From Desulfocurvibacter africanus subsp. africanus DSM 2603 (GTDB taxonomy: Bacteria; Desulfobacterota; Desulfovibrionia; Desulfovibrionales; Desulfovibrionaceae), in assembly GCF_000422545.1 (NCBI RefSeq), contig NZ_AULZ01000033.1:1-37836 (forward strand): 37,836 nucleotides of DNA, read 5' to 3'. Position numbers and translations under genes: made by a program. Of this stretch, positions 1 through 37,836 are shown in pieces; position 1 is the first letter of the stretch, and the number at the start of each line of letters is the position of its first letter. The notes under the pieces were generated by a model. The model did not search any database and was not told the DNA's origin. It worked only from the letters and a program-made list of their open reading frames with translations.

Positions 1-128
1 GAGCAGATTGCTTTTAAGACGCCCGCTCCGGCGTTGACGGCGCAAGTGAATTGCGCCTACGCCTACGCGCGGCGGCAAGCCATGCCGACGCATGGCTTGC
101 AGAGCATTTTCAAAAGCAAAATGCTCTA
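1..128 (+). repeat. MITE-like palindromic repeat, copy 1
   Basis: First of four copies of a ~125-bp element; the others are at 6918-7042, 35153-35277 and 36914-37037. It runs from GAGC at position 1 to GCTC at 126 and is followed by TA. The two ends are imperfect inverted repeats of about 19 bases. Inside are three hairpins: 39-57 (GGCGCAA stem), 75-100 (GCAAGCCATGC stem) and 102-126 (GAGCATTTT stem). The left flank lies outside the window, so it cannot be seen whether a gene ends here too. No protein is encoded. Terminal inverted repeats plus a TA next to the end suggest a miniature inverted-repeat transposable element, which is an inference. Confidence 0.85.
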
Positions 129-229
129 AGGTAACTGATTGAACAAGATGCGTTAGGGCAATCAAGGCCACGGAGCAAGAATGCCGTCTCAAACCATCAC
201 ATGCCCGTGGAGGCTGCGAAGGACGGCTT

Positions 230-251
230 CGGCCGGGCGATCGCCCGGCCG
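230..251 (-). terminator. GC-rich perfect palindrome downstream of the ferredoxin gene
   Basis: A 22-base perfect palindrome (CGGCCGGGCGA and its complement) lies 21 bases past the ferredoxin stop codon on the minus strand. It could fold into a strong hairpin and end or protect the ferredoxin transcript. No T-run follows it, so it is not a textbook intrinsic terminator. Confidence 0.35.
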
Positions 252-272
252 CCAAGAAATCCGCCAGTCAGC

Positions 273-470
273 CTATTCGCCTTCCCAATGTATGCAGCTT
301 GCCGGACAGGTATCGATGGCTTCCTGTATGACGTCTTCCGGGGCTCCATCGGGATTGGTCACCGAGGCCTTGCCGGCGGATTCATCAAAGCTGAACACGT
401 CCGGCGCAATCTCCACGCACGATTCACAACCGATGCACTCGTCCATATCCACATAAACGACGCGGGCCAT
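273..470 (-). CDS. [4Fe-4S] ferredoxin, ferredoxin I type
   Basis: A 65-residue soluble ferredoxin, a cytoplasmic low-potential electron carrier for enzymes such as pyruvate or 2-oxoglutarate:ferredoxin oxidoreductases. Cys12, Cys15 and Cys18 (CIGCESC) plus Cys55 followed by Pro form one [4Fe-4S] site. Cys59 is extra and could sit in a disulfide or be free. The motifs DECIxCESCVEIAP and DTCPxxCIHWE match, from memory, D. africanus ferredoxin I, and the length is right for that family. The start is set by GGAGGT at 475-480, five bases upstream of the ATG; the reading frame stays open further upstream, but that extension has no ferredoxin character. The gene stands alone and diverges from tamA. 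Confidence 0.93.
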   Translation of the reverse strand: MARVVYVDMDECIGCESCVEIAPDVFSFDESAGKASVTNPDGAPEDVIQEAIDTCPASCIHWEGE

Positions 471-517
471 ATGCACCTCCTGGCACGTTTTGCCGCCTGA
501 AGTGAGCGGTCGCACGC

Positions 518-545
518 AGCATAGCACGTTTTGCATCCTGGGCAA
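518..545 (-). promoter_or_regulatory. Candidate sigma-70 promoter of the ferredoxin gene
   Basis: Read on the minus strand, TTGCCC (540-545) and TATGCT (518-523) are separated by 16 bases. The -10 box lies about 50 bases upstream of the ferredoxin ATG. The match is reasonable but was found by eye. Confidence 0.4.
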
Positions 546-651
546 GCACGGCCCAGATCGCCTGCATATCCGGGCCAATGCCTTCTTCTCCCGCCTGGAT
601 TGCCAGCTTTCTCCTATTCTGTCATGTAGGATAGCCTGAGGGTCATTGCGA

Positions 652-2529
652 ATGGAGGGGTTAACGATTCTCTGCAACAGGAATCCGCTGCAAAAGAAGC
701 CGCATTCGACGTTTCCGACCATTGTCTTGGCCAAGGTCTTGATCCTGGCCCTGACCCTGGCCGGCTGCGCCAAGGAACTGGCCCAGGACCTGGGGCTCGC
801 ACGCTCCGACGAGCCTGGCGGCATCCCCTACGAAGTGAAGATCACCGGCGCGCCGGACGAGGAAATGGAAGAACTCCTGCTCCTGGTCTCGGCTCTGGCA
901 GGTGATGATCCTCCGGCGCTGGTTACGTCCGGCCTTATCCGCCGGCGCGCCGAGGAGGATATCCCTAACTTGCTCAAAGCCCTGCACTCTCGCGGCTACT
1001 ACAAGGCGGAGATGCAGGTGGAGGTCAGCGAGGGCAAGCCGCCGCTCGACGTTAATTATACCGTGATCCCTGGCCCGCGCTTCACGCTTGCCCAGGTGCG
1101 CATTTTGGTCGACGCCGAACCGGAGTACAAGGCGGGGCTACCCTCGCCCCAGGAGCTCGGCATGGAGATCGGCCAGGGCTTCAGAAGCGAATGGGTGCCC
1201 GAGGCCCAGAAACGTATCCGGCAGGCCCTGGCCAGCCAAGGGTATCCTTTTGCCGAAGCGGCCTACGAGGCTGTGGCCGATTTCGCCTCGAACAGCATGC
1301 ATATCACTTTCACGGTCCAGCCGGGGCCGTTCGCCCGCTTCGGGGAAACGGCCATAGCCATGCCCGAGGGCCTTGACCTCTCGCCCGATTACGTCCGCAG
1401 CAAGCTGCCCTGGAAGCCCGGTGAAGCCTTCGACGCACAGGCCTTGGCCCAGGCTCGAAACAACCTGTTGGGCACGGGCCTGTTCTCCTACGCCCAGTTC
1501 GCTTATCCCGAGCAGGTCGGCGAGAATGAAGAGCTGCCTCTGCGGCTGGAGTTGCGCGAACGCCCGCCAAGGACCGTGCGGGCGGGCGGGACCTATTCCA
1601 CGGACCTGGGGCCCGGCGTGGAATTGGGCTGGGAACACCGCAATCTGCTGGGCGAGGGTGAGAGCCTGTCCGTTGGACTGGAAGCCAACTTCGTCAACAG
1701 GATTCTGGAATCGACCTACCGCGAGCCATTCTTCCTTTTCCGGGAGAATCAGAGCCTGATCCTCACGGCCAGAGCCGCTGACGAGCAACCCGAAGCCTAT
1801 CGCAGCCAGAGCATTGACCTCTCGGGCGTGGTCGAGCGATACATATTCCGGCGCACGCGCATTGCCGGCGGCCTCGGTTTCACCCTGCTCAATGTGGACG
1901 ATCCCATCAGCGATCAGGACAACTACGCCCTGTTCTATCTGCCCTTGCTCATCGCGCGCGACACTCGCGATAATATCCTGGACCCTGGCGGCGGCTCGCT
2001 TTTAAGCGCCGATGGCGCCCCTTATTATGAGGTTTTCGGCGAGAGCAACTGGTTCTTCAAGTATACCACCAATGCCCAGTTCTACTGGTCCCTTATGGAC
2101 GAGAAGCGGCTCATCCTGGCCACGCGGGCGCGTTTCGGCCAAATACCGGGCCAGGAGCTGTCCACCGTGCCGGCCACCATCCGGTTTTACGCAGGCGGCG
2201 GCGGTTCCGTGCGCGGCTATGAGTACAAGACCCTGAGCACCCTGGTTGACGGCGATCCGGTGGGCGGCCGCTCCCTGCTGGAAACCTCGGCGGAGTTGCG
2301 CTGGAGATTCCTCGACGACTGGGGCCTGGTGACCTTCCTGGATGGCGGTCGGGCCTATACGGATATTGTACCCGATTTCAAGGAGACCTATTTCTGGGGA
2401 ACAGGCCTTGGCGTACGCTACTATACTGATTTCGGGCCCATACGCGCCGATTTGGCCTTCCCCCTCAACCGGCGAGAGGAATTCGATTCGCACTTCCAGT
2501 TCTACATCAGCATCGGGCAATCCTTCTGA
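652..2529 (+). CDS. tamA: TamA-like outer-membrane assembly protein (Omp85/BamA superfamily)
   Basis: A 625-residue Omp85 protein, the outer-membrane half of the translocation and assembly module, which with TamB helps insert outer-membrane proteins or move lipids across the envelope. About residues 55-330 look like POTRA repeats. About 330-625 form the 16-strand barrel, with the family's GGxxSVRGYEY stretch near residue 522 and a final strand ending in Phe (ISIGQSF). ATG at 652 is preferred because GAGGG at 638-642 is nine bases upstream; an in-frame TTG at 646 is too close to it. The N-terminus has a positively charged, hydrophobic leader ending in LAGC (Cys39), which reads as a lipobox, unusual for this family. 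The tamB start lies three bases past the stop, so the two are surely cotranscribed. Confidence 0.9.
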   Translation: MEGLTILCNRNPLQKKPHSTFPTIVLAKVLILALTLAGCAKELAQDLGLARSDEPGGIPYEVKITGAPDEEMEELLLLVSALAGDDPPALVTSGLIRRRAEEDIPNLLKALHSRGYYKAEMQVEVSEGKPPLDVNYTVIPGPRFTLAQVRILVDAEPEYKAGLPSPQELGMEIGQGFRSEWVPEAQKRIRQALASQGYPFAEAAYEAVADFASNSMHITFTVQPGPFARFGETAIAMPEGLDLSPDYVRSKLPWKPGEAFDAQALAQARNNLLGTGLFSYAQFAYPEQVGENEELPLRLELRERPPRTVRAGGTYSTDLGPGVELGWEHRNLLGEGESLSVGLEANFVNRILESTYREPFFLFRENQSLILTARAADEQPEAYRSQSIDLSGVVERYIFRRTRIAGGLGFTLLNVDDPISDQDNYALFYLPLLIARDTRDNILDPGGGSLLSADGAPYYEVFGESNWFFKYTTNAQFYWSLMDEKRLILATRARFGQIPGQELSTVPATIRFYAGGGGSVRGYEYKTLSTLVDGDPVGGRSLLETSAELRWRFLDDWGLVTFLDGGRAYTDIVPDFKETYFWGTGLGVRYYTDFGPIRADLAFPLNRREEFDSHFQFYISIGQSF

Positions 2530-2532
2530 GCC

Positions 2533-5500
2533 ATGCGCATGGCTGTGCTGAAACGCTTTGCCTTATGGACAGGAGGCCTGTTGCTTGGCTTGGCCTTCCT
2601 GCTGACGCTGGCCGTCGGCGGGGCCATGGTCTGGCTGCGCTCCGAATCCGGCCGCGCCTGGTTGGCGGACAAGGTCGCCGAGCTAACGGCGGACTCGGAC
2701 ACGGCCCGCGTGACCGTACGCGGCCTGGGGCCTGGGCTGCCCTGGCGCATCTCCATCGACGAACTGCTGGTGGCCGATCGGCAAGGCGTCTGGCTGCGCA
2801 TCGAGAACCTGCTCGTGCGCCTGTCGCCCGCCGACCTCCTGCGGCAAGCCCTGCGCTTCGAGGTGATCTCCGCCAGCGAGCTGGCGCTGCAGCGTATACC
2901 CGAAAGCCCGGAGGAGCCTGAAGAGGACAAGGAGCCGTTCTCCTTTTCCGACCTGCCCGAAATCCGCGTGGAGGAATTGGACGTTGCCCGCGTTCTGCTC
3001 GGCCCCGAATTGGCGGGCCAGGCCGCGGCGTATTCCCTGCACGGCAAGCTGGCCACCAGCCAGGGGGTGACCACGGCCGCCCTGGAAGCCCGAAATCTGG
3101 AGCGGGCCAAGGACGCGCTTGTTCTGGACGGCCGTTTCGACCAGCCCGCGAGCACGCTCTCGCTGGTGCTACAGCTTGACGAGGCCTCGGGCGGCTTCCT
3201 GGGCAGGCTGTTGGACCTGCCGGGAAAACCGGACCTGCGCCTGGCCCTGCGTGGTGACGGCCCCCTGGCGGACTGGAGCGGTGCCCTGGACGCCTCGGCC
3301 GGCGATCTCTTCGGGCTGGAAAGCACCCTGACCCTCTCGGCGCAGGAGCCGTACCGCATCGATCTGCAAGGGAACCTGCACTTGGCCAAGGGCCTGCTGC
3401 CCGCAGAAGCGGCGGATATTCTGGGCACCGAAGCCGAATTCCGACTGGTAGGCCGCAACGAGAGCGGCATTGTCGACTTCACGGGCAGCGGCTTCCGCGC
3501 CCAGGGGCTGCGTGCCAAGCTGCAAGGTCGGCTGAATCCGGAACAGCGGAACGTGGATCTGAGGGTTGAAGCTTTCGCGCCAGGATTGACCAGTTTGGCC
3601 CAACGGCAAGGGCTGCAACTGGAACAAACGGCCCCGATCCAAATACACGTCCAAGGCCCGCTGGAAAAGCCGGACGTCCGGCTGGAAACGCAGGTGCAAT
3701 CCCTGCAGGCTGGCGAGGTTCGGCTCAAGGGCGCGAACCTCGTGCTCTCGGCCAACCGCCAGGAGCAGGAGTCAGGGCCGGGGGGCCTCGAGGCCAACCT
3801 GGAATTGTCCTTGGACACTCTGGCCCTGCCCGGCGGATTCGATTTTCGTCCACTGCGCCTGGAGGCAGCGGCGTTCACGCCCGACTTCAAGCAAATCCGG
3901 CTTTCCCGGCTTGCGGTGCAGAGCCCAGGCTTGTCCCTGCGCGGCTCTGGCCAAGCCGATATGGATGGATCACAGGGCACGGCCGATCTCGCGCTCACGG
4001 TCGAGAACCTGTCGCGCTTCGCGCAGTTGTCCGGCATGCCCCTCAAAGGCGGCGCCCGACTTGCGGCCCAAGTGGCCCTGGCGAAAAATGGCGTACTCAC
4101 GGCCGTGCTCCAGGGCGCAACAGCCAATCTCGCGGGGTTGCCCGAGCCCTTGCAGAGCCTGAGCGGCCCACAAGTGGGCCTGAACGCCAGGCTGGCCTAC
4201 GGTGGTCGGGAGATTGGCCTGAACTCGCTACGCGTGACAGGCCGAGAGCTGGATCTGGAGGCGCATGGCGGCACGGACTTGCAGGACGAAACCTTCGCCC
4301 TGGTCCTTTCGGCTCGCGTGCCGGAGCTGACCGCGGCGGCCAAGGCCGCCGGGCTGGAAGCACAAGGCAGCCTCGCCGCCAATGGCCACCTCAAGGGCCG
4401 TTTTTCGCAGTTCGAGGCAGGGCTCAACGTAACTTCGCAGCGGCTCGCAGTGCAGGGCCAGTCCATCTCCAACCTGCGCCTGACCGCCGACGCCCACGGA
4501 CTGCCCGAGCTGGCGCAAATGCGCTTGAGCTTGGGCGCGGACACGCCCCAGGGTCGCCTGGATGCCGCGATGCAGGCCTCATACAACCCGGAGCAGAGCC
4601 TGGCCCGATTGCGGGACGCGCGCGTGAGCCTGCCAGGCCTGAACGTGACAAGCCCAGAGCTGACAATGCGCACTGACTCCGGACTGCTTAGCGGAAACTT
4701 GCAAGGCAAATTGGAATCCCTGCAATTCGTCTCCGCGCTCCTGAGCACGCCCCCGGGTCGCCTGGATGCCAAGGGGGCTTTCTCGCTACGCTTCGATGCC
4801 AAGCAGGGGAAGCAAGCCGCCAACCTGCAGGGAGATTTCACGGGACTGGCGGTGAATGAAATCCAGGTTCAGGAAATGCATTTCCAGGCCAGCCTGGGCG
4901 ATCTGTTCGGCACTCCCCAAGGCCGAGCCGATATCGACATCCAGAAAATCGAACAGGGCGAGATGCTTGTGGATTCGGTCAACCTTGCCGCGCGAGGCGA
5001 TCTGAAGCGACTCACTTTCTCGGCCCGCACGCAGGGCGAATTCGTTCATCCCTTCACGGCCAGGCTGCAAGGCTTGTTCGAGCATGCTCCCGACGGCTGG
5101 AGCGCCATCCTCCAGTCGCTGCGGGCCAACGTGGCTGACACGCCCATTATCTTGCGCGCTCCGGCGCGTCTTTCCAGCCAGGGCCAGGGCCAGGAGCAGA
5201 GCTATGCGCTGAGCGACCTCAGCCTGGGCGTTGCCGAGGGAACCATTTCAGCTCAAGGCGCTTTCGGCGCGAATGAGGTAAGCGGCAGATTACGCATCGA
5301 ATCTTTTCCGGCGAAGCTGTTGCCCTTTGTTGTGCCCAAACCAGTGTCCGGCAACCTCAGAGCCGAGCTGAACCTGGAAGGGACGCCCCAGGACCCGCGC
5401 CTGAATCTGGACCTGCGCGTGCGCGAGGTGCGCTTTCCGGGAATGGAGCAGGCCCCTGCGGTCGGGCTGAACGCTCAGACCTCCTATGCCCAAGGCCGAG

Positions 5501-6918
5501 TACAGGCCCAGGCGCGGCTGCTGGGCGGCAATGGCATGTCCGGAAACATACGCGCCGCCTTGCCGGTCCGGTTATCCCTGCAACCGTTTGCTTTCGATGC
5601 GCCTCAGGATGGCGCGCTCACGGGCGCCATGGACGCCAAGCTGGATCTGACCCTGCTGCCACCCCTGCTCCAATGGGACGACCAGCTCCTGGCAGGCACG
5701 GCCACGGCTGATATGAATCTGTCCGGAACGCTGGGCGAGCCGAGGCTCGACGGCACGCTGCGCATGCCGGACGGACGCTACCAGAACCTGACCAGCGGCA
5801 CGGTGCTGGATAAGGTGCGACTTGTAGCCAGGGCTTCCGGCCAAACCATAACGCTTGAGCAGCTCACAGCCACGGACGGCGATGGAGGGCGCATCAAAGC
5901 CAACGGCTCGGCCGATCTTTCAGGACAAGTCAGCTACGAGTTGAAGGCGGATCTGCGTCACGCGACCATGGTGCGCATGCGCGAGGTGACCAGCACGGCC
6001 AGCGGTGAGGTTTCGTTGCGCGGCAACCTGGACGAGACGACCCTCGGCGGCCGTTTGACCTTGGAACGCACAAGTGTGAGCGTACCCGAGAGCCAGTCGA
6101 CCGACATCGTGGACATAGAGGTCAAACGTATCAATGTACCCGAGGCGCTACAGGAACGGATTGAAGCACAAACGAGCACCGGCGCCGGCGATAGCGCCAT
6201 GGTCATGAATCTGAACATGGCCATCGCCATCCCGAACCAATTCTACGTGCGCGGCCGCGGACTGGACGCCGAGTTCAGCGGCAACCTGCAGGTAGGCGGG
6301 ACCACGAAGAGTCCAAAGCTGCTCGGATCGCTGGACCTGGTACGCGGCCGCTTCACTATCCTGAGTGCGACCCTGACCCTGCGCGAGGGCGTAATCACAT
6401 TCACGGGCGTCGCCCCGCCCGATCCGCAATTCAACGTGCTGGCCACTTCCACGGCCAACGACATCGAAGCCAGGGTGCGTGTGACCGGCTCGGCCGATAA
6501 CCTCCAGCTCGCTTTCTCTTCCGACCCGCCGTTGCCCGAGGACGAAGTGCTCTCCAGATTGCTCTTCGGTAAATCAGTGGGCAGCCTTACGCCCCTGCAA
6601 GCCATTCAACTGGCCCAGGCCGTGCAACAGATCAGGGGCGGGGGCGGAGGCCCGGACATCCAGGGCGGATTCCGGCGTTTCCTGGGATTGGACGAATTGA
6701 CGGTGGGCGAAGCCGACGCCTCGACTGGCGGCGGCTATACGTTGGAAGCGGGCAAGTACATTACGGATGACGTATACCTGCGCCTCGACAAGGGCATCAC
6801 CAGCGAGGAGGACAAGGTAGGCGTCGTCATAGAGCTCACCCCTTCCATCAACCTGGAGAGCGAGGCCGGAACCACCTCGGGCATGGGCGTGGGCCTGTTC
6901 TGGAAAAAGGACTACTAG
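2533..6918 (+). CDS. tamB: TamB-like inner-membrane-anchored translocation protein (DUF490/AsmA-like)
   Basis: A very long protein (1461 residues) with one N-terminal membrane segment (about residues 12-34) followed by a large periplasmic beta-rich region, the layout of TamB. The C-terminal 350 residues carry the conserved TamB/DUF490 domain: the LGSLDLVRGRFTIL region, the LPEDEVLSRLLFGKS motif near 1335, and the end strands finishing in GLFWKKDY. It is expected to span the periplasm as a hydrophobic groove and dock onto TamA. It follows tamA after three bases. The stop codon TAG is completed by the first base of repeat copy 2, so the element sits exactly at the end of the gene. Family and partner are clear; the cargo in this organism is unknown. 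Confidence 0.93.
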   Translation: MRMAVLKRFALWTGGLLLGLAFLLTLAVGGAMVWLRSESGRAWLADKVAELTADSDTARVTVRGLGPGLPWRISIDELLVADRQGVWLRIENLLVRLSPADLLRQALRFEVISASELALQRIPESPEEPEEDKEPFSFSDLPEIRVEELDVARVLLGPELAGQAAAYSLHGKLATSQGVTTAALEARNLERAKDALVLDGRFDQPASTLSLVLQLDEASGGFLGRLLDLPGKPDLRLALRGDGPLADWSGALDASAGDLFGLESTLTLSAQEPYRIDLQGNLHLAKGLLPAEAADILGTEAEFRLVGRNESGIVDFTGSGFRAQGLRAKLQGRLNPEQRNVDLRVEAFAPGLTSLAQRQGLQLEQTAPIQIHVQGPLEKPDVRLETQVQSLQAGEVRLKGANLVLSANRQEQESGPGGLEANLELSLDTLALPGGFDFRPLRLEAAAFTPDFKQIRLSRLAVQSPGLSLRGSGQADMDGSQGTADLALTVENLSRFAQLSGMPLKGGARLAAQVALAKNGVLTAVLQGATANLAGLPEPLQSLSGPQVGLNARLAYGGREIGLNSLRVTGRELDLEAHGGTDLQDETFALVLSARVPELTAAAKAAGLEAQGSLAANGHLKGRFSQFEAGLNVTSQRLAVQGQSISNLRLTADAHGLPELAQMRLSLGADTPQGRLDAAMQASYNPEQSLARLRDARVSLPGLNVTSPELTMRTDSGLLSGNLQGKLESLQFVSALLSTPPGRLDAKGAFSLRFDAKQGKQAANLQGDFTGLAVNEIQVQEMHFQASLGDLFGTPQGRADIDIQKIEQGEMLVDSVNLAARGDLKRLTFSARTQGEFVHPFTARLQGLFEHAPDGWSAILQSLRANVADTPIILRAPARLSSQGQGQEQSYALSDLSLGVAEGTISAQGAFGANEVSGRLRIESFPAKLLPFVVPKPVSGNLRAELNLEGTPQDPRLNLDLRVREVRFPGMEQAPAVGLNAQTSYAQGRVQAQARLLGGNGMSGNIRAALPVRLSLQPFAFDAPQDGALTGAMDAKLDLTLLPPLLQWDDQLLAGTATADMNLSGTLGEPRLDGTLRMPDGRYQNLTSGTVLDKVRLVARASGQTITLEQLTATDGDGGRIKANGSADLSGQVSYELKADLRHATMVRMREVTSTASGEVSLRGNLDETTLGGRLTLERTSVSVPESQSTDIVDIEVKRINVPEALQERIEAQTSTGAGDSAMVMNLNMAIAIPNQFYVRGRGLDAEFSGNLQVGGTTKSPKLLGSLDLVRGRFTILSATLTLREGVITFTGVAPPDPQFNVLATSTANDIEARVRVTGSADNLQLAFSSDPPLPEDEVLSRLLFGKSVGSLTPLQAIQLAQAVQQIRGGGGGPDIQGGFRRFLGLDELTVGEADASTGGGYTLEAGKYITDDVYLRLDKGITSEEDKVGVVIELTPSINLESEAGTTSGMGVGLFWKKDY

Positions 6919-7042
6919 AGCAGATTGCTTTTAAGACGCCCGCTCCGGCGTTGACGGCGCAAGTGAATTGCGCCTACGCCGGAGCTCGCGGCAAGCCATG
7001 CCGACGCACGGCTTGCAGAGCATTTTCAAAAGCAAAATGCTC
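6918..7042 (+). repeat. MITE-like palindromic repeat, copy 2
   Basis: Second copy, same orientation as copy 1 and nearly identical to it. Its first G is the last base of the tamB stop TAG, so the TA of the stop may be the target dinucleotide. In this copy the first hairpin is enclosed by a perfect 10-bp outer stem (GCTCCGGCGT with ACGCCGGAGC). The right end is followed by AAAA, not TA, unlike the other copies. It fills the space between the convergent tamB and MinD-like genes, where no other terminator is seen. Confidence 0.9.
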
Positions 7043-7051
7043 AAAATTTTC

Positions 7052-8599
7052 TCAGGCGAAGCGACGCAACACGTCCAACAGCGCGCCGATGCGGAAGGGC
7101 CGGTACACCACGGCAGCCAGGCGCTCGCGAAAAGTCTCGACCTGCGGGCTGCCTTCGAATCCGTCCAGCAAGACAACGGGCCTGCCGCTGGAGTGCTCCA
7201 GGATGTCACCCAGATCCAAGGGTTCGTTGTCACCATCCGAGACCAGCAGGAGGTCCGCCGCCTCGGCGCTGCGCCCCGCCTCCTGCCGCGTGGCATAGCC
7301 GCCCACGGCGCGGAAGCCGGCATCCTTGGCCAATTCCATGAGCACATCCCGCATGTACGGGTCCGGACAGATAACCAGCAAACCCTTCACGGATTCGACC
7401 TGCACGTCGTCCTCATGGGTCGACGGCTGGATCGACGGCTCCACGGGTGCGGGCTTGTCAGCGGCGGCATGCGACGATCGCGCGGCCGGCGCGGGTTCCA
7501 TGCCGGTTTCCAAGCCCTCCAGGGACTCGACAGCCAAGGTCGGCGGCGTTGCATAACGGTTGGCGATAATGCGCAGGGCTCGACTGACCTTCTCCAGATC
7601 CTCGACAAGCGGTTCGGCCTGGGCCGATCCGCGCACCCTGGCCAGCATGGCTTCCAACAGCCGCAGGTCGTGGGTCAGCCGCGTGCGGTCCACGCCGACG
7701 GCGCCCAGGGAGGGCGGGGACTCGGCGATGGCCGCTTCGCTCACGCGCGGCTTCTGCTGCAGATGGATGACGGACTGATCCCAGAAGTCGCGCACGCCGC
7801 TGCGGATCGCGCCGCCTTCCTCGAAATCCGCATCCAGAATCCTGGCCGCGTTCAGGAAGGCCAAAGACGCGGGCGAGTTCGGGCTCGTCTCCAGCACCGG
7901 CTGCCGCAGGGCCGCCGAACGCGGAAGATTGCCGTCCAAGGGCACAGCGCCCAACGGTCGACAGGTAACGGACAGATAGCGGCGCGTGGTTTCGTTGAAG
8001 CGCTCGAACACCGTACGCGCATGATGTCGGTCGCGGCAGCGGTTGAGCAGAACCAAAGGCTGCCGCCACAGGCCATTTTCCTTGAGCACCTTGATGAAGG
8101 CGTAGGCGTCGGTAACCGAAGCAGCCTCGGGATTGACCACCATGACGATGTCATCCGAGGACAGGCAGATGGACATGACCTGAGCCGCTATGCCCGGCGA
8201 ATTATCGATGATCAGGTAATCGTAGCTGTTGAGCTTGGAAAACTCACGGGTCAGTAAGGAGCGGCGTTCGCGGTCCAACTCGGCCATGCGCGTGACGCCC
8301 GAGCTGCCGGAGATGACATCCACGTTCCGCCCGGCAGGGACCAAGGCCTGCTCCATGGGCAGACCCGCGAAGAGCACGTCCTCCAGTGTCTTTTCCGGCC
8401 GGATGCCCAGGTAGATATCGACGTTGGAAAGGCCCAGGTCGGCATCCAGCAGACAGACCTTGCGGCCTGCACGGGCCAAGGCCCAGGCCAGGTTCACGGC
8501 CACGCTGGTCTTGCCAACGCCGCCTTTGCCGCTGGCCACGGAAACGATCCTGGCCGCGCCGCGGCGCGTCGCTTCGGGCCGCGCATCGGTTCCAGTCAT
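7052..8599 (-). CDS. MinD/FlhG-type P-loop ATPase with C-terminal receiver-like domain
   Basis: A 515-residue ParA/MinD-superfamily ATPase. Residues 17-265 form the ATPase, with the deviant Walker A GKGGVGKTS (24-32), the DADLGLSNVDIYLG switch region, and the Walker B-type YLIIDNSPG. These are nearest to FlhG/MinD regulators of flagellar or cell-pole placement. A linker with helical, charged segments (to about 400) follows. The last 110 residues resemble a receiver domain: a LLVICPDP first strand, LLLVSDGD where the phospho-Asp would sit, and RPF where receivers have KPF, so phosphorylation is doubtful. ATG at 8599 is chosen; a TTG sixteen codons upstream is also open. It converges on tamB and no flagellar genes are visible nearby. 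The partner and role are unknown. Confidence 0.8.
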   Translation of the reverse strand: MTGTDARPEATRRGAARIVSVASGKGGVGKTSVAVNLAWALARAGRKVCLLDADLGLSNVDIYLGIRPEKTLEDVLFAGLPMEQALVPAGRNVDVISGSSGVTRMAELDRERRSLLTREFSKLNSYDYLIIDNSPGIAAQVMSICLSSDDIVMVVNPEAASVTDAYAFIKVLKENGLWRQPLVLLNRCRDRHHARTVFERFNETTRRYLSVTCRPLGAVPLDGNLPRSAALRQPVLETSPNSPASLAFLNAARILDADFEEGGAIRSGVRDFWDQSVIHLQQKPRVSEAAIAESPPSLGAVGVDRTRLTHDLRLLEAMLARVRGSAQAEPLVEDLEKVSRALRIIANRYATPPTLAVESLEGLETGMEPAPAARSSHAAADKPAPVEPSIQPSTHEDDVQVESVKGLLVICPDPYMRDVLMELAKDAGFRAVGGYATRQEAGRSAEAADLLLVSDGDNEPLDLGDILEHSSGRPVVLLDGFEGSPQVETFRERLAAVVYRPFRIGALLDVLRRFA

Positions 8600-8751
8600 A
8601 GCGTATCCCAGATGGTTGAAGATCGCCGGATTTGCCGATGCAACCAACCGGCATGTGCAAGGAGTGAGAATCTATCCTGAATGGATAATGTGCGCAACGC
8701 CGGACCAGCGCCATGCACCTTCCTTTCCAGATGGCTTACAATCCGGGATAC

Positions 8752-9087
8752 CTACCCGATTTTATTCAAGGCCTCCCCTTCGGTCGCTACAACCGGGATA
8801 ATGGCCACGAAGCCGGAAAGATCAAAAACCTCACGGATGTAATCGCGCATGCAGCACAGGGCCAGCCCTCCGCCCGCGGTCTTGAGTTCCCTGGCGGCCT
8901 TGAGCAGCACCCGCAGCCCTGCGCTGGAGATGTATTCCAGGCTTTCAAAATTCACGGCGATACGCTTTTCGCCACCGCTTATCGCGGCCATGAGTCGCTC
9001 CTCGAAACGCGGGGCCGTGGCGGAGTCAAGCCTGCCGGACACGCGAATGACCAGCCTGCCATTCTCCTTGCGGTCTTCCATGTCCAT
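8752..9087 (-). CDS. STAS-domain anti-sigma factor antagonist
   Basis: A 111-residue single STAS domain of the SpoIIAA/RsbV type. In the usual partner switch, the unphosphorylated form binds the kinase/anti-sigma factor and frees its target, and phosphorylation on a conserved Ser switches this off. The phosphorylation loop is visible as YISSAGLRVLL, with Ser54-Ser55. A GGGAGAAAG ribosome site precedes the ATG. It follows the RsbW-like gene after 42 bases on the same strand, so the pair makes a switch module. No sigma factor or PP2C phosphatase is present in the window. Confidence 0.88.
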   Translation of the reverse strand: MDMEDRKENGRLVIRVSGRLDSATAPRFEERLMAAISGGEKRIAVNFESLEYISSAGLRVLLKAARELKTAGGGLALCCMRDYIREVFDLSGFVAIIPVVATEGEALNKIG

Positions 9088-9129
9088 CGCTTTCTCCCTT
9101 CCTGTCCTTGGCCGAACCGGATCGACGGC

Positions 9130-9555
9130 TCAGCCGCAGCTTGGTTTTGCTTTCTTGACCAAAGTAATGCGGTTACGATCTCCGATGCGCTCGTAGCACA
9201 TGGCGTCCGTCAAGTTGCGCACGAGGTGGATGCCCAGCCCGCCGATGCAGCGTTCATCGAGGGAACACAGCAGGTCCGGCGCTTCCGCCTGACACGGGTC
9301 GAAGGCTTGGCCGTCGTCTTCCACCACGGCCAACAGATCCTCCCCTGTCCTGCACAGGGAGACGCTGATACAACTCAAGTCTCCGCTCCGGCTTCCGTGG
9401 GTGATGATGTTCGTGACCAACTCATCCAAAGCCAGGTTGAGTTCGAAGATAAGCGGCGTTGGCAGATCATGCTCACGGCCGAAGCTATCCACGAAGCGGC
9501 TGAGCTTCTCCAGTTGCGTCAGATCTCCCGACAGGATGATGTGCCTCTCGGCCAT
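9130..9555 (-). CDS. RsbW-like anti-sigma factor / serine kinase (HATPase)
   Basis: A 141-residue GHKL ATPase domain. The N box reads ELNLALDELVTNIITHG, the G1 box VEDDGQAFDP and the G2 box GGLGIHLVRN, which is the short RsbW/SpoIIAB layout without a sensor. It should phosphorylate the neighbouring STAS protein and hold an unknown target. ATG at 9555 is used; the frame is open upstream, but that part overlaps the preceding gene and has no kinase character. The ribosome site is weak, and the start is only 11 bases from the stop of the preceding gene, which suggests translational coupling. Confidence 0.87.
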   Translation of the reverse strand: MAERHIILSGDLTQLEKLSRFVDSFGREHDLPTPLIFELNLALDELVTNIITHGSRSGDLSCISVSLCRTGEDLLAVVEDDGQAFDPCQAEAPDLLCSLDERCIGGLGIHLVRNLTDAMCYERIGDRNRITLVKKAKPSCG

Positions 9556-9565
9556 GATTGCTTGC

Positions 9566-10186
9566 CTACTTGGGCAGATACCAATCAAATGATGGGACCT
9601 TGCCTTTGTCTTGCCGTTGACCTTCGCCCTTCTCCTTGGCCTCGCCGCAAGCCTTTTCACGGGACAAAGCGTCGCGGTTGGCCAGCCGGATGGAATTGCC
9701 CTCCGTATAGCTCGTGTCAGTACCCGAATAGTGCTGCAGGATGACACTTATGGAATCACCCTTCTCGTCCGTGAAGCCCCACTTCCAGCTATGCAGGGTG
9801 CCGAACGGATCGCCGCGCCATTCCCCCCGCCCGTAGCGGTCTTGCAGGATTTTCTGGAGGCGCTCGAAAAAGGCAAGGCTCGTATCGTCATACTTGAGCT
9901 TTATACGCAAAATCATACCGGGCATATTGCAGTTGCCATAGATCAGATAGCCATTGCGGAACCCGGGCAGGTTCTTCACCTCCACCTGCTTGAACCACTC
10001 CTGGTTCCAGATGGTCTGAGCCGAATCCATGTCCAGGTATTCGGCAGCGGCGGAGATGTCCTGACCCAGGGTATATGCGGCCAGCGTCTTCGGCGCGTTT
10101 GTTGCCGCAAGAGCCGCTGGCCCTCCAGACAGGAACAATGCGGACAGGAGCACTACCGGAAGCCACGGGAACAGACTGGTCCTCAT
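9566..10186 (-). CDS. Secreted protein of unknown function
   Basis: A 206-residue protein that I do not recognise. Residues 1-27 are a clear Sec signal peptide with a likely cleavage after ALA. The mature part has two cysteine-poor alpha/beta-looking halves, a pair WNQEWF and SWKWGF, and a highly charged C-terminal stretch (EKACGEAKEKGEGQ) before the end. The ATG overlaps the stop of the cyclic-nucleotide-fold gene (ATGA), so the two are translationally coupled. It lies inside the exporter and partner-switch cluster, so a periplasmic role connected to the exporter is possible, but nothing in the sequence shows it. Confidence 0.7.
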   Translation of the reverse strand: MRTSLFPWLPVVLLSALFLSGGPAALAATNAPKTLAAYTLGQDISAAAEYLDMDSAQTIWNQEWFKQVEVKNLPGFRNGYLIYGNCNMPGMILRIKLKYDDTSLAFFERLQKILQDRYGRGEWRGDPFGTLHSWKWGFTDEKGDSISVILQHYSGTDTSYTEGNSIRLANRDALSREKACGEAKEKGEGQRQDKGKVPSFDWYLPK

Positions 10187-10707
10187 ATCAGGCTCACCCC
10201 CATGCGGCTGCGGCACAGCTCGCAGATTTCAGCGTGATCCAGGAAGAACTGGCTCTCCCAACTGCTTACGCTCTTGACCACCGCCACGAGCAACTTTGGC
10301 ACGATGTCCGGAAACTGCCCCAGAGTCTTGGTGAAACGCTCGCGAGTCAGGGTCAAGCATACGGTCTCATCCACGGAGCGCAAGGAGAACAGCCGGTTCG
10401 TGTCGGCCAGCAGGGACAATCCGCCGATGAAAGCGCCCTGCATGTAATCCGACAAGGCCCTTACATGACCCATGTCTTCGCGCTGCAACTCTGCCCGCCC
10501 CGACAGGATATGGAAGGCTTTGCCCTCGGGATCGTTCTGACGAAAGAGGTACTCGCCAACTCCAAAGCGCTCCCGCTCGCACAGGTAGGCCAGGACCTTC
10601 AGCGGCTCCAGCGGCAGGCCGGCGAAGAAGGATATCTCACGCAGGAGCGCCAGGTTCTCGGCGTACTCGCTGGTCTTAGGCAGCCTGTCTTCCTCGGACG
10701 AGTTCAT
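10183..10707 (-). CDS. Cyclic nucleotide-binding-fold protein without DNA-binding domain
   Basis: A 174-residue protein with one cNMP-binding beta-barrel (about 25-145), recognisable from GVGEYLFRQNDPEGKAFHILSG and FIGGLSLLADTNRLFSLRS. No helix-turn-helix follows, so it is not a Crp/Fnr activator. In the phosphate-binding cassette the usual Gly-Glu is Gly-Gly, so classical cAMP binding is doubtful. The C-terminal tail has two cysteines (EICELC). AAGGGAG precedes the ATG by seven bases. The start lies inside the ABC exporter gene with a 32-base overlap, and its stop overlaps the next start, so it belongs tightly to this operon and may regulate the exporter. Confidence 0.82.
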   Translation of the reverse strand: MNSSEEDRLPKTSEYAENLALLREISFFAGLPLEPLKVLAYLCERERFGVGEYLFRQNDPEGKAFHILSGRAELQREDMGHVRALSDYMQGAFIGGLSLLADTNRLFSLRSVDETVCLTLTRERFTKTLGQFPDIVPKLLVAVVKSVSSWESQFFLDHAEICELCRSRMGVSLI

Positions 10708-13198
10708 GCAGTGCTCCCTTGCGGGTCATGAGCTCGTCGTAGGTTCCAACCTCGACGATCTTGCCCGCCTTCATTACGGCTATCTTGTCATACCCGGCCA
10801 GCGTGTCCAGGCGATGGACCACGGAGATGACCGTGGACTTGCCCCGCAAGCGCTGATGGATGAGGTTCTGGATGCGCGCCTGGGAACGATTGTCCAATGC
10901 TGAGGTCGCCTCGTCCATGATAAGCAGCCTGGGGTGCTTGAGCAGCACCCTGGCGATGGCCAGTTTCTGGCGCTGGCCGCCCGAGAGCTTGTCGCCCTTG
11001 GTGCCAACCTCGTAGTGCATGCCGATCTCCACGATGGTCTCCAGCAGGTCTTCCTCGATGAGCAATTGCATGATGCTCTGGTTGATGAGTTCCTGGGCAC
11101 GCTGCGATTCGGTTTTGGACTTGCCGAACAGGATATTGTCCAGAATGGTCTGATTCCAGATGTATTTGTCCAGGACGAAGAAGGTCACGGCTCCCGGCAT
11201 GTCGCGCTCGGCGCGATCATGAAACATGGCCCGCCCTTCCAGGATCAGCTTCTCTAGTATATCGGACAAGGCGACCATCTTATGCCTGCCGGGAATGAAG
11301 CTCAGGCCGAGTTTGAGCAGCATGGCTTCCTCCGCTGGTCCCAGGCGGTGCAGCCGCGTACGCTGTAGCCTGGCCGCCAGCTCGCGGTAGGCCGGGTATT
11401 CTTCGGCCGTCACCGGGCTGTGCTCGAAGAACACGCCGTCCGGCGGCAGGCTGCCCAGGATGTCCACGGTCTGCTCAGCCAGCTCCGCACCCAGGCTCAT
11501 GAGCGGCCGCGTCAGATGCGCCTCGTCCAGGAAGGCCCGGAAGTCTCCATTTTCGTGCAGCTGATCCAAGGCAAAGGCAGGCTCCCGCGAGCTGCCGAAG
11601 ACGAGGTTTGCCGCAACCGTCGAATAGCGCAGATAGACGCGCTCATCGAAGAACTCCACATATTCCGCCAATTCAGCGCCATGGTCGGCCTGAAACTTTC
11701 CGCGTACACGGATGATCCTCTCGGCAAGCTGCGCGCCATCTTCCTCGCGCAGCAGCGTATTCAGGCCGAAGCGCAGCACATCCACGAACATGCCCGTCTG
11801 CTGCAGAATCTCGATGAGCTCGTCCAGGCTGGGTTCCGCACAGAGGTCATCGCCGCCCTCTCCGCTTCGCAAGGCCTGGCAGGCGTACAGCAGATTGTTC
11901 TTGAGCTTGCCATCGAAGATGAACGGCGACTGGGACACGAAGCCCATATTGACGGCCATGTCCTGCTTGGTCAGCTCCGTCACCTCGTGACCATCCAGGA
12001 ATACGTGGCCGCTTGTGTATCGATAAAGCTGGCCGATGCACATTGCCAGGGTCGACTTGCCGCTGCCGGAAAAGCCCACCAAGGCCATCTGCTCGCCGGG
12101 CGTGAGGTCCAGGCTGACATCCGAGATCAGACGGATTCCTCCGTCCACGGCAAAAGTGAGATTCTTGACTTGCAGGCCCGGCGCGAGCACCAGCGGCGAC
12201 CGGCCCACAGGCTCCAGCGCGTGCTCGGGCGACGCATCGAAGTACTCCATGGTCCGCTCATAACGTACCGAGGCATCTTGATAGACCTGGTAAAATTCCA
12301 GCAACTCCTTCCAGGGATCGTACAGTTTCTCCTGGGCTGAAAGGAAGGCCACCAGTGCGCCCAAATCAAAACGACCGGTGATGGCCAGCCAACCGCCCAC
12401 GATGAAGATGAAGAATGGTCCCAGGTTCGTAAACAGATTGTTTACGGCTTTTATGCCGAACTTGTAGAGATTCCAGGATACGCGGATTTTGCGCATCTGT
12501 TCGACTATGCTGTCGTTGCGGGCGGCTTCGATGCGGAAGGAGCCATTGCCGTGAATCTCATGGATGCCGCTGACAGCCTCGCCCACCTTGCTTGCGTATT
12601 CCCGCGTGCTGTCCACGCGCTGCTTGTTGGCTTCATTGGTACGACGCTGGAGCCGTGGGATGACAAGAAGAACAAGGGGGTAGATGGCCATGGAAATCGC
12701 TGCCAGCAGCGGATTAAGCCAAAACATGTATGCCGCGAACGCCACCAGGGTCAGGATATTCGTCAGCGGCACGGCTACGGCCATGCCCACGAAATCGCCC
12801 ACGTTGGAAATTTCGGTCACCAGCGAGGAGACGACCATGCCCGCGGGCGTGCGCCTGAAGTAGCCCACGGGCAAGGAGATGATATGACGATACAGTGCCT
12901 GGCGCAGGTCGGCCAAGGCCTGCTCGCCCAGGCGGGTTTGCAGCCAGTTAATTACGAATTTTAGCCCGCTGGCCAGGAGCACCGCTGCCAAATAGTACCC
13001 GCAGTAGAGCAGCAGCAGGTCCATGCGGCGGAGGTTGATGGCTTGGTTGATGATGCGTTTTTGCATCTCCAGAGGCAACACGCGGGTCACGACCGTGACC
13101 ACGATAACCGCGAGCAGAATGCCCTGCAGGAGCATGCTGCTTCGCCAAACCCAGTGGAAGAGGCTCCGCTTGGTTACCGGGACCGCTGTTTCCTTCAC
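10676..13198 (-). CDS. ABC exporter (fused membrane and ATPase domains) with large NBD insertion
   Basis: An 840-residue half-exporter. Residues 20-320 are a six-helix type I exporter membrane domain. The ATPase domain has Walker A GFSGSGKST (375-383), Q-loop Gln423, signature LSGGQRQ (738-744), Walker B LLIMDEATSAL (758-768) and the switch His795, all intact. Walker A and the signature are 363 residues apart; normally it is about 110. The extra 250 residues lie just after the Q-loop. They contain pieces that echo the region after the Q-loop three times: NNLLYA (434-439), ANLVFG (530-535) and DNILFG (687-692). The start is a GTG with a poor ribosome site. Substrate is unknown. The downstream genes form one operon with it. 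Confidence 0.88.
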   Translation of the reverse strand: MKETAVPVTKRSLFHWVWRSSMLLQGILLAVIVVTVVTRVLPLEMQKRIINQAINLRRMDLLLLYCGYYLAAVLLASGLKFVINWLQTRLGEQALADLRQALYRHIISLPVGYFRRTPAGMVVSSLVTEISNVGDFVGMAVAVPLTNILTLVAFAAYMFWLNPLLAAISMAIYPLVLLVIPRLQRRTNEANKQRVDSTREYASKVGEAVSGIHEIHGNGSFRIEAARNDSIVEQMRKIRVSWNLYKFGIKAVNNLFTNLGPFFIFIVGGWLAITGRFDLGALVAFLSAQEKLYDPWKELLEFYQVYQDASVRYERTMEYFDASPEHALEPVGRSPLVLAPGLQVKNLTFAVDGGIRLISDVSLDLTPGEQMALVGFSGSGKSTLAMCIGQLYRYTSGHVFLDGHEVTELTKQDMAVNMGFVSQSPFIFDGKLKNNLLYACQALRSGEGGDDLCAEPSLDELIEILQQTGMFVDVLRFGLNTLLREEDGAQLAERIIRVRGKFQADHGAELAEYVEFFDERVYLRYSTVAANLVFGSSREPAFALDQLHENGDFRAFLDEAHLTRPLMSLGAELAEQTVDILGSLPPDGVFFEHSPVTAEEYPAYRELAARLQRTRLHRLGPAEEAMLLKLGLSFIPGRHKMVALSDILEKLILEGRAMFHDRAERDMPGAVTFFVLDKYIWNQTILDNILFGKSKTESQRAQELINQSIMQLLIEEDLLETIVEIGMHYEVGTKGDKLSGGQRQKLAIARVLLKHPRLLIMDEATSALDNRSQARIQNLIHQRLRGKSTVISVVHRLDTLAGYDKIAVMKAGKIVEVGTYDELMTRKGALHELVRGRQAA

Positions 13199-13298
13199 GC
13201 GTTGACCGCCAGTTTAGGCTTGGAATTCCCCCTACTCTGCTCTTACAGCGGCGATAACGTTGCGTCCATATATGCGTGGTGATTAATCAGGATCACTC

Positions 13299-13341
13299 AA
13301 ACAAATAAGAAACGCCCCGGCCGGATATCCGGTCGGGGCGT
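13299..13341 (-). terminator. Intrinsic terminator of the qrc operon
   Basis: A near-perfect hairpin at 13312-13341 (ACGCCCCGGCCGG stem) lies just beyond the qrcD stop codon. On the minus strand it is followed by the T-rich TTCTTATTTGTTT. The plus side is also T-rich (TCTTTT), so it may work both ways. It separates the qrc operon from the exporter operon. Confidence 0.85.
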
Positions 13342-13369
13342 CTTTTAGACAGGAAGGGCTCGGCTCAGA

Positions 13370-14614
13370 CTATTTGTAGTTGAGCTTCCGCTCCTGCGGG
13401 AAAACCGGCAGGTAGCGGTAGGACAGGCTGATGACGATAACGCCGTAGGCAAGGACCATGAAGGACGGCGCCCACTCGGTCCAGGCCGGCACATAGACCT
13501 GCCAGGAATCGAAAGGCATGACCGGCACGGCCAAGGCCTGCACGGTGATGATGTAGCGGTTCAGGGACACGCCCACGCAGTTGAGCAGGCTGGCGATGAT
13601 GAGCATGCTCTCGCGCTTACGTACGGACGGGATGACCAGCATGATGGCCGGGATCACGCCGCAGACAATCAGCTCGGTGAACATGAGCCACTTGCCGTAC
13701 ACCAGGCCATTGAACATCTGATCGAAGGAGTTGCCCGCGGCCGGGAGGATGCTGTCGATCCAGGCCCAGGTGTCCAGGAACTTAAAGAACAGGTAGATGC
13801 ACAGCATTGTGCCGGCGATCTTGCCCATGAGCGACTTGACCCGGTACTCCACCATCCTCTTGCCCGAGATCTTCTCGATGGCCGTGCAGATGAGCACCGT
13901 AAAGCACGGGCCCGAGGCTACGGCCGAAAGCACGAAGAGGAAGAAGGTCCAGGGCCAGATGAAGAAGCCTTCCCGGTAGGCGAACGGGCGCGCGAACATG
14001 ACGCCGTACATGCCGCCCAGGGAGCCCTGGTGGAAGGTGGACAGGAAAGCACCGATGCCCGCGAACAAAGGCATGACCACGTGCATGTTGTGCGCCAGGT
14101 GGTGCAGGAAAGGAACCTTGTTGAGCTGCTTCTGCTCGAACACCAGCGGGATGTACTCGATGATGAGCACCGAGAGGTACACGCTGATGCAGAAGATGAC
14201 TTCCGTGAGCATGGAGTGCACGTTGGGATGCCAGAAGCCGAACCACGAGCGCAGCGGCTGGCCGAGCTCCATGGTCAGGATGAGCATGGCGCCCGAATAG
14301 CAGAAGAAGCCCACGATGACCGTCAGGTTGACGATGGGCACCAGGGCCTCGATCTTGAGGATGTAGCGCAGAAGACCCGTGAAGAACGCACCCGCGCCCA
14401 GGGCGATGACCGCCAAGTCGAAGGTGATATACAGGCCGAAGGCAAAGTAGTTATTGAGGCCGGTCATGCCCAGGCCGTACCAGAACACAACGCCGGCGGC
14501 GACAAGGCCCCAAAGCATAAGCAGGGCGGGAACCACCAGCCACAAAAGAAACTTGGTCAAGCTGCAACGCTCGACACCTTCGGGCCACAAGGCCTGATCG
14601 ATCGCTTTAGCCAT
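13370..14614 (-). CDS. qrcD: QrcD, NrfD-family membrane subunit of menaquinone reductase
   Basis: A 414-residue integral membrane protein of the NrfD/PsrC family with about ten hydrophobic helices. It is the quinone-interacting subunit of the Qrc complex, which takes electrons from periplasmic hydrogenases and formate dehydrogenases through type I cytochrome c3 and reduces menaquinone during sulfate respiration. ATG at 14614 has GGAGGAGG five bases upstream; the longer open frame lies inside qrcC. It overlaps the end of qrcC by eight bases. It is last in the operon, with the terminator at 13312-13341 behind it. Confidence 0.92.
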   Translation of the reverse strand: MAKAIDQALWPEGVERCSLTKFLLWLVVPALLMLWGLVAAGVVFWYGLGMTGLNNYFAFGLYITFDLAVIALGAGAFFTGLLRYILKIEALVPIVNLTVIVGFFCYSGAMLILTMELGQPLRSWFGFWHPNVHSMLTEVIFCISVYLSVLIIEYIPLVFEQKQLNKVPFLHHLAHNMHVVMPLFAGIGAFLSTFHQGSLGGMYGVMFARPFAYREGFFIWPWTFFLFVLSAVASGPCFTVLICTAIEKISGKRMVEYRVKSLMGKIAGTMLCIYLFFKFLDTWAWIDSILPAAGNSFDQMFNGLVYGKWLMFTELIVCGVIPAIMLVIPSVRKRESMLIIASLLNCVGVSLNRYIITVQALAVPVMPFDSWQVYVPAWTEWAPSFMVLAYGVIVISLSYRYLPVFPQERKLNYK

Positions 14615-15398
14615 GGTTGCCTCCTCCGGTGACACCGCCGTGAGAGCCATCGCCGAGGTCGTTGTCCAGCATGTCAAGGACCCACTGGCGCTTGCTCATG
14701 TAGTAGACCTGGGGCTTGCCGCCAAGGCGCTCCAGGAGACGCTTGGCGTTCTTGCTGTGGGACAGCTTGGCCACCTGATGCGTGGGATCCTTCAGGTTGC
14801 CGAATATGAGCGCACCGGTAGGACAAGCTTCCACGCAAGCCGGGATGTAAGCGTCCTCGGCCAGCTTCATGGGCTCGCCACCCGTGGCGCGTGCCTTCTC
14901 CTTGGCCGCCATGAAGCGGTGGTGGCAGAAGTGGCACTTCTCGACCACGCCTCTGGGACGCGTGGAGCTGAACGGAGTCAGGGTCTTCTCCATGCCGGCC
15001 GGCCACTGGGGGTCAAACCAGTTGAAGTAGCGGACATGGTAGGGACATGCAGCCATGCAGTACCGGCAGCCGATGCAGCGCGGGTAGATCTGGCTGACGA
15101 TGCCGCCCTCCTCGTCCTTGGTCGTGGCCACGACCGGGCACACGGGCACGCAGGAGGGATTCTCGCACTGCATGCATGGCCGGGGCAGGTAGGCCACATC
15201 GTAATTGGGGAACTTCTGTTTGTTCTCCAGCTTGTAGACGAGCATCCAAGTCAGGACGCGCGTCATATCCGACGCATCCGGGGTCGGAGCGATGTTGTTC
15301 TCCACCTGGCAGGCAACCATGCACGCGCCGCAGCCCGTGCACTTGTCCAGGTCGATCACCATGCCCCATTTGGTATGGAATTCACGCTGTACGGACAT
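14607..15398 (-). CDS. qrcC: QrcC, multi iron-sulfur cluster subunit
   Basis: A 263-residue periplasmic iron-sulfur protein of the kind paired with NrfD subunits. Sixteen cysteines fall into four groups: 20/23/26/30, 75/78/83/87, 108/111/114/118 and 155/158/188/192, enough for four clusters in a wire between QrcB/QrcA and QrcD. It has no signal peptide, as expected for a subunit carried out with the Tat-exported QrcB. It sits 23 bases after qrcB and overlaps qrcD. A GGAAGG lies somewhat far from the ATG. Confidence 0.92.
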   Translation of the reverse strand: MSVQREFHTKWGMVIDLDKCTGCGACMVACQVENNIAPTPDASDMTRVLTWMLVYKLENKQKFPNYDVAYLPRPCMQCENPSCVPVCPVVATTKDEEGGIVSQIYPRCIGCRYCMAACPYHVRYFNWFDPQWPAGMEKTLTPFSSTRPRGVVEKCHFCHHRFMAAKEKARATGGEPMKLAEDAYIPACVEACPTGALIFGNLKDPTHQVAKLSHSKNAKRLLERLGGKPQVYYMSKRQWVLDMLDNDLGDGSHGGVTGGGNHG

Positions 15399-15421
15399 TG
15401 CTCTCTATCCTTCCGCTATGG

Positions 15422-17566
15422 TTAGGCGATCTTGACCATGGACCCCGCCCAGAAGGGAGCGGCGACGCCAGGCTCGGATGCGACGGTAAGCACCTTGCTC
15501 ACGTTGTCGCCCTTGTTCTGGGCGAACTTGTCCCAGGCGGTGTGGCCGAAGCCGAGCGGAGCGGCTACTACGCCGTCCATGACACCCTCGTCGATACTCA
15601 CGCGGGCCTTGATGGAGCCGGTCTTGGACGCGATGGTCACCTGCTTGCCCTGGCCGGTTCCGTATTTGGAAGCCGTGGCGCTGTTCATGCGCACGAAGAA
15701 GTGCCCATTCGCCGCTTCGGTGTCCCGGATGGTCGATACGTTGTGAGGCGGAATGGCTACCTTGGACGAGCCCACATTGAGCTCGAACAGTGGCGCAAGC
15801 ACGAGCGGGAACTCGCCGCCGGCAGGAGCTGCAGCCTGGCCGGCCGCAGCCTTGGCCAAGCTGAGGCCGGACGCATTGACCGTGGCCATGGACACCCAGG
15901 CCTTGCCGGCCTGCACAGCATCCGACACTCCGGAGGACGAAGGAGCGCCGCCGCCGACGCGGACCTTCCACGGTTCGGCCTTGGCGCCCGCGGCAAAACC
16001 GCCCATGGCATTCAAAGCTTCAGCCTTGGCCTTGACCACATCCTCGAAGCTCTCGAAGCCCAGGTTATGCCCAAGCCCGGATGCGACCTGAAGCAGCACG
16101 TCGGCGGCCGGCACGGCGTCGAAGACCGGCGCGATCACCGGAGTTGCCACGGTGTAGTTCACCCAACCGGAGCCGTAGGGAGTGTACATGTCCTCCGTAC
16201 GTTCCATGACCAGAGGCGTGGGCAGCACGAGGTCAGCCATGGCCGCGGTCTCGTCCATGAAGGAAGAGAAGCTGACCAGGAAGCCCACCTTATCCAGAGC
16301 CTGAGCCATGAGCTCGGTCTGGGGCAGAGCGTAGGCCGGGTTGGCCTCGTAAGCCAGGAGTACGGCCGGGGCCTTGGTCTGCTCGGCGCCGACCTTGAGC
16401 ATGTAGTCAACGAAGTCGTTGGCCAGGATCTGCCGGCGGGGCATGGAGCCCTGAACCACGGCAGGAGCTTCGGGCAGCGCATAGATGCCGCCGGCCTTGT
16501 TCAAGCGACCCAGCAGCAGGTTGAGAGCCAAGCCAGCGGCGACGGCGTTCTGTCCACCGCCCTGACCGAAGGAGCTGCCGGCGATGACCAGCGGGCGCTT
16601 GGCCGAAGCAAGGCGCTTGGCCAGGTCGGCCACCTGCTCGGGCGTCAGACCCGTGGCCTGCTGGACCTTCTCCGGGCTGTAGCCGGACCTGACCGCGGAG
16701 CGGAAGGCCTCGAAGCCGGGGCCGCCGCTCGTGGCGCCGCCCTGAATGAGATGGTAGGCGATGCCCAGGGCCAGGGCGGCCTCGCTGCCGGGCAGCACGG
16801 GCACCCAAGCGTCGGCCACGGCCGCGCCCCGGTTCTTGATCGGGCTGGCGTAGACCACGCGCATGGCCTGCTCGCCGCCCATGGGATTGGCTTTGTTGAA
16901 GGCCTGGGCGTTACGCACATGCGTGCCCCAGGACTCGAAGATGTCCGCGCCGATGGCCAGAACCATGTCGGCGTTCTCGATATCGTAGCCAACCATGCCC
17001 TGACCGCCCAGGCGCTGCCAGGCGCGGCCGGCGTCCACCTGTTCGGCGGGCATATAGAAACAGAGCTTGGAACCGGCGGCAGCCACGAAGGCGGAGAACA
17101 CGTCCGTGCCGGACCCGGTGTCGTCGCCGCTCACGCAGGCCACATCGGAACCCGCGGCCTTGAGCTTCTCGGCCAGCAGGGCCTTGGCGTCATCCCAGGA
17201 AATCGGGATCAAGCTGTCGCCTTCGCGCTTGAGAGGGCTCTGGACGCGCGAGGGGCTATAAAGAAGTTCGGCCTCGTTAACGGCGAGGGAAGAGATGCCG
17301 CCGCGGCTCAGGGGATGTTCGGGATTTCCGTACACCGCGCAAGGGCGCCCTTTGACAGTGACCACATTGACGCCGACGCCCGAGTTGTCGAGCTTGCTCA
17401 GCGAGGGCTTGAGCTCGAAGTCGCCATTGGGCACACGCGGAATCCATGGCCAGTTCTGCGACCAGATGGAAGCATCGTCGGTCAGCTTCCAGGGTATCGG
17501 CGTGAGCAGCGTGCCCGCCGTGCCGCCGACCACCAAACCAATAAATGCTCTACGACCCATTCCCAT
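15422..17566 (-). CDS. qrcB: QrcB, molybdopterin-oxidoreductase-like subunit without Fe-S motif
   Basis: A 714-residue member of the molybdopterin oxidoreductase family. The N-terminus is a Tat signal (MGMGRRAFIG with a following hydrophobic stretch), so it acts in the periplasm. Only three cysteines are present in the whole protein and the usual N-terminal CxxC Fe-S motif is missing. That fits QrcB, which is thought to be structural and to lack an active Mo site. ATG at 17566 is chosen because AGGGG lies eight bases before it; a GTG three codons upstream is possible. It starts 17 bases after the qrcA stop. Confidence 0.92.
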   Translation of the reverse strand: MGMGRRAFIGLVVGGTAGTLLTPIPWKLTDDASIWSQNWPWIPRVPNGDFELKPSLSKLDNSGVGVNVVTVKGRPCAVYGNPEHPLSRGGISSLAVNEAELLYSPSRVQSPLKREGDSLIPISWDDAKALLAEKLKAAGSDVACVSGDDTGSGTDVFSAFVAAAGSKLCFYMPAEQVDAGRAWQRLGGQGMVGYDIENADMVLAIGADIFESWGTHVRNAQAFNKANPMGGEQAMRVVYASPIKNRGAAVADAWVPVLPGSEAALALGIAYHLIQGGATSGGPGFEAFRSAVRSGYSPEKVQQATGLTPEQVADLAKRLASAKRPLVIAGSSFGQGGGQNAVAAGLALNLLLGRLNKAGGIYALPEAPAVVQGSMPRRQILANDFVDYMLKVGAEQTKAPAVLLAYEANPAYALPQTELMAQALDKVGFLVSFSSFMDETAAMADLVLPTPLVMERTEDMYTPYGSGWVNYTVATPVIAPVFDAVPAADVLLQVASGLGHNLGFESFEDVVKAKAEALNAMGGFAAGAKAEPWKVRVGGGAPSSSGVSDAVQAGKAWVSMATVNASGLSLAKAAAGQAAAPAGGEFPLVLAPLFELNVGSSKVAIPPHNVSTIRDTEAANGHFFVRMNSATASKYGTGQGKQVTIASKTGSIKARVSIDEGVMDGVVAAPLGFGHTAWDKFAQNKGDNVSKVLTVASEPGVAAPFWAGSMVKIA

Positions 17567-17583
17567 TGTGCGCACCCCTTCAC

Positions 17584-18150
17584 TTACTTATGGCAGACTT
17601 GGCAGCCGTTGCTCGTTTCAAGCTGCGCATGGCAACGCTCGCACTGCCACATCTTCATGGTGTTCTTGCTGTAGCCGGTGATGCGGTTCCTATACAAGGA
17701 GGGCGGAACCTCGGAGTTGCCTACATCCGGGTGACACTCGGCACAGGCGAAACCGTCATGCGCGATGTGCGAGAAATATACATTGTCGGGCTGATACTGG
17801 TAGACCAGCCAGTCAACCTGCTTGCCAGCCTGCACGTACTCGGTGACGAACCTGTCGATCTCCTTCTCGCCGGGAGTCTCGCCGCCCGTAACGTCCATGT
17901 GACATTCGGCACATTGTTCCGTGGTGGGCAAGCCGGCGAAGGAGCCGTTCTCACGATAGGAGTGGCAATCCTCGCAAGCCATGCCTGCATTCTCCACGTG
18001 AGCCTTGTGGTTGAAGGCTATGGGCTGCTGCTTCTCACTGTAAAGAAGGGCCGGGAACAGAAGCCAACCCACGGCCAAGGCGCCCACTAAGCCGATGAGG
18101 AAGAATAAGATGAATCCTCCGCTCTCTTTGGATGCGTTCTGCTGCACCAT
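17584..18150 (-). CDS. qrcA: QrcA, membrane-anchored multiheme cytochrome c
   Basis: A 188-residue cytochrome with one N-terminal membrane anchor (about 12-36) and a periplasmic heme domain. Five CxxCH motifs are visible (CEDCH, CAECH twice, CERCH, CQVCH), and all ten cysteines are used by them. From memory, QrcA of D. vulgaris was described as hexaheme, so the sixth site is either absent here or not of the CxxCH form. It is the likely entry point for electrons from cytochrome c3. It is the first gene of the qrc operon, with a candidate promoter about 60 bases upstream and GAGG before the ATG. Confidence 0.92.
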   Translation of the reverse strand: MVQQNASKESGGFILFFLIGLVGALAVGWLLFPALLYSEKQQPIAFNHKAHVENAGMACEDCHSYRENGSFAGLPTTEQCAECHMDVTGGETPGEKEIDRFVTEYVQAGKQVDWLVYQYQPDNVYFSHIAHDGFACAECHPDVGNSEVPPSLYRNRITGYSKNTMKMWQCERCHAQLETSNGCQVCHK

Positions 18151-18598
18151 AACCTCGCCCCGTGAAAAGTTCGTGATTAAATAGACCGTTGCTCTGGAAA
18201 AACTCGCCTTTTTTAGACATGTTGCATTTGTCGTGTCAAGCCTTAAGGAATAATTTCACGAGCAGAAACAATCCTAGACTGCAACACAAAAATCCAACCT
18301 AAACAGACACTTGGCAAGTATCCAAACGGCACACCCAGGCCTTCAGGCCGGCTGCCAACCGCTGGCCTTGGCGCATACGGATACAGCTCTACCATGAACT
18401 GGCTGAACGTCTTTGGACGTAACTCCATAGCGAATTCAACAGAGTTTCACAACAGGTCGGGCAATCAAGGCCGCTGTGCAGCATGGCAGTTGCTTTGCAC
18501 TACGGTTGCCAAAGATATCTTCGGTGCATCTTGGCCGCTCACCCAAGGATTGTTACGGCGGCTGGCGACTGGAGAAGAACTCGGCAGGCTCTCGTGGA
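18151..18598. other. Non-coding stretch upstream of qrcA
   Basis: About 450 bases between the unknown gene at 18599 and qrcA. The 110 bases next to qrcA are A/T-rich and hold the candidate qrc promoter. In the remainder I see no convincing gene, RNA or repeat; the short open frames lack ribosome sites and protein character. There is no clear terminator for the gene at 18599-19114. Confidence 0.5.
18212..18239 (-). promoter_or_regulatory. Candidate sigma-70 promoter of qrcABCD
   Basis: On the minus strand a perfect TTGACA (18234-18239) is followed after 16 bases by TCTAAA (18212-18217). The -10 box lies about 60 bases before the qrcA ATG. The perfect -35 hexamer and the A/T-rich surroundings make this the best promoter candidate in the region. 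Confidence 0.55.
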
Positions 18599-19114
18599 TC
18601 AGCCCTGCTCGCTCCCGGAAGCCGCTTTAGTAGCCTGTACCGTTTCGGCTGGCTGGGAAGCGCCGGCACTCGCCCCCTTGGCCTTGCGCTGCCTGCCGCC
18701 GCCCGCCTGCAGTTTGCCCAGGGCATCCAACGCCTTCTCCGGCTCGTCCTTCTTGGCCAGGAAATGCATTTCTCCCTTAGGGTTGATCCAATGCCAGCCA
18801 GCCGGCTTGGTCAGCAGCCGCGCACCCTTGGCCTCCAAAAGGGCCAGGGCCTGGGAGCGATCGACCTCACTGCCAAGGTCCTCCAGCAACTTGCCGTAAT
18901 CGGCCAGGGCCGAACTGTTACGGAAGATTTCAAAGGCACTGTGCACCACATCGAACAGATCAGGACCCGGCCGCTTGCGCTTGCCCGTCAGGAACTGCTC
19001 CAAGTCCGCCAGGGCCTTGCGCAACTCGCGCACCTCGTGCAGGGCCACCTGCCGGGACTGCTCCATGCGCTCCTGCAGGACCTTGGCCGCGGGAGTGGAA
19101 GGAATATCGCTCAT
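18599..19114 (-). CDS. Hypothetical protein, charged, helical N-terminus
   Basis: A 171-residue protein that I do not recognise. Residues 10-60 look helical and highly charged, the middle has a compact GWHWINPKGEMHFLAKK stretch, and the C-terminal 35 residues are low-complexity Lys/Ala/Gly/Gln. There is no signal peptide or membrane segment. AGGAGAG six bases before ATG 19114 sets the start. Base composition is GC-rich like the core genome, in contrast to the AT-rich gene to its right. No function can be inferred. Confidence 0.7.
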   Translation of the reverse strand: MSDIPSTPAAKVLQERMEQSRQVALHEVRELRKALADLEQFLTGKRKRPGPDLFDVVHSAFEIFRNSSALADYGKLLEDLGSEVDRSQALALLEAKGARLLTKPAGWHWINPKGEMHFLAKKDEPEKALDALGKLQAGGGRQRKAKGASAGASQPAETVQATKAASGSEQG

Positions 19115-19500
19115 GCTCTCTCCTTTTGTTCTCATCAGCTTTACTATTGTTCGGCTATTGCTGACAAGGGAGGAGCGGGCCGGTGGGGCGGGAAACGCGG
19201 CATGGCCGGGAATGCGCCAAGGGCGCTTGCTTGCCCTCCTCCCCATACGCAAGCGGGCCGCAAGCAAAACCTGTGCGCTGCTGCCCAACCGGCGCGGCAT
19301 GCAGCGTGGGCGGGATAGATGGCATCCATTTCTTAGGGAGTGGTATACCTGTGCAGATATAAAATGCGGGCATAATGTGCACTAAATCATGGGTCACCAC
19401 CGAGCTTGTTATACTTGCAACCGTATATCAGCTTTTTTAGGCAACTGAATATCCTCTAGAAGTTTGCCAGTGCTCTGCTCCATTCTGGAACTTATTAGAT
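19115..19500. other. Composition boundary between the core and the AT-rich gene
   Basis: This stretch has no gene I can support. To about 19320 it is GC-rich; after that it becomes AT-rich, marking the downstream edge of the block with the nuclease-NTPase gene. The 12-mer GCGGGCATAATG at 19366-19377 is repeated at 22897-22908 beyond the far side of that block. Confidence 0.4.
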
Positions 19501-21924
19501 TTAACGATAGCGTCTTCGGTAATTGCGTTGTTTAAACTTTTTTGCAATAGGAAGACCAAGTTCTTCATTCTTTCTTTCACGTCTATTGTTGTTATCCATA
19601 ATTCGCGCTTGTTGCAATGAGAATACATTAAACGCATTTAATAAAAACCTATTTTTAGCAAATTCATTAAAAGTCAATTCTGGATGACGTTTAAATTCTT
19701 GTTCTTCAGACTCCTTTAAATAAACAACGAAGTCATTTGCCCTAGCGATTCTATTCTTTAACGAGGTATCTCCAACGTCAGCATAGATAGACTTAACTAA
19801 TTCAAAATCATGTATAGGCGTATCAATTGAGACAAGATCTAAGTATGCGAACTGATGACAAAGATCTGTAAGGTAGAAGATGCCGCAATGAGTAATTTTT
19901 GCATAAGAAGCTTTCTCAATACTCGATTTTGAAAGGTTATCAAACTCGATAAGGTTATAACTAGCCATCCTAATAAGACAATCAGAAATGACTCGGCGCG
20001 TAATGAGAGCTGATTCGGCTACCGAAAACAATTCGTTGATTGATATATAGCCCCTGCCAATCTTGTTTTGTGAGTATCTTTTTTCATAAAGATAACTTAG
20101 CAGTCTTAAAATATTACTATGGGAATCTGATATAGAGGGGTCAAAATCATAAACGTTTAAAATATTACTTCTATCTTGATCATAATACCTGCGATCTCCC
20201 AAGAGAACCGATTTTATCATCTGATGAAAGGCAATCTGATACGCTCCTTGTATTCTTTTCTTATGAAGAACTTCGGTTATATTAGTATGTCCAGAAATGA
20301 TAAAGTTTGTAAACATACGCAAAGCTTCACGCATGTTGCCAACAGAAATGTTATTTATAAAATTTATAAGCTTTTCTGATTGTTTATTCTTACTAGTGAA
20401 CGATTCCTTAAGAATACTAAAATAATCTATTACATCATCTAGCTTATCTTTAGGCATCGTATGGATAATATAATTATAGTCCCCGCTACGCAAAAAATCT
20501 ATAGCAAAGTTCAATCTCTTAAGTATAAGGTTTATAAAGTTTGGAGAAGAAATATGAAACTTGGGAACGTTGAATGCATCAAACACTCCCTCTCTGGTTG
20601 AAGTGAGAAATGTATTCTCGCGCATAGAGACTAATACTATCGCCTTAAAGAAGCTTGATAAATGCGATGAGTATAGAAAAATGTGTTCTTGAAGTTCTGT
20701 TGAATGTTGATCTATGTTGTCAAATACAACTGAAATCGTATAGCCATGCTTTTTAAGCATGTTAAATACATTTCCAAAATAATCTTTTAAAGCATGCTTA
20801 TCATCTGGTATTTTTGGGAGTATGAATAACTCATTTAGTTTTTTGCTATAGTCTTGTTCCCATTTCTTGTATATGTTATCAAATATAAAAGCTTCAACTT
20901 CTGCTCCACTTGGTACATTAGTCCTAAAATCCATATAAAACCATAAAAACTTTTCATACCCGGAAAGGATAAATCGATAATAACGATGTATAAAAGTAGA
21001 TTTTCCAGCCCCAACACCACCCAATAAGACAACTATGCCACCTTGCGATGCTGGGCTTTTGCTATATGCTACAGAGTTGAAGAAGCCTTCTCTGCCCTCT
21101 GGACAGTCAGCGTCCATAATAGCATATTGCTCAGCAAAGTGCGGCAGCTTGTCTCTGAAATAGCTATCGATATTTTTTTGAGTATGTCGCGTGCGCTCTT
21201 CTATATAACATTCTTTTAAAATTTCTGCACGTGCCTCATCAATCATCTCATTAAATGCAAAATCAGCAATAGGCTGAATATAAGTATAAAGCTGATTCCT
21301 TAACCAAGCTTCATCTGGGTTATGTAACAGATCTATCACCTTTTGAAACTTAAGATCAGATTTACCTTTTTCTAAATATTCACCAAGAAGACCATTTATT
21401 ATTGAATCTTTTGAGAGCAGATTCCAAAATAAATTAAAATTATCTATAATATCTCTCAATGAGTTAAATACTATACAATCTCCATCTATCCAAGGCCTTC
21501 CAACAGAAATTGCAGAAAATATTACATACTGCTTGCCATTAGTAACACAACCGAATTTGCATCCAATATCGTCACAATAAGATCTAGCTTGGCGAATAGC
21601 TTTAATTAAATTTTTTACTGATGATATACTTGCTGATATTTTATATCTTCTAGAATTGAACGAGATCGGAACTTCAAAATAATCACCAGTTTTTTTAGCT
21701 TCAATTATAATCCTGGAAACACCATCAGCATGAATCCTATAATCAATAAACCCACTTTCATTGTGTTCTTCTCTTGAAATGTCATCCTCTTTCCAGCCCA
21801 AGCATTCTTTGAGAACCGAATCAATTAGCTTAATGCGTGTATCAGCTTCGTTAAAATCAACATCTTTATAATGATCGAAAATCCGCTGTATTCTGCTATA
21901 CGCTTCGTCGGGATGAGTTAGCAT
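19501..21924 (-). CDS. PD-(D/E)XK nuclease domain fused to P-loop NTPase, putative phage-defence protein
   Basis: An 807-residue protein, strongly AT-rich against the GC-rich surroundings, which suggests recent transfer. Residues 20-130 resemble the N-terminal nuclease domain of type I restriction HsdR subunits: TRIKLIDSVLKE helix, Asp61, Glu75-Ala-Lys77 (IIIEAKK) and Gln112-x3-Tyr116 (RQARSY). A helical spacer follows. The P-loop domain has Walker A GGVGAGKST (302-310), Walker B SVVFDNID (Asp402, Asp405) and Arg435 in LVSMREN as a possible sensor. Residues 550-807 are helical without a recognised domain and end in a basic tail (QRNYRRRYR). GGAG lies five bases before the ATG. No methylase, specificity subunit or helicase motifs are present, so this is not a standard restriction system. 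The domain reading is good; the defence role is inferred. Confidence 0.8.
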   Translation of the reverse strand: MLTHPDEAYSRIQRIFDHYKDVDFNEADTRIKLIDSVLKECLGWKEDDISREEHNESGFIDYRIHADGVSRIIIEAKKTGDYFEVPISFNSRRYKISASISSVKNLIKAIRQARSYCDDIGCKFGCVTNGKQYVIFSAISVGRPWIDGDCIVFNSLRDIIDNFNLFWNLLSKDSIINGLLGEYLEKGKSDLKFQKVIDLLHNPDEAWLRNQLYTYIQPIADFAFNEMIDEARAEILKECYIEERTRHTQKNIDSYFRDKLPHFAEQYAIMDADCPEGREGFFNSVAYSKSPASQGGIVVLLGGVGAGKSTFIHRYYRFILSGYEKFLWFYMDFRTNVPSGAEVEAFIFDNIYKKWEQDYSKKLNELFILPKIPDDKHALKDYFGNVFNMLKKHGYTISVVFDNIDQHSTELQEHIFLYSSHLSSFFKAIVLVSMRENTFLTSTREGVFDAFNVPKFHISSPNFINLILKRLNFAIDFLRSGDYNYIIHTMPKDKLDDVIDYFSILKESFTSKNKQSEKLINFINNISVGNMREALRMFTNFIISGHTNITEVLHKKRIQGAYQIAFHQMIKSVLLGDRRYYDQDRSNILNVYDFDPSISDSHSNILRLLSYLYEKRYSQNKIGRGYISINELFSVAESALITRRVISDCLIRMASYNLIEFDNLSKSSIEKASYAKITHCGIFYLTDLCHQFAYLDLVSIDTPIHDFELVKSIYADVGDTSLKNRIARANDFVVYLKESEEQEFKRHPELTFNEFAKNRFLLNAFNVFSLQQARIMDNNNRRERKNEELGLPIAKKFKQRNYRRRYR

Positions 21925-22391
21925 GGAATCTCCAGTTCAAAAATGTACTTCGATTACAATATGTTATCCATATGATTAAGACCATTTTTGGCTTTTTTTG
22001 ACTTCTCGTCAAGGGTGCCCCCTGAAGAACTGCGAACAATTTGAAGGGACATCTGATATAACCGAGCAGCAGGCTGGTCACATCTGTGTAAGCACTACAG
22101 AGCAGAACACCGCACGGCAGCTTCAAGGTCATAGGCTGGATTGAATCTTTGAGGCCAAAGCCAATGCCGCGAATACTCAACGGCCTTAACTCACATTCTG
22201 TCTCGCTTACTTCTGAGGAGGAGCAAGTCTTAGCGCCAACCCGGCAGTTGGTGCCGCGTTGCGCAGCCGCCATGCACGGCGGCCCGATCCTCTTCGGGCC
22301 GCCCCTCCACACATCCATATGCATCAGGATACCAGCAGTCTGCTTTGGAGCAGGCCAGTTGGCCCTCACCCTTGCAGCGCTGCGCCGGCAT
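21925..22391. other. Non-coding stretch upstream of the nuclease-NTPase gene
   Basis: The first 90 bases are AT-rich and probably contain the promoter of the minus-strand nuclease-NTPase gene, though no clean -35/-10 pair is visible. The rest is of core composition and has no convincing gene. A strong hairpin (GGCGGCCCGA stem) at about 22280-22305 lies about 90 bases past the stop of the DUF4019-like gene and may end its transcript, but it lacks a T-run. Confidence 0.4.
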
Positions 22392-22814
22392 CTACTGGAT
22401 GTAGTACCCGCCCACCCGCCAGCGGCCATCCTCGTCGCGCATCGGGGTGACGGTCTCGATGGCCGACTTCTTGTGCTCGAAGGAAGCCTCGTACTGGATG
22501 ACCACGTACTCCCCGTCCGGAGCGCCCGGCAATGACGTCGCGTGCACCGTGCGCCTGACCTTCCTCCCCAGCACGCCTCCCAGGGGAGCCCTGACGGACT
22601 GCAGGGCCTGCTCCCACTCGTCCAGCATGACCGCCCTGCGGAAATAGCCGGACGCCTCGTTCCAGCTTTGCCCGTACCGCTCCGCGTCAACCATGCCGAG
22701 CCACTCCTCCGCCGCCGCGAGGGCAGCAGCTTCCTTGTCGGAACCTTGAGCCGTGGCAAGCCCCATCCATGCAAAAAGGCTCAGTATGAACAGGCCGATG
22801 GTGCGGCGAGTCAT
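22392..22814 (-). CDS. DUF4019-like secreted protein
   Basis: A 140-residue protein with a Sec signal peptide (residues 1-22, cleavage near ATA-Q). The mature part matches my memory of the DUF4019 pattern: AAEEWLGMVDAERYGQSW, then ASGYFR, then VRAPLGGVLGRKVR, and an ending EDGRWRVGGYYIQ. The fold resembles NTF2-like domains. The function of this family is not established; it is periplasmic. GGAG precedes the ATG by about seven bases. The ATG overlaps the stop of a possible small upstream frame. Confidence 0.82.
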   Translation of the reverse strand: MTRRTIGLFILSLFAWMGLATAQGSDKEAAALAAAEEWLGMVDAERYGQSWNEASGYFRRAVMLDEWEQALQSVRAPLGGVLGRKVRRTVHATSLPGAPDGEYVVIQYEASFEHKKSAIETVTPMRDEDGRWRVGGYYIQ

Positions 22815-23011
22815 GGTTGTCTCCTTCTCAGATTGTCAGAAGCTGCCATGAATGTGTCTTCCTCTGCACAAAAAACACGGCATCGGGGCCTGCAGCGCGG
22901 GCATAATGCAAGCCGGGTTCTCCGGCAGAGGCCTATCTCGAAATGCCTCAGCATGAACATATGCACACATTTCGAGCATTCCACAATGAGTGGCTGGTAC
23001 ATTTCTTCCAT
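22811..23011 (-). CDS. Possible small cysteine-rich protein (uncertain)
   Basis: A 66-codon frame whose TGA overlaps the ATG of the DUF4019-like gene (ATGA). The translation has two CxxC pairs (ECSKC and CPRC) plus further cysteines, which could make a zinc ribbon, but a good ribosome site is missing and arginine is over-frequent in the middle. It could be a genuine leader gene, a decayed zinc-ribbon gene or chance. No other gene is seen between 22815 and 23307. Confidence 0.25.
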   Translation of the reverse strand: MEEMYQPLIVECSKCVHMFMLRHFEIGLCRRTRLALCPRCRPRCRVFCAEEDTFMAASDNLRRRQP

Positions 23012-23198
23012 GAAGATGATCGGGAAAGGAGAACAAGGCGGGAACGTAACATCGCCAGAAGCAGCAAAGTGCCCGCGCATGGCCTGCCGGAAAGCCTGTT
23101 CCGGCCATGGACAGCCTGCCCTGGCCCTACCTCTAGCACGTACCCATGTGAGGCGGGGGCTTTGCACGACATGCGGCTGGTGCGCTAAAGGCAGGCAA

Positions 23199-23230
23199 CG
23201 AAAAAGGGCCGCCTGTGCGGCAGCCCTTCG
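23199..23230 (-). terminator. Intrinsic terminator of the kor operon
   Basis: A GC-rich hairpin (23204-23228, GGGCTGCCGC paired with GCGGCCC allowing a small bulge) followed on the minus strand by TTTTT. It lies about 80 bases beyond the korC stop and fits as the end of the korDABC transcript. Confidence 0.75.
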
Positions 23231-23307
23231 TGCGTCTTCTTGCGCGGCAAAGGCCCGGGGGCATCTCCCCCAGCAAGCCGGGGGCGTTCTTCCCTACACG
23301 CCCGCCC

Positions 23308-23937
23308 TCAGACCTCGGCCTCCTGCGTGGCGTCCGTGGTCTCGTCACCGCCCTCCTCGCCTTGCCAGTATTCCGGCGGAGGGCCCAGGTGCTTCTGAGC
23401 CTGGGAATAGCCCAAGCTGAAGGCTTTGAGGTTCAACTCGCGTATCTTCTCGGGCAGGGTCTCTTCCAGGCTCTTGCGCAATGCGGTTCGGGAAAGGAAA
23501 GGTAGCACCCAGGCAATGGCCCCCAGCACTACGCTGTTCATGGCCTGGGGCACCTTGATCTTGTCTTCCGTAAGCTTGGTGAAGGGCAGGCCAAGGAAGA
23601 TGTTCGTGGGAGTCTGCTTGACCAGGCCCGTGTCGATGAGCAGCACACCGCGCGGCTTGAGGTTGCGGTAGTAGTTGTTGCAGGCCTCCTGGGACAATGC
23701 CACGAGGAGATCCACGTTCTCGGTCTTGGGGTAGCTTATGGGCTGCGAGCTGACCACAAGGTCCGAGCGACTGGAGCCGCCGCGCGCCTCGGGGCCGTAG
23801 CTCTGAGTTTGAGTGACGTTGTAGCCCTGACCGATGGACAAGCCGTGCCCCAGGAGCTTGCCCAGGGTCAGAATGCCCTGCCCGCCCGTACCCGAGAGGC
23901 GGATCTCGAAGCGGTCGAGGATCATGCGCTCCTTCAT
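23308..23937 (-). CDS. korC: 2-oxoglutarate:ferredoxin oxidoreductase, gamma subunit
   Basis: A 209-residue gamma subunit of a 2-oxoacid:ferredoxin oxidoreductase, the part that completes the coenzyme A-dependent enzyme. The glycine-rich GTGGQGILTLG near the start and SYGPEARGGSSRSDLVVS are family hallmarks. The last 25 residues are an acidic extension (EGGDETTDATQEAEV) that I would not expect. ATG 23937 has AGGAG eight bases upstream and overlaps the korB stop (ATGA). It ends the operon; a terminator follows. Confidence 0.9.
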   Translation of the reverse strand: MKERMILDRFEIRLSGTGGQGILTLGKLLGHGLSIGQGYNVTQTQSYGPEARGGSSRSDLVVSSQPISYPKTENVDLLVALSQEACNNYYRNLKPRGVLLIDTGLVKQTPTNIFLGLPFTKLTEDKIKVPQAMNSVVLGAIAWVLPFLSRTALRKSLEETLPEKIRELNLKAFSLGYSQAQKHLGPPPEYWQGEEGGDETTDATQEAEV

Positions 23938-24773
23938 TGCTTCCGCTCCTTGGCGCACTGCGCGGTGCGAACCTGGGCATACAGCTCCTCAAGGCCAGGC
24001 GCGTCGTTCTGCACGAAGGTCCCGATGGGAATACGCTCTTCCCGTTCCTCGGGCTTGAGTTTCTCGTATTTCTCCACCGGAATAGCATTTGATCTTAGCC
24101 ACTTGTACATATCCACCGCCGACTTGAACTTGTTCTTGCGGCCGTACTGCGTGTGGCAGGGCGTAAGGATTTCCACCAGGTTGAATCCCGGGCGCATGAT
24201 GGCCTCGCGGATGAGCCGGTCCAGGGTGTTCACGTGGAAGACCGTGCCGCGGGACACGCCATTGGCTCCGGCCGCGCTGGTCAGCTTGACGATGTCGAAG
24301 GATTTTTCCAACTGGCCGTAGGGGCTGGTTTGGGAAACCGCGCCCAAGGGCGTGGTCGAGGAGCATTGGCCGCCGGTCATGCCGTAGATGAAATTGTTGA
24401 GCACCAGGACGGTCACGCCGATATTCTTGCGCGCGGCATGGATAAGGTGGTTGCCGCCGATGGAGAAGGCGTCGCCGTCCCCCATGACCGTGATGACCTT
24501 GAGTTGCGGATTGGCCATCTTGATGCCGGTGGCGAAGGTCAGGGCTCGCCCGTGGGTCGTGTGCACGGTGTTGAAGTCCACGTAGGCGGCGATGCGGCCG
24601 GAACAGCCGATGCCGGCCACCAGCGCCACGTCGTCCTTGGACAGCCCCAGGGCGTGCACGCTGCGGATGAGCGAGCCGAGCACTATGCCGTGGCCGCATC
24701 CCGCGCAGAATACATGCGGGAACTTCTTGTTGTGCCTGAGATAATCGTGGATGAGCTGGGTTACGTCGCTCAT
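23934..24773 (-). CDS. korB: 2-oxoglutarate:ferredoxin oxidoreductase, beta subunit
   Basis: A 279-residue thiamine-diphosphate-binding subunit. The TPP/Mg motif is GDGDAFSIGGNH (98-109) with NN at 126-127. Cys23, Cys26, Cys57 and Cys206 are the likely ligands of the [4Fe-4S] cluster of this subunit. With KorA it decarboxylates 2-oxoglutarate to succinyl-CoA and passes the electrons to ferredoxin, or runs in the reductive direction in an anaerobe. The start lies three bases past the korA stop, and the stop overlaps the korC start. The substrate call rests on gene order D-A-B-C, as in oorDABC; a related 2-oxoacid cannot be excluded. Confidence 0.92.
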   Translation of the reverse strand: MSDVTQLIHDYLRHNKKFPHVFCAGCGHGIVLGSLIRSVHALGLSKDDVALVAGIGCSGRIAAYVDFNTVHTTHGRALTFATGIKMANPQLKVITVMGDGDAFSIGGNHLIHAARKNIGVTVLVLNNFIYGMTGGQCSSTTPLGAVSQTSPYGQLEKSFDIVKLTSAAGANGVSRGTVFHVNTLDRLIREAIMRPGFNLVEILTPCHTQYGRKNKFKSAVDMYKWLRSNAIPVEKYEKLKPEEREERIPIGTFVQNDAPGLEELYAQVRTAQCAKERKQ

Positions 24774-24776
24774 GGG

Positions 24777-25928
24777 CTACACCTGCTGGATGGCCTTGAG
24801 GATTTGCGAGGGGGTGATAATCTGGCCGTCGATGCGGTTCAATGTGCGCACCCTGGTCAAGCCGTTGTTAACGCGCTTCACCTCGCGGGATATCTGGCCC
24901 ATGTTCATCTCCGGGACGATGATGGCCCTGGCCTTGCGCGCCAGAGTGACCACCGGGGCCTTGGGGAACGGGAACAGGGTCTTGAGCTTGAGCAGGCCGG
25001 CCTTGACGCCTGCGGCCCTGGCCTGGCTCACGGCCAGTTGGGCCGAGCGGGCCACGCTGCCGTAGGCTATGACTACGATTTCAGCGTCATCCGTGTCATA
25101 TTCTTGGGTAAGTTGTATATCGTAGAAGAACTGGTCGATCTTGCGGTGCAGCCGCTCGATGATCGCCTTGACCTCGTCGGGGCGCTGAGTGGGAAAGCCC
25201 ATATCGTCGTGGGTCAGGCCCGTGACGTGGAAGCGGTAGCCCGAGCCGATGGGCGGCATGGGCGGCACGCCGCGCACGGTCTCCTCGAAGGGCTTGTACC
25301 ACTCGGGCGGCATGGACGGAACCAGGCGGTTGAAGATCTCGTAGTCCTTCTCATGCGGCAGGGTGATCTTTTCGCGCGTGTGCGCCGTGATCTCATCCAG
25401 GAGAAGGATGACCGGCGTGCGGTACTTTTCGGCGAAATTGAATGCCGTGATGGTCATTTCCAGGCACTCGGGCACGTCGGCTGCCGAGAGCACGATGATC
25501 GGATGATCGCCGTGGGTGCCCCAGCGCGCCTGCTGCACGTCGCCTTGAGCGGGTGAAGTGGGCAGGCCGGTGCTCGGGCCGCCGCGCATGACGTTGACGA
25601 TGACCAACGGAACTTCGGCCATGCAGGCGTAACCCAGATTTTCCTGCATGAGCGAAAAGCCTGGGCCCGAGGTGGCGGTCATGGCCTTACGGCCGGCAAG
25701 CGAGCCGCCGATGACCGCACCCATGGAAGCGATCTCGTCTTCCATCTGGATGAACACGCCGTTCTCGGTGCGCGGAAGTCGCGCGGCCATGATCTCCATG
25801 ACCTCAGAGGACGGGGTGATGGGATAGCCGGCATAGAAGGAGCAACCGGCGAACAAGGCTCCCTCTACCACGGCCTCGTTGCCGAGGGCGAAGATCTCGG
25901 TACGTTTTCTTTTGGGAGCGTTGGCCAT
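24777..25928 (-). CDS. korA: 2-oxoglutarate:ferredoxin oxidoreductase, alpha subunit
   Basis: A 383-residue alpha subunit. The AGYPITPSSE motif (33-42) contacts substrate and TPP; MEDEIASMGAVIGGSLAG and TATSGPGFSLMQE follow as in the family. The C-terminal part carries the transketolase-C-like domain (VVIAYGSVARSAQLAV onward). It lacks a fused gamma domain, consistent with a separate korC. It starts 12 bases after the korD stop. Confidence 0.93.
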   Translation of the reverse strand: MANAPKRKRTEIFALGNEAVVEGALFAGCSFYAGYPITPSSEVMEIMAARLPRTENGVFIQMEDEIASMGAVIGGSLAGRKAMTATSGPGFSLMQENLGYACMAEVPLVIVNVMRGGPSTGLPTSPAQGDVQQARWGTHGDHPIIVLSAADVPECLEMTITAFNFAEKYRTPVILLLDEITAHTREKITLPHEKDYEIFNRLVPSMPPEWYKPFEETVRGVPPMPPIGSGYRFHVTGLTHDDMGFPTQRPDEVKAIIERLHRKIDQFFYDIQLTQEYDTDDAEIVVIAYGSVARSAQLAVSQARAAGVKAGLLKLKTLFPFPKAPVVTLARKARAIIVPEMNMGQISREVKRVNNGLTRVRTLNRIDGQIITPSQILKAIQQV

Positions 25929-25940
25929 GGTCCCGCCTGC

Positions 25941-26267
25941 CTAGGATTTGGGGTCGTTGTCGTTGGAAGGATCGCCGGCGGCCGCGCCGGTTGCTTTGTC
26001 GGGCGCCTCTACGGAAGCGGACTCAGACGGCGCCACATCGTTCTTGCGCCGATTCTGAGCCTGCCGAGGCCGGACCATGATGGCGAAGTCCGGGCAATGG
26101 AGCTCGCAGAATCCGCAGTTGATGCATTCCTCCAGGGCCACGACGCTGGACTTGCCCGCCTCGTTAAGGGCAAGCACCTTGGCCGGGCAGAAAGACACGC
26201 AGATCGCGCAGCCTTTGCACCAGTCCGGGAAAATGATGATTTCGGTTTGTCCCTTGCTCTTTGCCAT
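25941..26267 (-). CDS. korD: 2-oxoglutarate:ferredoxin oxidoreductase, ferredoxin-like delta subunit
   Basis: A 108-residue 2x[4Fe-4S] protein. Cys17/20/23/27 and Cys48/51/54/58 form two clusters, the first with the CKGCAICVSFCP pattern usual for KorD/OorD. It passes electrons from the KorAB core to soluble ferredoxin. After residue 64 there is a charged, low-complexity tail (about 45 residues rich in Ala, Asp, Ser, Asn) that looks disordered and is unusually long. ATG 26267 follows a weak GGAAA site; the frame is open upstream but without domain character. It is the first gene of the operon. Confidence 0.9.
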   Translation of the reverse strand: MAKSKGQTEIIIFPDWCKGCAICVSFCPAKVLALNEAGKSSVVALEECINCGFCELHCPDFAIMVRPRQAQNRRKNDVAPSESASVEAPDKATGAAAGDPSNDNDPKS

Positions 26268-26717
26268 AGTGGATGTTTCCGAAGGTCGCCTGCGCGCCGT
26301 GACACGCTTGGCCGCACAGCATTGGTTATAAAACGCTTCTGTAAAGCCTAGTCCATAGACCACAAAAGTGCAACCAGAACAACTCGCGCTCCGAGATTTC
26401 ATCGGTTGTCGAAGCCTTCTCCTGTCGATAATGCGGAATGGCTCCGTATCGAATCGAAGCCCATTCATTCATTTCACATTTTTGCCATATCATCAGGTTG
26501 ACCCAAAGGATATTTTACGTTAGCTCTCACTGTTGCGTTAGGCAGCGTTGGTTTTCTCATGCAGTGCGCGTAGCCGCGCCTGACGAGCCCGGCAGGCCGA
26601 AGGTCGATCTGCTGGCGTGCCAGGAATGGGACGGGCGTGAGACCGCGCAAACCCCTCCGGCCGAATCGGCACAGCCGATTTCTCCTTTTTCGCAAGATTC
26701 ACTTGGCGGAGACGAGC
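26268..26717. other. Divergent regulatory region between korD and the amino acid importer
   Basis: About 450 bases between two divergent operons. The korD side holds a candidate promoter (26345-26373). On the importer side I see no clean promoter. A short palindrome, CTGGCGTGCCAG, lies at about 26611-26622, roughly 100 bases before the importer ATG, and could be an operator. No gene is supported. Confidence 0.4.
26345..26373 (-). promoter_or_regulatory. Candidate sigma-70 promoter of korDABC
   Basis: On the minus strand TTGCAC (26368-26373) and TAGGCT (26345-26350) are separated by 17 bases, with the -10 box about 80 bases before the korD ATG. Both boxes deviate from consensus. Confidence 0.35.
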
Positions 26718-27446
<729 letters not shown>

Positions 27447-27512
27447 GAACGCTCGAACCGGATGGAAGCGGGATCATCCCGCTTTGTCTACAACTACAGT
27501 GGAGGTTGGATG

Positions 27513-28331
27513 ATGCGTAAATTGACCATTCTCGCGGTCGTGGCCCTCTCGGCCCTGCTGCTGGCCTCGGTTGCCACAGCCGGCAAGATCGAGGACATTA
27601 AGAAACGCGGCGTGCTCATCGCCGGCGTCAAGGATTCGCAGCAACCCTTCGGCTTCGTGGATCCCCAGTCCAAGCAGCTGGTTGGCTTCGAGATCGATCT
27701 GGTCAAGGCCATCGCCGACAAGCTCGGCGTGAAGCTCGAGCTCAAGCCCGTGACGAGCGCCACGCGCATTCCCATGCTGACCCAGGGCTCCGTGGACATC
27801 CTGGCCGCGACCATGACCCACAAGTTCGAGCGCGACGACGTCATCGACTTCTCCATCACCTACTTCATGGACGGCCAGAAGCTGCTGGTCAAAAAGAATA
27901 GTGGCATCAAGAGCGCTGCCGACCTGGCCGGCAAGAAGGTCGGCACGGCCAAGGGCTCGACCTCCGAGCAGAACATCAAGAACGCCCAGCCCAAGAGCAC
28001 TGTGCTCTCCTTCGAGACCTACCCGGAGGCCTTCCTCGCCATGAACCAGGGCAAGGTCGTGGCCGTGACCACCGACTCCGGCATCCTGCTCGGCATCAAG
28101 AACAGCGCTCCGAATCCGGACAACTATGAGATCGTCGGCAACTACATCTCCGACGAGCCCTATGGCTTGGGCCTGCCCGAGAACGACTCCGACTACCGCG
28201 ACTTCGTGAACAAGACCCTGGCCGACCTGTGGACCTCCGGCGAGTACAAGAAGCTGTACGACAAGTGGTTCGGTCCCAACACCAAGTACTATCTGCCCCT
28301 TGAGTGGAAGATGGAAGTCTGGCCCAACTAG
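27513..28331 (+). CDS. Periplasmic amino acid-binding protein of the importer
   Basis: A 272-residue solute-binding protein (family 3). A Sec signal peptide of about 23 residues ends in ATA. The mature start IEDIKKRGVLIAGVKDSQQPFGFVDP, shown here only in part, and VGFEIDLVKAIADKLGV are the usual family blocks, and it ends with LYDKWFGP. Such proteins capture glutamate, aspartate, glutamine or similar; the exact ligand cannot be read. GGAGG at 27501-27505 suits the second of two adjacent ATGs (27513; the first is 27510). A hairpin follows the stop. Confidence 0.9.
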   Translation: MRKLTILAVVALSALLLASVATAGKIEDIKKRGVLIAGVKDSQQPFGFVDPQSKQLVGFEIDLVKAIADKLGVKLELKPVTSATRIPMLTQGSVDILAATMTHKFERDDVIDFSITYFMDGQKLLVKKNSGIKSAADLAGKKVGTAKGSTSEQNIKNAQPKSTVLSFETYPEAFLAMNQGKVVAVTTDSGILLGIKNSAPNPDNYEIVGNYISDEPYGLGLPENDSDYRDFVNKTLADLWTSGEYKKLYDKWFGPNTKYYLPLEWKMEVWPN

Positions 28332-28346
28332 GCTTGAAGCTTTTCT

Positions 28347-28373
28347 CCGGGGCGCCGTCTCGCGGCGCCCCGG
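28347..28373 (+). promoter_or_regulatory. Intercistronic hairpin after the binding-protein gene
   Basis: A perfect 11-bp stem (CCGGGGCGCCG, 5-base loop TCTCG) lies between the binding-protein and permease genes, with no T-run. Such hairpins often stabilise the binding-protein message, so that it is made in excess over the membrane parts, which would fit here. Confidence 0.65.
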
Positions 28374-28402
28374 CTTTCCGATAAAACCACGGGACATTCG
28401 CA

Positions 28403-29104
28403 TTGAACTACCAATTCAACTGGCAGGCCGTCATCACGGGCGAGTACGGCCAATGGATCATGGACGGCCTGCTGATCACGCTGCAGATCTCGGCCGTGTC
28501 CATCGTGCTCTCTCTGGTCCTGGGCACCCTCATCGCCGTCATGCGCCTGACCAAGGTCAGGATCCTGGAGTGGCTCGCGCTTTCCTACACCGAATTCTTC
28601 CGCAACACGCCGCTCCTGGTGCAGCTATTCTTCTGGTATTTCGGCTCGCACGCCGTGCTGCCCGAATTCGTCAACACCTGGCTCTACGAGCACGACTTCG
28701 AGTTCGGGGCCGGGGTCATCTCGCTAACGGTCTACACCTCGGCCTTCATCGCCGAGGAGATCCGCTCGGGCATCTTCGCCATTCCCAAGACCCAGTTGGA
28801 AGCGTCCCGCGCCTGCGGCCTTTCCTTCCTGCAGGCCATGCACCACGTCATTCTGCCCCAGGCGTTCAGGATAATCATTCCGCCGCTCATCTCGCAGTTC
28901 CTGAACCTCATCAAGAACTCGTCCCTGGTCATGACCATCGGCGTCATGGACCTCATGTACATGGCCAGGCAGATCGAATCCTACGCCGGTCGGGGCTTCG
29001 AGGCTTTCACCGTGATCCTGATCATCTACCTGACCATATCGCTCGCGGTGTCCTTCCTCATCACCCAGTACAACAAGCGCTTTCTGCGCCAGATCGCCTA
29101 CTAG
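28403..29104 (+). CDS. Amino acid ABC importer, permease subunit 1
   Basis: A 233-residue HisM/GlnP-family permease. It has an N-terminal segment and about five hydrophobic helices, and the cytoplasmic EAA loop that contacts the ATPase reads EASRACGLSFLQAMHHVILPQA over about residues 133-154 (quoted as two parts in the family pattern EAxxxxGLS and ILPQA). The start is a TTG with GGGA eight bases before it; no better ATG exists near the right place. It forms a heterodimer with the next permease. Confidence 0.9.
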   Translation: MNYQFNWQAVITGEYGQWIMDGLLITLQISAVSIVLSLVLGTLIAVMRLTKVRILEWLALSYTEFFRNTPLLVQLFFWYFGSHAVLPEFVNTWLYEHDFEFGAGVISLTVYTSAFIAEEIRSGIFAIPKTQLEASRACGLSFLQAMHHVILPQAFRIIIPPLISQFLNLIKNSSLVMTIGVMDLMYMARQIESYAGRGFEAFTVILIIYLTISLAVSFLITQYNKRFLRQIAY

Positions 29105-29116
29105 AGGAGCAGGACC

Positions 29117-29809
29117 GTGGGCTGGCAAGTCGTTTGGAACAACTTCGATTACTTCCTGTGGGGCGCATGGCCCAACGGTCCGCTCGGCGGACTGGCCATG
29201 TCCATTCTGCTGTCCATCGGCGGCATCTTCGGTGCCTTCTGGCTGGGGCTGGGCGCGGGCCTCATGCGCCTGTCCAAACGGCTCTGGATCGCTTGGCCGG
29301 CGATCGTCTATATCGAAGTGGTGCGCGGCATCCCGCTGCTGCTGGTCATCTTCTGGTTCTACTTCCTGTCGCCCGTCCTGTTCGGCGCTCCGTTGCCCGA
29401 GGCCCAAAGCGCGCTCATATCCTTCATAATCTTCACCAGCGCCTACGTGGCCGAAATCGTGCGCGCGGGCGTGCTCTCCCTGCCCAAGGGCCAGATGGAG
29501 GCAGCACGCGGCAGCGGCCTGTCCCAAGTGCAGGCCATGAGCTTCGTCATCCTGCCTCAGGCTCTACGCAACATGATCCCCTCTTTCGTCAATCAGTTCG
29601 TTAGCTTGATCAAGGATACCTCCCTGGCGGCCATCATCGGCGTCAACGAACTGCTGCGCACGGGCCAGCAGGTCATGAACCGCGATTACGTAACCACGGA
29701 AATCTTCGTGACCATCGCCATCATGTACTTCATAGTCTGTTATGCCCTGACCGAAGCGAGTCGCATGCTGGAGCGCCAGATGTCCCGCTATCAGGCCCGT
29801 AACCGCTAG
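29117..29809 (+). CDS. Amino acid ABC importer, permease subunit 2
   Basis: A 230-residue partner permease of the same family. Its EAA loop (EAARGSGLS and VILPQA) is intact and five hydrophobic helices are visible. The start is a GTG with GAGGAG seven bases upstream, 12 bases after the first permease. A strong terminator closes the operon at 29831. Confidence 0.9.
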   Translation: MGWQVVWNNFDYFLWGAWPNGPLGGLAMSILLSIGGIFGAFWLGLGAGLMRLSKRLWIAWPAIVYIEVVRGIPLLLVIFWFYFLSPVLFGAPLPEAQSALISFIIFTSAYVAEIVRAGVLSLPKGQMEAARGSGLSQVQAMSFVILPQALRNMIPSFVNQFVSLIKDTSLAAIIGVNELLRTGQQVMNRDYVTTEIFVTIAIMYFIVCYALTEASRMLERQMSRYQARNR

Positions 29810-29830
29810 TTCCGCTCGATCACGAATTCC

Positions 29831-29869
29831 AGCCGCGTCCGTTCGTGCGGGCGCGGCTTTCTTCTTTTC
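29831..29869 (+). terminator. Intrinsic terminator of the amino acid importer operon
   Basis: An 11-bp stem with one wobble pair (AGCCGCGTCCG with CGGGCGCGGCT, 29831-29858) is followed by TTTCTTCTTTT. It lies 21 bases after the last permease stop, upstream of deoC. Confidence 0.85.
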
Positions 29870-29895
29870 TCCGGCTTCTGTATACAGGAGGCATG

Positions 29896-30651
29896 ATGGA
29901 ACGCCCATGCGACCCCGCGGCCCAGGTGCATGACCGCCCGGCCAGCCAAGCCCGGCCCCTGCGCCCGTACGAACTGGCATCCTGCATCGATCACACCCTG
30001 CTCCGTCGTGATGCCTCGCCCGCAGAGCTGCACCGCGCGTGCGACGAAGCCCTGCGTTTCGGCTTCCGTGGGGTGTGCGTCTATCCCGAGCACCTGGGGC
30101 AGGTCGTCTCGCGCCTGGACGCTAAGGCCCTGGCCATTACCGTGGCCGGCTTTCCCGGCGGACTGGAACCGCTGGAGGACAAGGCCGATCAGGTGCGTGC
30201 GGCCGTGGCGTCAGGCGCCGCCGAAGTGGATGCGGTCCTGAATCGCGATCTGCTGCGTCAACGCGACCACGCCCGCGTGCTGCACGAGATTGCCACGCTG
30301 GTGCAGGCCGCCTGCCCGGCAAGGCTCAAGATCATCCTGGAGACCGGCGACCTGACCCGCGACGAGCGCATCATGGCCGCGACCCTGGCCAAGGCTGCGG
30401 GAGCCGCTTGCGTCAAGACCAGCACGGGCTTGGGCCACCCCGGAGCGACCGCCGAGGACGTGGCGCTGCTGCGCGACGTCGTGGGCCTGGACATGGGAGT
30501 CAAGGCCAGCGGCGGGATACGCGATCTGCAACAATGCCTGGCCATGCTCCAGGCAGGTGCGAGCATTGTCGGCACGTCTGCCTCGGTGACCATCATGGAG
30601 CAGGCCATGGCCCTGGGCGATCCAGAAAGTCTGCCGGGGGAGGTTTCGTGA
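29896..30651 (+). CDS. deoC: Deoxyribose-phosphate aldolase
   Basis: A 251-residue class I aldolase that splits 2-deoxyribose 5-phosphate into glyceraldehyde 3-phosphate and acetaldehyde in deoxynucleoside breakdown. The Schiff-base Lys is Lys174 in VKTSTGLG; Asp112 (VDAVLN) and Lys203 (VKASGGI) complete the catalytic set. About 22 extra residues precede the family core (LASCIDHTLL). GGAGG at 29887-29891 suits ATG 29896 better than the ATG three bases before it. The stop overlaps the cbiC GTG start (GTGA). Confidence 0.93.
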   Translation: MERPCDPAAQVHDRPASQARPLRPYELASCIDHTLLRRDASPAELHRACDEALRFGFRGVCVYPEHLGQVVSRLDAKALAITVAGFPGGLEPLEDKADQVRAAVASGAAEVDAVLNRDLLRQRDHARVLHEIATLVQAACPARLKIILETGDLTRDERIMAATLAKAAGAACVKTSTGLGHPGATAEDVALLRDVVGLDMGVKASGGIRDLQQCLAMLQAGASIVGTSASVTIMEQAMALGDPESLPGEVS

Positions 30652-31379
30652 GCGTTCACAACAGACCTGGACAACCCTATGGGCATGACCTCGACCTGAG
30701 CGACCCGGCCGAGATCGAGCGCCGTTCCATGGCCATCATCGAGGCCGAGGCCCCGAAGCCCATCCCGTTCTCCGAGGTGGAATGGCCCATCGTGCGGCGC
30801 ATGATCCACACCACGGCTGATTTCGAGCTGTTGCGCCTGACCCGCTTCCACACCGAAGCCGCCTGCGCGGGCATCGCCGCCCTGCGCTCAGGCGCGCTCG
30901 TCGTCACGGACACGCGCATGGCCCTGGCCGGCATCCCCATACGCCGTTTGGAGGCCCTGGGCTGCCGTAAATTGTGCCTCATGGAAGACCCGCGCGTGGT
31001 GCAGAGAGCCAAAGCGGAAGGCATCACCAGGGCCATGGCTGCCGTGGACCTGGCTCTCGACCTGCGTACGGAGTTTGCCGCTGCGGCCCCCCTTGTTTTT
31101 GTCATCGGCAATGCGCCCACGGCCCTGGTGCGTCTGGTGCGCCGCCTGGCGGCCATGGAGCCCGCCAACGGCCTGCCCGTTGCGCTGATCGTGGGCATGC
31201 CCGTGGGATTCGTCAACGCGGCCGAGTCCAAGGAACTGCTCGTGCAGGCGAGCCCAGCGCCCTGGATTACGGTCACTGGCCGCAAAGGCGGATCGCCTCT
31301 GGCAGCCAGTGCCGTGAACGCCCTGGCCGAGCTGGCCCTGGAGCGCGTCTCGAGCGAACAAGGCATCGTACAGACCTGA
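30648..31379 (+). CDS. cbiC: Cobalt-precorrin-8 methylmutase
   Basis: A 243-residue CbiC/CobH enzyme, which moves the methyl group from C-11 to C-12 in anaerobic cobalamin synthesis to give cobyrinate. The catalytic His is His54 in RMIHTTADFE, and the VIGNAPTAL and GMPVGFVNAAESK blocks are diagnostic. The N-terminus is some 20-30 residues longer than usual. The start is a GTG overlapping the deoC stop, with GGGGGAGG upstream, so it is translated by coupling to deoC. No other cobalamin gene is in the window. Confidence 0.92.
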   Translation: MSVHNRPGQPYGHDLDLSDPAEIERRSMAIIEAEAPKPIPFSEVEWPIVRRMIHTTADFELLRLTRFHTEAACAGIAALRSGALVVTDTRMALAGIPIRRLEALGCRKLCLMEDPRVVQRAKAEGITRAMAAVDLALDLRTEFAAAAPLVFVIGNAPTALVRLVRRLAAMEPANGLPVALIVGMPVGFVNAAESKELLVQASPAPWITVTGRKGGSPLAASAVNALAELALERVSSEQGIVQT

Positions 31380-31418
31380 ACCGGCCGGCAATGCGCGCGG
31401 CCGCCATGGAGCGATAAA

Positions 31419-33011
31419 ATGCATCCCATGCGACCGTCTCTGCCGCTGTTCCTTGCCCTGCTCGCCTGCGTTTATTTCTGTTCGCCCGTTCTGGCGGTGC
31501 AGGTCGTGCCCGAGCCGTCCGATCAGGAGCAGCCCGCCCCCAAGGCCAAGCCTGCTCCGTCGGCGGAGCGGCAATCCCTCACGCGTCACGAACTGCGCCT
31601 CGACGGCAAAACCCATGCCTACACGGCCACGGCCGGCGAACTCGTCATCAAGGATGAGGAAAGCCAGGAGCCGAAAGCCCGCATTTTTTATGTCGCCTAT
31701 GAGCTGGAAAACGCGGGGACGAGCCCCCGTCCGTTGACCTTCGCCTTCAACGGCGGCCCGGGCGCGGCTTCGGTCTGGCTGCACCTGGGTGGCCTTGGCC
31801 CCTTGCGCGTGGCACTGCATGATGACGGCACGCTGCCGCCTCCACCCTATCGGCTGATTCAAAACGAGTCCTCCTGGCTGCCCTTCACGGACATCGTGTT
31901 CATCGACCCGGTGGGTACGGGCTACAGCCGAGGCCTGGGCGAGGCCAAACCTGCCGGCAAGCCCTTCTGGAATATCGAGAAGGACGTGGAGTCCGTGGCC
32001 GAGTTCATCCGCCTATGGGTGACGCGCAACGGCCGCTGGCTTTCGCCGATCTTCCTGGCCGGCGAGAGCTACGGCACCACGCGCGCGGCGCTCCTGGCGC
32101 CATACCTCCAGAGTGAATTCGGCCTGCAGGCCGCGGGCATTCTGCTCATCTCGCCCGTGCTCTTCTACGAAACCATCCTCCTGTCGCCCATCAACGATCT
32201 GCCTTTCGCGCTTTATCTGCCGGCCTACGCCTCGGTGGCCCATTACCATGGCAAGGCTGGCCAGGGACTGAGTCTGGAGCAGCTATCCACCCAGGCCGGA
32301 GCTTTTGCCTTGGAGGAATATCTGCCGGCTCTGGCCAAGGGCAGCATCCTCCCGGAGGCGAGAAGCCGGGAAGTGGCCGGACGGCTGTCCGAGCTTACCG
32401 GCCTGCCCGCGCAACTCTATCTGGAGAATCACCTGCGTTTGGAACCTGCACGCTTCCGCCGCGAACTGCTGCAGGACAGGGAGAGGCTCATCGGCCGCAT
32501 GGACGCCACGATCGCCGCCGTGAACCCCGAGCCACAGAGATCGGCGCCAAGCTACGACCCAACCCTCCAGCCCCTCTACGGCCCGTTTTCCTCAGCCATG
32601 CACTCCTACTTGATCAGGGATCTCAAATACCAAAGCGATCTGCTATACGAGTTTCTCAATCCGCAGGTGGGCATGAGCTGGGATTGGCAGGCTGCGGGAG
32701 AGGAGGGCCAGGGCTATCTGGACGCTGTCACGCCGCTCAAGGAGGCCATGAGCGTCAGCCCGTCCATGCGTGTGCTGCTGGCCTGCGGCATGTATGACCT
32801 GGCCACGCCTTGCTCCGCTGTGGAATACACGCTGAACCATCTTTGGCTGGACGACGCGCTCAAGAAGAATGTTATCTTGGAGTATTATCGAGCCGGTCAC
32901 ATGATGTACACACACGCGGACGCGCGCAAGGAACTGCATGACGACGCCGAGCGCTTCTACCGTGAGAGCCTGAATCCCCCGAACCGGCCCAGCACCAAGC
33001 CAAGGCCCTGA
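31419..33011 (+). CDS. Secreted serine carboxypeptidase-like protein (peptidase family S10)
   Basis: A 530-residue S10 alpha/beta-hydrolase. A signal peptide (cleavage near VLA, residue 26) and a Pro/Ala/Lys-rich linker (31-50) precede the catalytic part. The oxyanion segment is NGGPGA (111-116), the nucleophile Ser217 (GESYG), the acid Asp460 (GMYDLATP) and the base His494 (AGHMMY), so all catalytic residues are present. It should be periplasmic or secreted. Family S10 is uncommon in deltaproteobacterial cores as far as I recall. A decayed copy of its last 80 codons lies at 35965-36232. Confidence 0.9.
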   Translation: MHPMRPSLPLFLALLACVYFCSPVLAVQVVPEPSDQEQPAPKAKPAPSAERQSLTRHELRLDGKTHAYTATAGELVIKDEESQEPKARIFYVAYELENAGTSPRPLTFAFNGGPGAASVWLHLGGLGPLRVALHDDGTLPPPPYRLIQNESSWLPFTDIVFIDPVGTGYSRGLGEAKPAGKPFWNIEKDVESVAEFIRLWVTRNGRWLSPIFLAGESYGTTRAALLAPYLQSEFGLQAAGILLISPVLFYETILLSPINDLPFALYLPAYASVAHYHGKAGQGLSLEQLSTQAGAFALEEYLPALAKGSILPEARSREVAGRLSELTGLPAQLYLENHLRLEPARFRRELLQDRERLIGRMDATIAAVNPEPQRSAPSYDPTLQPLYGPFSSAMHSYLIRDLKYQSDLLYEFLNPQVGMSWDWQAAGEEGQGYLDAVTPLKEAMSVSPSMRVLLACGMYDLATPCSAVEYTLNHLWLDDALKKNVILEYYRAGHMMYTHADARKELHDDAERFYRESLNPPNRPSTKPRP

Positions 33012-33173
33012 AGTTTGGAGCGGAAGTCCATCCGTCCGGCTAAAGCCTTTTGCACAAGAGCTGGAAAGGGCTTTGCCCTCTCCTGGCCCCACCCACCCCC
33101 AGGGGAAGCGCATGGCCTGGCAGTCCCCGCAGGCGCTTGAGTGACGTCAAACAGGCGTTTACCGCCATTTACC

Positions 33174-33202
33174 TTGACAATAAAGATATCCAAAAATAGA
33201 GA
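33174..33202 (+). promoter_or_regulatory. Candidate sigma-70 promoter of the metal ATPase gene
   Basis: TTGACA (33174-33179), a 17-base spacer and TAGAGA (33197-33202) lie about 40 bases upstream of the ATPase ATG. The A/T-rich GATATCCAAAAATAGAGATTC region around the -10 box could also hold a metal-sensor operator. Confidence 0.5.
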
Positions 33203-33242
33203 TTCTTTTGCATAAAGCAATCCGCCGCAAGAGGAGTTCATC

Positions 33243-35153
33243 ATGATCGGACGTTTCGCGGTTCCCGGGGTGTACAAGGATCTCTTCAACCTGCGGGAAT
33301 TCTACATTTGCGCCCTGGGTGGCGCCTTGGCCCTCCTAGGCATCTTCTGGGATTGGGCAGGACTTGCTCCGGCCTGGATATCCCTGGTTATGGCTCTGGC
33401 CGCCGTGGCCATCAATGGCCTGCCCATCGTCCGCGAGGCGATACAGGGGATCTGGGAACGCCAGGTCAACGTGGACGAACTGGTCAGCCTGGCTATCATC
33501 GCCTCGTGTCTCCAGGGCGAGTTCCTGACCGCCGCCGTGGTCAGCTTCATCATGACCCTGGGTTCTCTGGTGGAAGAAGCCGTAAGCGCATCGGCCCGGA
33601 AATCCATTCAGGCCCTGGTGCGCATCGCTCCCGAGCAGGCGACTCTTCTTGCCGAAGGCATCGAGCGAGTGGTGCCGGTAGCAGAGATCACCACCGGTGA
33701 CGTCCTGCTGGTCAAGCCTGGAGAGCGCATGCCCGTGGACGGAGAGATCATCGCCGGCAGGACGGCCGTGGACGAATCCTCCATCACCGGCGAAGCCCTT
33801 CCGCGCGAAAGGGGCGTTGGGGATCAGGTTCTGGCCGGGACCCTCAACTACAACGGTGTCATAGAAATCAAAGCGGTCAAGGTCGGGGAGGACACGACAC
33901 TCGGTAAGGTCATCAAGCTGGTCACCGAGGCGGAAAATCATAAGCCTAGCGCCGCGCGGCTCGTCGACCGTTATGCCGCCTGGTTCACGCCGACCGTCCT
34001 GGCCCTTGCCGGGCTGGCCTGGGCTTTGTCGGGAGACGTCAGCCGGGCGGTTGCCGTGCTCATTGCCGGATGCCCATGCGCCCTGATCATGGCTGCTCCC
34101 ACCGCCACAGTGGCGGCCATCGGCCGCGCGGCCAAAGCCGGCATCCTGATCAAGGGGGGCCAGTTCCTGGAGGAGGCCGCCCGCGCCGACGTCGTGCTTT
34201 TCGACAAGACCGGCACACTCACCCTTGGTGAGCCCAAGGTCGATGACGTGGTCGCCGGAAGCGGCCTGGAAACGCACGAAGTCATTGCCTGGGCCGCCTG
34301 CGCCGAGCAGAATTGCGCTCATCCCCTGGCCCGGGCAGTAGTCAAGGCCGCTCACTACGCCAGAATAACCGTGCGGCGGGCCGAATCAATTCTGAGCGAA
34401 ATCGGCCTTGGCGTCAGGGCCATGGTCGATGGCGACTGCATCGAAGTCGGCAGCGCCCACCTCGGAGGTGGAAACGCCGCCCTGCCCTCCCCTTTCAAAG
34501 CCCACCTGGAGGCCATGGAGGCGCGTGGAGCCACGCCCATCGTCGTTTACCGCAATAAGGAGCCGATCGGCCTGCTCTCCGTTTCGGATAAGCCCAGGCC
34601 GACCGCCCAAGCTACAATCCAAGCCCTGAAGCAGCTCGGCATGAAATCGACCGGCATTCTCTCGGGGGATCATGAACGCTCGGTGCGCAAGGTGGCTGAG
34701 TCCCTGGGGGTGGATAAGCACTGGGCGGGCCTCAAGCCGCAGGACAAGCTTGAGGTGATTGAGCGGCTCCAGACGCAGGAGGGCCGCAGGATCATATTCG
34801 TCGGCGATGGTGTGAACGACGCTCCGGCCCTGGCAAGGGCCAATGTCGGCATAGCCATGGGGGCTGCCGGAACCGATGTGGCTTTGGAGACCGCCGATAT
34901 TGCACTGACCCATGACGACATCTCCAAGCTGCCTTTCCTCATTAAGTTGAGCCGACGGACGGTGGCCATGATCAAGATCAATATCGGCTTGGGGCTCCTC
35001 TTCAATGCCGTGGCCATCTTCGGGAGCGGCTATGGTCTCTTGAGCCCGATCATGGCCTCGCTTTTCCACAACGTCGGCTCCATTATCGTCGTCCTGTCTT
35101 CCGCGAGCCTGGCTTTCCTTTCAGAGGGCCGGCTGGCTCCAAAAGCTGTTTAG
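33243..35153 (+). CDS. Heavy-metal-transporting P1B-type ATPase
   Basis: A 636-residue P-type ATPase. The membrane metal site is Cys277-Pro-Cys279, the actuator TGE is at 182-184, the phosphorylation site is DKTGTLT (Asp321), an HP motif follows (NCAHPLARA) and GDGVNDAP is in the P domain. There is no N-terminal metal-binding domain. The last membrane helices read LFHNVGSIIVVLSSASL, which fits neither the copper (MSxSS) nor the usual zinc/cadmium (DxG) pattern, so the metal is unassigned. GAGGAG precedes ATG 33243. The stop TAG is completed by the first base of repeat copy 3. A MarR gene follows on the same strand. Confidence 0.92.
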   Translation: MIGRFAVPGVYKDLFNLREFYICALGGALALLGIFWDWAGLAPAWISLVMALAAVAINGLPIVREAIQGIWERQVNVDELVSLAIIASCLQGEFLTAAVVSFIMTLGSLVEEAVSASARKSIQALVRIAPEQATLLAEGIERVVPVAEITTGDVLLVKPGERMPVDGEIIAGRTAVDESSITGEALPRERGVGDQVLAGTLNYNGVIEIKAVKVGEDTTLGKVIKLVTEAENHKPSAARLVDRYAAWFTPTVLALAGLAWALSGDVSRAVAVLIAGCPCALIMAAPTATVAAIGRAAKAGILIKGGQFLEEAARADVVLFDKTGTLTLGEPKVDDVVAGSGLETHEVIAWAACAEQNCAHPLARAVVKAAHYARITVRRAESILSEIGLGVRAMVDGDCIEVGSAHLGGGNAALPSPFKAHLEAMEARGATPIVVYRNKEPIGLLSVSDKPRPTAQATIQALKQLGMKSTGILSGDHERSVRKVAESLGVDKHWAGLKPQDKLEVIERLQTQEGRRIIFVGDGVNDAPALARANVGIAMGAAGTDVALETADIALTHDDISKLPFLIKLSRRTVAMIKINIGLGLLFNAVAIFGSGYGLLSPIMASLFHNVGSIIVVLSSASLAFLSEGRLAPKAV

Positions 35154-35277
35154 AGCATTTTGCTTTTGAAAATGCTCTGCGAGCCATGCGTCGGCATGGC
35201 TTGCCGCTAGCTTCGGCGCAGGCGCAATTCACTTGCGCCGTCAACGCCGGAGCGGGCGTCTTAAAAGCAATCTGCTC
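35153..35277 (-). repeat. MITE-like palindromic repeat, copy 3
   Basis: The third copy, inverted relative to copies 1 and 2, and flanked by TA on both sides. It begins with the last base of the ATPase stop codon. All three hairpins are present, with single-base differences mostly in loops and spacers. Confidence 0.9.
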
Positions 35278-35303
35278 TAAAACTTGTCGTTAACCGAAAG
35301 GCC

Positions 35304-35340
35304 GGGAGGGAACGTCGCCAATGCGGCACGTTCCTCTCCC
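35304..35340 (+). promoter_or_regulatory. Hairpin between the ATPase and MarR genes
   Basis: GGGAGGGAACGT pairs with ACGTTCCTCTCCC around a small GCC/GGC inner stem. No T-run follows. It lies 113 bases upstream of the MarR ATG and might act in termination or regulation; role unknown. Confidence 0.35.
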
Positions 35341-35452
35341 ATGCCCGCTCCTGCCATGAGCCGGGAGCCTGGATCCGCGGTTTTCATACGCATATTCTCA
35401 TGGTAGTTGCGAGCGATCAGAATGTCCTGGCGATACAGCCTGAGAGGAAGAC

Positions 35453-35869
35453 ATGGAACAGACCGACGTTCTCACCCAAGCCCTGATCGAATTCTATGAA
35501 AAATTCTCGTCCTGGGAGCAGGGTGTGGTCAAGGAGACGGGTCTTACCCTTCCTCAGATGCATACCTTGGAGATTCTTGGCTCCTTTGGAAACTTGCGCA
35601 TGAAGGAACTCGCCCAGAAGATGGGCATAACCACTGGCGCACTGACCGTGCTCGTCGATCGAGTGGAAAGACAGGGTCTGGTGACGCGAAAGCCTCACGA
35701 GACCGACAGGCGATCCATCCGGGTCGAGCTGACTCCCGAGGGGGACAGGCATTTTCAGGAGCACCACGCCTTACATACCCAACTTACCCATGAATTGGTC
35801 AGTTCGCTTGCTCCCAGTGAAGCGGATGCGCTTTTAGTGATCCTACAGAAGCTCAATTCCCATCTCTGA
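35453..35869 (+). CDS. MarR-family transcriptional regulator
   Basis: A 138-residue winged-helix repressor. The HTH is at about 48-75 (MKELAQKMGITTGALTVLVDRVERQG) and the wing carries the DRRSIRVELTPEG hallmark. Helices on both ends form the dimer interface. The helical HTH block is quoted as a region, not as a functional assay. GGAAG precedes the ATG. It follows the metal ATPase but is separated from it by a repeat and a hairpin, so it need not control that gene. Its own promoter region is short. Confidence 0.9.
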   Translation: MEQTDVLTQALIEFYEKFSSWEQGVVKETGLTLPQMHTLEILGSFGNLRMKELAQKMGITTGALTVLVDRVERQGLVTRKPHETDRRSIRVELTPEGDRHFQEHHALHTQLTHELVSSLAPSEADALLVILQKLNSHL

Positions 35870-35964
35870 CCCCTCGTGCTCTGCCGCTTTCTGAAGGACA
35901 TGTTTCCTTGAGCATGTTTAGCAGCCGGTATGAGCTCCACCCGGGACGTACACACGGCAAGCTC

Positions 35965-36232
35965 GACCGCAGGAAGCGATGAGCATCAGCCCATCCATGC
36001 GTGTGCTGCGGTCTGGCTGCATATATGACCTGCCACGCCCTGCAACTCGGTGGAGTACACACCAAATCATCTTTGGCTGGACGGCGCGCTAAAAAAGAAT
36101 GTAGTTTTGGAATATCATCGAGCCGGTTACATGATGTACACGCACGCGGACGCGCGCAAGGAACCGCATGACGACTCCGAGCGCTTCTACCGTAAGAGCC
36201 AGGACCGGCCCAACGACAGGAGGACGCGATGA
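35965..36232 (+). pseudogene. Decayed 3' fragment of an S10 carboxypeptidase gene
   Basis: This stretch matches the 3' end of the intact gene at about 32735-33000 over most of its length (shared GTCCATGCGTGTGCTG-like, CATCTTTGGCTGGAC and ACACGCGGACGCGCGCAAGGA blocks). It has lost a G in the CTGGCCACGCC region, so the frame is broken. The catalytic His codon CAC has become TAC (AGYMMY for AGHMMY). About 60 codons stay open at the end, with the TGA overlapping the start of the cytochrome gene. It is a remnant of a second copy, or of a partial duplication. Confidence 0.85.
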
Positions 36233-36567
36233 AGTTAATCTTGTGTCTCGCTTTCACCGCCGCCTTCGCGCTGATCGCTTGCGCAGGCAAGACCGCCCAG
36301 GACATTCCGGCGGAGCAGCGCACGCCTGAGGGCATTTTCACGCAGATCTGCTCCCGCTGCCATGGCGACCAGGCGCAAAGCCGGGCCTATGGGGTGAGCC
36401 AAGTCATCGCGAACATGTCGGCCGAGGAGATAGAACAGGCTTTGAGGGGCTACCGGGCCGGAACCTACGGCGGCGCATTCAAGGGTGTCATGCGGGAGCA
36501 GGCGGGCAGCCTGTCCGAGGAGGAGATTCCGGCCGTGGCCGCCTATGTGTCAGCCCTGGGCCAGTAA
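36229..36567 (+). CDS. Monoheme cytochrome c, predicted lipoprotein
   Basis: A 112-residue class I-like cytochrome c. The N-terminal signal ends in LIAC (Cys18), a lipobox. The single heme site is CSRCH (41-45), and Met60 in IANMSAE or Met83 in GVMREQ could be the distal ligand. It should sit on the periplasmic side as an electron carrier. GGAGG lies just before the ATG, and the start overlaps the end of the carboxypeptidase remnant. Confidence 0.85.
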   Translation: MKLILCLAFTAAFALIACAGKTAQDIPAEQRTPEGIFTQICSRCHGDQAQSRAYGVSQVIANMSAEEIEQALRGYRAGTYGGAFKGVMREQAGSLSEEEIPAVAAYVSALGQ

Positions 36568-36600
36568 ACAACCTCTCTGGCTGAAACCGGAGGCAGTGCG

Positions 36601-36909
36601 ATGATCGATAAGCAATCACTCGAAAAAATCACACTGTTCACCTGCCCCAGATGCAACCAAGGCAGCCACGAGATGCCTGCCCTATGGCTGGAATTCTGGC
36701 GGGAGCATGACAGCGGGCCGGACCGTGATCCGCTTTGGAAGGACCCACATTGGATGGAAAAGGCCCGTGCCTGGTTCGCCGCGCGTGGCGAGGAAAACGC
36801 CCTGGACAAAGCCATGACGTGCCCGGCATGCGGCTGCGAGGAGCATTTACGCAAATGGATCACGAAGGGGCCGGCGGAAGCAGGTAAGGTATTTACAAAA
36901 AAGGAATAG
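36601..36909 (+). CDS. Small zinc-ribbon protein of unknown function
   Basis: A 102-residue cytoplasmic protein. Cys15/Cys18 (CPRC) and Cys74/Cys77 (CPACGC) would make one zinc ribbon, with a Trp-rich, charged middle (residues 28-60). I do not recognise the family. GGAGG lies seven bases before the ATG. It follows the cytochrome gene after 33 bases, so the two are likely cotranscribed. Repeat copy 4 begins four bases past its stop. Confidence 0.78.
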   Translation: MIDKQSLEKITLFTCPRCNQGSHEMPALWLEFWREHDSGPDRDPLWKDPHWMEKARAWFAARGEENALDKAMTCPACGCEEHLRKWITKGPAEAGKVFTKKE

Positions 36910-36913
36910 CTTA

Positions 36914-37037
36914 GAGCATTTTGCTTTTGAAAATGCTCTGCAAGCCATGCGTCGGCATGGCTTGCCGCCCCGCAGGCGTAGGCGGAATGTAATTCCGCCG
37001 TCAACGCCGAAGGGAGCGTCTGAAATGCAAAATGCTT
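36914..37037 (-). repeat. MITE-like palindromic repeat, copy 4 (variant)
   Basis: The most divergent copy, inverted like copy 3, with TA on both flanks. Its outer left end (AAGCATTTTGCATTT when read in the copy-1 direction) is a better match to the other end than in copies 1-3. The first hairpin stem is GGCGGAA with TTCCGCC instead of GGCGCAA with TTGCGCC, a compensatory change. It lies between two convergent genes. Confidence 0.85.
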
Positions 37038-37073
37038 TAGAGAAGATGCTGTCTCGTGCCGGATACTCCGGCG

Positions 37074-37508
37074 CTACTCCTTCGGCTGTCGCGATTCGGG
37101 ACGGATAATGAGGAACGAGGCCGTGGCAAGGCTCACGGCCTCGCCCGCGTCGTTCTGTATCTCGCCCTCGACCACCACGACCCTGCCCCCGCGCCGAACG
37201 ATGCGCGCCTCGGCGCGCAAGGAGCTGCGGCCTGCGGGCCGCAGGTAGCGCATGTGCAGGTCCATGGTTACGGTCTGGCAATCCGGCTCAAGGCCGGCAA
37301 GCACTGCGTGGGCCATGGCCTCATCCATGAGCGCGGCCTGGATGCCGCCAGCCAGGCTGCCCGCGCCTTGCAGAAACTCTTCCCGAAACGGCAGGGCGAG
37401 CACGGCATGCGCGGGAGTGATCTCGACAACGCGGATGCCCATGTAGCCAAACAGGCGATTAACCGTCTGACTTTCCTGGCGGACCGCACTCAAGTATGCA
37501 TCGATCAT
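37074..37508 (-). CDS. PaaI-type hotdog-fold thioesterase
   Basis: A 144-residue hotdog protein of the PaaI/YbgC-like acyl-CoA thioesterase group. The usual blocks are seen: FLQGAGSLAGGIQAALMDEAMAHAV around the catalytic helix (a Glu/Asp in LMDEA), then VTMDLHMRYLRPA and the C-terminal RRGGRVVVVEGEI. The typical HGG is replaced by LAGG. GGGAG lies six bases before ATG 37508; a longer open frame upstream lacks domain character. The substrate is unknown. Confidence 0.85.
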   Translation of the reverse strand: MIDAYLSAVRQESQTVNRLFGYMGIRVVEITPAHAVLALPFREEFLQGAGSLAGGIQAALMDEAMAHAVLAGLEPDCQTVTMDLHMRYLRPAGRSSLRAEARIVRRGGRVVVVEGEIQNDAGEAVSLATASFLIIRPESRQPKE

Positions 37509-37624
37509 GGCTGACTCCCTTCGGATTGGGCTTCCTCTCGGCGTTGTGGCCACCCTGCCCCGTCTGCCTCAGACGCGATGGAGCATCGCAGGTTCGCCGA
37601 CATACAGAAAAATTGCTCTCGAAT

Positions 37625-37667
37625 AAAAAAGCAAGGGCTCGCCAAGCCGCAGCCGGCGAGCCCTTGC
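37625..37667 (-). terminator. Intrinsic terminator on the minus strand
   Basis: A perfect 13-bp stem (GCAAGGGCTCGCC, 37631-37667) is followed on the minus strand by TTTTTTATTC. It ends transcripts coming from the right, that is from the side now held by the insertion sequence, 27 bases away. Confidence 0.85.
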
Positions 37668-37693
37668 CTTCACTCGCCCCTGAGTGAAGACTA

Positions 37694-37836
37694 GGGCCTG
37701 TTAACTCTACTTGTCATTGTCTAATCTCTGGCTAGCTTGTTGGTATGCAAATAACCAGAGAGCAGTATCAACGCATCGCGGATAGCTTCCCTCGGCAGCG
37801 GGGCAATGTCTCTCTAGATAACCTGCAAGTTATTAA
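37694..37836 (+). mobile_element. Left end of an IS5-family insertion sequence (IS427/IS1031-like)
   Basis: GGGCCTGTTAAC at 37694 looks like the terminal inverted repeat of an IS427-group element, preceded by CTA as a likely target duplication. The transposase start follows 50 bases inside. The right end is outside the window. Confidence 0.75.
37745..37836 (+). CDS. IS5-family transposase, N-terminal fragment
   Basis: The first 30 codons of a transposase cut by the window edge. The beginning MQITREQYQRIADSFPRQRG followed by NVSLDNLQVI is the hallmark N-terminal domain (DUF4096-type) of IS427/IS1031-like elements. Whether the rest of the element is intact cannot be seen. Confidence 0.85.
   Translation, partial: MQITREQYQRIADSFPRQRGNVSLDNLQVI

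What the first reader, a model, noticed from the sequence alone, without database searches (positions are those of the whole stretch)
19501..21924. Lone AT-rich nuclease-NTPase gene, candidate single-gene defence system
An HsdR-type nuclease domain (Asp61, Glu75-x-Lys77, Gln112-x3-Tyr116) is fused to a P-loop domain (GGVGAGKST, FDNID) and an unassigned 250-residue helical tail, with no modification or specificity gene. The composition contrasts sharply with both flanks. The architecture is reminiscent of nuclease-STAND defence proteins such as Avs, but the size and tail do not match one I can name. It is the best candidate here for an undescribed system.
Basis: partly seen in the sequence, partly recalled or inferred. 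Interest (0 to 1): 0.75.

Follow-up and report, generated by a model that had tools for sequence, protein, structure and literature searches.

The report
Lone DNA-cutting gene, probable phage defence
This is a single, probably recently acquired bacterial gene that joins a DNA-cutting enzyme to a DNA-loading ATPase; relatives travel on prophages and plasmids, so it is probably a one-gene defence against phages or other invading DNA, but this has not been tested.

Summary
In detail: an intact 807-codon ORF at 19501-21924 (-), 34% G+C in 61% G+C flanks, every motif at the stated residue. It belongs to a coherent family. In 39 intact full-length sequences the nuclease residues (D61, E75, K77, Q112, Y116), Walker A, D402-N403-x-D405 and R532 are invariant, and gene G+C is below flank G+C in 39/39. 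The nuclease is HsdR-type. The ATPase models as an ORC/Cdc6-TnsC AAA+ module, Z up to 15.8. The 'unassigned tail' is AAA+ lid, winged helix and unmatched helices. Curated libraries name nothing above cut-off in the window protein. Relatives are lone genes on plasmids and in prophages; two E. coli subfamilies, 47% identical, sit beside DUF977 at a prophage cargo hotspot. At least 8 of 25 loci have a defence-type gene within 3.3 kb, with a weak control. Best reading: a mobile one-gene anti-phage or anti-plasmid nuclease; trigger, target and cutting are inferred. A new variant of the known ORC/Cdc6-plus-nuclease theme, not shown to be an Avs.

The parts
19501..21924 (-). whole gene, 807 aa: HsdR-type nuclease, ORC/Cdc6-like AAA+ ATPase, winged helix, helical tail
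   Evidence: ORF and translation; family alignments; conservation in 39 sequences
21370..21924 (-). nuclease domain, residues 1-185; D61, E75-x-K77, Q112-x3-Y116, N129-G130
   Evidence: HSDR_N_2 matches 12 of 15 members at E<=0.01; profile hits HsdR 3h1t at E 0.0025; N-terminus shared with proteins of HsdR length; secondary structure of the model fits PD-(D/E)XK; residues 39/39
20245..21114 (-). AAA+ ATPase core and lid, about residues 271-560
   Evidence: Foldseek: Cdc6 1fnn E 1.3e-6; VIA-align Z up to 15.8 to a human ORC chain (7cte_D) and about 13.5 to TnsC
20995..21021 (-). Walker A, GGVGAGKST, residues 302-310
   Evidence: sequence; G302, G305, G307, K308 in 39/39
20710..20724 (-). Walker B-like FDNID, residues 401-405; Asn where AAA+ proteins usually have the catalytic Glu (recalled)
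   Evidence: sequence; D402, N403, D405 in 39/39
20329..20340 (-). sensor-2-like GNMR, residues 529-532
   Evidence: R532 in 39/39; likeness to the Cdc6/Orc GDxR motif is recalled
19849..20127 (-). winged-helix domain, about residues 600-692
   Evidence: model of residues 588-807 has pLDDT 87.1; winged-helix proteins fill the VIA list, best Z 7.5, a middling value; ORC and Cdc6 matches extend to residues 665-696
19504..19848 (-). C-terminal helical tail, residues 693-807, ending in a basic stretch
   Evidence: models; no match that stands out

Best explanation
It is a mobile, single-gene anti-phage or anti-plasmid defence protein. Strongly indicated: the gene was acquired horizontally, its nuclease and ATP-binding residues are invariant across the family, close relatives evolve under purifying selection, and relatives move as lone cargo on prophages and plasmids. 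Inferred: the ORC/Cdc6-like ATPase with its winged helix binds ATP and assembles on DNA, as ORC, TnsC and BrxC do; a cue of invasion (a phage protein, a DNA structure such as a replication intermediate, or a modified base) releases the HsdR-type nuclease at the N-terminus; the nuclease cuts invader DNA, or the cell's own DNA in an abortive response. With no methyltransferase partner seen, self would be spared by the trigger rather than by methylation. The Asn in Walker B suggests slow, switch-like hydrolysis rather than a processive motor. I put about 0.8 on defence against invading DNA and about 0.5 on this mechanism; the figure given is for the whole.
For: Invariant nuclease and P-loop residues in 39/39 chosen intact sequences. 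dN/dS 0.056, 0.096 and 0.127 for three of nine pairs of relatives; a fourth with dS 2.9 gave 0.176; five had saturated dS. Gene G+C below flank G+C in 39/39, median gap 0.12. Sporadic: clear matches in 3 of 149 relatives and matches in 6 of 395 genomes of the phylum, both counting the window's own genome; class labels change 13 times on the tree (least 5, shuffled mean 19.5). Mobile: 30 plasmid records; 5 resolvases and 5 phage integrases among 96 neighbour ORFs of 25 loci. E. coli: 7 of 5426 genomes carry subfamily 1, between DUF977 and hokD in all 5 inspected; 8 of 5426 carry subfamily 2, between DUF1367 and DUF977 on the opposite strand in all 4 inspected. In other prophages matches to the DUF977-hokD interval cover other genes: FRG, DUF4209, HAD plus NUDIX, QueH, KilA-N. 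Defence neighbours: HsdR 55 nt away in L022; SIR2-HerA, PDC-S06, MzaE, Old/AriA-like, Ppl-like and HNH in seven further loci. ORC/Cdc6-TnsC fold.
Against: No functional test. The window copy lies among housekeeping genes, and so do some relatives (histidinol dehydrogenase, NnrS and cytochrome bd genes occur among the neighbours). The control for defence neighbours is weak: 81 ORFs from 16 stretches of the window's relatives, not matched to the loci's taxa or ORF length limits, matched 48 PADLOC families against 386; one protein can match about 100 families, and the control too holds a type IV restriction match at 2.5e-101. Several plasmid copies have only transposon and ordinary genes nearby (for example). 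Lone position fits any autonomous cargo gene. No match in 50,697 phage records with three queries, although prophage contigs carry it. The features listed lie under the match; I did not open those records.
Confidence: 0.6

Rival explanations
1. An Avs- or NLR-like abortive-infection sensor: the C-terminal winged helix and helical tail recognise a phage protein, the NTPase oligomerises as STAND proteins do, and the nuclease destroys DNA without choosing it.
For: NOD2 and CED-4 also appear in Foldseek; weak NACHT and nSTAND5 matches; Arg at the end of the fourth strand (R435, 37/39) resembles the STAND sensor Arg (recalled).
Against: No Avs model matched; ORC/Cdc6 and TnsC fit best; no long repeat sensor in the model; the C-terminus resembles DNA-binding folds, at middling Z.
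Confidence: 0.2
2. A modification-dependent (type IV) restriction enzyme: the protein reads modified phage bases and cuts, like McrBC in one chain.
For: No methyltransferase partner seen; one member is annotated 'Predicted type IV restriction endonuclease'; weak mREase_II matches in 2 of 15 members, best 0.0039; AAA+ plus PD-(D/E)XK is the McrBC recipe (recalled).
Against: No recognised base-reading domain among the families matched by 15 members; the ATPase is of another clade than McrB (recalled).
Confidence: 0.15
3. A transposon gene: a TnsA-like nuclease fused to a TnsC-like ATPase, working with a transposase.
For: TnsC structures match at Z about 13.5; one of 15 members hits the TnsA N-terminal model at 4.6e-4.
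Against: No recurrent transposase partner: among the 25 commonest families of 96 neighbours the recombinases are serine resolvases and phage integrases (rarer families were not shown); in E. coli the gene stands alone between phage genes; no convincing end repeats beside the window copy.
Confidence: 0.04
4. A prophage or plasmid housekeeping factor (replication or maintenance) that is not defensive.
For: ORC/Cdc6 fold; in E. coli it lies beside phage replication genes.
Against: Nuclease residues invariant; only 7 and 8 of 5426 E. coli genomes carry it; of 20 sampled records whose match lists both DUF977 and hokD, 19 lack it; no match in 50,697 phage records.
Confidence: 0.08

Closest known systems
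BrxC and DUF499 ATPases of BREX and BREX-related systems (PMC12839542, passages)
   Same: ORC/Cdc6-clade AAA+ ATPase followed by a winged helix, in phage defence
   Different: BrxC has 1200-1300 residues and works in multi-gene systems; here 807 aa, one gene, with its own HsdR-type nuclease
Orc/CDC6 plus REase plus wHTH conflict systems and CR-effectors (PMC10853773, passages)
   Same: the same three kinds of domain, in single or several polypeptides, in mobile neighbourhoods
   Different: in the passages read, the REase is of other families or C-terminal (CR-effectors), often with HerA/FtsK; here it is HsdR-type and N-terminal, with no HerA in the gene
HsdR of type I restriction (3h1t)
   Same: N-terminal nuclease domain with D, E-x-K and Q-x3-Y
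   Different: no SF2 helicase found, no HsdM or HsdS beside the window copy
Avs (nuclease-STAND) proteins (recalled)
   Same: nuclease fused to a STAND/ORC-branch NTPase, single gene
   Different: no model match; ORC-like ATPase; winged helix instead of a long repeat sensor
TnsA-TnsC of Tn7
   Same: restriction-like nuclease working with an ORC-branch ATPase
   Different: no transposase partner seen; one chain; prophage and plasmid cargo contexts
DS-41 of DefensePredictor (NF053860)
   Same: one member's P-loop region matches weakly, 16.6 bits
   Different: far below the 370-bit equivalog cut-off; the model has 448 positions
DrmMI (DISARM) in PADLOC-DB
   Same: 3 of 15 members match, best 6.8e-6; in the window protein 10.6 bits over residues 7-138, the nuclease part
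   Different: the match covers 137 of 1347 model positions and none of the ATPase

Membership tests
Avs | match to a curated Avs model | tested here: not met
   no Avs model in PADLOC-DB 2.0.0 for the window protein at E<=1 or 15 members at E<=0.01; that the library holds Avs models is recalled
Avs | STAND NTPase domain above the curated cut-off | tested here: not met
   nSTAND5 18 bits (cut-off 34), NACHT 16 bits (cut-off 26.7) for the window protein
Avs | binds a phage protein and then cuts DNA | not testable with these tools
   needs biochemistry
HsdR-type PD-(D/E)XK nuclease | D, E-x-K and Q-x3-Y in the expected order and elements | tested here: met
   39/39; strands and helix in place in the model
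HsdR-type PD-(D/E)XK nuclease | profile similarity to HsdR | tested here: met
   HSDR_N_2 in 12 of 15 members at E<=0.01; 3h1t E 0.0025; the window protein alone is below the Pfam cut-off, 16.9 against 25 bits
type I restriction system | SF2 helicase in the same chain, with HsdM and HsdS | tested here: not met
   no helicase family among matches; no HsdM or HsdS among 10 neighbouring ORFs
ORC/Cdc6-clade AAA+ | fold | tested here: met
   Cdc6 and ORC lead the lists
ORC/Cdc6-clade AAA+ | clade hallmarks: helical insert after strand 2, arginine finger | tested here: inconclusive
   a 27-residue helix follows strand 2; R435, R470 and R532 are conserved but were not assigned roles by a test
ORC/Cdc6-clade AAA+ | ATP-dependent oligomer on DNA | not testable with these tools
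   needs biochemistry
KAP NTPases | match to KAP_NTPase | tested here: inconclusive
   3 of 15 members match at E<=0.01, best 1e-6, cut-off not shown; the window protein does not at E<=1
BREX | PglZ, BrxX and other core genes beside it | tested here: not met
   no such family among 10 neighbouring ORFs of the window copy
DS-41 | equivalog cut-off of NF053860 | tested here: not met
   16.6 against 370 bits in one member; no match in the window protein at E<=1
Tn7-like TnsA/TnsC | transposase partner | tested here: inconclusive
   no transposase family among the 25 commonest of 117 families matched by 96 neighbours; the rest were not shown
anti-phage defence system | protects cells from phage | not testable with these tools
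   no assay

The most novel reading that the evidence does not exclude
A self-contained, methylation-independent restriction machine: a replication-initiator-like ATPase loads on the origin or replication intermediates of invading phages and plasmids and delivers its own nuclease there, so that one gene does what BREX or type I systems do with several.
Probability: 0.25. Interest if true: 0.75.

Novelty: new variant of a known kind. Interest (0 to 1): 0.5.

Why it matters
If right, it adds a one-gene family to the ORC/Cdc6-plus-nuclease branch of bacterial immunity and shows how little such a system may need. Natural copies in E. coli prophages make it testable at once, and a single-gene nuclease that spares self without methylation raises the question of how it tells self from invader. 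It also points to the DUF977-hokD interval of lambdoid prophages as a place to look for further defence genes. The theme itself is known, so the interest is moderate.

Tried and rejected
Curated libraries: PADLOC-DB, NCBIfam and Pfam gave nothing above a curated cut-off for the window protein (PADLOC shows no cut-offs, its only match was DrmMI at 10.6 bits). PHROGs was not searched. DS-41: followed up and rejected as the same system. Avs: rejected as membership, kept as a rival for how it works. Transposition: considered because of TnsC and TnsA matches; no partner found. Mobile-element ends at the window copy: no convincing repeats. Promoter and terminator scans are near chance (15 promoter-like sites against 11.2 expected, 1 terminator-like against 1.5). 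Empty site: not testable, since in the relatives where both flanking genes were found (G024, G057, G120) they lie far apart or on different contigs. First genome scan with the single protein found no relative. The whole-model viral fold search gave weak replication-factor-C-like matches. Literature searches by accession and for the architecture or context showed no description in their listings. Supplements could not be read, so the family may be among the predictions, or even the validated nuclease or P-loop systems, of DefensePredictor; against the latter, E. coli copies hit no DS-named NCBIfam model at E<=0.1. The window's organism was not identified.

Full report
Observation. The ORF at 19501-21924 on the minus strand is intact, 807 aa, and has every motif at the stated residue. 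Its G+C is 34% against 61% in the flanks; 1-kb windows within it are 32-35%. Ten neighbouring ORFs were scanned with Pfam: 7 gave ordinary metabolic, transport or DUF4019 matches and 3 none. The genome holds one copy.

What it is made of. Single-protein scans give only sub-threshold matches, among them HSDR_N_2, AAA_22, nSTAND5 and NACHT. The family gives more. HSDR_N_2 matches 12 of 15 members at E<=0.01; a profile of the first 200 residues hits an HsdR structure at E 0.0025 around the E-x-K and Q-x3-Y motifs; and the pattern scan also fetched proteins that share only this N-terminus, many of them 775-890 aa. I take these to be HsdR from length and the shared domain; I did not scan them for helicases. 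Other weak matches among the 15 members: DrmMI in 3, best 6.8e-6; KAP_NTPase in 3, best 1e-6.

The ATPase. An AlphaFold2 model from 25 sequences has mean pLDDT 79.6. Foldseek's best matches are Cdc6 and ORC, E 1.3e-6, with NOD2 at rank 6 and CED-4 at rank 9. VIA-align gives Z 15.8 (rmsd 4.8, 280 aligned) for a human ORC chain over residues 211-589 and 13.6 (rmsd 4.2, 273 aligned) for TnsC over 211-666. Walker B carries Asn403, where AAA+ proteins usually have the catalytic Glu (recalled), in 39 of 39. The separate model of 588-807 has pLDDT 87.1; winged-helix regulators fill the VIA list with best Z 7.5, a middling value, and Foldseek has no match at E<=0.001. The last helices have no match that stands out.

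The family. tblastn found matches in 30 of 72,556 plasmid records and in none of 50,697 phage records. The genome scan with a five-sequence alignment found 97 relatives and kept 80; 23 (L027-L049) match over most of the protein, one of them split into two ORFs and one at a contig end. Of 149 relatives searched, 6 match at E<=0.001; 3 are clear, the window's genome included, and 3 are short and weak. In 395 genomes of the phylum, 6 match at E<=1e-20, the window's included, one of them with an internal stop. Over 39 full-length sequences chosen by me (broken, cut and duplicate copies left out), D61, E75, K77, Q112, Y116, the Walker A residues, D402, N403, D405, R470, R532 and C239 are invariant, and gene G+C is below flank G+C in 39 of 39, by 0.03 to 0.35. 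For pairs of relatives dN/dS is 0.056, 0.096 and 0.127; a fourth pair with dS 2.9 gave 0.176 and five had saturated dS; the window gene itself was not in these pairs. The tree mixes classes: 13 label changes, least 5, shuffled mean 19.5; long branches make some joins unsure. The window and L021 (G068, 51% identical) are sisters, and by eye the ORFs beside G068's gene are other ones.

Where relatives live. In the 13 plasmid-collection regions I opened, of 30 records, the gene has no constant partner and often lies beside transposases or integrases; two have restriction genes near, others only ordinary or transposon genes (for example). Among 96 neighbour ORFs of 25 loci, Pfam counts 5 resolvases and 5 phage integrases, but also housekeeping genes. 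PADLOC finds defence-type genes within about 3.3 kb in at least 8 of 25 loci: HsdR 55 nt upstream in L022, and SIR2 plus HerA (L037), PDC-S06 (L046), MzaE (L047), AriA- or Old-like (L044), Old-like plus a cytosine methyltransferase (L032), Ppl-like (L031) and HNH (L034; a second L034 protein gave no match). The control, 81 ORFs from 16 stretches of the window's relatives, matched 48 families against 386, but families are not independent, taxa and length limits are not matched, and the control includes a type IV restriction match. I call this suggestive, not decisive.

The E. coli prophages are the stronger evidence. Subfamily 1 is in 7 of 5426 genomes; the 5 I inspected all have it between DUF977 and hokD, and the 3 seen with long flanks are prophages at three host sites. 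Subfamily 2 is in 8 of 5426; the 4 inspected have it between DUF1367 and DUF977, on the opposite strand. The two are 47% identical; a third query had no match in E. coli. A search with the interval and its flanks found some match in 4773 of 5426 genomes but a place covering at least 80% of it in only 7. Of 40 records sampled down the ranking, 20 list both DUF977 and hokD under the match: 1 with our gene, the other 19 with FRG, DUF4209, HAD plus NUDIX, QueH, KilA-N, other or unnamed genes; further rows show a kinase with a phosphatase, a KwaB-like protein and a 'phage exclusion protein'. I did not open these records. That FRG and DUF4209 are defence-related is recalled. Broken copies occur: L019 and L025 carry insertion elements, and L047, L113 and L151 are split.

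How it most likely works. ORC, TnsC and BrxC are ATPases that assemble on DNA; [quoted passage not shown] The phosphorothioate survey describes mobile systems that combine Orc/CDC6 ATPases, REases and wHTH domains (passages of PMC10853773). By analogy this protein assembles on DNA with ATP and fires its nuclease on a cue that marks invaders. Each of these steps is inferred.

Novelty. The theme is known; this arrangement (N-terminal HsdR-type nuclease, ORC-like ATPase, winged helix, helical tail, one gene) was not found in the passages read, as a named family in PADLOC-DB, NCBIfam or Pfam for the window protein, or by accession in the paper library. DefensePredictor (abstract, passages and legends of PMC13092281) reports 42 validated systems, 13 of 31 of one group with PD-(D/E)XK and 7 with P-loop domains, and nearly 3,000 predicted clusters; its supplements were not readable, so this family may be among them. 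The functional screen of PMC9519451 (passages) likewise reports 11 systems with DNA-binding or cutting parts that I could not compare one by one.

Noticed in passing
L023:13870-18508 and the matching interval of other E. coli prophages: Matches to the DUF977-hokD interval cover different genes in different prophages: FRG, DUF4209, HAD plus NUDIX, QueH, KilA-N, methyltransferases and unnamed genes.
   Followed up: partly
window:21208-21210 (residue C239) and the same column in 38 relatives: A single Cys in the linker between nuclease and ATPase is invariant in 39 of 39 sequences; its role is unknown.
   Followed up: no
L011:7974-10847: A Rhodobacteraceae member carries a C-terminal cold-shock domain, as if a nucleic-acid binder had been added to the tail.
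   Followed up: no
L022:5270-13794: The gene follows an HsdR gene by 55 nt on the same strand, with two ORFs upstream that look like HsdM and HsdS (read by eye; only HsdR was scanned).
   Followed up: partly
L037:6323-9768: A SIR2 plus HerA gene pair lies 209 nt upstream of a family member.
   Followed up: no
L031:7136-9835: A protein with a PHP-like start (read by eye) and ATPase segments, partly Ppl-like, lies 148 nt upstream of a member.
   Followed up: no
L017: This Klebsiella plasmid copy lies among phage-type genes (ribonuclease HI, phage adenine methyltransferase, exonuclease), perhaps a phage-plasmid.
   Followed up: no
L018 (LR134124.1): The record is labelled a plasmid but carries rpsU, dnaG and rpoD beside phage terminase and capsid genes, so this Klebsiella aerogenes copy may be a chromosomal prophage remnant.
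   Followed up: no
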